This document shows, one piece after another, positions 1 through 64,000 of a DNA stretch of 64,000 nucleotides (the first letter of the stretch is position 1; every line of letters starts with the position of its first letter). Source of the DNA: Xanthostigma xanthostigma (Eukaryota > Arthropoda > Insecta > Raphidioptera > Raphidiidae); contig OY754467.1 in assembly GCA_963575645.1 (NCBI GenBank), positions 38,995,108-39,059,107 of the forward strand. Reading direction: 5' to 3'. The position numbers and the translations under genes were made by a program. The notes beneath the pieces were generated by a model. It searched no databases and had not been told where the DNA came from. It was given only the letters and a program-made list of their open reading frames with translations.

Positions 1-904
1 TAATGTGATTCGCTTTAAAGTTTAAACACCCGTCCTCCTTCTACTAGATGTCTTTTAGAATTACCCAAATACTTACTAATATCAGTAATATTTATTTCGA
101 ATTTATTATCCATTATAAATAAATTATGTGACGTTTATTTTAAAATTGATTAAAGCATATACAGCTTTCATTTTCTGCCACCAGGGTGCTCTAGAATCAG
201 TTCCCATGGCGAATTACAGACACCAGATGCTTCACAAACTTTTTCACGCGGTAAACTTTCCTATCCGCGTCATGTAATGCTTGGGGGAAAAATATTCGTA
301 TATAATTAGAAATAAAAGTAGTAAATTTAAGATATATTTTTATGTGACGGTAATGAAATTAGCGAGCTCTTGGATTTGAGTGAAATTAAGATGGCGCTAC
401 CGTAGGAAGAGTGTCAATTTCTCTCTGATGATTCTAGGTTATATTTACCAAATAATGTTTGACTACGTAAGTGATTGAGATTTTATTTACTGTGAATATA
501 TTAACTACTCTAGTCGCCAAAAATATTAAATATTTCCTTTCAGCACAATTCACTTCGTCTACAATTGCTTAGTTTACAGTAAACCCTTTTTCTACACCAG
601 CGCCATTCTGGTCACTTTTTGAACTGTTATTTGACGCTTTCAGATGGACACTTTTTCAGTTTTACTCCTTATCCTCTACCCTCCACACTTTGTATAATAA
701 TAATAATAATAATGCGTTTGACGTCCGTTTCTCGACTTTATGTCATAACAGACGCCATTCGCACCATTACTATTTTACATCTATCACACTTCCCGTTATG
801 TTCTAAATGTTTAAACTTCCACTTAATTAGGATATTAGAACATTAGGATAAGGTAGGGAAATTTTGAGCATAGGAGTTTGACAGGTCAATCGGTCATGGC
901 CTAG
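1..904. other. AT-rich intergenic DNA, no gene seen
   Basis: I see no coding region or recognisable repeat here apart from a short (ATA)n microsatellite at about 693-713. The open frame beginning near 619 runs through that microsatellite and has no family resemblance. Confidence 0.5.
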
Positions 905-1106
905 AATAAGGAGCCATCTCGATATTTATCTGGAATTATTGAGGGAAACCATGGAAAACGTCAACAAGATGGCCAGTACAGGAATTACCGTTTCTCGGCG
1001 AGAGGCTGCAGGAAAACGTCCCATCCACATCTGCCCCCGCCGGGATTCGAACCCGGTACCTCCCCGAATGCGAGTCTTGTGCTCTCGCCACTATGCCACC
1101 CCGCTC
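905..1106 (-). repeat. tRNA-derived SINE, copy 1
   Basis: Read on the minus strand from 1106, the head GAGCGGGGTGGCATAGTGG contains a tRNA A box (TGGCATAGTGG) and about 40 bases later a B box (GGGTTCGAATCCC, complement at 1040-1053), the internal RNA polymerase III promoter of a tRNA-derived retroposon. The body after the head is shared with the copy at 63829-64000, including GATGGCC..ACAGGAA and a tail ending near CCATGGTTTCCCTC. This is a non-coding, non-autonomous element mobilised by a LINE. The two open frames over this region are shadows of it. Confidence 0.8.
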
Positions 1107-2985
1107 GATCATACTTTACCTATACTACCTAACCTAATACTACCTAACCTATACTATACCTATGATAATATCGTCTGATAAGGGTTTATTAATTTTTCTG
1201 AATGTATTTTTGAATACAATTAAATTGAATTGTACGACATACTTATTAAGTCATTCTGTCAAATGACAGATAAAATTACTTGAGTAATTTGTGTTATTCT
1301 GTCGCATTTCAACTTATTTATATTATTAAGTTCATGGTCAGTTTTTTCACTGCGTTAACAAAGGAAGCTAATCAACCGTGATTCCCTCAAAACTTATTAT
1401 TATACAGAAATATACGTACAGCCTACGTATACAAATATTCTGTTTTTACGTAATTAGAAAACTGATCTACAAGTCATGTCGCTATTTCTTTTAAGGATTA
1501 CACTATTTCGATATTCGGCAATGGAGCGTTACTTGAATGTCAGTTGGGTCACGTTGACACTTATTTTAGTTTTTTATGCACAAACCTTATTAAATAAAAA
1601 AAACAATACATTTTAAAAAATCAAAAAACCCGACTGCATGAGAAGCAAACTTTTTGTATTTAGGTATTCGGGAAATTCTGAGAAACCCGATTCATACACA
1701 AAAAAGTTCTTGGAATTTTTTTAAGGAATCAATCCCAATTAAAAAAAATTGCACACTTTCTGTTAATTCGATGTCTCAATAGTTAGAATAAATTCTCTTT
1801 CGTTAACAAAAAAATTGGAATTGATTCCTTGAAAAGTTCCAAGAACTTTTTGTCTCTTGCGATTTTTGAAAAAATCTACGATTCAGCGGTAAAAAAATCA
1901 AAAAATTTGGAAATTCAAATTTTGAAGAGTGGCTAGGTCGGAAAATACGGGGTTTGGAGAAAAATGTTTGGAACAAACGTTTAATTTTTTTTCACGGCCA
2001 ATCGAATGCTGATGCGAAAAATGAAGGTTCCCATTAAAAAAATAAAAGTTGATCGTGAATGACCTTAAACCGTTGACCCAAGGTCAAAAGTGACCATGGC
2101 ATCCGATGTCTTCTTTTCCTTTTTACCCTATACTCTGAAAAGGTAATCTCATCCGAAGATTAAAATGACTCACTCGTGATTTTGGGACTAATCCACCCAG
2201 GTGTATACAATTTGGAATACTTTATGAAAACCTTAACCCCTACTGAAAAAAACAGTTCTGTAACGTAACTAGCCTCGGTGATACAGGGGAGTCGAAAAGG
2301 GCTCGAAATGGCTTGGCCGGCACACTCTTTCAATTTTGTAAGGATTTTGCGTGATCTAGTGAGATTAAATGCGTTATAGATAATCTAGGCTACGCCAGGA
2401 TAAGGAATACAAAAGATCTCGTTATAAGGCTGTGGTCATTTCAACAACATCCATAAATATGTAAGTGGTTCGAGTAAGTCGGGCGGGAGCTAAAGGCTGT
2501 CGGATGATATGGGACCGACAGCCGACACCTCCGTTCGCTTGGTTTCGTGTTACACCTCAACGCAACGACCGACATTTAGTGGTGTGCGTTCAAGTTCTTA
2601 CTATATCTTCAAGAAAAGGGTGAATTTCATTATAGTCGAAAATTCTATTATCACATGCTAAGGGAATAATAATATCATCTAAATTTCATAAATAATTATT
2701 CAATTCTATTATTTAGAGCTTATATTCATAGGCGTATCTAAAGGGGGATTCACTCGGCTTGTCCTATTTGGTCCATTTGGAAATAAGGATTAATTAAAAA
2801 TTAAGACCGCTGCACACAAGACTGGATTTTTCGCTAGGTTCCTTGCTAGATTTGACTACTAGTTTTCTAGCGCTGGTTTTCATGATTGCTTTTATGTGCT
2901 CGCTTCACACGAGACGTCTTTTCAAGCTTGTTTTGTGGATGGATCTGGTGACAGTTCAAATAAACACAGGAAAACGTGTCTGATG
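1107..2985. other. No gene; AT-rich with one inverted repeat
   Basis: The only structure I can support is an inverted repeat at 1698-1853 (next entry). A degenerate CCTAA-like run lies at 1116-1160. The segment around 2068-2096 (GTTGACCCAAGGTCAAAAGT) resembles general repeat material but I cannot assign it. Confidence 0.4.
1698..1853. repeat. Foldback, about 40-bp arms
   Basis: The left arm contains AAAGTTCTTGGAATTT and AAGGAATCAATCCCAATT; the right arm is its reverse complement (AATTGGAATTGATTCCTTG...AGTTCCAAGAACTTT). The loop is about 70 bases and AT-rich. It is probably a small MITE; no target duplication is evident. Confidence 0.5.
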
Positions 2986-3196
2986 CATATATTTAATAAC
3001 TTCTATATTGCTAGTGGCCGTAAGTGGAAGCGTGGTCCATGAAGTGAGACAGTAAACAGAGCAAGCCACCTAACTTTCACAGCGTAGTTCAATGTGCAAA
3101 CTGACGCTGCAACTGACGCGCATAAAATGTCTGCACCGTAGTGTTTAATTCTTTCTCCCGATCTTTGCTAGCAATATAGATGGTATTAAATATATG
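2986..3196. repeat. TIR repeat family (copy 1), partner at 53329
   Basis: It begins CATATATTTAATAACTTC and ends with the inverted counterpart (ATTAAATATATG), giving imperfect terminal inverted repeats of about 30 bases that include TATATTGCTAG. The interior (GTAAGTGGAAGCGTGG, TGACGCTGCAACTGACGCG, TTTCTCCCGATCTTTGCTAG) is shared with the longer copy at 53329-53669, so this copy carries an internal deletion. Non-autonomous DNA transposon, superfamily not determined. Confidence 0.6.
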
Positions 3197-3424
3197 GTCT
3201 GTTATCTGAACGCCATGTTGGTTTGTGGGCGTTTGTTAATGTCGCCTACGTGACAAGATACTGCTTCCTGATTGGTTCTTGCTCAGAGCAAGCAGAAGGC
3301 CTAGCAAGGAAAATATCCCCCGTTCTAATTTTAAAACTCATCTTGTGAGCTAACAGCCAAGCCGGCAGTGACGTCATTTCTAGTCTCGTACCAAGCCTGT
3401 CGGCCAGCAGAAGTTCCAGCAATG

Positions 3425-3490
3425 TGTGCGAATTAACACACTCAAATCGGTACCATAGTCTTCCTTCCCGTATAGATATATGATAATTAC
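3425..3490. repeat. Dispersed repeat 'AACACACTCAAATCGG' (3 copies)
   Basis: The block TTAACACACTCAAATCGG followed by a CTTCC-rich segment and AT-rich DNA recurs at 39776-39835 and 43090-43155. In the latter two the upstream sequence (AAAACGAAGAGAACGA) is shared as well. The 87-codon frame across 3246-3509 runs through this repeat and is not called as a gene. Confidence 0.55.
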
Positions 3491-3856
3491 GTACCAATTG
3501 CTTATCCATTAATAAGACATTAGGTACACCGCTATTCGATCTCTATATTTATACACGAGTGAGACTGAAGGTCATTTATAATGTAATTGTTTTTTGTGTG
3601 TCTGGTTACACCCTGTATAATGCAAATGAACAGTTGACAGGAGGATGACGGTGAGATTTATTGTACGTTTCAAATACGCTGAAGGAATTGACAGACAATT
3701 ATTCATAGATGCAGACTTGCCAAAGGGTCATCATTCTATAGTGTTTTTGCACTTTGACAACAAAGACTTCTGGATTCCTTTCAATATACGGCCTGATATC
3801 TGGACATTGTGCAATTCGATATAGTTTAATCCTTACCAAACTATTAAAACACTAAA

Positions 3857-4195
3857 AAATGGTTGTCTGTAAAGTCGGTTTACGGACAATAGTTTTATGT
3901 GATAACGTATTCCGCTCGAAGGTCAGGTGGAACGTGACACATTTCGGAACGTGACACTTTTTCGTGCATGCAGCCGGTGTTTCATCAATTTATAAGACGT
4001 TATCACGTCAAAAAAATTCCAGCCAATTGGGAAACGGGACCATTCCAACTTCAAAAATGTTGACATTTGATTATAATAAAGAAAATAACATTTCTGAAAT
4101 CGTGTGAGGTGACGCGGGTAATGGCTAGTATTCAATACGATATAATATGCTATTCGTTGCCATGCGGTTACCTACATAATATGTTCACGTCATGT
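3857..4195 (+). repeat. Dispersed repeat 'GGTTGTCTGTAAAGTCGG', copy 1
   Basis: This family is recognised by GGTTGTCTGTAAAGTCGG, GATAACGTATTCCGCTCG, TTTTTCGTGCATGCAGC and TTATAAGACGTTATCACG. Other copies lie at 15811-16025 (plus), 34775-34970 (minus, matching the right half: TGAGGTGACGCGGGTAATGG) and 55283-55365 (minus, left end). GATAACGT..ACGTTATC forms an internal inverted pair. Type unknown. Confidence 0.6.
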
Positions 4196-4670
4196 AAAAA
4201 TTAATCAAAGAAATCCGAACTAGTTTATTTCTGACAGATCCATAAAACAAAAGAGTGGCTGATTTTTTAATTTTCAAAATATTCTCGAAACTATAATATT
4301 TAGAAAAAAACATTTTTAACGAAACTTTCGTGAAAAAATTAATAGAATAATAAGCCGTTATGAAAATTATATCATTATTATATAAAAAACACCGTTATAG
4401 TATATATCTTTTCTACGCATGGCCCGATTTTCCCCAAAAACAATAGGGCTCGTCATATTTGCATACCAAACTTCCTTCCAAAATTTGGTTTCAATCCGCT
4501 CATCCGTTTGACCGACGCACAGAGTTTTTCCAAAAATATGTTTTTTGGGAACGGGAGACCTCAAAACGGAAAGATATTGTAAAATTTTTGAAAAGTGATA
4601 TTTGACCTAAACTAGTACCAGTCCCCACTTGTGGGATGGAATGGTAAATTGTTTATAATTCATTTCACGT
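4196..4670. other. Repeat-derived, no gene
   Basis: Part of this stretch (4577-4650, AAAGTGATATTTGACC and a GGGATGGAATGGTAAA-like block) is shared with 8580-8650, where a Helitron copy has landed next to it. The frame at 4367-4564 has no recognisable product. Confidence 0.4.
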
Positions 4671-4678
4671 GTCAGGAT

Positions 4679-5459
4679 CAGGGCCCTCGCGCCCTATAGT
4701 GCGATGTCTGTGATGCACGCGGGCGGCACATTCAAGGGACGGCAAATGGCCTAGTTGTGTTATGTTTTTTGTACTGTATAGAAAAAATATATAACTGATA
4801 ATATATCAATTTTATTTGCATACTCAAGCCTGCGTGAAAACTCTTACGAGTAGTTATTTATTTTTTAATGAAATTCGAATTCGAAATATTTCGCGCGCAG
4901 TTTTCGATTCGATAGTTAATTCACATCAGCGCATAGACAGGGCGCCCCTATCGGGAGACTCCCGCGTATGTTTATATCTTGAATTTTCCTGTCGATTCCT
5001 GCAAGAGTGCGAGTGAAGTAAAGTATTTTTCAATCAACTAATACTTTTTTACGTAAGACTTGTGCACCTGAATGATATAATTGATAATATATTCTTTGCC
5101 TTATGTGAGTGTAGTACGGAAAAAATTGCAAGTTAATTCCAGGGGATTCACATTCAGTCCTAATGGTTAGTTGGTATTTATGTTTTTATTAATTGCACTG
5201 GTATTCATTTTTCCTAATTGATAAACTAATGATTATTTTGACTTAATGAATTCTCTCAGCTCAGCGGTGAAACTAAATTTTTCTCTCATTTATTTAAATT
5301 TATAAGAAATAGAGTTTCTATTAATTGCACTTACAGTATTAGTTATTTAGGATTTTTAACGTTTTTCAATTTGACATATCGTCTAGTGAGTTTATCCCCA
5401 ATAAGGGGCGTCAATTATGAATCCGCACGCGGGCGGCGTGAGGCCTTACGAGGGCCCTG
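4679..5459. mobile_element. hAT-like non-autonomous element with perfect 8-bp TSD
   Basis: The ends are CAGGGCCCTCGCG and CGAGGGCCCTG, an 11-bp terminal inverted repeat starting CAG as in hAT transposons. GTCAGGAT lies immediately outside both ends (4671-4678 and 5460-5467), a perfect 8-bp target duplication, the length hAT transposases make. Both subterminal regions hold the direct repeat GCACGCGGGCGGC. The 781-bp interior is AT-rich with no transposase frame. Confidence 0.8.
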
Positions 5460-5467
5460 GTCAGGAT

Positions 5468-5890
5468 GGCAAAAAATTTGAAGTAAATAACATGTTGTCT
5501 GTTCTAGTTCCTGAGAAATAACAAGCCGCGGTGCAAACGCATTTTAAAAATTATAACAATTGTAGCACGGGCAGTAATGCCCCCAGTTGTTGAGCGTCTA
5601 TAATAGTAACCGTAATATAGATGAATTAAAGTCGATATTGTCCTGACATTGCAACGGTCAACCGTTTGTCGGAAAGCCTGTAGATGTAAATCTGTTTAGT
5701 GGCCGGATGGAAACGATAGGATGACATAAATTATTTCACAGACCTCAACTACATCAGACTTCATCATGTTATTCTGTAATTAGATTTATTATAGCTTGTA
5801 CGAACCAACTACTGGCCGAATGCCGATACTTTGATAGGTATAGGGTAAACTATTCCAGGGGATACACGATTCCGTTATCGAAAAGCTATA
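5468..5890. other. No gene seen
   Basis: Flank between the hAT-like element and the foldback. I see no open frame, repeat match or structure I can support. Confidence 0.4.
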
Positions 5891-5979
5891 AATAATTTTA
5901 AAGAATAGCTTCTGTTGCCACATTGTTAAAACACCCATTGTTACATGTCTATATTAGAAAAATTTATTTCTCAAACAAT

Positions 5980-6051
5980 GTCACCATCGGGATACGAACC
6001 CCGAATCTTTCCACTATCGCGGCGGACTGAGTTACATTACTCCACAGTGAC
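5980..6051 (-). tRNA. tRNA-like cloverleaf, left arm (likely pseudo)
   Basis: Minus-strand mirror of the block at 6496-6567. Same 72-nt length, A-box-like TAACTCAGTCCGC and B-box-like GGTTCGTATCC. Not expected to be a charged tRNA because the anticodon loop lacks U33. Confidence 0.45.
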
Positions 6052-6495
6052 ACAGTAAGGTCAATTCATCATTCCAATATATAGCCATTGTAACTGTATA
6101 TTTCACATCATACGAGAGCTAATTTTTATCTTAGATAACGTCAAATATGAACCTTCACAGAAGTGAGAGCTGTGGGTGAATCAACGATGAAAGTGTTTTC
6201 ATTTATTAATCTGATTCCTAAATCAAGACAATTTCTCTTTTTCAAAAAAAGGCCGTTCATCTATATGAACATTAAGTTTTCGCTGTTATCTTTCCTAATG
6301 AAAAGAGAAATTGTCTTGATTTAGGAATCAGATTAATAAATGAAAACACTTTCATCGTTGATTCACGTCACCCACAGCTCTCACTTCTGTGAAGGTTCAT
6401 ATCTGACGTTATCTAAGATAAAAATTAGCTCTCGCATGATGTGAAATATACAGTTACAATGGCTATATATTGGAATGATGAATTGACCTTACTGT

Positions 6496-6567
6496 GTCAC
6501 TGTGGAGTAATGTAACTCAGTCCGCCGCGATAGTGGAAAGATTCGGGGTTCGTATCCCGATGGTGAC
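6496..6567 (+). tRNA. tRNA-like cloverleaf, right arm (likely pseudo)
   Basis: A full set of arms can be drawn: 7-bp acceptor GTCACTG/TGGTGAC with two G-T pairs, a D-like stem GAGT/ACTC, an anticodon-like stem TCCGC/GTGGA with loop CGCGATA, and a T-like stem TCGGG/CCCGA around GTTCGTAT (8-base loop instead of 7). Position 33 would be G, not U, so it is not a functional elongator tRNA. It is better read as a tRNA-derived polymerase III head retained in both arms of a foldback. Confidence 0.5.
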
Positions 6568-6717
6568 ATTGTTTGAGAAATACATTTTTCTAATATAGAC
6601 ATGTAACAATGGGTGTTTTAACAATGTGGCAACAGAAGCTATTCTTTAAAGTTATTAATTAGTATTACGCACTATACCGTATTAAAAATTCACATTTGCT
6701 ATAAATAATTTCTCTTC

Positions 6718-7044
6718 ATACCTCGATCAAAAGTACAATATACTTTCGGCATCAATTGTAAGGCAGAAAGTCTAACATTTGCGCATTACACGCATTGATG
6801 CGGGAAGTACGTACGTTCGGGCGGCAGTAAAGAAAAGATCACCTATCAACTGTTGTTTAGATGTCGTTTCCATAGCAACCCTATTACAATATAGCTAATA
6901 GTCGCGATCAGCTGTTATTCGTGTTTTCACGTATAACCTCAAAGCTGCTTGCTTGGAATTTGTCTGTGTTTTTATGTAATTAATAAGTAATCAATTAATT
7001 AATGTATTTAATAAGCGTACTTACGACCGAGGTATGAAGAAAAA
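6718..7044 (+). repeat. Dispersed repeat family Q, copy 1
   Basis: Starts near CATACCTCGATCAAAAGTA and ends TACTTACGACCGAGGTATG, so the termini (CATACCTCG / CGAGGTATG) are inverted. Landmarks TTTCGGCATCAATT, GCTGCTTGCTTGGAATTT and a run of TTAATTAAT recur in the second copy at 52394-53271, which is split by a mariner-type insertion. Confidence 0.65.
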
Positions 7045-7055
7045 TTGTATACATT

Positions 7056-7160
7056 ACACTGGCCGAAAGTTTGATATTTTTGCACTGCGCGTCATGATGC
7101 TGAGGCTCGCCTAACGCATCATGGCGCGCAGTGCAAGAATGTCAAACTTTCGGCCAGTGT
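7056..7160. repeat. Hairpin, 45-bp arms
   Basis: ACACTGGCCGAAAGTTTGA...GCACTGCGCG is followed by its reverse complement after a short loop around GAGGCTCGC. Mismatches are few. A single arm of the same family (CATGACGCGCAGTGCAGG...CTTTCGGCCAGTGTGG) is present alone at 36994-37055, so this is the end of a dispersed element. Confidence 0.75.
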
Positions 7161-7522
7161 GGCTTAATATACTAGATCTATTCTCAAATGTGTTTTCATT
7201 GTCTCAATGATATTTTTATTCACTCAAGTTCGTTATAGGGTCGAAACTGTCATCTGTTTCAATTTATAAAATATTATTAATTGACTATAGTGGTAAATAC
7301 ACAGTGCCTGGCTTAGGGATGTTTGTTATTATAGCTACTTTGTATTCCGTGTTAATTTTCAGAAAAAATCAATATCAACATTTTTGTGGGGTAGCCTTGG
7401 CAGTTGCCCAATCTCAAGTCCGGCACTTTAATATCTAATAGTGCAAGCGGTCCACGTAAAAAATGGTTCCGATTTTATAGGAGATGAAAATTTCAGAAAA
7501 GGTAGTAGATATAGTATTATAT

Positions 7523-7662
7523 AGCTCTGTTCCAACTTCTCTGCGAATGATAACAGAACCGTCAAACCGTCACAGTCGTGCGCAGTAGCTACAATGAAAC
7601 TGTTTGTATCGGTTTTGGAACACGTTTTAGCTACCGTTCGTAGAGAGGCTGGAACAGATCTA
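7523..7662. mobile_element. TA-flanked hairpin MITE, copy 1
   Basis: Termini GCTCTGTTCCAACTTCTCTG and CAGAGATCTGTTCC-type complement pair, flanked by TA on both sides. It shares the inner landmarks GTTTGTATCGG and CGTTTTAGCTAC with the elements at 42874, 45397 and 51131. TA flanks suggest the Tc1/mariner superfamily; no coding capacity. Confidence 0.65.
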
Positions 7663-8003
7663 GTGACTCCAATTATTTCAGTCTAGGCCATAAGTGTAGC
7701 AACGATTTTATCCTAGGGGGCCCAAATTTTCTCTACCTATCGTTATCTGCTGCTACTTATACATAATTTGAAAACTGTTCATAGAAGCGAAATTGATCAA
7801 CACAACTTTCTGGAGAAACACGACAAAGAAAACGTAGATTATTGTAGATTTATCTTATTTGTACGTGAACAATTAATATTGTAGGGTGGGCTAGGTCCAC
7901 CTGGCCTCCCCTCTTGCTACGCCAATGGTCTAAGCAACCTGTATCGTGTTCACAGCCTAACAAACGAACAGATATTTTTCAAAAATATGTTTATAATAAA
8001 ATA

Positions 8004-8571
8004 TCTTTAGGTATATATAAAAATTACGTGTCACATGTTTGTCCGCGATGAACTCCTAAACTACTGAACCGATTTTAAATTTGATTTGCACACCGTGTGC
8101 AATTCGACCCAACTTGAAAGATAGGATAGCTTACATTTCAATTTATAGTCGCAATATTATTTTATTGCAAATGATTTGTCTATTCCTTGACAGTCATAAT
8201 TATCTGTTAGCTCCAGGATTGAGTGAATATTCAATAGATGGCGCAACGAACTTAACAACCATATAAGATGGCGATACCTGTTGACTGGATTGAGTGAATA
8301 TTCAATAGATGGCGCAACGAACTTAACAACCATATATCTAGATCGAGGATGTAAAAAAATTGAATATCGTTTAAAACAAATGCTTTTTTTTCGAGCACGA
8401 CGGCGCGGACGGAGTGCTCGGCACGACGGCGCAGCCGGAGTGCTCGACATACACACATATACGCCCATATATATTTTAAAATAGCTAGCAATTAATAAAA
8501 TAGATAGATGTTCCAATTAAATTGTTTTATATTTCACTTTATACGTAGCGAAGCACGTACAGGGCCGCTAG
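8004..8571 (+). mobile_element. Non-autonomous Helitron, family B, copy 1
   Basis: 5' end TCTTTAGGTATATATAAAAA (slightly altered TC start), 3' end ACAGGGCCGCTAG, inserted between A (8003) and T (8572), as Helitrons do. It includes two tandem GC-rich hairpin cassettes at 8392-8420 and 8419-8446 and two copies of GGATTGAGTGAATATTCAAT. No Rep/helicase coding. The overlapping short frames on both strands are shadows of this repeat. Confidence 0.75.
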
Positions 8572-9039
8572 TAATATAATAAAATTTTGAAAAGTGAAAT
8601 TTGACATAAATTAGAACTATTTCCCACTCGTGGAGTTGAAATGGCAAAATACTAATGAAAATATACTCTTTTTAAATGGATAGTTTTTAAATATAGATCC
8701 CCTTACCCAAATAAAACAATCTTTATACACTTTTTAGCGGGGGCGTTTATATTACGCCTTCAGTCGATGAAGATAATCACAGACAATTTATTAATCTGCC
8801 GCATTTTCTGATTTATTGTACACTGAGCTGCGAATTGTCTGTTCATTGGTCTGGAATTCATAACTGAATTTGCTGATATAAAATGCCATTGAATAAATTC
8901 GGAATTATTAAGTTAGGGAAAACGTTTTTTTTTTTGAAAAATTGTTTTGAGATTAGACTTTTTAAAAATAATGATTAACTAATTTTTAGAGTAAATTCTA
9001 AACATGATTTTAAAGAATCTAATAATGATTCTAAAGGGA

Positions 9040-9215
9040 GACATTATCAGCCTATTTCACTCTATTATGGAATACGGAATTCTGATTTGGGGAGGAGCAT
9101 CCGGCGCTAAAAGAATGTTCATATTACAAAAAAAGCCTCTGTTAGAATATTAGCGGGTGTTTTTAGGTACGAACATTGCCGACCCCAATTTTTACAATTT
9201 AAAATAATGACTCTT
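9040..9215 (+). pseudogene. LINE reverse-transcriptase C-terminal fragment
   Basis: Plus-strand translation gives FHSIMEYGILIWGGASGAKR, then after a one-base frameshift VRILAGVFRYEHCRPQFLQF. This is the conserved tail region of insect LINE ORF2 proteins (Y-G-I-x-x-W-G ... A-V-R-x-I-x-G). It is interrupted at 9219 by a foldback and resumes at 9519. It encodes no working enzyme; clade not assigned. Confidence 0.75.
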
Positions 9216-9218
9216 AGC

Positions 9219-9518
9219 CCAAGAGCCCTTAACACTAAAATCCTATGGATCTCCGAATAGGCCAGTTCCCGTATATTTGGGAAATTTAAACCTGCTTAAG
9301 AACGTAAACTACAAAATAAAGTAAACAACATTCTATTCGGAGATGCATATAGGATTAACCGTTTTTTGGGTTACCGGAAGTGACACCTTTTTCACGGTCC
9401 GGCCGACTCCAACCTGTCAACCATTGTATTTTTCTTTTAAGTAGGGTTTAAATTTTCCAAATATCCATGAACTGGCCTAATCGGAGATTCATAGGGTTTT
9501 AGTGTTGTGGGCTCTTGG
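9219..9518. mobile_element. 300-bp foldback MITE inserted in the LINE
   Basis: Left arm CCAAGAGCCCTTAACACTAA and right arm TTAGTGTTGTGGGCTCTTGG are reverse complements over about 75 bp (also CTCCGAATAGGCCAGTT / AACTGGCCTAATCGGAG). It separates two pieces of one LINE reading frame, so it inserted after the LINE. Superfamily not determined. Confidence 0.75.
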
Positions 9519-9905
9519 ACTATTATGGTAGCTGTGGAAATCATTAATGCATTACAGAAAATCGTTCCACATAATATTTAATTTCATCACTATAAAACGC
9601 GAAATAAAAATTCGTTAACATTACCACTGCATAAATTAGCCACCGTAAAAAAAAATTAAATATGTTTCCCTTAAACTTTACAATAAATTACTTCATTTTA
9701 AAATTTGGAAAAAATGCAAAAATTAAAAAAAAAGCTAAAATTATTTTTAACTGTAAACTGTTTTTATAATATTGATGAATTTTTTAACTGTAAATTTAAA
9801 AAAAAGATTCTATAATCTGCTTGGAATGTTTATATTTTTTTAATGTTTTGACGTCACATGTACAAACTGTACAATTATGTGCTAAATAAAATCTATCTAT
9901 CTATC
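9519..9905 (+). pseudogene. LINE 3' end: ORF2 tail plus (TCTA)n
   Basis: Continuation of the LINE at 9040. Near 9580 the frame reads HHYKTRNKNSLTLPLHKLAT, matching the H-x-Y-x-T-R-N-K motif near the end of insect LINE ORF2 proteins, followed by a frameshifted SLKLYNKLL-like piece. The element ends with AATAAAATC and a TCTATCTATCT microsatellite at 9890-9905, a typical LINE tail. Confidence 0.75.
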
Positions 9906-11225
9906 TTATTTCAACATACATCAGGCGCCCAAGGGATGTCAACTCAAAATATATACGTATTTGCAATGAAATTATTTCATCAGCAGCATCCATAATATCA
10001 AATAATGTTCGTTCTCCATAGCAATAGGCATTTGTTTTAATTAATCGTCTTTGTTTTGTTTTATCAAAGTAGATCGTGACAATGAACAATTTTATTTATC
10101 AGTAACAAGTACCTATATTATAAAAATACTAAGACGAAACTCGATTTTGTAATCATCAACTACTGTATATTTTGAAATAAAATAATGTTTTCTGTATTTT
10201 GCACACCTCATCTTATCAAGGCTTGAAAGTAGTCGAGACAGCGGGTATTCAACTTCTCATGTGTAAAAAGGGATTTTACATTATAAAATCATGGCAATTT
10301 CCTATTTTCTTGATTTTTTTAGAGCGAAAATGCAACGAATTAAAAATTATCAAGATTAAATTGGTCATACGACGGAAAATATTTGTCACACTCCCCTATA
10401 ATAGGTATACCTGTACAGCGATCGTAAAACGATTCATTTCGCACTAGTGCGTAAAGTAAAATAAACGTCGTAAAAAATCACAAAATCTAACTGTCAAAAC
10501 TTTTGAAAATCATGTGAAAATCAGCAATTTTATAAGAGTTACCATGTATAAAATACTATATATGTGACGATTAAAACTCGCAGGCACTCGTTTTGAACAT
10601 AATTTCACATTCGTCATAATATTCATCACGGACTAGAAACATAACTCACTATTTAAAGTTTTCAAAACTTTGTGCAAAAGGTGAATTAGAATCTATACAT
10701 CTTTTTTCGCTTACGACGGAGAAAGTTTGATTTGATCCAAGATTAATCTATATCAATTACAAACTTCCAATTCTAATATCTGAAAGGTATTTAGATGTAG
10801 ATTAAAAATAATAAAGTTAAGATACAGACTCGCGATAGGCCTATATAGATAACACTTGTCTTCGGTAATTTTAAAATAATAGATAGCACAGATATAGAAA
10901 CAAACCACTGATCCAAAAAATATTTGATTACAAACTTACAGCTGATACACAATTGATACAATTCGCACAAAAACCAATCGGAAACTAATTAGACCATTGT
11001 AATCGACAATTGTTTTATATTGCCTAGCTAACTGAAACAAATGCACAGACATTCACGGACAAGAAAATGTGAAGGTCCTTGAATTTATGTTGAAGAAAAA
11101 AAATATGTATAGGTGAATGAGCCACGATGCAGAACAATCCGTTGTCTATTAATTATTATTGCGCCTAAGTTAAAGAGGGTTAAACGTTCTATTTATCAAT
11201 ATTTCTCGCAGTATTTCCGGTTATC
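9906..11225. other. No gene recognised
   Basis: AT-rich DNA with several short frames (9901-10089, 10199-10447, 11113-11304), none with a recognisable domain, signal or codon bias. I see no structural RNA. Confidence 0.4.
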
Positions 11226-11483
11226 GCATATGAAGCGTACACGGGAAGAAGGCGGTTTGTCAAAAAATGTAAATTGTGCAGGAGAGCATTTTGAAGTGTT
11301 TTAGATCGTACCATTTACTTGCTGATGCATTTCTTTAACGTTTATAACTTTTGACTTAGCGTATTCTTGTCTAAAATGAATACACCAACAGAAAGGTACG
11401 ACTTTTGGCTACAAGATGGCATAAATAAATTAATTTCGAATTTTTACTGACAAATCGCCTTCTTCCCGTGTTTCATATTCAAA
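11226..11483. repeat. Inverted-repeat element (about 45-bp arms)
   Basis: ACACGGGAAGAAGGCGGTTT at about 11238 faces AAATCGCCTTCTTCCCGTGT at about 11452; complementarity extends on both sides (TGTCAAAAAATG / ATTTTTACTGACA). Probably a MITE; termini uncertain. Confidence 0.5.
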
Positions 11484-11599
11484 TTATAGGTGAAAACGAT
11501 AGTTCAAACGTAATAAGTCCAATTCGGGAAATTTTCAGGCACCACGGCTCAAAAACTGGAAACTAAAAGGGACGGATTGATTCACAGTTTATTCCGGGT

Positions 11600-11755
11600 C
11601 CAGTACGATAACTCGATGTGCTCAAATTTTGACTTTTTTTAAGACAGAAAACGCTAAATTTTGACGTTCAAAAAAAAAAAAAATTTGCGAATTATTCAGA
11701 AAATTCCTCAAAAATACGTAAAAAATGGAACTACTTTTCGTCTTTCATTATTAAT
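11600..11755 (+). repeat. Dispersed repeat shared with 58250-58395
   Basis: Landmarks AATTTTGACTTTTTTTAAG, AACGCTAAATTTTGACGTTC and AAAAATACGTAA occur in the same order at 58260-58390. Type unknown. Confidence 0.55.
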
Positions 11756-11833
11756 CTTTTTTATGTTAACCATTCAGAAATCACGTCATAGCAACTGGTG
11801 TAGAATTACTATCTCACTTTGTATACACCACCA

Positions 11834-12060
11834 CGTAATTGTTTTTTTAAAGAACTCCCCTCAAACGCCCTCCCCTTTTCACTGCGCAAAAAAAAACGCC
11901 TTCGCATCGACACGACCCCGTAATTGTTTTTTAAAGAACTACCCTCAACGCCTTCCCCTTTTCACTGCGCAAAAAAAGCGCTATCGCATCGACACGACCC
12001 CGTAATTGTTTTTTAAAGAGCTACCCTCAAACGCCTTCCCCTTTGACAGCGCAAAAAAAA
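11834..12060. repeat. 82-85 bp minisatellite, 2.7 units
   Basis: Units start CGTAATTGTTTTTTAAAGA at 11834, 11919 and 12001, giving periods of 85 and 82. Each holds CCTTCCCCTTTTCACTGCGC and ends CGCATCGACACGACCC. The frame at 11661-12005 runs across it and is not called. Confidence 0.8.
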
Positions 12061-12109
12061 GAATTTAAAAATCAATTTTCCGCACCTAAAACGGCTAATA
12101 ACGGTTATA

Positions 12110-12479
12110 TCTATACTAATACCTATATAAAGCTGAAGAATTTGTTTGTTTGTTTGCTTGGTTGGTTGAACGCGCTAATCTCAGGAACTACCGGTTCGAA
12201 TTGAAAAAAACATTTTATTGGATAGCCCATTTATCGAGGAAGGCTATAGGCTATATAATATCACGCTACGACCAATAGGAATGGAGCATCAATAAAATAT
12301 GTTGCAAAATATAACTAAAAATTTGTCCGTCCGACAAAAACTTTTGAACGGTAACTCCGATCATTATGAAATTAATTTGGACACAACATTCATCTCGGTA
12401 AACTAAGATGAATGCACGTACTCATGTCCCTCCCCCCTTCGTTCTTTTGCACCCGGGTGAAACCGGGCGGGACCGCTAG
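12110..12479 (+). mobile_element. Non-autonomous Helitron, family A, complete copy
   Basis: 5' end TCTATACTAATACCTATATA, 3' end GGGCGGGACCGCTAG, flanked by A (12109) and T (12480): the exact Helitron signature. Contains CGCGCTAATCTCAGGAACTA, TAGGCTATATAATATCACGC and a GC-rich 3' segment CACCCGGGTGAAACCGGGCG that can form the terminal hairpin. Related copies are at 40119, 47354 and 60638. Confidence 0.85.
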
Positions 12480-13003
12480 TGTTAAATAAAATAATAATTG
12501 TGTATTTCCAGTGGATATTTTGCACATCGAGTTATTGTGCTCTAACCGTTTATTCCATTATTTCACATCACAGGGGAGCAGCTGCTATATATTTTTATTA
12601 TTGCATCATCGGTAAAACTAAATTAAATTGTTTAGTTGAGTTTTGCTGATGATCGGAGCATTGCACTCTGAATGTACATCTAATGTTCGTTTTTACTGTC
12701 GTCTGTCTGTTCGAAACCTATGGGGTCCTATACCATTCGTCCGACTACGATGAAACTTTGGTGAAGGTTTCTAGCCTCTCCCCTCCACCAAAAGAATCAA
12801 AGTGTTTAAATAATGCGTTTTAAAGTGGTGCTCCAATATGTTCCAGCTAAAGGTTCTACTGAATCTACTATACTGTTACGGTTGTCGCCGGGGCATAGCT
12901 CCCCGAGGCAATGTTGTCGTCTCAATCGCATGCGAAGCTGCGGGTAGCGACTAGTCAAAAGAAATAGATTATTGTGGTTAAGATATTGAATTTTTGTTGT
13001 TAT
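12480..13003. other. No gene seen
   Basis: Between Helitron A and the next MITE. The block GTCTGTCTGTTCGAAACC... near 12705 looks like repeat-derived DNA but has no partner in this window. Confidence 0.35.
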
Positions 13004-13380
13004 AATGGGCGTGTGTTTGGCCGAAGTAAGTACTTACTAAACTTAGTAAGCCAGTTAGCATAAAAAAATTAAAATCTTACAAGCTGACTGTAGCGCTTTT
13101 CGGCCAGGACAGACTTACTGGCTTGACATAACTCAAAACACTGGTTTACGTTATATCCCGTACATAACCTCATAGACTGAATATAATTGACAGTACTAAA
13201 TTTATCATATAACTTAATTCTTGTAAATAGTTGCAAATGGATAAATGACAGGTCTGTTCCTGTCTGTTTTGTTTACATCAACAATAAGCAAAATGGTGTC
13301 TTATATTAAGCCATGCTTACTGCGTTAGTGAGTGACTTACTAAATTTAGTAAGTACTTACTTCGGCCAAATACGCCCATT
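13004..13380. mobile_element. MITE with 45-bp TIRs (GGCCGAAGTAAGTAC)
   Basis: Terminal inverted repeats AATGGGCGTGTGTTTGGCCG...AAGTAAGTACTTACTAAA and the complement at 13335-13380 are near-identical. The TIR itself holds the palindrome GTAAGTACTTAC. Flanks GTTAT / GTTCT may be a decayed 5-bp duplication. No coding. Confidence 0.75.
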
Positions 13381-13552
13381 GTTCTTTACAAAGGTGAGAT
13401 TTTTCCTACTTGAGATATGCATCCATACTCTATATTAACAAAGAGATAGATGCTCATGATCTCACTTGTCGAGCATCGATAATTTACAATAATTTTACTT
13501 TGTTACAAAGAGCGTTTATTAAAAATTAGCTATCTCAAATCATGTTGAGATG

Positions 13553-14022
13553 CAGTGTAACCTCTTTATAACGAATCTCAAGGGACCGAGCATTTTTTTT
13601 CGTTATACAGAGTTTTCGTTATATGGAGGGAAGAAAGAAAAATAACCAAATTTCACCTAATTAATGTATTCCAAGCACATATAGTCTGTTAACGTTGCCT
13701 GACGTTTTTTGCTATGCTAATATTTTATTCAGTATCTTATGGACTTGGGATGTGGTGGAATCATCTTCGTTAAACAATAGGAATTTTTCGATAAGTTTGG
13801 CGGAATCAATAGTTGGTGATGGTTTAGAATCGTCCTCTTTACGTCTGTAAATATTTGCTGACACCTAAATATGAACATATTTCTTCGTAATAGAGAATGG
13901 CTGTTGGGCTATAAAGAGGGTATTAATGTATGGGTTTTAAGGTAACCAACCAAACTGTAAAAATGTCTACGTTATAGGGAGATTTTCGCTATAACGAAAG
14001 ACGTTATAAAGAGATTACACTG
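13553..14022 (-). mobile_element. pogo/Tigger-like relic
   Basis: Ends are CAGTGTAACCTCTTTATAACG and, on the other strand, CAGTGTAATCTCTTTATAACG: pogo-type inverted termini. TA follows on the right (14023-14024); the left TA is mutated to TG. Motifs TTCGTTATA / CGTTATAGGG repeat near both ends. The interior holds a short transposase tail in minus orientation (next entry). Confidence 0.75.
13712..13846 (-). pseudogene. pogo-type transposase C-terminal remnant
   Basis: On the minus strand 45 codons are open to a TAG at 13712, including an acidic and Ser/Thr-rich piece RRKEDDSKPSP followed by SAKLIEKFLLFNEDD and a final KILNKILA. The style (polar linker then short helix and stop) and its position just inside pogo-like termini suggest the end of a DDE transposase. 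Catalytic core absent. Family assignment is inference from the termini. Confidence 0.5.
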
Positions 14023-14544
14023 TACATTGTAGGTTAAAATCACTTTTAAAAATTAAAAACCACTCTCTATTTTTAGACGTTGTATGATGACTCTATTCAT
14101 AAATTCTCTTTGCAGTTTTTTTCTACATTGACCGGAAAATTACCAGGTGAAATACGAAGAAACTGTATGTTTCCACGGTATAAACATTTAACTTTTAAGT
14201 GTTAATAAACATTATTAAACAATTCAGTCAGACATAAATGTTAAACACGCAATAAATTAAGCGTCATTTTAAGACAATATGATCATGAAAACATTGATGG
14301 GTTGGAATTCTCCGATTTCTCGGTTTTCTGCACAAAAAACCAATGCGCGAGAAATCATTTTTCCCCACACGCGTTTGGTTCATAATAATTACGTTATAAA
14401 TAATGTATTATTGTTAATAATTCATATACATTAAATCATGACATCACATTATTGTTTGTTTTTTGGTTTTTAAGTGTACTATTAAGAGTATTGTTCTTTC
14501 GACCGAGTCTAAATTAAATTGAAAGCAATACCTCATTTTTTTTG

Positions 14545-14868
14545 TCTATATATATAAAAATCTCGTGTCACGATGTTCGTCCGCGCTAATCTCCGAAACC
14601 ACTGAACCTATTGTAATGATTTTTTTAAAATGTGTCTTGCTTGGTCCAACTTACACTAGGTATAGGATAAGTTTTAAACTATTTTGTACAGCATTTGTCA
14701 AAACGTATCAAGTAGCGACATCTGAAAAAATGTGCTCAAAGCTATTAGTTCAGAAGTAAATCTGGTAGAATTCGCTCAAAGCTATTAGTTCAGACGCCGG
14801 TCCGCTAACGAAATACATTTTTCAGAATTATATCTATCGCACCCGGGTGAAACCGGACCGGGCCGCTA
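14545..14868 (+). mobile_element. Non-autonomous Helitron-like element
   Basis: Starts TCTATATATATAAAAATCTC, then GTGTCACGATGTTCGTCCGC, and ends CACCCGGGTGAAACCGGACC...GCCGCTA with a decayed CTAG. A 21-base block GCTCAAAGCTATTAGTTCAG is duplicated internally (14734, 14773). The 64-codon frame from 14565 is a by-product. Confidence 0.65.
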
Positions 14869-15460
14869 TATTCATATTATCTAAATTTTAACTGTCTTTA
14901 AAAACATAAATTTACTCTTCAGTCGATATATCAGTTTTTTTTGGCAAAATAAAAAACCACAATATAGTCGATCACATGTTATATTTTGTCGTACAATGAC
15001 TACTTGATGACACTATCATTAGATAAAGTAGTGTCATCAAAATATAGTCAACGTATGGTGGTTTATAAACCGAAACAATGTACCTATACTTGTAAGCTAG
15101 TGTATCATTTTATTTCAGTTATCTTATTATTTCGCATATTGTATGACCCAGTTGTCAAAAATGTACTTTTTCTTAAAAAAAACAAACATATAGAGATATT
15201 AATTTAATTCTTATAAAGGGAGGAATACAAGAACGAAAAAGTTGGTTTACATTATTTGTTTATGTACGAACAATAATAAATGAAACCACCAATATTTCTA
15301 ATTTTAATTTAGAGGTGAAAATATGTCTAAATTATTTATTACACGACGAGCTTAAAGACACAAAAATATTAAAAATTATATAAAAAATAGAAAAAAAATT
15401 TTAGCCCTATTCGCAAAAAACCAAACCCATTTTTTTTTCTTTTACTAAAATGTTTATGAC
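14869..15460. other. AT-rich, one short hairpin, no gene
   Basis: TTGATGACACTA and TAGTGTCATCAA form a hairpin at 15004-15040. The remainder is AT-rich DNA without recognisable content. Confidence 0.45.
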
Positions 15461-15659
15461 CAGGGGCGGGCAAATCTTTTGATCGGCGGGCTACATAGCT
15501 GATGAAACATTCCGCATTTGGAGAGCAAAAAAAAAAAGGGTCCTCACACTCTATTTCCGCACTTGAAGAGCAAAAAAAAAAAGTCCCCACGTTCTATTCC
15601 GCATTTTACGATTTTTATAAAATGCTTCGCGGGCCGGATAAAATTGCGCTGCGGGCAAC
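15461..15659 (+). mobile_element. hAT-like MITE, 3'-truncated copy
   Basis: CAGGGGCGGGCAAATCTTTT is a hAT-type terminus. The body (CATTTGGAGAGCAAAAA, ATAAAATGCTTCGCGGGCCG) matches the complete copy at 59404-59683. It breaks off within GCGGGC, after which zinc-finger coding sequence begins, so its right end is missing here. Confidence 0.7.
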
Positions 15660-15806
15660 AAGAATCCTCAAAAAATCCGTACATGTGTCATGTGTCCGCA
15701 TTGTGGACTGAAAATGGCATATTCTTCCAACATGATCGAACATATTCGTACGCATACAAACAGGGTTCCGTTTAAATGTTCGATTTGTGAAAAGAGTTTT
15801 TCTACA
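15660..15806 (+). pseudogene. C2H2 zinc-finger protein fragment
   Basis: In one plus-strand frame beginning near 15660 a complete C2H2 finger can be read: CPHCGLKMAYSSNMIEHIRT then H, fitting C-x2-C-x12-H-x3-H exactly. A linker TNRVPFKC replaces the usual TGEKPFKC, and a second finger starts CSICEKSF before the frame enters a poly-A run and the dispersed repeat at 15811. C2H2 fingers bind DNA; the target cannot be told. Upstream the frame abuts a truncated hAT-like MITE. It may be one exon of a broken host gene or a gene fragment carried by a transposon. The annotated longer frames here are in other phases. Confidence 0.75.
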
Positions 15807-15810
15807 AAAA

Positions 15811-16025
15811 AAAATTGGTTGTCTGTAAAGTCGGTTTACGGACGATAGTTTTACGTGATAACGTATTCCGCTCGAATATCATATTTAATAATACATTACT
15901 GCGCTCTCGCTTGCACGCACAGGGTCAGGCGGAACGTTACGGCGGAACGGAACGTTACACTTTTTCGTGCATGCAGCTGGTGTTTCATCAATTTATAAGA
16001 CGTTATCACGTCAAAAACAAACAAA
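15811..16025 (+). repeat. Dispersed repeat 'GGTTGTCTGTAAAGTCGG', copy 2
   Basis: Same family as 3857-4195, with an extra internal segment CGCTCTCGCTTGCACGCAC. It cuts the second zinc finger just upstream. Confidence 0.65.
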
Positions 16026-17375
16026 ATTACAGACAGATTCTGTTACTAGTTAATATACTAACTATACAATTGATTGATTTTTGTTACGTATATTTCTATT
16101 ATTTTCAAAGATGCATTCACTATTATTTTAAAAATCAATTTCTGAAAAGTTCTATGCTGGAACAGGCTCACGTCTTGCATCTAAAGTCATGAGTGAAGTA
16201 AAATAAATAAATAAAAAATAATAAAATGCTGAACACCAAACAAAGAAAATATAAAATGTAACATTCTAACAGGAAAAACCTTCACGTACATTTAATAAGC
16301 CTTTCTTTTCGACTTTCAAAAACTTTCTGATTTTCTAGTTGATTGAATGCGTGTAAACGTTATAAAGTGTAATTCGCGTTAATTGGCAACCGTTTAGTTA
16401 GTAAAATATAGAGTTCATTGTTTTATTTATAAAAAGTATGCAAATTTTATTCAGGATATTTAAAACGTGACGGTGCTGCTTTAATTAAGGACTTGATGAA
16501 TGGACGATATAAATAACGGTTTTGGACGGTAAAACTGGATACAATTTGGTTAATTAAAAAAAAAAACGATTTCTTTTGTAACTTTTATAGACTAGACCTA
16601 CCTAGCTTTTTTTTTAGTCTGCCATTGGATTTTAATGTTCTCAGTTGTGTACCTATAGCAAAATATTTATTGTATTAATAGTAGTACAATCAATGAATAT
16701 ATTTATTTTTACTTTTTAATTCTCAATAGTTCCGATTTTGATATTTAAAAAAAAAAATGTTTGTTATATTACATTATTTGAAATCAGAAACATTCCAGCC
16801 CGGAAATTGAAAACTTTCATTTTACAGTAGGTATACTTGGTTTTCCTTCTAATACGCTCGCGTTTTATATATTTACCGTTTCACAACTACCTAATAATTC
16901 GATCTTGACTAAATTTAGTATGCTTATATTTGAAACGTGTTGACCTAACGATTTTGCAGTTTTCAGCTTTCGAAAATTTCATCAAAAGCGACCAAGTCGT
17001 TTTTTTTTTTTGATAAAAATACTATAAAAAATGTGGAATTTATACGAAAACTTTTGAAAAATATTTGTCGGGTCTAATTTATCAAATACTTTACATATTA
17101 AATATTCAATATTGGATCTTACTGAGCAGTTGGTCGTGTGGACCTGAAGGGTCGCACTTATCGAATCCTAGTAAGGACTATGAATTTTGGTGCCAATCGG
17201 ACCAGTAATTTACAATACAATTTTAGGCATAACATTATCATGTTTTTTATAAAAATTTCACATTAAAAAATTATGTATTTCAAAAGATGATTTTGAAACA
17301 TGAAAATCATGGAGGCATCTACACAACGAAATTTTTATATTCTCAACGAAATGATGGATTTTATTGCAATTTTTA
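16026..17375. other. No gene recognised
   Basis: Long AT-rich stretch without dispersed-repeat partners in the window or readable protein motifs. Confidence 0.4.
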
Positions 17376-17940
17376 GGGTTCCGTACTTTAAAAGGAAAAG
17401 AGTAACCCTTATAAGATCACTTTGCTGTCCGTTTGTCAAGAGTCTTGAGAATCAAAACTTCCCGTTGACCTAGAATCTTGAATTTTGGCAAGAAGCAATG
17501 TTTTATAGCACAAGTAAAGAGAAAACTCCAAAAACCGTACATTTGTAGTTAGATCATAAAAAAATAATGTTTTGAAACAGCAACAACATGCCACGCACGT
17601 ACACAGTAACAGTTCTAATACAAAACAAGCGTCCGCTACCGGTGCGTTTATACAGTACAATATGAGAACTCTCGCATACAGCACTGTACGACAACTAGAC
17701 TATCAGATATTATAACTACGAGTTACAATACAGTTCAGTAGTTTATCTGAACTCATTGCAATTACACGCTTAGTTGGCAAACAAACCGCGATGTTTGTCG
17801 ATGTACAAAAGTTTTTTAACGGTTAAGCGGGAAAAATCTTCGAGCTCGATTCCCGTGATGAACGAACTATTTACATACCTACAAGTTTGTACGGAATCGT
17901 CCGACTCGCACTTGGCCTTCGTTCACGTACCGTATCGACA
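17376..17940 (+). repeat. Lepidopteran 'GGGTTCCGTAC' repeat, copy 1
   Basis: Begins TTAGGGTTCCGTACTTTAAA, contains CTTCCCGTTGACCTAGAATC and ends GTCCGACTCGCACTTGGCC. These blocks are, to my knowledge, a very common dispersed repeat of moth and butterfly genomes. A second copy is at 49862-50436, with the same order of blocks (GCAACAACATGC, ACGCACGTACACAG). Non-coding; probably a retroposon 3' end. Confidence 0.75.
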
Positions 17941-18355
17941 TTAGTAATATTGTGAAATAAAATAGATTTAAAGAATACCTGCATGTTTTCGAAATTATGT
18001 GATATATCGCGTATCTAAAAGTAAGTATACCTTTTAATAATATTTTAAAAAGTCTGCACGTGTTTTTAAGCAATAATATAATTAGAGTGTTTATTGTTTA
18101 TATTTTTTTACCGTAATCTTACTTTAATGTACAATAATGTAACAATATTCTTAAGTGTCGTTTAGCACGGCATTCATTTTATTCTCGTTTATAGCTCATT
18201 AGTCATTACTGCATTAAAAAAAATGGTCAATTATATTTTACAAATAATTTTATCACTTTGTGGAAGAAGTAAACTTTAATAAGCGGTTTCTTAATCATGG
18301 TCCTTTCCATAGAGTATTTCCGTTAATATACTAGCTAGACTAAAATATCTCGAAT
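17941..18355. other. No gene seen
   Basis: AT-rich spacer between a dispersed repeat and a truncated LINE. Confidence 0.4.
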
Positions 18356-18921
18356 GAGCTGGCGAGGAAAGGATCGTCATCTCCATACATTACTCCAGAA
18401 CCTGCCCTGGGAGTGTCCAAAAGCACAGTACGGGGTCAAATAAAGGAATGGATCAAAAATCAGCACAAGACATTCTAGAATCAAATTTCCGGGCAGCAAC
18501 ATGGCAAGACTTTTGTTAAAGGGCTATCCCGAAAGATGAATGAAGAACTACTAGAACTCAGTAGGAACAATTTTTGTCTCGTGGTAGGCCTCCTGACAGG
18601 ACATTGTGCCCTGAAAGGACACCTCGAAAGAATCGAACTGTTTAACGGGGACTTAAAGTGCAGATAGCGCAATAAGGAGACGGAAACAGCGTATAATATT
18701 CTGTGTGAATGCGAGGCTTTGGATCGTAGAAGACAGATAATTTATGGACAATGTAGAGTGAGTCCAGAAGTTATATCAATCACCCGGTCCACGGACTGCA
18801 CAAGCTAGTGCAAGGAACGAGGATACTGGATCTAGTGATATAAGAAATTGGGAGATAGCACAATAAGCCCAAGAGGCTGCCGTGTTCTCGGTGACAAGTC
18901 GACTCCCGTTAATAAAAAAAA
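18356..18921 (+). pseudogene. 5'-truncated LINE: RNase H tail and zinc knuckle
   Basis: A single frame from 18356 reads ELARKGSSSPYITPEPALGV, the end of a LINE RNase H domain, then LLTGHCALKGHLERI and NILCECEALDRRR, the conserved C-terminal block of RNase-H-bearing LINE ORF2 proteins. Two stops break it (18476 and within the knuckle, where CR-x-C has become CR-stop-R). The 3' end has AATAAAAAAAAA at about 18910. Truncation at 18356 is typical of incomplete reverse transcription. The minus-strand frame at 18481-18672 is a shadow. Confidence 0.85.
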
Positions 18922-18924
18922 ACA

Positions 18925-19565
18925 CACGGGTTGCACTCCGGGAGTGCCGGCAGAAGTGAAAACTTGAATATTAACATCTTACGAATTTTCGATCAGGTCA
19001 CGTGTCCTGACGCGAGTTTAACATTTTTTACCCATTACAAAAAAGTGTACAACGCCGCTAAAGATGTTTTCACTTCAAAAACTATTTTTTACTTTTTAGT
19101 TCGATATAAAGCGTGTTTTTTAGTTTTTAGTTTTTTTTAAACTATATTTATTTTTCACTTTTTAGTTTGATATAAAGCGTGTTTTTTAGTTTTTTTAAAC
19201 TATATTTATTTTCCACTTTTTAGTTCGATTTATTGTCAAAAATTTGCCGAACAAAAACAATGTTTTTTTCGGCGTGGACGGGATTAGAATCCACGACCCG
19301 TGAGCCGAGAGTTGACGTCAGCGAAGACTAGCGCCTTAGACCGCTCGGCCACCGATTGCTGTTAGTGTAGTGGCACAACATACTAACAGTAATAAACCAC
19401 ACGGTACCTTGCAATTACTCTCACTTAGAGCGTCTTCTCGCTTACCCAGTTCTTACTTTACCTGAAGCCTGACGCGAGTTTAACATTTTTTACCCATTAC
19501 AAAAAAAGCGTACAACGCCGCTAAAGAAGTTTTCACTTCAAAAATATCTCGGAAGATGCAAGAAA
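18925..19565 (+). repeat. Dispersed repeat 'TTGCACTCCGGGAGTGCCGG' and duplicates
   Basis: GGGTTGCACTCCGGGAGTGC, GACGCGAGTTTAACATTTTT and TACAACGCCGCTAAAGA also occur at 45924-46165; within this copy the GACGCGAG block is repeated at 19469. Between them lie two AT-rich direct repeats (ACTTTTTAGTTCGATATAAA at 19093 and 19158), related to the palindrome at 38571-38784, and a tRNA-like block. Confidence 0.6.
19271..19359 (-). tRNA. Class II tRNA-like sequence (Ser/Leu type), pseudo
   Basis: On the minus strand TGGCCGAGCGGTCTAAGGCG is an almost perfect A box of a serine or leucine tRNA, followed by a long variable region and GGATTCTAATCC as a B box. The acceptor ends do not pair and the anticodon stem is poor, so I read it as a decayed tRNA or SINE head rather than a working tRNA. 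Confidence 0.55.
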
Positions 19566-19762
19566 GTACTCTGAAAGATAAAAAATCTGTACAAGCACGG
19601 TTCCAAAATAATTGGCAGTGACGTCACGCTTATCTTTGCAAACTGTTAAAAAGTATAGAAAAAAGTTATGAAATAAACAAAAAATTCGTCACAAATCTAC
19701 GACACCTGTGAATTGAAACACATTACCTTTTTTTGACTCCGGTATAGTGTGGTAAAAATATA

Positions 19763-20279
19763 CAGATTGTATCAAATCAAAACGGTTCATAGAACATTCT
19801 GTGTGTTAGACAGAGACGATATTATATAAAGCACTAAAGCAGTAAGTAAAAATGAGATAAATGATCGCTAATAGTTACTGTGGCTACGTAAATAAATAAA
19901 TACGAATACTGTAAATCTTTTTACCAATTTATCAATTAAAACGACTAAACTGTAATATTAATGTTTTCAAAGACAACTACAAATAAATTTATTATGTCGG
20001 CGATTGAATTACCACCATAAAACCATTTAATTATTTGGATTTTTTCCCAAACAGTATAAATAGCCATTTTATCAATAATTTCACTAGTGAATACTGACAT
20101 TTGATAAAATTGGGATTATTACTGTAGAAAACAAAGACGATACTATCAGATTGTATAACCACAGTAACTATTAGCGACCATTTATCTCATTCTTACTTAC
20201 TGCTTTAGTGCTTTATATAATATCGTCTCTGTCTTACACACAGAATGTTCTATGGACTGTTTTGATTTGATACAATCTG
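19763..20279. mobile_element. Mariner-type MITE, 125-bp TIRs
   Basis: CAGATTGTATCAAATCAAAA at the left and its complement at the right are flanked by TA (19761-19762, 20280-20281). The inverted arms extend about 125 bp (GAGACGATATTATATAAAGC, GCTAATAGTTACTGTGG) with about seven differences. No transposase frame in the interior. Confidence 0.8.
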
Positions 20280-20281
20280 TA

Positions 20282-21001
20282 TATCAATGTGCTGTAGTTT
20301 TATTATGTAAATAAAAAATAAATTCAACATCACGTTGTTTCTCTGATAGTATTTTTGCAAGGCCACCAACAGCTAGGTTTATTTGAGCCTAGTACCAATT
20401 CATATTTTCAATTTATTATTTTGTCAGAAGTTCCAATAAACGGCATTTAAGATGTAAATAATTTAATAACATTTAAAAAATAGGTCATTTGTCCATTGAC
20501 TTTTTATGATGGTTTAACGTGTTTTTTAACCTTAACATAATGAATCGATGTAACCTTGATTGTTTATTATTTTGTCATATTATACCGTGGTAAGCAAATA
20601 TCATTTTAATCGATATATTCGTGCAAACACTGCATTTCTCTGATGCATTGATAAACTATAAAACACGCTTATATCAACACATTATAAAAAGTACAAAACT
20701 TTCTTTTATTTCTATTACGTTTAAAAGCGCGGAACACTCGATAAATTAAATGGAATGTATAGGTACAGTGAGTGTACCACGCTCTTAAAAGTGTATTTTT
20801 TTAGTTTAAATATAGCCTTGATTTTTGGGTCTTTTTTTTCTAATATTTTCGAATTTTTTTTGGGTTCCTTCAAATGGGTGGAGCTTTAAAAACATGGCGA
20901 CGATGGGGTATCATTTCCCATAGTTACTATGGTTACTATATAGTATACTGAGCAATTGTGATTTTTTTGAAGTGCAATAAAATGAAAGTATCAGCACAGT
21001 A
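20282..21001. other. Possible upstream part of the SWIM-like fragment
   Basis: ATGGCGACGATGGGG at about 20895 sits in a plausible start context but stops after ten codons. I cannot connect it to the exon at 21002. Confidence 0.3.
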
Positions 21002-21250
21002 TGTAATTGGGCAGATACAAATCACCGAAAAAGAAATTTCTTTGAAGGGGAACGTATTTTTAATGCCGACCATATCATAAAATTAGGCAAAAATTCTACT
21101 GACACAGAACCTTCAAGTAAGATGATTTTTAATGCTTTCTGTTTACAAACTTCCGATTTAAAGAGTAATCCACATGAAAATAGAGATATTATATCAATGC
21201 AGTGTTGATGAACGTTGTAAACATATTGAAACATTACTTTATTGCAACAG
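21002..21250 (+). pseudogene. SWIM zinc-finger protein exon, frame-broken
   Basis: One frame reads RNFFEGERIFNADHIIKLGK, then FCLQTSDLKSNPHE and ISMQC-stop. One base over it continues VDERCKHIETLLYCNR and ends exactly at CAACAG|GTAAGT, a consensus splice donor (21251). The order F-C-L-Q-x-S..NPHE..C-x-C..C-K-H-I..L-L-Y matches SWIM-type (C-x-C-xn-C-x-H) proteins common in insect genomes, some fused to YqaJ-like nucleases. The middle of the C-x-C has been lost in a small deletion that also shifts the frame. No downstream exon is visible before the Helitron at 21364. SWIM domains bind zinc and usually DNA or protein. Confidence 0.6.
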
Positions 21251-21363
21251 GTAAGTCCCCAACCTAAAAATAGTCAAGTGTCAAAATGTATTTTCAACTT
21301 TATTTTTTTTTTCTTTCAAAATTCTTAATGTTATTTAATAATAATAACTATTCAATTAATAAA

Positions 21364-22077
21364 TCTTTATATATAAAAATTACGTGTCACGTTGTTTGTC
21401 CATGTTTGTCCGCGATGAACTTCTAAACTACTGAACCGATTTTAAATTTGATTTGCACACCGTGTGCAATTCGACCCAACTTGAAAGATAGGGTAGCTTA
21501 CATTTCAATTTATAGTCGCAATATTATTTTATTGCAAATTATTTGTCTATTCCTTGACAGTCATAATTATATCTGTTGACTGGATTGAGTGAATATTCAA
21601 TAGATGGCGCAACGTTTTATATAAGCTACAATTCAATAGCATAACCACCACGTGTTGCTGACGTTAAGGTATCGAGCACGACGGCGCAGCCGGAGTGCTC
21701 AGCTCCAAAGGATTCTAACAGATGGCGATACCTGTTGACTGGATTGAGTGAATATTCAATAGATGGCGCAACGTTTCATATAAGCTACAATTCAATAGCA
21801 TAACCACCACGTGTTGCTGAGGTTAAGGTATCGAGCACGACGGCGCAGCCGGAGTGCTCGAAATAGAGCAAGTGTTTTAAAGACCAGTTATCCACGAATA
21901 CTTTACGCTATTTTTTTTCGAGCACGACGGCGCAGCCGGAGTGCTCGACATACACACATATACGCCCATGTATATTTTAAAATAGCTAGCAATTAATAAA
22001 ATAGATAGATAGATGTTCCAATTAAATTGTTTTATTATTTCACTTTATACGTAGCGAAGCACGTACAGGGCCGCTAG
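21364..22077 (+). mobile_element. Non-autonomous Helitron, family B, complete copy
   Basis: 5' TCTTTATATATAAAAATTAC and 3' GTACAGGGCCGCTAG, sitting between A (21363) and T (22078). It carries three GC-rich hairpin cassettes (21673-21700, 21832-21860, 21919-21947) and a direct duplication of about 160 bp containing GGATTGAGTGAATATTCAAT and CACCACGTGTTGCTGA. Confidence 0.85.
21673..21947. repeat. Three GC-rich hairpin cassettes
   Basis: Each cassette reads CGAGCACGACGGCG followed by CAGCCGGAGTGCTC: GAGCAC pairs with GTGCTC around a GC-rich core. The same cassette occurs twice in the copy at 8004 and once in the one at 47682. Copy number therefore varies between otherwise similar Helitrons. Confidence 0.75.
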
Positions 22078-22546
22078 TTTAAGTATAATATCTACTTACT
22101 TAGTTAAATAACTAATCATCTGCATTGAAATGACGTGGTACTATTACAACATTTTACTAACTTTTTATTTGTGTTTGCACGAGGTGAAAACTTCGCAGGT
22201 TTCATAATAAGTCATTTATTAATTTATTCAACGCTTTTTATTATTATAATAAAAAAATCACAATTGTCAGTACCGATTCACAGTACGATTCATAATCACG
22301 TTTCTCTGATTATAGTTGTAAATTTCGCCGCCAGATAGAGTAGTCCATATAAAGGATCCCTATAATATTTAAATTTCAAAGGACTGGAGACACGTTTTCC
22401 CACCATCAACACCGTCACTTCCACCACGCGTTTTATACACAACATTTGGTTGTGTTGTCATGAAAACTACATACGGTTGCAAAACTTGGAAGAGGGTGTA
22501 AATAAAGTAGCTGTTCCTACTATCACTAGTACTTTTAAAAAATATA
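22078..22546. other. No gene seen
   Basis: AT-rich spacer; the frame at 22135-22338 has no family resemblance. Confidence 0.4.
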
Positions 22547-22690
22547 TCTATACTAATATTATAAAGAGGTAAAGTTTGTAAGTTTGGATCTAGGAGGTAA
22601 TCTCTGAAACTACTCATGCGATTTCAAAAATGTTTTCACCAATAAAATTAAAGTGCATTACGTGGAGATTAATTTTGCAACGTCAGTCGA
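22547..22690 (+). mobile_element. Helitron 5' end fragment
   Basis: TCTATACTAATATTATAAAG followed by AGGTAAAGTTTGTAAGTTTG and CTGAAACTACTCATGCGATT. The same first 28 bases occur at 54094-54122, where they break off. A 3' CTAG end could not be located. Confidence 0.5.
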
Positions 22691-23599
22691 CGAAAAAACG
22701 GTGACAGTCTACAAATTCGGGCGCTAATATTGATCGAGTAAAAAATTACGTGATCGTCAAATCGAAACTTTTCAATCGAATCAAGTTAAGTGGGGTTCAA
22801 AAATAAATTCCAGTATTTGATAAATATACGATTTTCTCTTCGACGCGAATCGATTAGTTGAGTAAAGAGAAAATGTTTTATTGAAAAATGTTACAAACAC
22901 TTTTCCAGTATGTTAAGTTTTCTCCCCGCGCTAGTCGTCTGGAAAAGCGAGTGTTTATTAAAAACGTGCTTCAATTCGACTTGGAAAAGAAAATCCACTT
23001 CTAATTAACTGCGAACATTTTATCTTTTTTATTGTCACTTTTTATGAAATTAAGATGGCGATGAAGTTTGAAGGTCAAGGCTATGATAAGATCACATCTT
23101 ATTAGAGTAAACGTTGAATAAACTTTCGTTTTTCTTTCTGAAAGTTCTTAGGCGCCAATCAACTGTTTTATGTCAGGCTTGGATAACAATATTTAACAAG
23201 AGATCCGTATTATCGCAAAACTTACGTTTTTTTTATTTTACAAAAAATCGCCGGGCGTTATTCTTGTTACATAATAACTCATAACCATTAAAAACACAAT
23301 TATTTGGAGTAAGTTTTTGCATACACTTGCAAAATTTTTATTGAACACATTTCAAGGTTTTCAATATAAATGTTTATATTAATAACTTCATATTTATATT
23401 TTTTTTAATTATCTCATTAACAAATAATGCGTTTATTAATTATATGCTATATACAGGATATTTCTTAAGTACCTAAACGTCAAAGACACATTTTAGGAGG
23501 TGATTTTATGGACAATTTTTTGCTAAAAAGTTTAAATAAAGGTTATACTAGCGTTAGAGCGTTTTAGATATGTTTAAAAATTGCTTTAGAATGCTTATA
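22691..23599. other. No gene seen
   Basis: Mixed-composition DNA with poly-T runs and no recognisable repeat or protein motif. Confidence 0.35.
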
Positions 23600-24230
23600 T
23601 GGCAGCACTTGCTTTACGTTCATTTTTTTCGAAAACACAACATCGAAGACCTGGCTAAAGGGTAGTAGAACGTTGCCAAGCAGTGAATTTTTAACTTTGC
23701 GAAATTTTATTTGCAAAAAAAGTTCTCAAACCATTTTGAAATTTTAATGCCTTCAAATTTAGTATTTAATAAAATAAAAAATAAGTAAGTCTTTCGGGCA
23801 GTTACAAAACTGTCTATTATACGTGAGTGCCCGAAGACACAACGGGTAGGTTGAAGTGTGAGAGACAGCGCATATCAGCCCTGTTGAAGTATGCTGCTCT
23901 CTCTCTCTCTTACGCTTCAAACTACCCGTAGTGTCTTACCCGCACGTATAAATAGACAATTTTGTAAGCGCCTGGCAGATGTTTATATCCGATTAAATGA
24001 TCTGACTTATTTATCTTTCTTTTTATTAAATACTAAATTTGACGGTATTGAAATTTAAAAATGTCTCAAGAACTTTTTTTGCAAATCAAATTTTACAAAG
24101 TCAAAAATTCACAGTTTGGCTAGGCCCACTACCCCTCAGCCAGGTCTTCGATTTTGTGCTTATAGACATTACAAAAGAAGTGTTTTAAAAAAATGTTCAC
24201 GCTGCGGCAAATGCCTATACGCAAAAACGT
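23600..24230. repeat. About 630-bp foldback
   Basis: The arms are clearest between 23644 and 24153: CGAAGACCTGGCTAAAGGGT against the complement of ACTACCCCTCAGCCAGGTCTTCG, then TTGCAAAAAAAGTTCT / AGAACTTTTTTTGCAA and TATTATACGTGAGTGCCCG against a diverged CGCACGTATAAATAG. The centre holds CTCTCTCTCTCT. Outside 23644 similarity continues with indels. An old, diverged MITE. Confidence 0.65.
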
Positions 24231-25017
24231 TTGATAACTCTTGGACTATTATGTTAAATGGTAGGGTCAGTTCATAGAAACCGTGGAAATGTTATAAGTT
24301 ATTACCCACGACGGAAGTTTAGCCTGAGAGATTGTTTGTTTGTTAGTTTTTTTTTTTTGACAGTAAATAAAAGTACAAAAACAATTTTTCTTCTCAATAT
24401 ATCAACTTTAAAATCGTTACTGTGGCTATGAGTGTATTTCAGAGTTAGTCTACTATTTTCTTTAATTTGAATCCAATGCAAATCAAACAGAAATATGTAT
24501 TAGTCTACTATTTGATATAACTTAAATTCAATGTTATTGAGATGGAGAAAATTAACATGTGAAGTCAATATGTCGATTGAAATCATACACACTGTCTGAT
24601 AAGTTTATGTAGTGATTTGTGAATAACACAGCTGTAATTGTTTTATCAATAAATAATATGCCGATGATAATTAATAATTCATAATTTTAGTTCATAATTA
24701 ATAAGCTAATTATTCTTTATACATATTAATGATTTAAATCATAATTGTTACATTTACAGTGCAATAAAAATGTAAATTCAAGTTTTTGCATATATAGTTG
24801 GAAAAAACACGATGCAAAATTTAAATTTTAAATTTATAAATTGCAATTTGGAAAACACTGCCAGCGTAAAAAAGTTTTGTATAATTCCCAACTGTGGTTT
24901 GGGCTTTTTAATGACCAAACATACATAAAAATCGACAAATTTCAATAAAAGTCATTATGATAATTTATAAATAATGGTACCTACTTGCGTTTTCGAACAG
25001 AATCTTCGATAAATTCA
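24231..25017. other. No gene seen
   Basis: AT-rich; a poly-T run at about 24348. No coding or repeat assignment. Confidence 0.35.
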
Positions 25018-25114
25018 CGCCGTTATATGGGAGATAGGCAAAATCAATGTATAAGAATCTGTTAGAGATTCGACGGCATTTAGCATAGAAAAGAATCTCT
25101 AACGAGATTCTTCG
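25018..25114 (-). repeat. Module D next to (TA)n-joined block, copy 1
   Basis: On the minus strand it starts CGAAGAATCTCGTTAGAGAT, which is itself an inverted repeat (GAATCTC/GAGATTC), and continues GCTAAATGCCGTCGAATCTC and TTATACATTGATTTTGCC. The same module follows a (TA)n tract at 31897-31995 on the plus strand. Confidence 0.65.
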
Positions 25115-25216
25115 ATATATCCGAGGACAACACGTCGCGACGTGCGGGTGAGACGCGAGTGGAAATGGCTGAGAGATACACATGGTACTCAATCATGGAT
25201 CGGTTGGACGATTTTT

Positions 25217-26194
<978 letters not shown>

Positions 26195-27024
26195 TATGTT
26201 TTCTATACAAGGTGAGATCATTTGGTGATAAATGCTATACAAATGGAGATCCGTTTTAACAAGCCGAGATCCGAATCGGATCTCGTTGTGTTTCTATGTG
26301 TATATCAATTTTTTTCGGTTAATATGGGTGTGGGGAATGCGCAGTTAAATTTTAGTCCGGATCTCCATTTGCTCATTTTTATCAATTTTTATACACGAGT
26401 AGTTCAACAAAACGCACTAGTGAGGTCACTGCTGTGCCAAACTTGTATATAACATTTCGTGCACAACCTGAGATCCTATATAATCGGCAACACTGCGTCG
26501 CATATTTTCATACACACAGACGCCTTTATTTATTTTATGTTATATCATCTAAGTTTGTTTCGGAGCTCAAGCCTCAAACCGAGTGAATAAAATTCATAAC
26601 TTTGGAATTTTGTAACATTGCATTTTATAATGATCATGTTAATGAGTAAAACCGTAAGAATAGGTAAGCGTAAGAATAAAGGCTAGCGGTTAAATATAAT
26701 TGATTTATCTACATATTATATGAGTATTTGAAAAAAAAGTTGAGCATGCTATGATATTCAAATTGAAGTAAAAAAAATAGTTGGCACAACCAAAAGTGCA
26801 CATCCCGCAAGTTTTCCACTGTATGATAAAAAAATAACAATTAAAAAATATTTTTAATAAATTTAAAAAGATTTAAAAATTTAAAGAAATAAATAATTAA
26901 AAATTGAAAAAATATTTTTTTTTAAGTTTGCAAAAATAAAAAAAATTAAGAACTATACATAATATAATATATAATTAATATCAAGTGGAATAAAATAAAA
27001 CAAAATAAAAAGAAAAAAATCAAT

Positions 27025-27097
27025 GATTTCGTAAGGAATCGAACCCAGGACCTTGCCCTTGGGGATCCAACGGCATAACCATTACGCCACGGCGGCC
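27025..27097 (-). tRNA. tRNA-like sequence, degenerate
   Basis: Minus strand: D-arm GCGT..ATGC and A box TGGCGTAATGG, loop ATCCCCA that would give anticodon CCC (Gly) with U33, and B box GGGTTCGATTCC. Acceptor strands do not pair and the T stem has only three pairs. Probably a SINE head or tRNA pseudogene. Confidence 0.5.
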
Positions 27098-27351
27098 TAA
27101 TACGTGTAGTGGTGTTATCACGGTATAGAAGTGTAGCACTTGTTTTATGGATTACACTATATTTACACAGCAATTATTATATTGTTTTTAAACTATTAGC
27201 TGTCAAAAATAATTTAAAAAAAACTGTTTATAAAAATTAAACTACTGAACACATTTTAGTGAATTTAAATAGGGTTCTGGTCTGATAGTAAACAAAGTGA
27301 ATAAAATATAACCCAAGGCAATCCGACCAAAATTGCGATCTGTAGAGTCGT

Positions 27352-27382
27352 GACGTACGTACATACGTACGTACATACGTAC
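27352..27382. repeat. (GTAC/ATAC)n microsatellite
   Basis: ACGTACGTACATACGTACGT and continuation, largely self-complementary. Confidence 0.8.
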
Positions 27383-27782
27383 AGACCAACCGACAACTGC
27401 TGTTTGTGATTTTCAATTACAATTTTAATAGTATTTATGAACTCGAATTGATTTAAAAATGGTTCTATTTTATAGATTAGAATCTCCTCTTTTCAAAAAG
27501 CTTCAATTTGAATGGATTTCGTGTGAAATTAACTTAGATATAACTTCTTATATGAACGAAAGTCAGCTTTGACGCACAAAGCGATAATAAAGCACATATC
27601 GCTAGTTTAGCGGTATGTGCAATTAGATAATCAATATTTCTACAATAATTTCTTTTAGTTGTTCGTTTATTTATAATAAAGGAGTAATGGCTTGGGGCAG
27701 GAAGCAAACAATGTAGATATTTCCAGAAAAAAAAAAAAAAAATATTATCATAAGTTTTTATTAAACTGAAACTGTACTTATT

Positions 27783-27935
27783 ACAATAAATAAAATTATC
27801 GACCAATTTTTCAGACAAATATATTAACAAAAAATAATAATTAATACATTGACGTTTCGGTATTAATTGAAATTTTTTGTTAATATACCTATTAATTGTC
27901 TGAAAAATTAGTGGATAGTTTTATTTATTGAAGAA
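27783..27935. repeat. Foldback related to 44112-44405
   Basis: AATAAATAAAATTATCGACC and CCAATTTTTCAGACAA face their complements on the right (TTGTCTGAAAAATTAGTGG). The same arms occur in the hAT at 43561. The centre keeps ACGTTTCG, part of the conserved GAAACGT tail described for the other copy. It lies just beyond the stop codon of the recombinase-like gene. Confidence 0.7.
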
Positions 27936-27980
27936 TTCTAATAAAACATTAATCAAAGATTTATACTTATTACATATTTT

Positions 27981-28196
27981 TTAATTTAATACTTTTATTT
28001 GTACCCAGTTCTTGTCCTTAAATAAATCTGGATATTTTTCCCGTAATTTTAGACATTCTGCTTTTTTGGGAGAATTTTTTTTTAATATGAGTTTTGAAAA
28101 ATTGTAACATTTTAGATTTTTGCTGTTTATTCCATGATCCACGGCAATTTTTTTTGTCTGTGTTTACTTTACTCTTCTCCTTTTTGCGTGGTGTTT
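27981..28196 (-). CDS. Exon 5 (last): basic tail and W-x-K-x2-K domain
   Basis: Acceptor CTTATTTTTTACAG precedes 28196. Reads TPRKKEKSKVNTDKKN, then GSWNKQQKSKMLQFFKTHIK. Nine As (plus-strand 28074-28083 region) put the rest out of frame; one base over it reads PKKAECLKLREKYPDLFKDK then NWVQIKVLN and stops at 27981-27983. The domain is conserved at the C-terminus of related proteins. Confidence 0.65.
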
Positions 28197-31100
28197 CTGT
28201 AAAAAATAAGCGTAAGAAGAATTCGAATTTTCGTATTAATAATACAAAGATTATTAATTTTATTTTAACGTGATTTAAGCTGTTCTGTCAAGTTTGCAAG
28301 TCTACAGAAATCGCATAACTTCGAGTTCGCGCAATTTGGAGTAGTGTAATTCGGGATATTACAGGGTATATAGATTTTAATGGGATTATCTTCAAAAATA
28401 AGTCATGTCTGTGACACTCTGTACCTATATCAGAATAAACTTTATGTACCTGTAAGCAATAATTATTTTTCAAAATTCTAAATTTCAACAGAGATTTTTA
28501 TGTGGTTCATGCACTTTCGGTGATCATTCATACGCAACCTTCCCCTGATTCCGAATTAATATCGTTCTTGGTTTCATACTCGGGGACCACAACAGTATTT
28601 GAATCATCTAGTGTACCTCGTTTACTTGGGGCATCTGATAACAGACAGTCAAAAATGAGAAAAAGTGTTACGTATGTGATTTTTAATATTTTAATGTTTG
28701 AAAAATAGTTTTAATAATAATGCGTGGTATTAAGAGTATTCGTCCCTGCAAATACCCCCTGCACCCTTCATCTCAAATCTTTTCCTCTCGCCTAAAAACG
28801 GTTTGCGCTCTCCCGACGCTATTTTTAAAGCTAGAGAGTTCTGGTAAACGCCAAATGAAAGACAAAGAATCAGACTACAGATCCTTCAGGCGAATTTTTT
28901 GAAAAAAAATTCCTGAAAAAACTTACAACCTTTTGAAAAAAATAATAAGTTACGTAATATTTCACACGTAGGCGAGACTTTTTTTTAAAAAATTCGCCTG
29001 AAGGATCTGTAGTCTGATTCTTTGTCTTTCATTTGGCGTTACCCAGAACCCTCTAGCTTTAAAAATAGCGTCGGGAGAGCGCGAACCGTTTTTAGGCGAG
29101 GGGAAAAGATTGAGATGAAGGGTGCAGCGGGTGTTTGCAGGGACGAATTTTCTTAATACGTTCTTTACCAATCATTAATAATAATTGTTACCATTTTCGT
29201 TTTCCTCGAAAGATTGTCTATTCCATTGTTCCAATTCGACGTCGAATTTATCACTGTCGACCCCCCTTTCCATCATTAAAAGTAACTTGGCTATTTTTGC
29301 GGTTTTGGTAAACTTCCTGTGGTAATCTTAAAATAAAGTTTAAATTTATTTTTCGAATTACATATTACATATCCGCGGATACGGATCTGAATACGGATAT
29401 TTGGTTTCAAGATCCGCGGATACGGATACGGATATTTGGTTTCAAGATCCGTGGAAACGGATACGGATCTTAACTTTCTTAGAGTACGCGGCGGTAAATA
29501 TTGCACATCGACCTTTGGAAAGAGACTGTTATGGGAAAAAGTTATTGACTTCTTTAAGAGTTAACTCTCATAACAGATTCCAGAGATCGATGTGCAATAT
29601 CTCATTATAAAGATAGTTTTTTATTAGTACCTTTGAGTTATGTACTATTGGTATGGTACTCACTACGATAAATTTTTGCAATATAAAGGTGCCAAATACG
29701 ATTTTAAGAAATAAAAAATAATCTGAATGGAATTTAACAGTTTCTCATTATTACCTAATTACATATATACAGTGTGTTCATTTCAAAAGTATCCACCCTT
29801 AATAACTCCTGACCTGATGTGATTATTGTTTTGAGTGAAAACACGTCGATTTAGATATCGAGGGGGAAGTTCAAAAATGGAACCCAGAGAATTTTAGGTT
29901 TCATCCCCTAGCCCCCAGCCATCCCTACTTTGAAATTTCGAATGGCACCCCCTACCTTGTGATGCATCATTTGAAAGGGCATAAAATTCTCTATTCAACC
30001 ATGATAAAAAAAATGAAATCGATCGATTGGTTCTTAAGATAGACTACACAGAAGATGGAAACGTTCTTCTTTCTTATTTGACACTTTTCCGCAACAAATA
30101 CTACTTTTAACAAGATAACACTCGACAAAAGAAGTAAAGAAAACCGTACTGATGTTTGACAGAAATTGTTGCATTTGTTTTTCCATGGCCGCCTTCGAAA
30201 ACGACAAAAATCACATCCCATGGCTCGAGACTGTGTTTTTTCCATGATGCGACGTATGCAACATTCGTCAAAGTTCGTGAAGAGTTCCAAAACAGAAAGT
30301 ATTTTTCTCTACCAAATAATGGTGGCCATTTCGAACATATCATAAAATAATTTCTTATGACTGTAATTTAAAATAAATAATAATAAGTGTTTCAAAATTT
30401 GTTTGTTGAATTCAACAGTGTATCCAATCCGCAATGTTTTGCTAATAATAATTGATTTCATACCTTCCATCTTCTGTGTAGTCTATCTTAAGAACCAATC
30501 GATCGATTTCATTTTTTTTATCATAGTTGAATAGAGAATTTTATGCCCTTTCAAATGATGCATCACAAGTTAGGGGGTGCCCTTTGAAATTTCAAAGTGG
30601 GGGTGGCTGGGGGCTAGGGGATGAAACCTAAAATTCTCTAGGTTCCATTTTTGAACTTCCCCCTCGATATCTAAATCGACGTGTTTTCACTCAAAACAAT
30701 AATCACATCAGGTCAGGAATTATTAAGGGTGGATACTTTTGAAATGAACACACTGTATATACATGTATGAATTGAAAATTAATAAGGTAAAAGATCCGTA
30801 AAAGATCCGCCATAAAACTAACGGATACGGATATTTGGTTTCAAGATCCGCGGATCTTTCTTCTCCCTCAGATATCCGCGGATACGGATGCGGATATCCG
30901 GCGCATCACTAGTTGGTACACATATATAAAATATGTTTAAAAAAAATCCTAAAATATGTATTAATTAAAGCGAAAGAAAAATAATTTTTTTCCTACAATT
31001 TTTATAGTTTATTTATAAAATATCATACCTATAAAACTGTTCGTGCGTCTTCTTCGTATGACCCATAAAAGTAGCCAATTGTTCCATTTCATTATCGTTA

Positions 31101-31473
31101 AGGTTTAAAATTTGTAAAACAGTTGCAATTTGTTTTCTGAGACGGGAAGATGTTAAAGTACCCGGATTTTTTTCGTTTTAACGAAACAAAAGGCAATTTA
31201 TGTATTACAATTTTAATTTATCAATGATGAAATTTAAAAAAAAACAATTTTATAGTCTTTCAAATTTTATTACAAAATGCTTTTAATAACAGCAAAATAT
31301 TTTGCTGTACTATAAAATGGTTTTGCATTCACAAAAAAGTGTTCTGCTTGAATGTAGCTTAAAAAAAATTAAAAAGTTAATTTAACTTACCTTCGTCTTG
31401 TATACCTACTAGCAGTTGTCGTGTATTTTTTATTTATAGCCAGATTTACTAACTTTTTCCTACGTGATAACAT
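27981..31473 (-). CDS. Five-exon gene, tyrosine-recombinase-like C-terminus
   Basis: Exons on the minus strand: 31473-31391, 31136-31029 (open up to 31177), 29326-29192, 28634-28539, 28196-27981. Splice signals are visible at each junction and phases agree throughout (2, 2, 1, 1). The second exon contains LRKQIAT, then FMGH and, eight residues on, FY: the R..GH-x8-Y pattern of the catalytic second half of tyrosine recombinases. It continues RLPQEVYQ and an amphipathic AKIAKLLLMMERG, then an acidic linker, then a basic stretch and a W-x-K-x2-K..FF-x2-HI..W-x2-IK domain. I recognise this order from uncharacterised invertebrate proteins and Crypton-like recombinases. Two one-base insertions at A runs (exon 3 CAAAACC, exon 5 nine As) break the frame. 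Encoded length is about 210 residues, so the N-terminal half of a recombinase is missing. Pseudogene or assembly error; function inferred. Confidence 0.65.
28539..28634 (-). CDS. Exon 4: acidic linker
   Basis: Acceptor TGACTGTCTGTTATCAG gives phase-1 entry, then APSKRGTLDDSN and an acidic run ending ESGE. The donor AAG|GTTGCG is weak but is the only one that keeps phase with exon 5; without it the frame stops at a TGA eight bases on. Confidence 0.55.
28727..29160. mobile_element. Foldback MITE in intron 3
   Basis: Arms of about 175 bp: GTATTAAGAGTATTCGTCCC..GCGCTCTCCCGACGCTATTT on the left and the complement on the right (CAGGGACGAATTTTCTTAATAC). Loop about 28905-28985. Two short frames over it are shadows of each other. 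Confidence 0.75.
29192..29326 (-). CDS. Exon 3: post-catalytic helix
   Basis: Acceptor TTTATTTTAAG, then A completes the Arg codon split in exon 2, followed by LPQEVYQ. One extra A in TACCAAAACCGC shifts the frame; the next frame reads TAKIAKLLLMMERGVDSDKF and ends ..EENEN before donor GTAACA. Removing a single A restores a length that is in phase with both neighbours. Confidence 0.7.
29770..30755 (+). mobile_element. Mariner-type foldback, TA-flanked, about 290-bp TIRs
   Basis: CAGTGTGTTCATTTCAAAAG and its complement are flanked by TA (29768-29769, 30756-30757). The inverted arms run to TTCTGTGTAGTCTATC on each side. The unique centre keeps the last residues of a transposase (next entry). 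It is nested in the element at 29366. Confidence 0.85.
30252..30350 (+). pseudogene. Mariner-type transposase C-terminal end
   Basis: The frame ends FQNRKYFSLPNNGGHFEHII then K and stop at 30350. The terminal N-G-G-H-F/I-E-H is the hallmark end of mariner-like transposases, placed just inside the right TIR as expected. Upstream, the same frame (from 30156) is not recognisable, so only the tail survived. Confidence 0.7.
31029..31177 (-). CDS. Exon 2: tyrosine-recombinase catalytic segment
   Basis: Open from 31177 as NPGTLTSSRLRKQIATV and on through LNDNEMEQLATFMGHTKKTH to EQFY. Donor TATAG|GTATGA leaves phase 2. Two readings of the 5' border: an acceptor CCCGTCTCAG ending at 31137, which joins exon 1 in phase, or an upstream border that keeps LTSSR, which looks conserved in related proteins but has no good AG. 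Confidence 0.7.
31391..31473 (-). CDS. Candidate exon 1 with start codon
   Basis: CCAAAATGTTATC gives a good insect start context. 27 codons, MLSRRKKLVNLAINKKYTTT and onward, are basic and end at a consensus donor CGAAG|GTAAGT in phase 2, which matches exon 2 if the CTCAG acceptor is used. The peptide itself is not recognised. Confidence 0.45.
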
Positions 31474-31831
31474 TTTGGAGCAAATTATTTTTTGTCACTA
31501 CCACAATTTGAACACTTTTAACTACTAAAAGTGCACGCGTACTGCGTAGCAACGTCACAAGAATTTGGCAATGTTGCAGGATCTCATTTTGTGCTACATA
31601 CATCGTGATATACATTTCCGGATCTCCACTTGTATACATTTCATAACAGATCTCGTTTTGTTCAAATTTTGTCACGAAAAATTTAAACGCAGAAATTGTT
31701 TCCCCTCTGCGGGGTTATAGATTAAGGACATTAAAAGGAGCCTTTTTGTGAAAAAGATACTCCAAAAAACCTTTTTTTTGTGGTGGACCTCGGGTTGTCT
31801 GTAATTTAGTCGGATCTCCACTTGATACAAA

Positions 31832-31838
<7 letters not shown>

Positions 31839-31881
<43 letters not shown>

Positions 31882-31896
31882 TATATATAAATATAT
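31839..31896. repeat. (TA)n microsatellite 3
   Basis: About 28 TA-type units with AAT interruptions, separating the 5.6-kb unit from module D. Confidence 0.9.
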
Positions 31897-31995
31897 CGAA
31901 GAATCTCGTTAGAGATTCTTTTCTGTGCTAAATGCCGACGTATCTCTAACGTATTCTTATACATTGATTTTGCCTAGCTCCCATATAACGCCGTG
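31897..31995 (+). repeat. Module D, copy 2
   Basis: Same sequence as 25018-25114 in the opposite orientation, again with its CGAAGAATCTCG end against (TA)n. Confidence 0.65.
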
Positions 31996-32111
31996 TATAT
32001 GAGACGAGTTTCCAAGTTTTATAGTTCTGTGACCACGTGACTTTCATAGGACCGATTTTTCGTATCACCCATATATACTTCTGTACCACAATAACAGCTT
32101 ATACGGCGAGT

Positions 32112-32191
32112 ATGCCCGTGGACTAACGGTTACGACGTTAGACTAGTAATAACACTAATAACAGGGTCTCGGGTTCGATTCCCGCCGGCAT
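32112..32191 (+). tRNA. tRNA-like sequence with enlarged anticodon loop
   Basis: ATGCC..GGCAT can close the acceptor, CGGGTTCGATTCCCG gives a T arm with 4 pairs, and GTTAG/CTAAT could form the anticodon stem, but its loop is 13 bases and lacks U33. Box B is perfect (GGTTCGATTCC). Reads as a SINE head or pseudo-tRNA; a tiny intron in the anticodon loop cannot be excluded. Confidence 0.45.
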
Positions 32192-32765
32192 CATTGGAAA
32201 AAAAATTTTTTTCTACTCCATTTTATTTCCACTTGATATTTATATATAATCATATTTTTTATTTTTATTTTTTTTTAATTTTAAATTTTTTTTTATATTT
32301 TTAATTGTTTTTTTTATTTTTAATTTATTTTCTCAATTTTTTTCTCATATACATAATATCTTTATTTCTTTTTTAATTTTTAATTTTTTTTTCTTGTTTT
32401 TTGAAAAATACACTTTCGTCAAATTGTTTATTAAAAAATAACAAAATATATGATTGAAGTTAGATTTAAATAATTTAATTTATTAAAAAACATATTCATC
32501 ATAAAAAGTGCAACAAAAATTAAAAAGAGGAAAGTTTTCAAAGTGAAACTTCTTTTTTAATGCAAAATAAGTATTTTACAAATGATATGAAAAAAATTTT
32601 GTATTTTTAATGGTTGGCCTTGTTCATTGATTTTTTTCATGCCTTCAGAATTGGCCTTCATGGAATCTGTGGCCTCTTAATTCTAAAAATGCACATACCT
32701 ATGTTTATTTTTTGGAGAAAAAATAAAAATAATGTCTCACACTTTGGAAAAAGACGTGAAATCTT
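32192..32765. other. T-rich low-complexity DNA
   Basis: Long runs of T and TTTAATTTTTAATTTTT-like sequence. No gene. Confidence 0.6.
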
Positions 32766-33450
32766 AAAAAAAAACTTCGGAGAAGTAAAAACTTCGTTCT
32801 GTGCTAAATTAAAAAAAATGAGGCGACTGAATCTCAGAATTATAACTTAAAAAAAAAGAATTTCGAGGCAGACAAGAAATTGAAATCAAGCTCGAAATTC
32901 TGTGCCTAAGACGTCGAAAAAAAAAAGAATTTCGAGGCAGACAAGAAATTGAAATCAAGCTCGAAATTCTGTGCCTAAGACGTCGAAAAAAAAAAAGAAT
33001 TTTGAGGCAGACAAGGAATTGAAATCCAACTTCGAAATTCTGTGCTATATAAAAGCTACAAGAGCAACAGCAAAAAAAGTGCACAGACGGCGTTTTTTTA
33101 GTGGTAAGTAAAGGAGTTATGCGAACACCGTCTTTGCATTTTTTTGCTGTTGCTCTTGTAGCTTTTATAAGCACAGAATTTCAAAGTTGGATTTCAATTC
33201 CTTGTCTGCCTCAAAATTCTTTTTTTTTTCGACGTCTTAGGCACAGAATTTCGAGCTTGATTTCAATTTCTTGTCTGCCTCGAAATTCTTTTTTTTTTCG
33301 ACGTCTTAGGCACAGAATTTCGAGCTTGATTTCAATTTCTTGTCTGCCTCGAAATTCTTTTTTTTTAAGTTATAATTCTGAGATTCAGTCGCCTCAAGTT
33401 TTTTAATTTAGCACAGAACGAAGTTTTTACTTCTCCGAAGTTTTTTTTTA
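32766..33450. repeat. 685-bp palindrome of 69-70 bp tandem units
   Basis: Left arm: units start GAATTTCGAGGCAGACAAG at 32858, 32927 and 32997 (periods 69, 70), each ending in ..GTCGAAAAAAAAAA. The right arm (about 33130-33450) is the reverse complement, also three units. Outer borders are AACTTCGGAGAAGTAAAAAC and its mirror; the centre holds GCTACAAGAGCAACAGC and its mirror. The right end meets a (TA)n tract. The repeated Arg-Leu-Arg-His frames are artefacts of the tandem units. Confidence 0.85.
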
Positions 33451-33473
33451 AGATATATATATACATATATATA
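33451..33473. repeat. Short (TA)n tract 4
   Basis: GATATATATATACATATATA, between the 70-bp-unit palindrome and module E. Confidence 0.8.
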
Positions 33474-33605
33474 TAAACATTTCCAAAAATGGTGCCAAAC
33501 TTCTTAGAAACTTATGAAACGTCGAGAAATTTTGGTCCGACCCCTAGGTCCCGCCATCCGACCGACGCCAATAGTGTAAGTGCCTTATGGCAAATACACT
33601 AATAA
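33474..33605 (+). repeat. Module E, copy 1
   Basis: ACATTTCCAAAAATGGTGCC to CTTATGGCAAATACACTA. The reverse copy is at 48659-48783; in both cases the ACATTTCC end touches (TA)n. Confidence 0.75.
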
Positions 33606-33629
33606 TTATTTTTTACGTATGGAACTGGA

Positions 33630-33691
33630 GAGCCGCAACTTTACATCAAAAAACCGCATGCGGCTCGCGAGCTGCAGTTTGCCGACCCCTG
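33630..33691 (-). repeat. hAT terminus fragment
   Basis: On the minus strand CAGGGGTCGGCAAACTGCAG, then GCTCGCGAGCCGCATGCGG: the classic end of a widespread hAT family. Only this end is seen. Confidence 0.75.
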
Positions 33692-34367
33692 ATCTATATG
33701 CCTAATGAAAGCTTTCAAATTGATTTTCACCCACTTCCAGACGTCTGAATAATAATTTGAAATGTTGTACACGTATTAAGAACCCATACAATGCAATGAT
33801 TTATATAAATTGATTAATTAACCGCTTGTTGAGTCCTCTGACATGGAGCCATTTTTAAATTTCTAAAAAAAAACAATTTACCTTAAAAAAGTGTGTGATT
33901 AGCTTTTTCCTCAATTTTGTCTTGACTCTCATTTTTGTTCAAACGTTACGAGGGATGGGAGAAACTCTATAACTTCTGTAATATTCTTATAAATAAAAAA
34001 AAGATACATTGGAAGTCTGTTTAAAAATTAACATGTGGTCATTTATTGAAAGTCCGGCATCTCTATCAATAGGTAAATATTGATTAAATGCTGCTTTTAG
34101 TGTTTCTACATACTAATTATTTATACAGCTGTTTTTAAAGGAATTTAGAATAAAGGTGCATATACGTAAATATGTTATGAATTTTTTTACTTGTGTAAAA
34201 ATACAAATAAAAACATTCTTTTGAAACAATTAACCATTCTACAACGCGAGACAAATTGTCTCATTTGATAAATTCTCTGAATGCGGTTTCTGAAAGGCAT
34301 TATTGGTTGAACTGCATATACAAAAAGATAATATGCTGATGAGAGTGTAATCTAGCAGTGAAGAGGG
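33692..34367. other. No gene seen
   Basis: AT-rich spacer with no partner sequence in the window. Confidence 0.35.
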
Positions 34368-34746
34368 AGATGGTGGCAGAAATGGTCAAAGAACACTGGA
34401 TGGCAGAAACGCTCTCTTTCGTGTAGTCTGAGCCCCCCCTACAAATCCGCTTGGTGAAGTAGGGGTTTAGCGCTTTGTGGTACGCCGCTGAGGTGCTTAC
34501 AGAGACTTTCATAATCCTTTCAAAAAAATAAAAAAAACATATTTTTCCTACAACTAGGAGGTCTCCCAGATGCTGTTGAGTCTTTTTCTGCCATTTCGTA
34601 GTAGAATTTTGAATTTTGCCGTTTTTTTAGCTCCTCAGCGGCGTACCGCAACGCTCTGGCCCCTACTCTACCAAACGGCTCAGACTACACGAAAGAGAGC
34701 GTTTCTGCCACCCAGTGTTCCTTGACCATTTCTGTCGCCATCCTCA
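34368..34746. repeat. Inverted pair, about 120-bp arms
   Basis: ACGCTCTCTTTCGTGTAGTC at about 34408 and its complement at about 34685 mark arms of about 85-90% identity (also GGTACGCCGCTGAGG / CCTCAGCGGCGTACC). The left arm has a 14-base insertion around CCCCCCTACAAATCC. Spacer about 130 bp. A foldback element of unknown type. Confidence 0.65.
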
Positions 34747-34774
34747 ACTATACCGCGTGCATGCTTTAATTAAC

Positions 34775-34970
34775 ATATTATTATGTAGGTACGTAACCAT
34801 GGCAACGAATAGCAAATATCATATTGAATACTAGCCATTACCCGCGTCACCTCACGCGATATCAGAAATTTTATTTTCTTTATTAAACTATATCAAATGT
34901 CAATATTTTTGAAGTTGGAATTGTCCCATCTGAATCGTCCAATTGGCTGGAATTTTTATACCCAGTTAAG
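34775..34970 (-). repeat. Dispersed repeat of 3857, right half, minus
   Basis: CCATTACCCGCGTCACCTCA and GGTACGTAACCATGGCAACG match the complement of 3995-4190. Confidence 0.6.
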
Positions 34971-35097
34971 GAGATATGGTGTTTAATTTGTTGCACTGAG
35001 AAAGACATACTGGGTAGGTATAATTATTATTTGGACAAATCTAAAAAAAAATAACATTTACTTCTACGAAGACTACTAGCACCGCTAGTGAACAAAA

Positions 35098-35355
35098 CGC
35101 TGGGTAAATGCAGAAGTATCTTAAGTCCAAAATGGCTATTTTGAGTTGTATATACCTATAAATACGTTTTTGAGCATATTTTAATGTAGATAAAATTCAT
35201 GTTTCGCCAAAATATGGTATAATAGAATCTATTATACTATATTTTGGCGAAACATGAAATTATTATGCATTTAAATATGTTAAAAAACATATCTATAGGT
35301 ATATAAAACTCAAAATAGCCATTTTGACTTAAGATATTTCTGCATTCACCCAGCG
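35098..35355. mobile_element. 258-bp hairpin MITE
   Basis: Termini CGCTGGGTAAATGCAGAAGT and ATTTCTGCATTCACCCAGCG; second pair AAAATGGCTATTTTGAG / CTCAAAATAGCCATTTT; the centre (35197-35260) is an almost perfect hairpin around ATAGAATCTAT with arms TTCATGTTTCGCC. No coding. Confidence 0.75.
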
Positions 35356-36240
35356 AAAAATAAAATATTTGGTAATGGGGCTTAAAGACTATTTTCATTG
35401 CTATTTACATAAAATTATGATTGTTCCTGAAAACTGAAAAAAAACTTCGTCAGATACAAAAGCGTTGTTCTTACTATTGTTAACAATTCTGTACATAATT
35501 ATGCAGGAATTTGAGTTAGATATGTATAATTTATATACACGTAATAAATTATTAACTATGTTATAAAATATAAACAGACACGAATTAAGTATTCAGTCAG
35601 CTGGTAGATTAACATTCCATTCTTTTGCATTTTATTATAAAAAATGTACCTATATACATCACACTATTGTTTTTCATTAGTTAAATAATAAAATGTTTAT
35701 ATTTCGTACATACCTATATACGTACTGCAACAAAATTAATATCTAGAAAACATTAGAGAAACAAGGCTTTACTGAAAACGCAACTTATTCAAGAAACCTT
35801 GAAAAGATTGCAATATTGGAAAAACTTATCTTAGATATGCTTACCTAACACTAATGTCGTGTTTGATGGAAATAAAATTAAAGTTTAAAAAAACTCATCA
35901 AAACTATAGCAATGTGAACTGAAAAGTAAAAAACGAGTGTGCTTTAGACCACACGACTGAAGTAAAACTTCTTCCTGCCATCATTTGTTATTTATTCACC
36001 CGAAAATTCACAAAATATGAACTTTAAAATGAATTTACAATTTTATTCACTTTAAACGTAGAATATTTAATGTATTGAACAAAATATTAATTTATAAAAT
36101 TGTTCAAGAACGTAATGAACGGTCTAATGTAAGAAGAAAGAAATATAAACATAAAGATAATAAAAACAATAGTAATACATTGCAATTATGTATTTAGCTC
36201 TCGTTGGATTTTAAGCGAAAAATCTTTATGAAATATTATT
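35356..36240. other. No gene seen
   Basis: AT-rich, no repeat partner or protein motif found. Confidence 0.35.
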
Positions 36241-36259
36241 TAGCTCTGCAAGTTAAGCA

Positions 36260-36325
36260 GGTTTCAAAAGCCTTAAGTCGACGAGGCGCGCCTCACACCC
36301 TCAACTAATCTAATCTAATCTAAGT
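36260..36325 (+). repeat. LINE 3' tail with (TAATC)n
   Basis: GACGAGGCGCGCCTCACACC followed by CTAATCTAATCTAATCTAA resembles the terminal repeat of lepidopteran LINEs. No coding part is left. Confidence 0.45.
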
Positions 36326-36553
36326 AGGTTTACAAAACTTTTTTTCTGTCACCCGATAGCGCCACTGGCAAGTAAAGTAAATATGTGTCATTCTATTGTT
36401 AGTACTGCTTATATTTTCGGCCACTTGATAACTTATATGTCCCTCTCAATTTCCGTTCGCCTCGCCCGATCACACTTTCCGTAAGTCTCTCGTCACGCAT
36501 TCACCAGCTCCCCAAGTCAAGCATGCGTAAAGAAGTTTTAAGTACCTACTTCA

Positions 36554-36662
36554 AAAGTAAATTTTAAATATAAAGACTTTGTTCACCAGCGATAGGAAGA
36601 TCAGGGGCACTTCCGATCGCTGTTGAACAAAATCTTTATATTAAATTTTTTTTTACTTTTTA
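36554..36662. repeat. Hairpin, about 45-bp arms
   Basis: AAATATAAAGACTTTGTTCA..CAGCGATAGGAAG faces CTTCCGATCGCTGTTGAACA..TCTTTATATT. Small loop ATCAGGGGCA. Confidence 0.65.
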
Positions 36663-36719
36663 GTTCACGTTGCAATAAAAGAGTACAATTACACGTAATT
36701 ATCGATTTCTTATCAAAAG

Positions 36720-36945
36720 CCTAAATATGAATTTTCATATCACTAGTTTTAGAAATGATGGGTTCTCCATACAAACTTATATCCCCTATTTTACTTTTCT
36801 TGACAAAAGAGGTAGCTTACGTCGTTCATCGGAATGCAGTTTATCTCTTTGCCAAATTTTATCGAAATCTGTTCAGCGGTTTAGGCTTGAAATGGTAACA
36901 GACAGAGTTACTTTGGCATTTATAATATTAGTATGGATTACTGCT
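36720..36945 (+). repeat. Lepidopteran retroelement-like 3' repeat
   Basis: AATCTGTTCAGCGGTTTAGG, ACAGACAGAGTTACTTTGGC and the terminal TTTATAATATTAGTATGGAT are in the order I know from moth and butterfly genomes. The 86-codon frame across it is a by-product. Confidence 0.6.
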
Positions 36946-36993
36946 GGGTCTCTTCAAATTGCAATACTTGCCAATAAATTGTGTTAGGCATAA

Positions 36994-37055
36994 TTGGGAT
37001 CATCATGACGCGCAGTGCAGGTATAAAACTTTCGGCCAGTGTGGTGTAATATATT
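36994..37055 (+). repeat. Single arm of the hairpin family at 7056
   Basis: ATGACGCGCAGTGCAGGTAT and CTTTCGGCCAGTGTGG match one arm of 7056-7160; the other arm is missing. Confidence 0.6.
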
Positions 37056-37577
37056 ATTTTCGGTCCAGATTACCTATCATACAAAATTTTCGAAAAATCC
37101 GCAAGAAAACGAAACTGCATAATGTACAAGTTATGATTTTAATTATACTTACTGACGTCTGTTTTTTACTGAAGTTTGTAACGAAACTTGTTTTTGTTGA
37201 GCTGTAATGCTTTAACTAAATAATGTTTCGTTAAAACTTTGAAAATCTTCATGATAATCTTCCCGGAAATAATTTGTGTATATAAATTAGCTTTAATAAT
37301 TAAGTAATCGTTTTTATTTTATTTTACAGCTGTTAACACAAAAAGGTGAGCAATATTTGATATATTTATCTATTTTTAAACTATAATCAAACTGTTGGAA
37401 CATTTCTTTATTTTTGAGACATTTTTAAGTATTTTTTTATTTGAAAAACATTTCGTTATTTGGTGTATGAGCGATAGTGAGGTGAGATAACCGACGTTTT
37501 TTTTCAAAAATTAATCAGTAATAGATATTACTATAACTAGTTATAGTTATAGATATAACTATAATTATTTTTTATAT

Positions 37578-37861
37578 CAGTGTTTTCCAAAATGGGTGTT
37601 AGCGCCCCCTGGTGGGGGTTGCTGCAGCGATCCAGGGATCGGTGATGGCCAAAGGTGCATTTGGGAGCGATGAATTCTGAGTTCAATAAATTGTTTTCAT
37701 AATTTCTAATTTCTATGTTTCTAATTTCATCTTTCTTTACATATACCTATATATTTCTGTTTAATTTCTATTAAAATAAAAAAAAAACTAATTTCCAGTG
37801 GAGCTGAGTAATATTTTTTCTGGAAAGGGGGCGGTAGGCCAAATCAGTTTGGGACCCACTG
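37578..37861. mobile_element. hAT-like MITE
   Basis: CAGTGTTTTCCAAAATGGGT at the left and, read inwards, CAGTGGGTCCCAAACTGATT at the right. The flanking 8-mers TTTTATAT and ATTTAGAT agree at 6 of 8. GCGCCCCCTGGTGGG near the left end is typical of this family. Confidence 0.7.
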
Positions 37862-37944
37862 ATTTAGATGTTAAAAAATAGATTGACGAAAAATACAGTG
37901 TAAACTCTATAGGTATAGCGAAATTTTAGAGACCGGATATTGTA

Positions 37945-38270
37945 CAATACGCGCCACGGATCTAAAAGGTTCAGAAGCTAGTCACAAACAGCGTCGCAAA
38001 GGCACATTTTAGAGCCGTTGAGACTCCCACTACCTCCCAGCTAGGCACGGAACGTGCGCTCGTCGATGATTGACCGTGATCGCTCGTTGCCTTTGTCACT
38101 TGTCGCTTTCCTGCTTTAAAGTACACTCGAGTACGCTATTGTCAAGATGTTATTGTTATTATAGTTTTGTTGAGTTGCGAGTTTGTAGTTTTTCAACAGA
38201 CTGTACAAGCGCAAGCTCGCATTCGCATCTAACTTCCGAGCCTTTTAGATTCGTGGCGCGTATTATATTG
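37945..38270. mobile_element. MITE with about 35-bp TIRs
   Basis: CAATACGCGCCACGGATCTA and the complement of TAGATTCGTGGCGCGTATTA; also AAAAGGTTCAGAAG / CTTCCGAGCCTTTT. GC-rich for this window. Confidence 0.65.
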
Positions 38271-38570
38271 TGTTATAAAGTTTTCGTTAAACGGAGAGTA
38301 AAAGAAAACAATATAATTTTACGAATTTTGATTAAATGAAAAAAATGTATTATCTTCAATCAAAATCGGTCCTACCGTTTTTTTGTTTAAACAAAAAGAC
38401 TGCAAAAAAGTATATTTTTAGGATTTTTTGAAAAATATTTCTCGATTAAATGCCTACTTATTTAATACTCAATATTGATATACTAGGAAGTTGGTAATGT
38501 GGACCACGGGGGTCGCACTTGTAGAGTCCTAATAAACGTTAACGAACGACCTCATAGCTTGTTTAAATAA

Positions 38571-38784
38571 AATATAGTTTAAAAAAAACTAAAAAACACG
38601 CTTTATATCGGACTAAAAAGTAAAAAATAATTGTTTTAAAATAAGCTTAAAAAGCGTTGGGCGCTCGATGTACGAAAATGTGGAACAAAGCGCCCCACGC
38701 TTTTTAAGCTTATTTTAAAACAATTATTTTTTACTTTTTAGTCCGATATAAAGCGTGTTTTTTAGTTTTTTTTAAACTATATTT
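38571..38784. repeat. Near-perfect palindrome, about 96-bp arms
   Basis: TATAGTTTAAAAAAAACTAA..TATATCGGACTAAAAAGTAA..GCTTAAAAAGCG and its complement, one mismatch seen, about 20-base loop. The outer block recurs as direct repeats at 19093-19215 and, with another centre, at 45145-45376. Confidence 0.8.
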
Positions 38785-39699
38785 TATTTTTCACTTTTTA
38801 GTTTGAGGATCTATAAAAGAATTTATTAATCCTGGGGGTCCTAATAAGGATAATGGGAAACTGTTATCAAATTATTGCATTGTCATCGGTCCTTGATACG
38901 TATGCAAAGTTTCAAATTAATCAGACTTCGGGAAATTGGTGAAAATTATGCTCAAAGATTCCGTTACGGACATACATACTTAGTTACAACCCAAACTAAT
39001 ATAAAGCGTATAAAAATAGTAGAGGTACAGATCTGGGGAATTTTTCCTTAGACACCCTGTAGATTTTATATCATTTATTTGATTCGATAAATACAAGTAA
39101 AATAAAACAATTATACGTTTTATTAAATTTAGTTCACTCGTGAAGTGGTCAGTGTATTATATAAGCAATGTTTATAAACACAGTACCTACGTAACAAAGT
39201 ACTAATATAAATTCAATTTCCGTTTGTACCGGAAATAACACCGTTTTGTACAATTAACTCATAAAGGAAAATTATACAATGTTTTTTGTTAGGTGCTAAT
39301 TAAAATTATGAAATAAGTATTTGAAGAATTTTTTAGCATCTGTGAAAAAAAAACAAACAAAATAAATGTATTTAAACTATACACTGTAGATTAAAAATAT
39401 TGAGCCATTTGTATAGAGGCGTGGTGACCGCATTTATCTATAATGCTACCAGTGTGTCAACTTTAATAGCAACTTTAGCTAGATCTCTAATTATGTATTT
39501 AGTCCTATGAACTATACCGTAGGAATATTTGAAATATTCAACATTACTAATTACAGGTAACTATTAATCTATTATTATAGGTGTTATGGAAAATTTACTT
39601 TTATAGAACACCTTTCTCGATAATCGTTTCATTAACTACTTTCTATAATCAATAACTTCTTAATTATATGTATTACTAACTAGTTATAGAAGCAAAGTA
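38785..39699. other. No gene seen
   Basis: AT-rich. CACCCTGTAG at about 39051 looks like a solitary end of a TACAGGGTG-type element. Confidence 0.35.
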
Positions 39700-40118
39700 T
39701 ACACTGTGATGAAATATATATTGTACACTTCCCTTTATATTAAAACGAAGAGAACGATATATGTTTCATCACGATGTGTGATATTTAACACACTCAAATC
39801 GGGATCACAAATTTTTTACGTCCCGTGTTTATATATGATTTTTTAATTTTAATAAAGGTCTTTTCATTTTTTGCACCAGAAGAATGGTAAACTTTGTATT
39901 TTTGTTTGTTTAATGAAGAACTTTTAGCTTGTTGTGCCAGATGATCGTTATCCTAATCGAGTTTTTTTTTTATAAAAAAGATAAAGCGGCTTAAAGGGCT
40001 AAATGTCCGGTTAAATATAATCTCGAGTCTTTTTTTTTGGGCCTGGCAAGCCTAGTGGTAGGGTTGAAAAATCGAGTCTGAGATAGAAGTCCCCTTACAA
40101 TTTTATATAATATATACA

Positions 40119-40231
40119 CTAGCGGCCCCGTCCGGTTTTACTCGGGTGTAAAAGAACGAATGGGGAAGGGAGAAACATGACTACACACATTCATCTTAGT
40201 TTACCGAGATGAATGTTGTGTCCAAATTTCA
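40119..40231 (-). mobile_element. Helitron A 3' fragment
   Basis: Minus strand: ends ..GGACGGGGCCGCTAG at 40119; includes TTCATCTCGGTAAACTAAGA. Broken at about 40231, where AT-rich DNA and a tRNA-like block follow. Confidence 0.7.
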
Positions 40232-40328
40232 TACTTTTTTAAATAAATAATTTTTTTTGAATTAATTAAATAAAATTAAAATAAATTTAAAGCAATGTAG
40301 AAAATAAAAAATAAAATAAAAATACTTT

Positions 40329-40400
40329 CGCCGACGTGGGGCTCGAACCCACGACCCTGATATTGACAGTCGCACGCTTTACCGATTGAGCCATCCGACA
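40329..40400 (-). tRNA. tRNA-Asp(GUC)-like sequence
   Basis: 72 nt with acceptor TGTCGGA/GTCGGCG (6 of 7 pairs, three of them G-T), D arm GCTC..AAGC, anticodon loop CTGTCAA giving GUC with U33, variable loop GGGTC, and a perfect T arm GTGGG-TTCGAGC-CCCAC. T-rich DNA downstream could terminate polymerase III. The anticodon stem has only 3 of 5 pairs, so it may be a tRNA pseudogene or SINE head rather than a working aspartate tRNA. Confidence 0.5.
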
Positions 40401-40469
40401 TTGTATACTCTCAACGCTAATATGAGTATACCTAGTACCTACATATTTAGTTAGTGCATTTCACCTGAA

Positions 40470-40660
40470 TTGAAGCTTATTTTCTATGTCACTGAACTCC
40501 TCCTAAACGGCTGGACCGATTTTGATGAAATTTTTTGTGTGTGTTTAAGGGGATTCGAGAGAATGGTTTGGATTCATAATTTGGTCCACTGGAAAATTAA
40601 TAAAAAATTAATTAATTTCCAGTGGACCAAATTGTGAATCTAAACCATTCGTCTCGTACC
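40470..40660 (+). repeat. Lepidopteran repeat ending in a hairpin
   Basis: CTAAACGGCTGGACCGATTT and TGATGAAATTTTTTGTGTG are blocks of a common dispersed repeat. 40555-40656 is a hairpin: GAATGGTTTGGATTCATAAT..GGTCCACTGGAAA versus TTTCCAGTGGACC..ATCTAAACCATTCG. Confidence 0.65.
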
Positions 40661-41552
40661 GCTGCTGAAGTAAAGGTACATACACATTACACCTCTTAAT
40701 AAGTAAATAATTAATTTGTCTTGGGTACCTAATGCTGCGAGTGCCTGTGGCGAGAAAAGGTGTTGGTTCCTTTCATCCTCTGTTTGTTTAATCCTTATTA
40801 TATTGTGTCTGGCACATGGGTTTAAAACCTTGAAGCTATTGGTGCGGGGGGTTAAAAAAAAGTAAATAATTGAAATCAACTCTCCGATCTGTGTCAAAAT
40901 AATCATATCAGGTTATAGGTAGATTTCTCCGGCTTAATATGGCAGATCAATTAAATTGTTAATAATTTATTACGCTAACAGCGCATCACAAGCAAAATAT
41001 TTGTCACATTTTCTGTTCTGTTTTGCATAATATACAAGAACACACAACTAATATGTGTTTATAGGTATTCCTCAATAACCTCGACACACCAATTAGCAAT
41101 TTAAATACTGTATTTATTTATAAAATATTACAAGTCAATGGCCGTAGACGTAGAGTGATCAAGTATGTGTAATTATAAGAATACAGTAAACACCCCGTTA
41201 GCGCTATTCATTCCAAAATTCATTATACCTACTTGAGCGCGAAGCGAATGTGAAACAGAATTAAGAGAATAAAGTACCAATACTGCACATAAGAACTGGC
41301 AAATCGGCTGTCGGATTCACAAAAATTGTTAAACGCATCCTGCTTGAAAATGCCTTCTATAGTACCTCGGAACATCTAGAACATAATTTCTAATTTTTTT
41401 AATGATTGTACTTATTATTTTTTGACGAACCTTCCTACTATTGTAGCTCTTTTTAAGGTTAAATATATTATTATTATTTTATACTAAACATTTAAAAGTT
41501 TTTCCTGCGTGGGTTACTTTTTTGGAGATATTTCATATTTTCATTTATTTTT
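40661..41552. other. No gene recognised
   Basis: Includes an 88-codon minus frame (40640-40906) with no recognisable features that overlaps the hairpin; not called. Confidence 0.35.
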
Positions 41553-41780
41553 TCAAGCATTTTGAATAACATTTTCACATTTTTTGTCTGCCTCTTTCAC
41601 CATAGCTCTTAAATCCCTAATTAGATTTGGTACAAATATACAAAGCTTCTCAACCGAGGACACAATTGTATCTACTGTGGACATAAGAAAATAAGATTCC
41701 AATCCCGTCATGAATACGATTTTTTCATACAGAGGGCCAGCGCTAGTTTTTGCCACCCTGTACAAAGTGAGCGTTGACAT
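41553..41780 (-). CDS. Possible 75-aa ORF, unknown
   Basis: Not recognised. Composition is unusually protein-like for this window: MSTLTLYRVAKTSAGPLYEK at the start, then mixed residues and an amphipathic, charged C-terminal helix ending VKEADKKCENVIQNA. AATAAA follows soon after the stop. However, CAGGGTGGCAAAAACTAGC in the first codons is preceded by TA and looks like the terminus of a TACAGGGTG-type transposon, so the frame may lie across an element end. It could be a transposon-encoded accessory frame, an exon, or chance. Confidence 0.25.
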   Translation of the reverse strand: MSTLTLYRVAKTSAGPLYEKIVFMTGLESYFLMSTVDTIVSSVEKLCIFVPNLIRDLRAMVKEADKKCENVIQNA

Positions 41781-42299
41781 TTTCTATTCGCCGCCAAAAA
41801 AAATATAGCGCGTTCTACCAATTAACCAAACAAACAAACTCTTCAGCTATATTTATTAGTATGTATACCTATATAGTATATATAGGCAATCTGCCTACCG
41901 GCCCCGGCGGGCCCCGGTCTACCGGGAAAACTCCACAAATCCCCGTGCGCTTCTCAACTCAAAAGATGCCTTCATATACCAAATTTCTATAGTGAAACAT
42001 CGGTTAAGAATAGTATTTTGGCGAGGGATTACTGTATGTAATTAGAAAATGTAAATATGATAGAGTTGCATACTAAGAAAGCTACTATACTGTTATTATA
42101 ATAATTATGACAATTAATATGCAATATTAGCGATGCCTAATTTATAATACATAATTGAAATGCAAACAAGTCATTGCGTCGTGGCCGTGAAATGAAATTA
42201 ATCGGTTACAGTTTGACGTTGTAAATTTTTTTTTCTAAAAGATTGAAACATCTCCTCGATAATTCTGTAGCCCCAAGACGAAAATTCTTTATCAATTTT
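41781..42299. other. No gene; short GC-rich palindrome
   Basis: CCGGCCCCGGCGGGCCCCGG at about 41899 is a GC-rich self-complementary patch in AT-rich DNA, perhaps a transposon terminus. Confidence 0.4.
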
Positions 42300-42490
42300 T
42301 TACCCGACTGCGGTGAAGCCAAAAGGAAGGGTTATGAGTTTTTGCAGTCTATGTATGTTTGTATTTACCGATGTTTCACCGTAGCGCCTAAACTATTCAT
42401 CCGATTTTGATAAATAAGGTGTCATTCGATTCGTTATTATGGCCCGGACGCCCGGGTAACATACGCTACATTTATTTTTGAATTTTGGTC
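42300..42490 (+). repeat. Lepidopteran 'ACCCGACTGCG' repeat
   Basis: TTTTACCCGACTGCGGTGAA, AAGGAAGGGTTATGAGTTTT, GTCTATGTATGTTTGTAT and CACCGTAGCGCC are blocks of a familiar dispersed repeat. Confidence 0.6.
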
Positions 42491-42873
42491 TCAGGGGTGA
42501 GCAATTTGAAAACAAATAAAAAATAAGTTAAAAAAATTTAAATAAAAAATAAGTAAAACTAAAACTAGACTACTGAAAAGTATTAAACAAGAAAATATTC
42601 TCATCTGAGGATATAGCCTTTAGTTTATTTTATCTCTAAAGGTATTATTTTACTAAATGAGCGTCATAAACAAGTAAAATTATTCCTTATAGACGTACGC
42701 TAACTAAGTATATTCGCTGATATTAATACGAGCGAATCCGCAAATAAAGATTGGAATTGTATAATTAAAAATACTAGTGTGCGAATTTCGACTTTGAACG
42801 TTATTGAGGTTCTTTTGTCATTATATGGATTTCTCCTGAATCGATTTCACCTGTGTTAATTCGTACACATTAA

Positions 42874-43014
42874 GCAGCCAGAGAACGAACACGAAACCGT
42901 CACGTCTTGTGCAGTAGCTCACCGTCTTGTGCAGTAGCTTAAAAACCGATACAAACAATTTCGTTTTAGCTACTGCGCAAGACGGAGACTGTTTCGTGTC
43001 CGTTCTCTGGCTGC
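42874..43014. mobile_element. TA-flanked hairpin MITE, copy 2
   Basis: AGCAGCCAGAGAACGAACAC and its complement. Includes a tandem CGTCTTGTGCAGTAGCT and the shared inner block TTCGTTTTAGCTACTGCG. It lies beside the 'AACACACTCAAATCGG' repeat. Confidence 0.75.
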
Positions 43015-43655
43015 TAAGAGCATACGATGAAACATATATTGTGTACTTCCTTTCATTAAAACGAAGAGAACGAAGTATGGTTTATCACAATGTGTGCAAA
43101 TTAACACACTCAAATCGGTATCACACTATTTTTTCCTTCCCTTATTTATATATACCTAGATAAATTCTAGCAATTATTAAATAGAAAAATCATATCTCAT
43201 TTCGGAATAATCACAATATCATTACAACTATTTTTTTCTTTTTTACAATTTTTGCATAATTTATGCATATCTAATACGCTCAAATTAATTGGTATTCATC
43301 TACTATCACGCTCGATAAATTTCATCCTTGATGTCAGTTACGAAAATCTTTGTTGTGTCACTTTTAAGGAGACTGTTTATCAGCTGTTCAATATGCCCCC
43401 TTATTCACTCGCATATCTCTATTTATTCAAAAAAACAATTAGCTTTCCTATGAAAAATCTTATCCCTATATCTGAAATCTCGCTGAGCTTATCTGTAGCT
43501 AAAAATTTATTGGTTTTTAGGCTATGGACACTTTTTCTTCGTGATCTTTAAACTATAAAACAGCGGTCAGTAACCCGCGGCCCGTGACTGTTTTATAAAT
43601 AAAACTCTTATATACCTTCCTACATAAATAAATAATAATTAAATTAATTTTCACA

Positions 43656-44054
43656 AATCCTTTTTCTTGTGATGTTGAGGATGTACCTCATTTACAAATG
43701 AACGAGATTGATCTCCAAACTAATTATACTCTCAAAAACTCTTTCTTTGAAATCAAAGACTTGTTGAATTTTATGCCAGTTTGCCATCTAATTTTGACGA
43801 ATTGAAAAGGTTTGCTCTGCAATTAATTACAATTTTTTGATAGTACTTACTTATGCGAACAAACCTTTTCGATTCTTAATTACAGAAAAAATAAATATGC
43901 TTCTCGTCTTACAAATGAGCATTTGAGAACTATTCTACAAATTGCAACTACAAACCTGGAAGCTAACATACAACAAATTAGCCACTCAAATACAGCCTCA
44001 AACATCACACTAATTTTTGTAAAAGAACAGTTCCATTTTGATGTTCTCAGTTAA
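43656..44054 (+). pseudogene. hAT transposase C-terminal (dimerisation) region
   Basis: Reads LQMNEIDLQTNYTLKNSFFE, then after frameshifts FDELKRFALQL and DSTYLCEQTFSILNYRKNKY with SRLTNEHLRTILQIATTNLE and a stop at 44054. STYLCEQTFS-x-x-N-x-x-K-x-K..SRLT-x-EHL is the signature of the C-terminal dimerisation region in vertebrate- and insect-type hAT transposases and domesticated relatives. At least two frame changes and one stop show it is dead; the catalytic D/D/E parts upstream are absent. Confidence 0.9.
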
Positions 44055-44111
44055 ATTTTTAATATAGAATTCAAATAAAACGTTTTCGAATTTTTAATAT
44101 CACAAATACCT

Positions 44112-44405
44112 ATTATTAAATAAATAAAATTATCGACCAATTTTTCAGACAATATATTAACAAAAAATATAATTAATACATTAACGTTTCGATCCGGATT
44201 TGGACCTTCTTCAGAACTGATCTAAAAAATATAAAAAATAATTAATATTTAATTTCTAATACGCTTTAATATTAATATTAATTATTTTTTATATTTTTTA
44301 GATCAGTTCTGAAGAAGGTCCAAATCTGAATCGAAACGTTAATGTATTAATTATATGTTTATATTGTCTGAAAAATTGGATGATAATTTTATTTATTGAA
44401 GAGTT
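44112..44405. repeat. Foldback with hammerhead-like core, inside the hAT
   Basis: Arms AATAAATAAAATTATCGACC..CAGACAATATATTAAC on the left and complement on the right. On each strand reading inward-out: CTGAAGA, then GGTCC-AAATCC-GGATC, then GAAAC (minus 44214-44186; plus 44309-44336 with one stem mismatch). CUGANGA..stem..GAAA is the conserved core of hammerhead ribozymes, known in Penelope-like elements. Stem III partners are not adjacent, so activity is unproven. Confidence 0.6.
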
Positions 44406-44834
44406 CTAATCAGACGTTAATCAAAGATTTGACCTATTATTAAAATTATGAACAAGTGCGGCCCGCCTTTATTTCAATTTGCCACTATGTGGCCATTGCT
44501 TGCTTAAAGGTTGCCGACCGCTGCTAATAAAACCATTCAATTTAACCGAGAACCAAATTCCATCAGGTTTGTGCGAAAGAATTTTTTACAATTTGAGTGA
44601 GCAGTCACCTTAAAGTGCAGAAATATCAATGTTTCCGTGATTAATTAAAAGTGTACCTGGAAATTTACACACGTTCAACGCTTACCTTAGTATATCATAC
44701 ATCACTACGCGGTGACATTGTTTATTAAAGTTTGTAGATAACATGGCCCTATCAATAAGAATAATTACTTATAAGATATTGTTCTGAACCAAACCGTTAG
44801 GAGCGCCAGTGGTATTATACAGTGCATACTGTAA

Positions 44835-45110
44835 ATACCTAATTTTAACCGACTTCAAAAAAGTAGGAGGTTCTATGTTCGACTGTATATATATTTTTTT
44901 TTATGTATGTTCACCGATTTCTCCGTCAATTACGGACCGATTCTCAAAATTATTTTTTTATACGAAAGAGTGCACATCTGAGGTGGTCCCATCGGAACCA
45001 AGTCAGGATCTGATGGTGGAATCCGGAGAAATCGAGGGAAACTCTTAAATTTCAAAGGCACGCATAATGTTTTTTTATGTATGTTCACCGATTTCTCCGT
45101 CAATTGTGGT
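44835..45110 (+). repeat. Lepidopteran 'AACCGACTTCAAAAAA' repeat
   Basis: TTTTAACCGACTTCAAAAAA then GTAGGAGGTTCTATGTTCGA; TTCACCGATTTCTCCGTCAA occurs twice (about 44909 and 45086). A well-known moth/butterfly dispersed repeat. The 79-codon frame here is repeat-derived. Confidence 0.7.
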
Positions 45111-45144
45111 TATTGACTAAATATCTAACACTAAAAAGAGAAAA

Positions 45145-45376
45145 ATAAAATATTTTTAACAAAATATGCACTAAAAAGTAAAAAATAATTGCGTATTGTT
45201 TTTGAAGTCGGTGTCAGCCAAAATGAAATCTATTCCGAGAACTAGAGACATGTAAGATTTAAATTGCTACTTTCGAATTCCGATGTGACACCGACTCCAA
45301 AAACAATACGCAATTATTTTTTACTTTTTAGTGCATATTTTGAAGTCGGTTTAATTTTTTCCGTTAAAAATATTTT
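45145..45376. repeat. Palindrome, related ends to 38571
   Basis: TGCACTAAAAAGTAAAAAAT..TTGCGTATTGTTTTTG and its complement, with outer TAAAATATTTTTAAC also paired. The right arm carries an extra TTTGAAGTCGGTTTAATT, matching the neighbouring repeat. Confidence 0.7.
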
Positions 45377-45396
45377 ATGTTGAATGGGTTACTATA

Positions 45397-45547
45397 GTTC
45401 TGCTCCAATCTCTCTGCGAACGGCAATATTATCGTTACAGTCTTGGGTAGTAGCCCAAACATCGATATAAACTGTTTCGTTTTAGCTACTGCAGCACAAG
45501 ACTTTGACGATAATATTACCGTTCGCAGAGAGGCTGGAACAGAGCTT
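45397..45547. mobile_element. TA-flanked hairpin MITE, copy 3
   Basis: GTTCTGCTCCAATCTCTCTG..CGAACGGCAATATTATCG with complement; inner GTTTCGTTTTAGCTACTGC shared with the copies at 7523 and 42874. Confidence 0.7.
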
Positions 45548-45923
45548 AAATTAATTTAAAGTTTTTAAAAGCCATTCTCAAGATGTCTTTAGTATCTAGT
45601 CATAGGCCCTAATGCAACTGTAGATAGTAGACCATGGCAAAACTGTTCTTTCTTTAAACTGTTACCGTTTCTAGCAAATAACAGGTGACTATATTAACTG
45701 TTAGTAAATACAGTCGGACTCATGTTAAGTTCTGCATGTACAATATCTAGAAATGTCAATGCCAGATAACTTTATCAGAAGGTGAAGCAGCCGATCAATG
45801 TCTAGTGTACCTAGATTGTGTCTATTATTAGACTGAAAAGCGGTATCCACATTGAAATTAAATTAATATACATCCATTTTATAGTATTATGGTGAAATTG
45901 CAATATCGGTAACAAAAAAAAAA

Positions 45924-46165
45924 AATTGCACTCCGGGAGTGCCGGCAGAAGTGAAAACTTGAATATTAACGTCTTACAATTTTACGATCAGGTCACGAGT
46001 CCTGACGCGAGTTTAACATTTTTTACCCATTACAAAAAAAGTGTACAAAAGTTTTCGTCTTACGAATTTTCGATCAGGTCACGTGTCCTGACGCGAGTTT
46101 AACATTTTTTACCCATTACAAAAAAAGTGTACAACGCCGCTAAAAAAGTTTCCACTTCAAAAAAA
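45924..46165 (+). repeat. Dispersed repeat of 18925, with internal duplication
   Basis: TTGCACTCCGGGAGTGCCGG to ACAACGCCGCTAAAAAAG; the GATCAGGTCACG..ACCCATTAC block is duplicated in tandem (45988 and 46073). Confidence 0.7.
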
Positions 46166-46209
46166 TGAACGAAACGAAACCGCCACAAGAAGTCATACAT
46201 GTTCATGTG

Positions 46210-46572
46210 TCCCTTTTGTTTCTTGTGTTGTGATTGGTCGGTCGGAACATTCGAACGGCAGTATTTGTTTGTTTACAAATACTGCGTATTGAAAATTAAT
46301 ATGTGTTCTGTTATTAAGCCAACGAAATAAGTTTTAGGGTCGCAACTTAATCTTTGATCCTGCCTAGTCCTTTTTTGGAGTTAATGTCAACTAATGAATC
46401 TTTTGTTTCTCGTGTTGTGATTGGTCGGTCGGGATATTCGAACGGCAGTATTTGTTTGCGTTTGTTTAAACCTACTGCTTATTGAAAGTTAATATGTGCC
46501 CATTGTTAAGACAACGAAATAAAAATAGTTTTACGATCGCAATTCGCAACTTAATCTGAGGTCCTGCGTCCT
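46210..46572 (+). repeat. 187-bp tandem duplication
   Basis: TGTTGTGATTGGTCGGTCGG at about 46227 and again 187 bases on, each followed by TTCGAACGGCAGTATTTG and a shared tail CAACGAAATAA..CGCAACTTAATC. Each unit holds an inverted CCAAT box (GATTGG), which could be promoter sequence, but I see no transcript downstream. Confidence 0.75.
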
Positions 46573-46724
46573 AAACTAATCGAAATCAACTGGTTTTACA
46601 ACTAGTTAATGGTAAAACTACCCACCAGTACCACTACAAGCACTAACGTCAGGTGTTTACATATTATATATTTAATTTACACCCTATACTAATTGTGAAA
46701 AATAACTCTAATAATTTACAGTGA

Positions 46725-46955
46725 TGATGATCCTGTTTAAATGTTGGAAGATTAAAGGATGAATCCTGGTGACATAGGATCGATGAACTAAGCAAATACT
46801 GAAAGTTTTTTTATTGCATTTTATTGTCTGACGTTTTTCCGAAGATGACATAAAGTTTGCCGAAACGTCAGACAATAAAATTCAATAAAAAAACCTTCAG
46901 TATTTGCTTAGTTCATCGAACCTATGCCACCAGGATTCATCCTTTAATCTTCCAA
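46725..46955. repeat. Foldback with hammerhead-like centre
   Basis: GGATGAATCCTGGTGACATA..AACTAAGCAAATACTGAAAG faces its complement. The centre reads GTCTGACGTTTTTCCGAAGA..GCCGAAACGTCAGAC: an 11-bp perfect stem around CCGAAGA..GAAAC, one base away from the hammerhead core CUGANGA..GAAA. Confidence 0.65.
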
Positions 46956-47353
46956 TATATGCTAATATAAAAATAATAGTCTGTCCTAAGCTCTTCAATT
47001 TTTTTGTCACGAGCTCTTAGTCTAACAGTTATACAATGAACAATAAATTGTATACTGCGGAAGTAACGGGGTTAGCAGTTAACAAGACAGTATCAAGTTG
47101 TTTGTCACATAAAATATTATATACTTGTTTCCGAAAATTTCCATTTGTTATTAACTTATTATGTGAAATACTTTTTCCGTAGATAATTTACGTAAGTGCG
47201 GTGCAAATGCAGGATCGGTGGCGAAACTATTAAAGGCCGCGTACACTTGTCAAGTACGGAACAAAAAGTCTAGGAATTACACTGTTTTGTCGAGTGCGGC
47301 TCTGATACCCGAGTTTTCTTTTGACTTTAGCGTTGATTACTTTTTATAACCTA
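46956..47353. other. No gene seen
   Basis: AT-rich spacer before the Helitron pair. Confidence 0.35.
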
Positions 47354-48130
47354 CTAGCGGTCCAGCCCGATTTCACTCGGGTTCAAAAGAACGAATGGGG
47401 GGGGGGGGAGTTGAGTACGCGCGTTCATTTTAGTTTACCAAGATGAATGTTGTGTCTAAATTTCATGATGATCGGAGTTACCGTTCAAAAGTTTTTGTCG
47501 GACGACAAATTTTGAGTTACATTTTGCAACATTTTTCATTGATGCTCCGCTCCTATTGGTCGTAGCGTGATATTATATATAGCCTATAGCCTTCCAATAA
47601 AAAATTCGAACCAGTAGTTCCTGAGACTAGCGCGTTTAACCAAACAAACACACAAACAAACTCTTTAGCTTTATATAGGTACTAGCGGCCCTGTACGTGC
47701 TTCGCTACGTATAAAGTGAAATAATACCTAAAACAATTTAATTGGAACATCTATCTATCTATCTATATTCGTGGATAACTGGTCTTTAAAACACTTGCTC
47801 TATTTCAAGCACTCCGGCTGCGCCGTCGTGCTCGATGAAACGTTGCGCCATCTATTGAATATTCACTCAATCCAGTCAACAGGTATCGCCATCTGTTAGA
47901 ATCCTTTGGAGCTAACAGATAATTATGACTGTCAAGGAATAGACAAATAATTTGCAATAAAATAATATTGCGACTATAAATTGAAATGTAAGCTATCCTA
48001 TCTTTCAAGTTAGGTCGAATTGCACACGGTGTGCAAATCAAATTAAAAATCGGTTCAGTAGTTTAAGAGTTCATCGCGGACAAACATGTGACACGTAGTT
48101 TTTATATATAAAGATTAGTACTAGTATAGA
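47354..48130 (-). mobile_element. Helitron A, split by Helitron B
   Basis: Minus strand: 5' TCTATACTAGTACTA at 48130, interrupted by family B (47682-48114), resuming TACCTATATAAAGCTAAAGA and ending ..CGGGCTGGACCGCTAG at 47354. The two halves join to the continuous family A sequence seen at 12110. A G11-12 run lies at 47397. Confidence 0.8.
47682..48114 (-). mobile_element. Helitron B nested in Helitron A
   Basis: Minus strand TCTTTATATATAAAAACTAC to CAGGGCCGCTAG, precisely between A and T of the host Helitron. One GC-rich hairpin cassette (47806-47834). Shorter than the other two copies. Confidence 0.85.
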
Positions 48131-48658
48131 AGTATAGATGTTAAATTTAAAACACAAGACATTTGTTTATTCGAGAGCTGTCAGCGGTTCCAACTAAGTG
48201 GTTTTTGTAATTGATGTACAACATTTAATGACGCGTATGGTTGGGATAAAAACCGTGCAATTGGGACGATACTTTTATAGGAGGACGTTCGATTAAACAT
48301 GGGTTTAGTTGAAGGCGATATCTAGATAACAGAGCGAAATTTAGTTACTAGTATTTCGTTAAAAGACAGCGCGTGACACTGCTTTGTGAATACGTTGGAT
48401 TATAAGTACTTGGCTTTTGTTAAAGACGACAACTAGATGACAGGGCAAAATTTCGTTCCATGGGCGATATTAACTTATTTCGCTTAAATTTATTTGTTTC
48501 GCATCTGTCAGGCGTCCCATGAGGGCTCATTTTTTTAAAACTTAGTTATATATGATTCTATAGAGTTGTCGGGTCTACTTTTTTTTTGCCATTTTTAATG
48601 CTGAGTACATCTTATATACTTGTCCCTGTCTTTGACGGACAAACGCAGCTAGTCTTTT
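48131..48658. other. No gene seen
   Basis: No coding region or repeat partner recognised. Confidence 0.35.
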
Positions 48659-48783
48659 TAGTGTATTTGCCATAAGGCACTTACACTATTGGCGTCGGTC
48701 GGATGGCGGGACCTAGGGGTCGGACCAAAATTTCTCGACGTTTCATAAGTTTCTAAGAACTTTGGCACCATTTTTGGAAATGT
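48659..48783 (-). repeat. Module E, copy 2
   Basis: Reverse of 33474-33605, nearly identical, again ending on (TA)n. Confidence 0.75.
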
Positions 48784-48796
48784 TTATATAAATATG

Positions 48797-48867
<71 letters not shown>
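48784..48867. repeat. (TA)n microsatellite 5
   Basis: TA-rich tract with TTTATA interruptions joining module E to module C. Confidence 0.9.
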
Positions 48868-48870
<3 letters not shown>

Positions 48871-49393
48871 ACCACGATAACTCTCGACAGACTTAATCGA
48901 TTTAAACGAAATTTGGTCCACATGTTGGAATCCATCATCGCAAGAAGCCTATTTAAAATGGGCCCGATCGGGCCATTTTAAGGGGGGTATTTAGGGGTTG
49001 AAAAATGTTTTTGGGCCCAAAAATACGGAAAAAATTTTCAGAATCACTTCAAATTTGAAATTTAACCCTTTAGTAATTATTGAAATGTGCTGCTAAAATT
49101 TAAATAAAATCGGCCCGACAGGACCGGACTTACAAATTTTATGAAAACGCAAGTTTACTGATATGGATTTACACACTGAAGGGTGTATATAATTTGGTAC
49201 AGATGTTGAATTGGTATGTAGTATTGAAATTAAGTAAAAAAATGTTGTTTTAAGGGGTGTACTAGAGGGTAATTTTTTTTATTTTGTCCAAAAACAAAGT
49301 TAAGTTAATACAATAGAGCCACACTGCTTATAAAAGCAAATACACTATATTGTCGGCAGGGTTTCGCACTGCGACCCGAGTTTTTTTTGTTTA
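48868..49393 (+). repeat. Module C, full copy
   Basis: GTGTGACCACGATAACTCTC to GTTTCGCACTGCGACCCGAG. Matches 25217-25753 in reverse with few differences, so this is the element's full length of about 530 bp. Confidence 0.75.
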
Positions 49394-49861
49394 ATATAGG
49401 TCTGACAATATAAACAAATAAATAATTGTGTTTGTAAGTTTATCATTTTAATGAGTCAATTCCTACACTATTGTTTTCATAATAACATACTTTTGTCATG
49501 ACGAAATACAAACATCCATTTCAAGAACGTGATTATTTTTTAATTAAAATAACTATCTTTCATCTTAAAGTTTATAGAACAGGTATATATTACTAAGTAG
49601 TACAATATAGTTTTTTCCGGCCCTACTTCGCACGGATAAATTTTGGTTTGGCTACAAATCAAGACTAACTAATTTCTCATGTTGTTTTTACTTTATTTCT
49701 TAAAGACCAGAGAAGCCTGTCCTCAAAAAAGGTTTGTTGGCACTTAGATTTTTTAATTTATCCCTGTGATTCTTTGAGAAAAAATATTAAAGCTTAGCAT
49801 ACTATTTGAGTTAATCAACTTTAATATCTCTTGGAGAGAAGGTGGTTTTTCTCCTCCATTT
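49394..49861. other. No gene seen
   Basis: AT-rich spacer. Confidence 0.35.
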
Positions 49862-50436
49862 TTATGGCTCCGTACCTCAAAAGGAAAAACAAAGTGATCC
49901 TATAAGGATTGCTTATAGGATCACTTTGTTGTTCGTCTGTCTGTCTGTCTATATGTCAAGACTTTTGGGAGTCAAAACTTATAGGGTACTTCCCGTTGAC
50001 CTAGAACAATTAAATTTGGCAAGAAGCAATGTCCTATAGCACAAGTAAAGGGAAAAATCCAAAAATTGTATATTTGTAATTACATCACAAAAAAAATATT
50101 GTTTTTAAACCGCAACAACATGCTACGCACGTACACAGTAACCGGTGCGTTTATACAGCACAATATGAGAACTCTCGCATACAACACGGTACGACAACTA
50201 GGCTATCAGATATAGCCACGGGTTATAATATACAGTTCAGTAGTCCATCTGAACTCATTGCAATTACACGCTTAATTGGCAAACTGACCGCGACGTTTGT
50301 CGATGTATGGGGACAACAGTTTTCCAACGCCTAAGCGGGAAAAATCTTCGACACTCGATTGTGGTGGACGAACTATTGACATACCTACAAGTTTGTAACG
50401 AACACTCGATGCGCGAGTCCGACCCGCACTTGGTCT
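49862..50436 (+). repeat. Lepidopteran 'GGGTTCCGTAC' repeat, copy 2
   Basis: GGCTCCGTACCTCAAAAGGA, an inverted pair GATCCTATAAG/CTTATAGGATC, a GTCTGTCTGTCT run, and ACTCGATGCGCGAGTCCGAC..GCACTTGG at the end. Confidence 0.75.
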
Positions 50437-51130
50437 GGTTTTTTTTTAAAGAAAAGTGAGAATAACGAACAACAGAAATATGTCAAATCTCTCTTAATCA
50501 GAAAAAATAATAGTAGAAGCGAAAACGTTATAAAAAATAGATATAAACGACACCGGCCTTTTCGTTCAGTTGCGTAAAAATTTAAGAACCAATTTTAAAC
50601 AAACAAACAAATAAAAATACATTCTAAGTAAATAATATAATTGTTCTACAAAGGTTAATTAAAAATAAACACACAAAATGTATTTCCTTATTTATAGCAA
50701 CGGTGGAATATTTATCGATATAAAAGATGTCTGAAATAATTTTCAAAGTATAATTTCAAACGCTCGTACCATAAGTACACGACCCGTTTTTTTTTTTTTT
50801 TTTTTTTTTTGTAGGGTGCATCTTAATAATGCATACAATATTACATTACTTACTTTGCGGTAATTGTTAAATAGGACATGTATTTTGTGTTTTTGGTGTA
50901 GATTTAGATGTGTTTCAACTATCTGTTAACAAACCACATAGATAAATGAAAATTCCGAAAAAAAGAACTACATCCTTTGAATTTATTGGCATCAAATTAA
51001 ATTTAACCTTGAATTCTATGCTATGTGAACCCTTCAGTAAAAAATTCTAAAAATGTCGGAAGACAAACGCATCATGCACGGCAGCACGTGCTATATAAAC
51101 ACAGGAAGTTCTCAAACAACTTTATACTAG
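50437..51130. other. No gene; poly-T tract
   Basis: A run of about 26 T at 50786-50812. Nothing else is recognised. Confidence 0.5.
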
Positions 51131-51287
51131 GTTCGTTCCAAGCAGCCAGTGAACGGTTTCGGAACTGCCAGCCGCATGCGCACTAGGTAAAACGTGTTCT
51201 AAAATCGCCACTAACAGCTTCGTTTTACCTAGTGCGCATGCGGCTGGCAGTTCCGAAACCGTTCACTGGCTGCTTGGAACGAACCTA
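51131..51287. mobile_element. TA-flanked hairpin MITE, copy 4, near-perfect
   Basis: GGTTCGTTCCAAGCAGCCAG..GAACGGTTTCGGAACTGCCA..GCATGCGCACTAGGTAAAAC and complement with no mismatch seen over about 65 bp, flanked by TA. Loop about 25 bases (TCTAAAATCGCCACTAACAG). Likely the youngest copy. Confidence 0.85.
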
Positions 51288-52393
51288 CTGTATTTTTTAT
51301 GCTTGTTCAGCCATAAACTATTCGAGGGGTTATCCGATTTGAATGATTTCGTTTTGACGTCGTTGCTTTCTGAAATAGTCCCATCTATTTTTTTAAATCG
51401 GTTCAGTAGGTTTTTTTTTAGTTTAGTAAGCAAGTCGATAAAAAGAAGTAGCGTTTAGTATTTAATTAATAAATTGATAACGTTTTTCTCGAATATTTTC
51501 TTATGGAACCTTATAAAAAAGTTATATGAATTTATAGCGAAAAAAACGGAGATTTCGAAAATGTTGTCATTTGAAAAAAAAATGCATGTACACTTCCGGT
51601 TGAGTACAAAAAAATATATACCTCATCAGTGTCTGATAGCAAATCTCCAGTTAACCAAAAACTATTTAAACTTTTTTTTGTATAGCTAGTAGGATACACG
51701 AATTTTTCACTGTAACCACTTTTGGTGAGCGCACTGTATATAGCTGTTTTTGTAACCTGTTATTTATAACTTGAAAGAGATAAAGTTCGAGAACAGTGAG
51801 TGCACGAAGAACCGATAACGATTTTTTGTTTTTAAGTTTTCAGTCCTGTCTTCAGGGTATTATGTCGTGCTACCCGCCAGTAAATCCCGATAGTTTTCCT
51901 GCGAGCACTTCACTTTTACGGTGTCGTTTTTTACGTTACGCTTTTAAATGAAATTACTCCCATTGCGGGGTTAAAATTTTTTTATGCTAGTCAGTGCCAC
52001 ATTTTAGAGACCTCTGACTTATAACGCATTTTCACACATATACAAATATTATCCGACCACCTAAAGAACGCGTAGCAAAAGAATGTGCATAGACTACTTT
52101 AATAAGGGAAAGCGGCATGAGAAAAATTGTAGCAAATATGTGTTAATCAACACAAAATGCTCCTGTCACATTGTGAAATTATACAATAGGTACCCTCACA
52201 TATTTTAATGGTAACCTGAGGCGTTTATTATGCAATATCCAGCTGTGTCAATGTTGGGTGTTGATTCATTCATCTTTAAGCGAAGTGCCAGTGGTGTCAC
52301 AGCGTATGAGTAATTGATCGAACTTGCAAACCTTTCACGTCAAAGCAAAACCTTTTCGGGGAATAATTAAATATACCCAATTCTTCAATACTA
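51288..52393. other. No gene recognised
   Basis: A 71-codon frame at 51474-51689 has no recognisable features; not called. Confidence 0.35.
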
Positions 52394-52526
52394 CGGTCGA
52401 AAGTACTTACTTTCGGCATCAATTTTAAAGCAGAAAGTCTAATATTTATGCGTTGGTGGGATTACACGCACTGATGCTGGAAGTACGTACTTTTGACCGG
52501 CTATAAAGAAAAATAGTTGTCATATA

Positions 52527-53093
52527 CAGGGTGAAAAGTATAATTATGTCATGCTCTAGAGGGTGGATAGAGTCGCGGAGACAAGCATTTTTAGTATAAG
52601 AACCCATGTCCGGAAATGCACCGTTACGGAGTTAGTGCGCCGATTGGGTAGGCAACCCGTCAAGTAGATTGAATTTCTCTACCCGGGTGGGTAGGCAACT
52701 CGACTGCATGATTAAATGGTAAGTAAGTTGCTCGCTTTCCGAGCTGTGAGTCGCGCGCATCACAGGAGTAGCGCACTACGTTGTTCGAGAAAGACGTTTG
52801 ACAGTGTCAGTCCTGCGTGTTTCATACGGGCTACGTTTTGTGCAACCGATTTCAATTAAGGAACAAAGCCTGACGCGGCAGTAAGTCGGCAGTACTGTCG
52901 CCATAACCTTGGTGTCTTGCTACGTAAACCATGAACCGACTGACGTACCCAGAGCTAGCGGACATGCCTACCCACCCGGCGCACTAACTCCGTAACGGTG
53001 CATTTCCGGACATGGGTTCTTATACTAAAAATGCTTGTCTCTGCGATCTCTATCCACCCTCTAGAGCATGACATAATTATACTTTTCACCCTG
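52527..53093 (+). mobile_element. Mariner-type deletion derivative with transposase start
   Basis: CAGGGTGAAAAGTATAATTA and complement, flanked by TA (52525-52526, 53094-53095). Inverted arms of about 115 bp (GAACCCATGTCCGGAAATGC, GTAACGGAGTTAGTGCGCC). The interior is GC-richer than its surroundings and ends in the first codons of a transposase-like frame (next entry). Confidence 0.85.
52931..52966 (+). pseudogene. Transposase N-terminal stub
   Basis: ATG then NRLTYPELADM. This matches the opening of the helix-turn-helix (DUF4817-like) domain seen at the start of many arthropod mariner-type transposases (start, then x-E-x-ADM). Immediately afterwards the sequence runs into the right TIR, so a deletion removed the rest of the gene. 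Short, so the assignment is tentative. Confidence 0.45.
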
Positions 53094-53328
53094 TATACAC
53101 CGTTCATCGCTACTGCCGCCAGCCAATAGTCGCGAACATCTGTCATTCGTGTTTTTATGTCTAACATCAAAGCTGCTTGCTTGGAATTTATCTGGTGTTT
53201 TTATGTAATTAATAAGTAATTAATTAATTAATGTATTTAATAAGCGTACTTACGACCGAGGTATGAAGAAAAATATTATATACACTTATAAAATGCATAA
53301 GGCCCAGAATGATAGCTGGACCTATACC

Positions 53329-53669
53329 CATATGTTTAATAACTTCTATATTCCTAGTAGCCGTAAGTGGAAGCGTGGCCCATAAGTGAGACAGCAAATT
53401 ACTGTTTTTTATCTCTTTCTTTTGACTTGACTCGTTGTGCGCAAGTGTCGCGTCTGTAGTGAGGCAATTAGTAAGTGGAATAGAGCAAGCCATCTCCCTT
53501 TCACAGCTTAGTTCCATGTGCAAACTGACGCTGCAACTGACGCGCATCCATTCACGGACATGCGCATGAGCCTCAGAGTATAATGAGACAGACGTATATA
53601 TGTCTGCACCGTAGTTTTTAAGTCTTTCTCCCGATCTTTGCTAGCAATATAGAGGGTATTAAATATATG
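53329..53669. repeat. TIR repeat family of 2986, longer copy
   Basis: CATATGTTTAATAACTTC..GTATTAAATATATG termini; carries about 130 bp absent from the copy at 2986 (including TGACTTGACTCGTTGTGCGC). Confidence 0.6.
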
Positions 53670-54093
53670 CTTATACCTATACTATTAGTGGTCTAGCGGT
53701 GTCATTCTCCTTCCGTATATACGTTTTGGTTGGGCGCACAGTACAATATTTAGCCACGCAAATACATAATAACTAAGTAAGAATGTTTATATAGGAGTAT
53801 ATTTTACATGTAACCGTTATACAATCCACGCTATATGCACAGCCTTGGCGCGTTTGACCTCATATTATCACAGCTCTGGCAATGAACAAGTGCACTTGTG
53901 TTGATAGCGATGCAAGCAATTTGTGGGCCCATAACTGCCTGCGGCCGTTTGGCAGGGGTGGGAAATTATAAACATAGATTAGTGCACTCTACTATTGTGA
54001 ATATAATCGGTCGAAGCCTCGAGGAAGCAACATGACAATCGCAGGACTGCCGTAAGCGACAAATGCACTCCAATTTGATTTCATACGCAATCA
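53670..54093. other. No gene seen
   Basis: No repeat partner or protein motif recognised. Confidence 0.35.
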
Positions 54094-54122
54094 CAACTAT
54101 ACTAATATTATAAAGAGGTAAA
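54094..54122 (+). repeat. Helitron 5' stub
   Basis: CTATACTAATATTATAAAGA and GGTAAAGT as at 22547, breaking directly into the transposase fragment. Confidence 0.5.
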
Positions 54123-54130
54123 GTCAGACG

Positions 54131-54600
54131 ATGGACCAACCAACACTGAACAAAGTATCTCCACTGCCTGTAAAACTCAACAAAGTCCGCAAACGAGTCA
54201 AGAAAGTAGGCATATTCTTGACGTCTGAAGAACATATTAAAAAACGAAAAATAAAAGAAAAAGAGAAAGAAGAGAAATCTACAAAACCAAAGATAATCAA
54301 AAAAGAAATTAAGACCGATACATTTAAGCAAAACAAGAAACGTAAGGCTATTCGCAGTATTTCAGATAGCAGTTGCGTAGAAACTCTCATGGATTTCAGT
54401 GACACCTCAGAAAGTGAAACTGAAGACAGAGAGGAAGAAAACTGCAGAGGTTGTGGTGACAACTATCATAAAAAAAATAATTGAAGATTGGATTTAGTGC
54501 AGTTTGTATGTTCTAGCTTCATGAGAATTACAGCCAGGTCGAGAACATGTCTTCCAAGTGTGGTAATCAAAAAAAGAAGGAGTTAAAAGCTCTTAAGTGC
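54131..54600 (+). pseudogene. pogo/jerky-type transposase C-terminal tail
   Basis: 117 codons from ATG 54131: KVSPLPVKLNKVRKRVKKVG, then a Lys/Glu-rich charged stretch with a KKRK run, then SDTSESETEDREEE and CRGCGDNYHKK. The order (PLP linker, Lys-rich region, acidic Ser run, C-x2-C finger) is that of the C-terminal tail of insect pogo-type DDE transposases with a PHD-like finger. After the TGA at 54482 another frame gives EDWI followed by broken cysteine positions, then a basic end KKKELKALKCKGKGK with TAA near 54618. The DDE core is missing; this ATG is internal to the original protein. Confidence 0.65.
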
Positions 54601-54870
54601 AAAGGGAAAGGCAAATAAAGTACCTACTGGCCATCTCTCCCGACCACTATGGCCATCACTCCCGGATACTCCGGGAGAGATGGCCAATTCTACTTTTTTT
54701 TCAAAGTTTAAAATTACTTGTTTTGGTTTATTTAAAAGTAATATTTCGTTAATGTTCTGTAAGAATTATAATTAAAGTTTCGTTTCCCGCAGAATTCAAT
54801 ATTTTATTTATCTTAGTTTCTTCACAATAGCTCCTTAAAGTTAGTAGGGCCATCTCCCCCGGAATTACCC
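54601..54870. repeat. 3' end of the pogo-type element
   Basis: CTGGCCATCTCTCCCG, CCGGGAGAGATGGCC (forming an inverted pair at 54630-54683) and a later GGGCCATCTCCCCCGG at 54848. Repeated 'GGCCATCTC' motifs near the end are typical of this element group. Confidence 0.5.
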
Positions 54871-54873
54871 TAT

Positions 54874-55025
54874 TATATATATATATAAAGAGCGAGAGCA
54901 AATTTTGTGAGTTTGTGTGTATGTGGAGGGTAATCTCCGGAACTACTGCACCTATTTGAAAAATTCTTTCATCGTTTGAAAGGTACATTACTCCTGATCA
55001 ACATAGGCTATAATATATTATGTTT
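54874..55025 (+). mobile_element. Helitron-like 5' fragment
   Basis: TATATATATATAAAGAGCGA, GTAATCTCCGGAACTACTGC and CATAGGCTATAATATATTA follow the order of family A-like Helitron 5' ends. No 3' end. Confidence 0.45.
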
Positions 55026-55282
55026 ATTATGCAGAGCTGTAACAAACCGTATGTATTCGTTACTGAGTAACGAAGTAACGAATCGTTACTTACATTCATT
55101 CATTTCGTTACTCGCATCTACCGTATCCATCTCAGCAGCATGTCAGTTCGATTCGTTTGATGCGGTTGTACGTTATACGAACGAAGTCATACCCGTATCA
55201 CACGTATGCGACCGGCGACGCGCCTCAATGCGAGTAGTCGGTAAAAATATAGTTTGACAGCTACTAAAATTTAGGTTATGTA

Positions 55283-55365
55283 TTATTAAATATGATATTC
55301 GAACGGAATATGTTATCACGTAAAACTATCGTCCGTAAACCGACTTTACAGACAACCAATTTTTT
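55283..55365 (-). repeat. Dispersed repeat of 3857, left end, minus
   Basis: CGTCCGTAAACCGACTTTAC and AGACAACC with a poly-T border. Confidence 0.65.
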
Positions 55366-56077
55366 TTTGTGAACTATAAACACCGCGTCAGCTGTTTCAG
55401 TCAACAAGATTGGGACAAGTTTCCAAATATTTATCGCGTGCGCTATGAAAAAACCAGAAACTTGTCAGTAGAAATAAACATTATCAATCGGGTCATATAA
55501 ACCTGAAATAAATTAGATCTCAATTAAGAATTACTATACTAAGACTCAAAGTTTGAACATGTGCTGAACAATATCTTCTCTGTGCAGCTATTTTTGTCCC
55601 GCACTGTCTAAATACGGTATGGTTACCCATTTTAAAACAATGCATTGTAGATTATTCTAGCTTAATTCGTAGCGAACGCGGCGGAAGGTTTAATAGATAT
55701 CTGTCACTTGAAGATGTACAGTGAAACAGCCTTGATCATATTCTAAGCGCATACTTGACTCAATTCAATGCCTGCACAGACTACATAATATCTAACCGTT
55801 TACAGTAGAGCTGTCTTATTCGGCCTTGATGGGATCGTAGTTCCCGTCTGAATAAATGAAAAGCTTATATTAGCGTTTTAATTTTCGCTGAGCGGCACTA
55901 CAGCTCTGGTGTTGCTTGATGGATGAATGAATTAATTAGAGTTTGGGGCTAATAACCCGTTAATGTATATAATATAAGAATTTTTGTGTTCCCTCTTATC
56001 CTGGATCTAGCCCTCCAATAGTCTGGATCTTCTCATAAACTTCAGAAAATTGGCGACTAGATTGTCCTGTGGAATTA
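55366..56077. other. No gene recognised
   Basis: AGAGCTGTC at 55806 and ACAGCTCT at 55909 might be ends of a small element; weak. Confidence 0.35.
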
Positions 56078-56474
56078 CAGTCGAATCTGGATAAGCAAAA
56101 GTTCAAGGGAACGCGACCTCTTTTTCGCTTATGGAGGTTTTTCACTTGCCCGAGTTTCTAGCTTATAGAGGTATAGGCCTTTCTTACTTATAGAGGTCTA
56201 TTATAGAAACTATACAAAAACAATGTTAGCTATTTATGACTCATTCTTAAATTTCGTGGAACTATTAATACGTTCGACTATCGCTTATAGAGGTACAGGC
56301 AAGTAGTAATCTCAGTTATAGAGGTCCAAGATTGAAAAACGTCTTACTCTTATAGAGGTTTCTGTTTCTCACTTATAGAGGTTTTATAGTGTTACAAAGA
56401 TATGGTACCTGGCAATTACTCTCACTTAAAGAGTTTTCTCGCTTGCCCATCTCTCACTCACTCAGGTTTGACTG
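56078..56474. mobile_element. pogo-like MITE with 'TTATAGAGGT' iterons
   Basis: CAGTCGAATCTGGATAAGC and, inwards from the right, CAGTCAAACCTGAGTGAG, flanked by TA (56076-56077, 56475-56476). Seven copies of CTTATAGAGGT or close variants lie inside (about 56131, 56161, 56180, 56284, 56315, 56348, 56373), all in one orientation. Its right part is shared with 19406-19462. Confidence 0.75.
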
Positions 56475-57200
56475 TACTATGTTCTCATCAATGTATCCAA
56501 AGATGCTTGTTCTCCTGTAGGCTAGGGTTTCAGCTGTTGAACGTTTATAACCTACAATCTATCTAGAAACATAACCTAACATTTCCGGAATTTACTGGTA
56601 ATTGTTTGATATCTTATCTTCGTAAGTCTTATTCACTTTCCTTCTAAAAACACAGCGGTCGATTGAACCGCAGACTGGATAAGAAAGAGTTTACTGTATT
56701 AATTTTTAATTATAGGTACATTGCAATGAATGCTTTTACTTAACAAGATTTTTAAACACCTTGTGTTAAATTATTTTTGTCAAAGTTTATTGCACTCGTG
56801 TGTTATTTCCTAATTTATTATTGGAATAGCACGGTTTTATTTTTTTTATCGGTTTTTTTAAATACATTTTTAATGTAAATTGAACCACGCCCATTTTACT
56901 CGTTAGAATTTATATATTTATTTAATTGACTTTTTTATTACTTATTTTTTAACATATATTATTTTCGTAAAATTTGCAACACTTAAGCTCTTCGAGAGTT
57001 TAAACACTATAATAATCAATATGTGAAATGAAACCTCAAGTTTATTACAGGAATCTTATGTTTTTATGGAGGACAGCTTGGATGTTATTTGATGTAATTA
57101 AGACGCTAATGACCTAAGTTGTCGATCATCTATAATCTACAGTAAATAAATAGTACCTGGTATCCAACATAACATTTGACCGGCTATATTTGTATAAAAA
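56475..57200. other. No gene seen
   Basis: AT-rich spacer. Confidence 0.35.
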
Positions 57201-57891
57201 CAGAGTCGAACAGTGCTTCTAATAATCACTTTGTAAAACAGCTGCTCGATACTTGATCTTAAAGTACTTCCATAAAAACTTGATGCTTATTAAGCACGTA
57301 AGTATTATGAACCGCTTAATAAGCATTCTACAAGCTTTTTAAGCACTTTCAATGCTTAATAAACATTTGCCTTTTACAATTCTTATTTCGTTTGATTTTA
57401 GGAAACATTTTCTTGTTTGTTTACATCGAAACTTTCTCATCAACTATAGAAATATTGTTCGTTTCAAAATTTATAAGCTAACTTAATATTGGAAGTTTTA
57501 AGAAATTACTTTAAAATGCTTAATGCTTACTTTTATAAAGCACTTTAGTAAGCGCTCAAAGCTTTTAAGAATTTGTAACAATTATTATTATTTTATTCAA
57601 CATATTTATTAACGTAAGTTTGTAACGTGAATATTATTTAATTCAATACATTTATTAATTTAAGTTTTTTAACATGAACACTACTTCTTAGTTCATACGC
57701 TCCGCTGTCATCTTGCCTCTGTTTTTTTACATGACCACTAGAGTACACCAGTGGCGGCGTGGCTTTTTAAGACGTGGTGTTACAAATTTTTGAAAATTAA
57801 AGTGTTTGAGGCTTGAATAAATTGAGAATTTATGAAAGTGCTCAATGCTTGGTGCTTCAAGCACTTAAGCTCGGTGCTTTGCCCAGTTCTG
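57201..57891. mobile_element. hAT element, 8-bp TSD
   Basis: CAGAGTCGAACAGTGCTTC and, inwards from the right, CAGAACTGGGCAAAGCACC. Flanks TATAAAAA and TATAAGAA agree at 7 of 8. The interior is dense in AGTGCTT / AAGCACTT / TTAATAAGCA in both orientations, which may be subterminal transposase-binding repeats. No frame left. Confidence 0.75.
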
Positions 57892-58249
57892 TATAAGAAG
57901 AACTTTTAAATCTTTACCCTAAGTTCAAGATTTCTTTACTATACGGTATATTTGTTAAGTAATCAAAAAAAAGTGTAACAATCTTATCAATCAGTTGGTA
58001 TTCGATTCTGGTATTTTTCAAATTGCCAATCATTATTAATAAAAATTTATTTACGTGAACGTTAAGTAAACTAACTGGATATTTATTTGTATTTTTATTA
58101 TTAATTTACAAAAGGTCGCTGCTTCTGTGAAAAAGATAACCTCGATGTCTTTATATATATCTTTACTGGTTACCCTTCTTGGCGATCCAAATAAACACTA
58201 ATATAAACAAAACAGGACATTACAGTTAAGAAAATTCCAAAATTAGGGA
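57892..58249. other. No gene seen
   Basis: AT-rich spacer. Confidence 0.35.
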
Positions 58250-58395
58250 AAATAACGATAACACGATGAGCCCGAATTTTGACTTTTTTTAAGTCATAGA
58301 GAACGCTAAATTTTGACGTTCCAAAAATAAAAACTTTGCCGATTATTCACAAATTTTCCCAAAAATACGTAATAACTTTTTGTCTTTCACTGTCA
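58250..58395 (+). repeat. Dispersed repeat shared with 11600-11755
   Basis: Same order of blocks as that copy (AACGCTAAATTTTGACGTTC, AAAAATACGTAA). Confidence 0.55.
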
Positions 58396-58396
58396 T

Positions 58397-58860
58397 TGAA
58401 CGGATACGGATCTTAACTTTCTTAGAGTACGCGGCGGTAAATATTGCACATCGACCTTTGGAAAGAGACTATCTGTTATGGGAAAAAGTTTTTGACTTCT
58501 TTAAGAGTTAACTCTCATAACAGATTGTCTCTTTCCAAAGATCGATGTGCAATATCTCATTATAAAGATAGTTTTTTATTAGTACCTTTGAGTTATGTAC
58601 TATTGGTATGGTACTCACTACGATAAATTTTTGCAATATAAAGGTGCCAAATACGATTTTAAGAAATACAAAATAATCTGAATGGAATTTAACAGTTTTT
58701 CATATTACATAATCACCTATATATATAAAATTTCATCTATGAATTGAAAATTAATAAGGTAAAAGATCCGTAAAAGATCCGCCATAAAACTAACGGATAC
58801 GGATTTTTCTTTTCCCTTGGATATCCGTGGATACGGATACGGATATCCGGCACATCACTA
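58397..58860 (+). mobile_element. 'ATCCGCGGATACGG' hAT-like element, uninterrupted copy
   Basis: Matches 29366-30911 without the nested foldback; contains the inner hairpin 58445-58553 (TTGCACATCGACCTTTGGAA..TTCCAAAGATCGATGTGCAA) and ends CCGGCACATCACTA. It lacks the doubled left end of the other copy. Confidence 0.65.
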
Positions 58861-59403
58861 GTGGTTACCCAGTAGCCGACGCCATATTGGTTCATGCGAC
58901 AGATATGGGTCCACCGCTACGCTCGAGCTGGGTCTCCTAGTTACAGACTTCGTGGCTCCAATGCTAAAACATTAGCTAATAAGATCGATAATAAAAAAAA
59001 GAGTTTTATATTCATATGAACTTTTTAATAAAATAACACACTGTCACCTCTCAAAATATATTTCCTTGTGAAACACCTGTAGATTCAAACGCGCACGTAT
59101 AAAACTACTAGCCGTTACCCGTGGCTTCGCACACGACTGAGACGAAACACGGATGAATTCTCATTATTTGGCAGAGTTACTCCTTTCACAACGTAGACTC
59201 CCCTAATAAATTTCAAAATTGATGACATTCACGTGAATAACGTCTCGACAAATCTTGAAAATGACTCCCATGTTGATTTTCAGACTGTTTATCTCTTTTC
59301 ACCCTCTGAAGGGGTCGTTTTGAAAAAAAAAAACACGAAACACGTATTTATTTATTTGTTGACAGGAGTAATCCTGCGCATTTTCGAATTGATACATCTA
59401 TCT

Positions 59404-59683
59404 TAGGGGCGGGCAAATATTTTGATCGCCGGGGCACATAGCTGATGAAAATTCGACCGCGGGCCGTATAGCTGATGAAAATTTAACCGCGGGCCAAAAA
59501 TTTGCAGAGCAAAAAAAAAGGTCCACACATTCTATTTCCGCATTTGGAGAGCAAAAATAAGCTCCTTTTCGTCTGTTCTAGCGGCCTTACTATTTCTTTA
59601 CTTTTTATAAAATGCTTCGCGGGCCGAACAAAATTGTGTTGCGGGCCGGATTCGGCCCGCGGGCCGTCATTTGCCCAGGCTTG
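59404..59683. mobile_element. hAT-like MITE, complete copy
   Basis: TAGGGGCGGGCAAATATTTT and, inwards, CAAGCCTGGGCAAATGACGG. The flanking 8-mers ATCTATCT and ATCTAACT agree at 7 of 8. GCGGGCC is repeated many times inside. Same family as 15461-15659. Confidence 0.8.
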
Positions 59684-59853
59684 ATCTAACTTATATGATT
59701 TCTCCATGCAAAATTTGAACCGCCGTTACACCCTTTTAGGGGTTGATTTTCCAAAAATCCGTTCTTAGTGGATGCCTACGTCATAATAACTATCTGTGTG
59801 CCTATCAGCTCAATCCGTCCAGTGGTTTGAGCTGTGCGTTTATAGATCAGTCA

Positions 59854-60201
59854 TGGGGTGTTTACACGGGTCGATTTTAGCCGTGCGGCAAGTCACCAGT
59901 CGCATCGCCTGTCCTAGCCGAATCGCTACCCGATTTACACGAGTCGATGAAAATCGCGGGTGAATAGTTCATTTGGCATCAAAATGTCGATCAGCACGGT
60001 CGCCTGCGAATGAGCATTTTCACGGTCGATTTTAGTCACCAGCCGCATGCGGCCGGTCGCCGCGCGGCAAAAGTCGGATGCTAGTCTACTTTGGGGCTTG
60101 CGATTTTAGTCACTTGCGGCCTAGCCGAATTGCCATTTAGACGGTCGATTTTCGCCGTGCGGCGGAAATCGTGCGGCTTTAGTCACCCGTGTAAACACCG
60201 C
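59854..60201. mobile_element. GC-rich MITE with perfect 8-bp TSD
   Basis: TGGGGTGTTTACACGGGTCG and, inwards, GCGGTGTTTACACGGGTGAC. Flanks ATCAGTCA on both sides (59846-59853, 60202-60209) are identical, although the host has a (CAGT)n run that weakens the argument. The blocks CGATTTTAG, CCGTGCGGC and AGTCACC repeat many times inside. Confidence 0.75.
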
Positions 60202-60250
60202 ATCAGTCAGTCAGTCAATCAGTCACGTTTCCTTTTATATATTTAGATTT

Positions 60251-60637
60251 CATTTGCAGCGTATGCGCAGTAAGCGTTGATAATTAATACGCCAGTTTTG
60301 CTTTAAAAAAAATCTGCGCGTATAATTGCGATTACAACTTTTCTGTTCAAATTTTGATATGAATATTAATCCAACAAGAATTAATCATGCATAACATTAG
60401 CATTAATTGAGTAATAAACTGGTAGTAGCTGTACTTTAAAATAGATAAAACGAATGTTATGAAAATACGTATATGATACATGCATATCGAATGTAGAGAA
60501 TTTAGTTTTTTCTCAAAACATAAAACAGTATTATGCGATTAAAGTTGAAACGAACTTAAGTGGTATAATACAAAGAAAGAGATTTTTTATGTAAAATAAC
60601 ATCAATTACTTTTTGTCCAGTTTATTTTTTAAATCCA
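60251..60637. other. No gene seen
   Basis: AT-rich spacer. Confidence 0.35.
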
Positions 60638-60752
60638 TCTATATACTAGCATATAAAGCTGAAGAGTTTGTTTGGTTAAACGCGCTAATCTCAGGAACTA
60701 CTGGTTCGATTTGAATTTTTTTGTTGGATAGCCCATTTATAGCTATAGGCTA

Positions 60753-61004
60753 AAAAATCTGCCATCTTTCAATAGAAACAATAACCATAATTATAACACG
60801 CGGAATAAGGAAGCTTTACGACTGCCTATGTGCCATCTAACTAGAACCCAGAACAGTTTTCACTACCTGGCCCAAAAATTTTTCAATAAGTTACCGCAAT
60901 CTGATAAGGATCTAAATGAGACAATTTTTAAAAATAAAATTAAAAAAATCCTAACTGAAGCGTGCTTGTATGAAATCAGTGAATTTGATAAAATGTATTT
61001 TTAA
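60753..61004 (+). pseudogene. LINE ORF2 C-terminus, 84 codons intact
   Basis: One open frame to a TAA: SFNRNNNHNYNTRNKEALRL, PMCHLTRTQNSFHYLAQKFF, NKLPQSDKDLNETIFKNKIK and a final KKILTEACLYEISEF. HNYNTRNK..LRLP..L-x-x-TQ-x-S..LPQ is the conserved end of insect LINE reverse-transcriptase proteins. It is not mutated, so the insertion looks young, but it is 5'-truncated and so cannot encode an enzyme. Confidence 0.85.
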
Positions 61005-61151
61005 ATTGTATTTTAAAATTGTATTTTTAAACTTGTATTTTTAAATTGTATTTTAGAATTGTATTTTAAATTGTATTTTTAAATTGTATGACATGTCATA
61101 TAGATACTATGTATCTCAATTAATGGCCAAATAAATTTACTTTACTTTACT
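60990..61151 (+). repeat. LINE 3' UTR with 13-bp tandem units and (TTTAC)n tail
   Basis: TTGTATTTTTAAA units repeat about seven times at 60994-61088, then AATAAATTTACTTTACTTTAC ends the element. Confidence 0.8.
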
Positions 61152-61365
61152 ATAATATCGCGCTACAGCCAATAGGAGCGGAGCATCAATGAAAAATGTT
61201 GCAAAATATAACTCAAAATTTGTCCGTCCGACAAAAACTTTTGAACGGTAACTACGATCATCATGAAATTTGGACACAACATTTATCTCGGTAAACGAAG
61301 ATGAACGTGCGTACTCATGTCCCTCCTCCCTTATGCGTTCTTTTGCACCCGAGTGGGACCGGTAG

Positions 61366-62590
61366 TACTAATATTTAAATACGAAACTAATATGTTTGTC
61401 TGTTTGTTACGCTTTCCCGGCCAAACCGCTGGGCCGATTGTGATGAAATTTAATATGGAGATAGTTTGAAGCCTGGGGAAGGACAGAGGCTACTTTTTTT
61501 TCAAAATTCAACCCCTATGTGGATTAAATTAGGGTTTTAATATTGTATGAAGTTGCGCTTTTCCGCCCATACCGCTGGGCCGATTGGGATGAAATTTTAT
61601 ATGGAGATAGTTTAAACTCTGGCGAAGGACATAAACTGCTTTTTTTTCAAAAATTAACTCGTAAAGGGATTAAATGCCTTCTCATAAATTAAGCTTAAAA
61701 GTGAGTGGTTCCGGTACTGTTAATGCGAGATATTGATACTTGTAATGGCAGACGTTTACAAGTTTTTCATCTGGGTCGAAATACAGTAGAATCCGAATAG
61801 TACGACTCCGTTTATAACGGCCAACCGCTTTTAACGACGTAAATGCAACCTCAAGTTTGATTTTCATAAAACATACTGCGAAAGTATATCCGTTTAGTAC
61901 GACTCCGGTTAAAGCGATCAACCGCTTTCAGCGACTTAATTTATTAAAAGTTGTTCGGTTAGAACGACGCACATCTCAAAATGATTCATAATTTCAAGGG
62001 CAAATACTTGCATTATCTCGATGCACCCACTCCCTTCCTTCCCAGATGCACGCTGTTTTATTCCCGAGTAAATTCCATAGTATTTTTTCCCCTTTTGATG
62101 AATCACTGCGTTAACTTCGTGTCAACGCACGTCAAAATGAGATATTATTATATAAAATTTCATGCCGTTTTGTGCGTCGTCCGGTTAGTACGGCGTAATA
62201 TAGCCGGTCCCTTAACAGTCGCTTTATCCGGATTCTACTGTATTGTTTAGGGCTATTATAATAATTTGGTAGTACATCTAAAGGAGACAGTGTTATAATA
62301 CCACGAATACGAATTTAAAACATTACAATTTTCATTAAACACTGCTTTCGGAATAACTATGAACAAAGCGCGGGGGAAAACACTTAAGGTAGTGGCATTC
62401 TGGCTGTATGTGCCTTGCCCACGTGTACCGAATCCACAAAATCTTTGCTTTTGCAAAAGATGGTAAAACAAAAAACATTGTTTATAGGGTCGTTTTTAAT
62501 TAGAGCCTTACTTGAATTTATGAATTTAATCAAATTATATCAATTGTACACGCTGCTTCCACGCGAACGAAGTCGCGGGTAAAAGCTAGT
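61366..62590 (+). repeat. Lepidopteran element with tandem block and pogo MITE
   Basis: Starts ACTAATATTTAAATACGAAA and ends ACGAAGTCGCGGGTAAAAGC with TAGT. A block with CCGCTGGGCCGATTG..GATGAAATTT..TATGGAGATAGTTT is present twice (about 61425 and 61570). 61784-62240 is a later insertion. Confidence 0.6.
61784..62240. mobile_element. pogo-like MITE, TA-flanked
   Basis: CAGTAGAATCCGAATAGTAC and, inwards, CAGTAGAATCCGGATAAAGC. TA on both sides (61782-61783, 62241-62242). Repeated GTACGACTCCG / GGTTAGAACGACG motifs at both ends. Both short frames over it are repeat-derived. Confidence 0.85.
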
Positions 62591-62874
62591 CCTATATATA
62601 TGATTGAAAAGTGATATCTTCGGAACGGTCTTCAGTTGTATCAATTTACAATTTGTAAATTTAATTTTAATCACGCGTATACTTTAAAACTTACACGTGT
62701 TGTATGTAAATAACAATATTATTATTACTGTCGTTAAAAATAATTGACTAATTGAACTATTCAGGCTACAGCTATTAAGTAATTATTAGTCGGTCTCTCC
62801 CTAGGAGAGGTATTTTACAAGGCCTAATCACATTTTTAAATAGTACACAAATCATTTCAGTAAATTAGTTTAAT
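62591..62874. other. No gene seen
   Basis: AT-rich spacer. Confidence 0.4.
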
Positions 62875-63112
62875 GAATTTCGAAGATTCGAGAATTTCAA
62901 ATTTTCTACTAACACAGTGTATGCATTTCAAAGATTCGAGAATGCCAAATTTTCTAATAACATAGTGTATGAATTTCGAAAATTCGAGAATGTAAAATTT
63001 TCTACTAACACAGTATATGAATTTCGAAAATTCGAGAATGTCAAATTTTCTTTTAACAGTGTATAAATTTCGAAGATTCGAGAATGTCATATTTTTACTA
63101 ACACCGTGTGGC
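62875..63112. repeat. 48-bp minisatellite, 5 units
   Basis: Units start GAATTTCGAAGATTCGAGAA at 62875, 62923, 62971, 63019 and about 63065 (periods 48, 48, 48, 46). Each contains TTCGAAGATTCGAGAA and ends near AACACAGTGTAT. Because 48 is a multiple of three, a repetitive 116-codon frame stays open on the minus strand; I regard it as a by-product. Confidence 0.9.
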
Positions 63113-63828
63113 CGAGAACAAAAAGGAATTTCATTTCCATTATTTGCTCGAAGTAACCACTCAGCTTTTGTAAGTGTATGGAGGACCAACATTTTCGAAT
63201 TTCGCAAAAAAGTCCTATTGTTTAAGAGGCTTTGGAGTTAGTTTTTTGCGCTGTTGTTAAATAAAGTGGATTTCTAATTAGATTGGCAGTCATTTAAATT
63301 TTTCCGAACGTTATAATTAATTGAATCATAAAAAGGTAAAAATGCATTATAGTTATCTGTTTTCGGATACAAACGGTGATTTAGGTATATATTTTTTTTA
63401 ATCAAAGATAAATAAGTTATTTAACAGTTATATACCGTAATAAAAGTAGCAAACTTACCATTAAAATTAAACATTTATAAAAGTACCACTGTAATTTGAT
63501 AACACTCACAAAATAACACACAGTTCATAACAATAAAATACATAAAAAAAATTAATTAAATAGTTGCCGCTTATTTTTGTTTAAAAACAAAATTACACGA
63601 AACAAACGAACATAGGCACTCAGCACAATATCACAGAGACAGAACTCTCGCGATTTGATTTGCAATAACCAAAGTTCTGCATATAACTAACGAACAAGCC
63701 TCACTATCAGCGGTCGCTACCTTATAAAAGATGTATACAGGGCTGCTTGTATGTATTATTGGATACGCGAATAGCTTACGGTCTCGCGGTGTGTGTATTA
63801 TATGCTTGCATTTATACAATGTGTCAGC
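63113..63828. other. No gene seen
   Basis: AT-rich spacer before the SINE. Confidence 0.4.
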
Positions 63829-64000
63829 GAGCGGTGTAGCGTACTAGTGAGAGCACTAGACTCGCATTTAGGAGGTACCGCGTTCGAATCCCGGCGGGCG
63901 GGCAGATGTGGCTGTGGACTTTTTCCTGCTGTCCCTCGCAGAAAAACGGTAGTTCCTGTACCGGCCATCTTGTTGAGGTCTTCCATGGTTTCCCTCGATA
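63829..64000 (+). repeat. tRNA-derived SINE, copy 2, cut by the window edge
   Basis: GAGCGGTGTAGCGTACTAGT (A box), then CGCGTTCGAATCCC (B box), then the shared body ..GTAGTTCCTGTACCGGCCAT..CCATGGTTTCCCTCG. Same family as 905-1106, opposite orientation. Confidence 0.8.

Follow-up and report, generated by a model that had tools for sequence, protein, structure and literature searches.

The question raised by this locus is whether the minus strand between positions 31473 and 27981 of the window (the whole 64,000-nucleotide stretch of the Xanthostigma xanthostigma genome that was analysed) holds a hidden, spliced tyrosine recombinase (YR) gene, as a sequence-only reading had proposed. The region is not an intact multi-exon gene. 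Judged by homology, the minus strand from 31177 to 27981 is the remnant C-terminal half of a YR gene. The element that contains it is probably a decayed, non-autonomous derivative of a YR DNA transposon that is bounded by terminal inverted repeats (TIRs) and targets TA microsatellites; this reading draws on the observed repeat family with its ends, on an unoccupied (TA)n target site, and on both the YR homology and the lesions of the window copy. The features of the window are as follows.

26197 to 31835, minus strand: copy of a family-B element between its two termini (5' end 31835, 3' end 26197; feature scan)
31812 to 31835, minus strand: 5' TIR, TGTTTTTGTATCAAGTGGAGATCC
26197 to 26221, minus strand: 3' TIR, imperfect, ~24 bp
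31836 to 31878 (approximate limits): (TA)n target repeat next to the 5' end, alternating run of 42
26092 to 26192 (approximate limits): (TA)n target repeat next to the 3' end, alternating run of 89
31391 to 31473, minus strand: exon 1 as first proposed, 5' region of the element; recombinase homology not found
31029 to 31177, minus strand: exon 2 remnant with catalytic Arg II (LRK), GH and Tyr (tblastn with L009, L033, L034 and others; frame)
29192 to 29326, minus strand: exon 3 remnant (RLPQEVYQ / TAKIAKLLLMMERG), frame broken by an extra A; homology via L022
28539 to 28634, minus strand: putative exon 4 with the acidic linker, shown with the borders first proposed
27981 to 28196, minus strand: exon 5 remnant, W-rich C-terminal domain, in two frames split at an A-run
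29770 to 30761: ~990-bp foldback insertion that 12 of the 16 fetched copies lack (sequence at its site present in L013 and L017; L027 and L028 without coverage)
26778 to 27620: 843-bp insertion that 14 of the 16 fetched copies lack (present in L017; outside the reach of L027; stand-alone occurrence in L024 at 92%)
25212 to 26090: repeat X, a foldback around (TA)n, flanking the element on its 3' side
48744 to 48916, plus strand: unoccupied target site, R1-(TA)n-X with no element inside

The splice-like sites quoted for the gene model are present in the sequence, and the exons 31473-31391, 31136-31029, 29316-29192, 28634-28539 and the one starting at 28196 are consistent in phase on joining. The proposed gene end at 27981 does not hold, since the joined span is 628 nt, no multiple of 3; the frame with the W-x-K-x2-K motif ends at a stop at 28020-28018 after 196 codons, and the stop at 27981 belongs to a different frame. 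Exon 3 could not be read as one frame, because LPQEVYQ and TAKIAKLLL sit in separate frames. The extra A in the window's exon 3 is absent from 12 of the 16 fetched copies (L013, L015, L016 and L018-L026), the other four (L014, L017, L027 and L028) being without coverage of the position. Ten of the 16 read RLPQEVYQTAKIAKLLLMM in a single frame, so the homologous copies place the acceptor at 29326, not at 29316.

The proposed exon-2 start at 31136 lies inside the homologous domain, which begins upstream at NEKNPG/KNPG (~31177-31171), immediately preceded by an in-frame TAA. Exon 1, which had been taken as recombinase-coding, gave no match with six full-length YR proteins (tblastn, E <= 0.05), and the region 31391 to 31473 is probably non-coding. 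When checked against homologues, two exon borders and the exon-1 start are thus in conflict, whereas the homology of exons 2 and 5 is real: the full-length YR of L009 matches the window unit in exon 2 (E 2.3e-15) and in the C-half of exon 5 (E 2.7e-4, tblastn). Exon 4 had no homologue match in tblastn with the full-length YR proteins, and the window's exon 3 had none at E <= 0.05; exon 3 of the related copy L022 matches L033 (E 4.7e-4, tblastn). The only YR residues kept in the window copy are Arg II, GH and Tyr, and the position of the HxxR histidine is occupied by S. A Pfam search of the exon pieces returned a sub-threshold RecQ5 match in one of four proteins and DUF4044 in another; both are at chance level and were rejected.

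The assignment to tyrosine recombinases was borne out by profile comparison. With hhalign, full-length relatives aligned to XerD/phage integrases at a probability of 92.4 and a score of 50.8, and Lys-beta, Arg II, GH and Tyr fell into register; the best score among 60 column-permuted controls was 17.7 and that of the reversed profile 14.1. The deep set used here combined five integrases with 76 XerD-like frames taken from 80 loci; it omitted Cre and a plain XerD row, and the near-identical copies returned by scans with P2 Int and lambda Int were not included. With only seven integrases the match was weak (probability 10.8, score 27.9). R547, K594, R666, G691-H692 and Y701 (L009 numbering) are invariant in all six aligned relatives, and we take them to be Arg I, Lys-beta, Arg II, His/Trp III and Tyr. 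At the position of the HxxR histidine, a residue typical of the YR superfamily, the six relatives have N or T. HMMER searches with the full-length relatives found no recombinase match in Pfam, PHROGs, NCBIfam or PDB; in PDB (phmmer/hmmsearch) the profile matched zinc-finger entries best, but weakly (E 0.036 and up). A tblastn search of phages gave nothing relevant, and 12 pattern matches in viral contigs scanned with the family alignment were rejected, none being confirmed. Compared with XerD and phage integrases, the proteins are alike in the catalytic-domain profile and its aligned residues, and unlike in the HxxR position and in a zinc-finger-like N terminus.

The supposed gene is repetitive. 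Every one of the 150 candidates scored, out of 176, matches it: 115 belong to the main class (window included), 31 to a second class and four lie in long frames; 21 are identical over 42 residues, again with the window included. The suggestion of a mobile relative stands in spirit. This repeat, family B, has ~24-bp imperfect TIRs, is embedded in (TA)n and has one copy in the window. Of 17 oriented copies, 16 show both termini, the window copy being one of these, and TA runs adjoin 20/20 family-B 5' ends and 15/15 3' ends (ends counted if matched at up to four substitutions). The TIR alignment score was equalled or exceeded in 4 of 2000 random pairs. The R1-(TA)n-X arrangement is filled by family B in L018, L021, L024 and L025, with both orientations seen, and by family A in L040. 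Because insertion is inside (TA)n, a TA target duplication is not countable there. L026 carries two family-B elements head-to-tail, 43 nt apart. The analysis found no full-length parent for family B: the exon-2 matches in the four long frames are just 62-68% identical.

A sister element with an uninterrupted recombinase frame occurs in the same genome. The family-A element L009 is ~7.8 kb long, has its own TIRs and lies in (TA)n; between its TIRs a frame of 858 residues runs without interruption and includes zinc-finger-like and YR parts. L009 is the only family-A copy with the whole frame, so the YR gene may be a passenger. The family-A C-terminal domain occurs at nine near-identical places, with a 165-residue frame in six. 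Among these six copies with the short C-terminal frame, the three that were read for the junction (L040, L041 and L042) have a common deletion junction, 1331|5111 of L009. Another family-A derivative, L010, has a 5' end short by ~120 bp and adjoining (TA)n. Among seven family-A loci, the 5' end was found in four and the 3' end in three, with neither in L011 and L041; TA runs adjoin 4/4 sites at each end, and the TIR (~24 bp, imperfect) alignment score was equalled or exceeded in 3 of 2000 random pairs. At the start of L009, a neighbouring family-A element lies head-to-tail with 60 nt of TA between them.

From these sequences we infer that the YR is the enzyme mobilising the elements. An autonomous ancestor would have had ~24-bp imperfect TIRs, a zinc-finger and YR gene, and insertion into (TA)n microsatellites. 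An internal deletion may then have removed the front of the gene, including Arg I and Lys-beta, so that the last exons remained, and the derivative would have multiplied, presumably mobilised in trans by a full-length recombinase. The YR would cut at the TIRs, the element would travel as an excised circle, and (TA)n would serve as the crossover region, in which the circle has to match its target. If so, insertion in both orientations would follow because TATATA is palindromic, and arrays with one common (TA)n would follow from the same crossover. More tentatively, and at somewhat less than even chances, we suggest a type of animal DNA transposon not described before: bounded by TIRs, moved by a zinc-finger YR and not by a DDE transposase, with excised circles carrying a TA run at the joined ends, inserting in either orientation into any TA microsatellite, with the repeat itself as crossover sequence, and with abundant deletion derivatives that include the window's. 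No published account of such an element was found in the literature searched. TIRs usually go with DDE transposases; here one genome contains a TIR relative whose YR frame is uninterrupted, together with an exact empty site and similarly built deletion derivatives, a set that lets YR movement of a TIR element in animals be tested directly. The case also suggests a mechanistic reason for TA-microsatellite targeting.

Gene capture is known in Mutator elements, and the recombinase gene may be captured or accessory cargo, as there or in the Tec/MarCry composites, with a Mutator-like or Tc1-like DDE transposase encoded elsewhere moving the elements; we regard this as unlikely but the most serious competitor. 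MuTAnT, a Mutator-like TIR element of Medicago, targets TA microsatellites and has many short derivatives (PMC4486113), MarCry-1_FO bears TIRs of 16 bp as well as TA duplications that are ascribed to its Mariner transposase (PMC3212892), and Sardine and Thon of Paramecium encode both DDE and YR, while Tec of Euplotes is excised between TA dinucleotides (PMC3464196). TA-microsatellite targeting as in MuTAnT is seen here in the empty and filled R1-(TA)n-X sites. However, MuTAnT has a mudrA-like DDE transposase, and Tec, Sardine and Thon likewise encode a DDE transposase, whereas the YR is the only enzyme seen here: in 51 further ORFs from the elements in L009 (>=60 aa) and L022 (>=50 aa), Pfam (E <= 0.01) detected no transposase domain, whether DDE or mudrA-like, a scan that could miss a diverged, intron-split or trans-acting DDE. 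The sole match among them was Keratin_assoc (0.0023), weak and unrelated. Also against cargo, a similar YR gene is found in both families, though these have no nucleotide similarity beyond the recombinase exon (blastn, L022 unit versus L009); deletion derivatives of the L040 type, for their part, retain both ends and lose the interior of the YR gene.

An ordinary Crypton relic is very improbable, and the elements are not a Crypton as defined. Like CryptonA/CryptonI, they have a YR as the only recognised enzyme and non-autonomous derivatives that outnumber full-length copies, such derivatives being described for Cryptons (PMC3212892). In the same source, Cryptons are without TIRs and animal Cryptons without terminal repeats. 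Families A and B, in contrast, have TIRs, (TA)n targeting, zinc-finger-like motifs and a W-rich C-terminal domain, and the HxxR histidine is missing. No PF00589 (Phage_integrase) or PF12012/DUF3504 match is listed at these places, compared with 84 and 4 elsewhere in the genome. On the TIRs and on these profile matches, the Crypton-like part of the earlier suggestion was not upheld.

A working, domesticated and spliced host gene is already largely refuted and its probability close to negligible: the in-phase donors and acceptors are plausible and the acidic linker and W-rich domain are retained, but exons 3 and 5 have frame breaks, a stop comes early, copies exceed 100, homology is truncated on the 5' side, and Arg I and Lys-beta are missing with the first half of the enzyme. 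Where a genome is rich in repeats, a 'hidden gene' with consistent splice sites can be a piece of an abundant transposon, and such models call for caution.

Among the related recombinase sequences, L030 and L031 gave dN 0.128 and dS 0.178, indicating only weak constraint. Exon 2 looks less diverged than its flanks among aligned copies; because 14 of the 16 fetched copies were picked for 100% exon-2 peptide identity, this is ascertainment and no selection is claimed. The L029 copy has FMGY in place of FMGH, which argues against retained catalysis.

Family B is a repeat bounded by terminal inverted repeats (TIRs), and its copy in the window contains the candidate recombinase gene. The genome that contains the window (623 Mb in 28 contigs) was searched with a 42-residue exon-2 peptide; 150 of 176 candidates were scored and 150 matches listed, and the counts of exon-2 matches are lower bounds. 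At least 21, the window included, are identical over the full length, and three more are 100% identical over a shorter match. The main class comprises 115 of the 150 matches, 31 reach residues 1-36 or 1-37 only, and another four, 62-68% identical, fall in long frames of 858, 328, 213 and 191 residues. Sixteen further copies (L013-L028), chosen by exon-2 identity and all from this one genome, were fetched: 14 from identical matches, L027 from a second class and L028 from the shorter matches. The two ends, 5' TGTTTTTGTATCAAGTGGAGATCC and 3', reversed, TGTTTTCTATACAAGGTGAGATC, recur in 16 of the 17 copies, including that of the window; L027 has no 3' end within its piece. Unit length was 4.4-4.5 kb in 9 of the 16 units measured, and 4.2 to 5.6 kb in the remainder.

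Features in the window
26197-31835: family-B unit
26778-27620: 843-bp insertion in the unit, absent from 14 of the 16 fetched copies
about 29770-30761: foldback of ~990 bp in the unit, absent from 12 of the 16 fetched copies
48744-48916: repeats R1 and X flanking (TA)n without an element; the TA tract is imperfect

The sequence-only reading had proposed a five-exon gene on the minus strand at 31473-27981. The splice-like sites it quoted are present and allow the five segments to be joined in phase; the joined product comprises 196 codons, ending at a stop in exon 5 (28020-28018); position 27981 is the stop of another frame. Exon 2 is the strongest segment, its frame reading NEKNPGTLTSSRLRKQIATVLQILNLNDNEMEQLATFMGHTKKTHEQFYR, and its proposed border falls within the homology to full-length relatives, which starts at about 31177-31171, directly after an in-frame stop. 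Exon 1 had no match among six full-length relatives at E <= 0.05. The exon-3 acceptor had been placed at 29316, and homologues place this border at 29326; the window carries an extra A in exon 3, absent from 12 of the 16 fetched copies (L013, L015, L016 and L018-L026; the other four do not cover the site), so acceptor 29316 compensates for a frame break. In exon 3, RLPQEVYQTAKIAKLLLMM is read in a single frame by 10 of the 16 copies. The halves of exon 5 are in one frame in two of the 16 (L014, L024) and are arranged as in the window in L017 and L025, and eight of the 16 lack two bases at the exon-5 A-run. The window copy of the gene is broken, and an open frame would still not make its product a complete enzyme, because Arg I and Lys-beta are absent.

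The genome also contains relatives with long frames (L009, 858 residues; L033, 711; L031, 628; L030, 599; L032, 566; L034, 526, as stop-to-stop frames without a fixed start or first exon), and RRxG[DE], GK, LRK, GH and a Tyr are invariant in all six; the HxxR histidine is not conserved. HMMER searches found no recombinase match for five or six of these frames in Pfam, PHROGs and NCBIfam, or for their profile in PDB. The catalytic-core profile was aligned with a XerD/integrase profile (76 XerD-like viral-contig frames and five integrases) at an hhalign probability of 92.4 (score 50.8), and the alignment brings K-beta, Arg II, GH and Tyr into register. Among the column-permuted controls, of which 60 were run, the highest score was 17.7, and the reversed profile scored 14.1. 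The elements of both families would work like a tyrosine-recombinase (YR) transposon, yet lack defining features of Cryptons and of Tec-type composites. CxxC...H...H/C motifs and weak PDB matches (E 0.036 and up) hint at N-terminal zinc fingers. Many diverged full or partial relatives lie at 10-15 Mb of contig C10. At L029:8103-9500, a 466-residue frame with ~31-residue repeats lies upstream of the 599-residue frame and is possibly its 5' exon; its SSrecog and TLP-20 Pfam matches are probably repeat artefacts.

The sister element, family A, is represented by L009, in which the 858-residue frame is flanked by ends TGCATTTGTATCGTCTTCACCTCC and GGAGGTGTATGAGTACTAAATGCA, which are separated by about 7.8 kb and both abut (TA)n. 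L039 has this 5' end and agrees with the element as far as L009 position 5228, but with the recombinase frame interrupted. In L040, L041 and L042 a common deletion junction, 1331|5111 in L009 coordinates, has cost the recombinase frame most of its length and spared its end. L010 is a deletion derivative of another kind, also lacking about 120 bp at the 5' end. Among seven family-A loci examined, some pieces of which end short of the element terminus, the 5' end is present in four and the 3' end in three, and L011 and L041 have neither. The C-terminal domain occurs at nine near-identical places, six with a 165-residue frame. Judged by sequence, window family B has the same design as these derivatives: a 5' end, a residual 3' recombinase part and a 3' end. 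A ~3.6-kb insertion in L011 (5988-9577), carrying a 523-residue frame and a short duplication-like overlap at L009 5999-6002, is probably another transposon.

Element ends were determined for these two families, and both have known ends at (TA)n sites and short forms produced by internal deletion. Alternating TA runs adjoin all 20 family-B 5' ends (13-84 nt) and all 15 3' ends (8-112 nt) that match at up to 4 substitutions, and all four sites of each family-A end. Family B interrupts the R1-(TA)n-X arrangement in one orientation in L024 and L025 and in the opposite orientation in L018 and L021; family A interrupts it in L040. With both empty and filled sites at hand, (TA)n is therefore a target, entered in both orientations. 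Family A forms a head-to-tail pair at the start of L009, with 60 nt of TA separating the copies, and family B forms one in L026, where the copies are 43 nt apart. Coordinates of the exon-2 matches suggest others, some head-to-tail (e.g. C1:36509261/36513748) and some head-to-head (e.g. C3:15688883/15690451).

Tyrosine recombinases generally require their two partners to be identical over a short crossover region. If an excised circle carried a (TA)n junction, that junction would match every TA microsatellite and, because it is palindromic, would allow insertion in either orientation. YR is the only enzyme recognised in the L009 element and in that of the family-B copy L022; the 51 other ORFs of these two elements gave one weak, unrelated Pfam match. 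We infer that the elements are mobilised by the YR, in trans in the case of family B. The chief alternative is that a DDE enzyme moves the elements in trans, with precedents in MuTAnT (PMC4486113), MarCry-1_FO (PMC3212892) and Tec/Sardine/Thon (PMC3464196). A 2014 nematode study of YR elements gives Crypton and TEC as the DNA ones (PMC4157794). Among the open-access titles and abstract beginnings listed (12 of the 21 hits for one query, all hits for the others; Repbase and subscription papers lie outside this scope), and in the portions consulted of PMC9004415, PMC9587614 and PMC12477816, no TIR-bounded, YR-only, TA-repeat-targeting animal transposon is described; novelty is claimed within the open-access literature searched. 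Elsewhere in the genome, Phage_integrase has 84 matches at E <= 0.1, none listed at family-A or family-B places, and DUF3504 has four, in a single cluster on contig C13.

Smaller features accompany family B. A foldback with 133-nt arms (28776-29111) lies inside the unit and was found in many fetched copies. At its oriented unit start, L029 holds a family-B copy with FMGY for FMGH, the catalytic His being lost; its 98% identity is common to many exon-2 matches, and the change was read in L029 alone. A long satellite-like array (L027:5585-9901) follows exon 2 of the second-class copy. Stretches at 27030-27100 and 32090-32190 look tRNA-like by eye, suggesting SINEs within or beside the element; ARAGORN found no tRNA gene. 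At 32761-33454 lies a long foldback with 242-nt arms at 98% identity and a 69-nt internal repeat.
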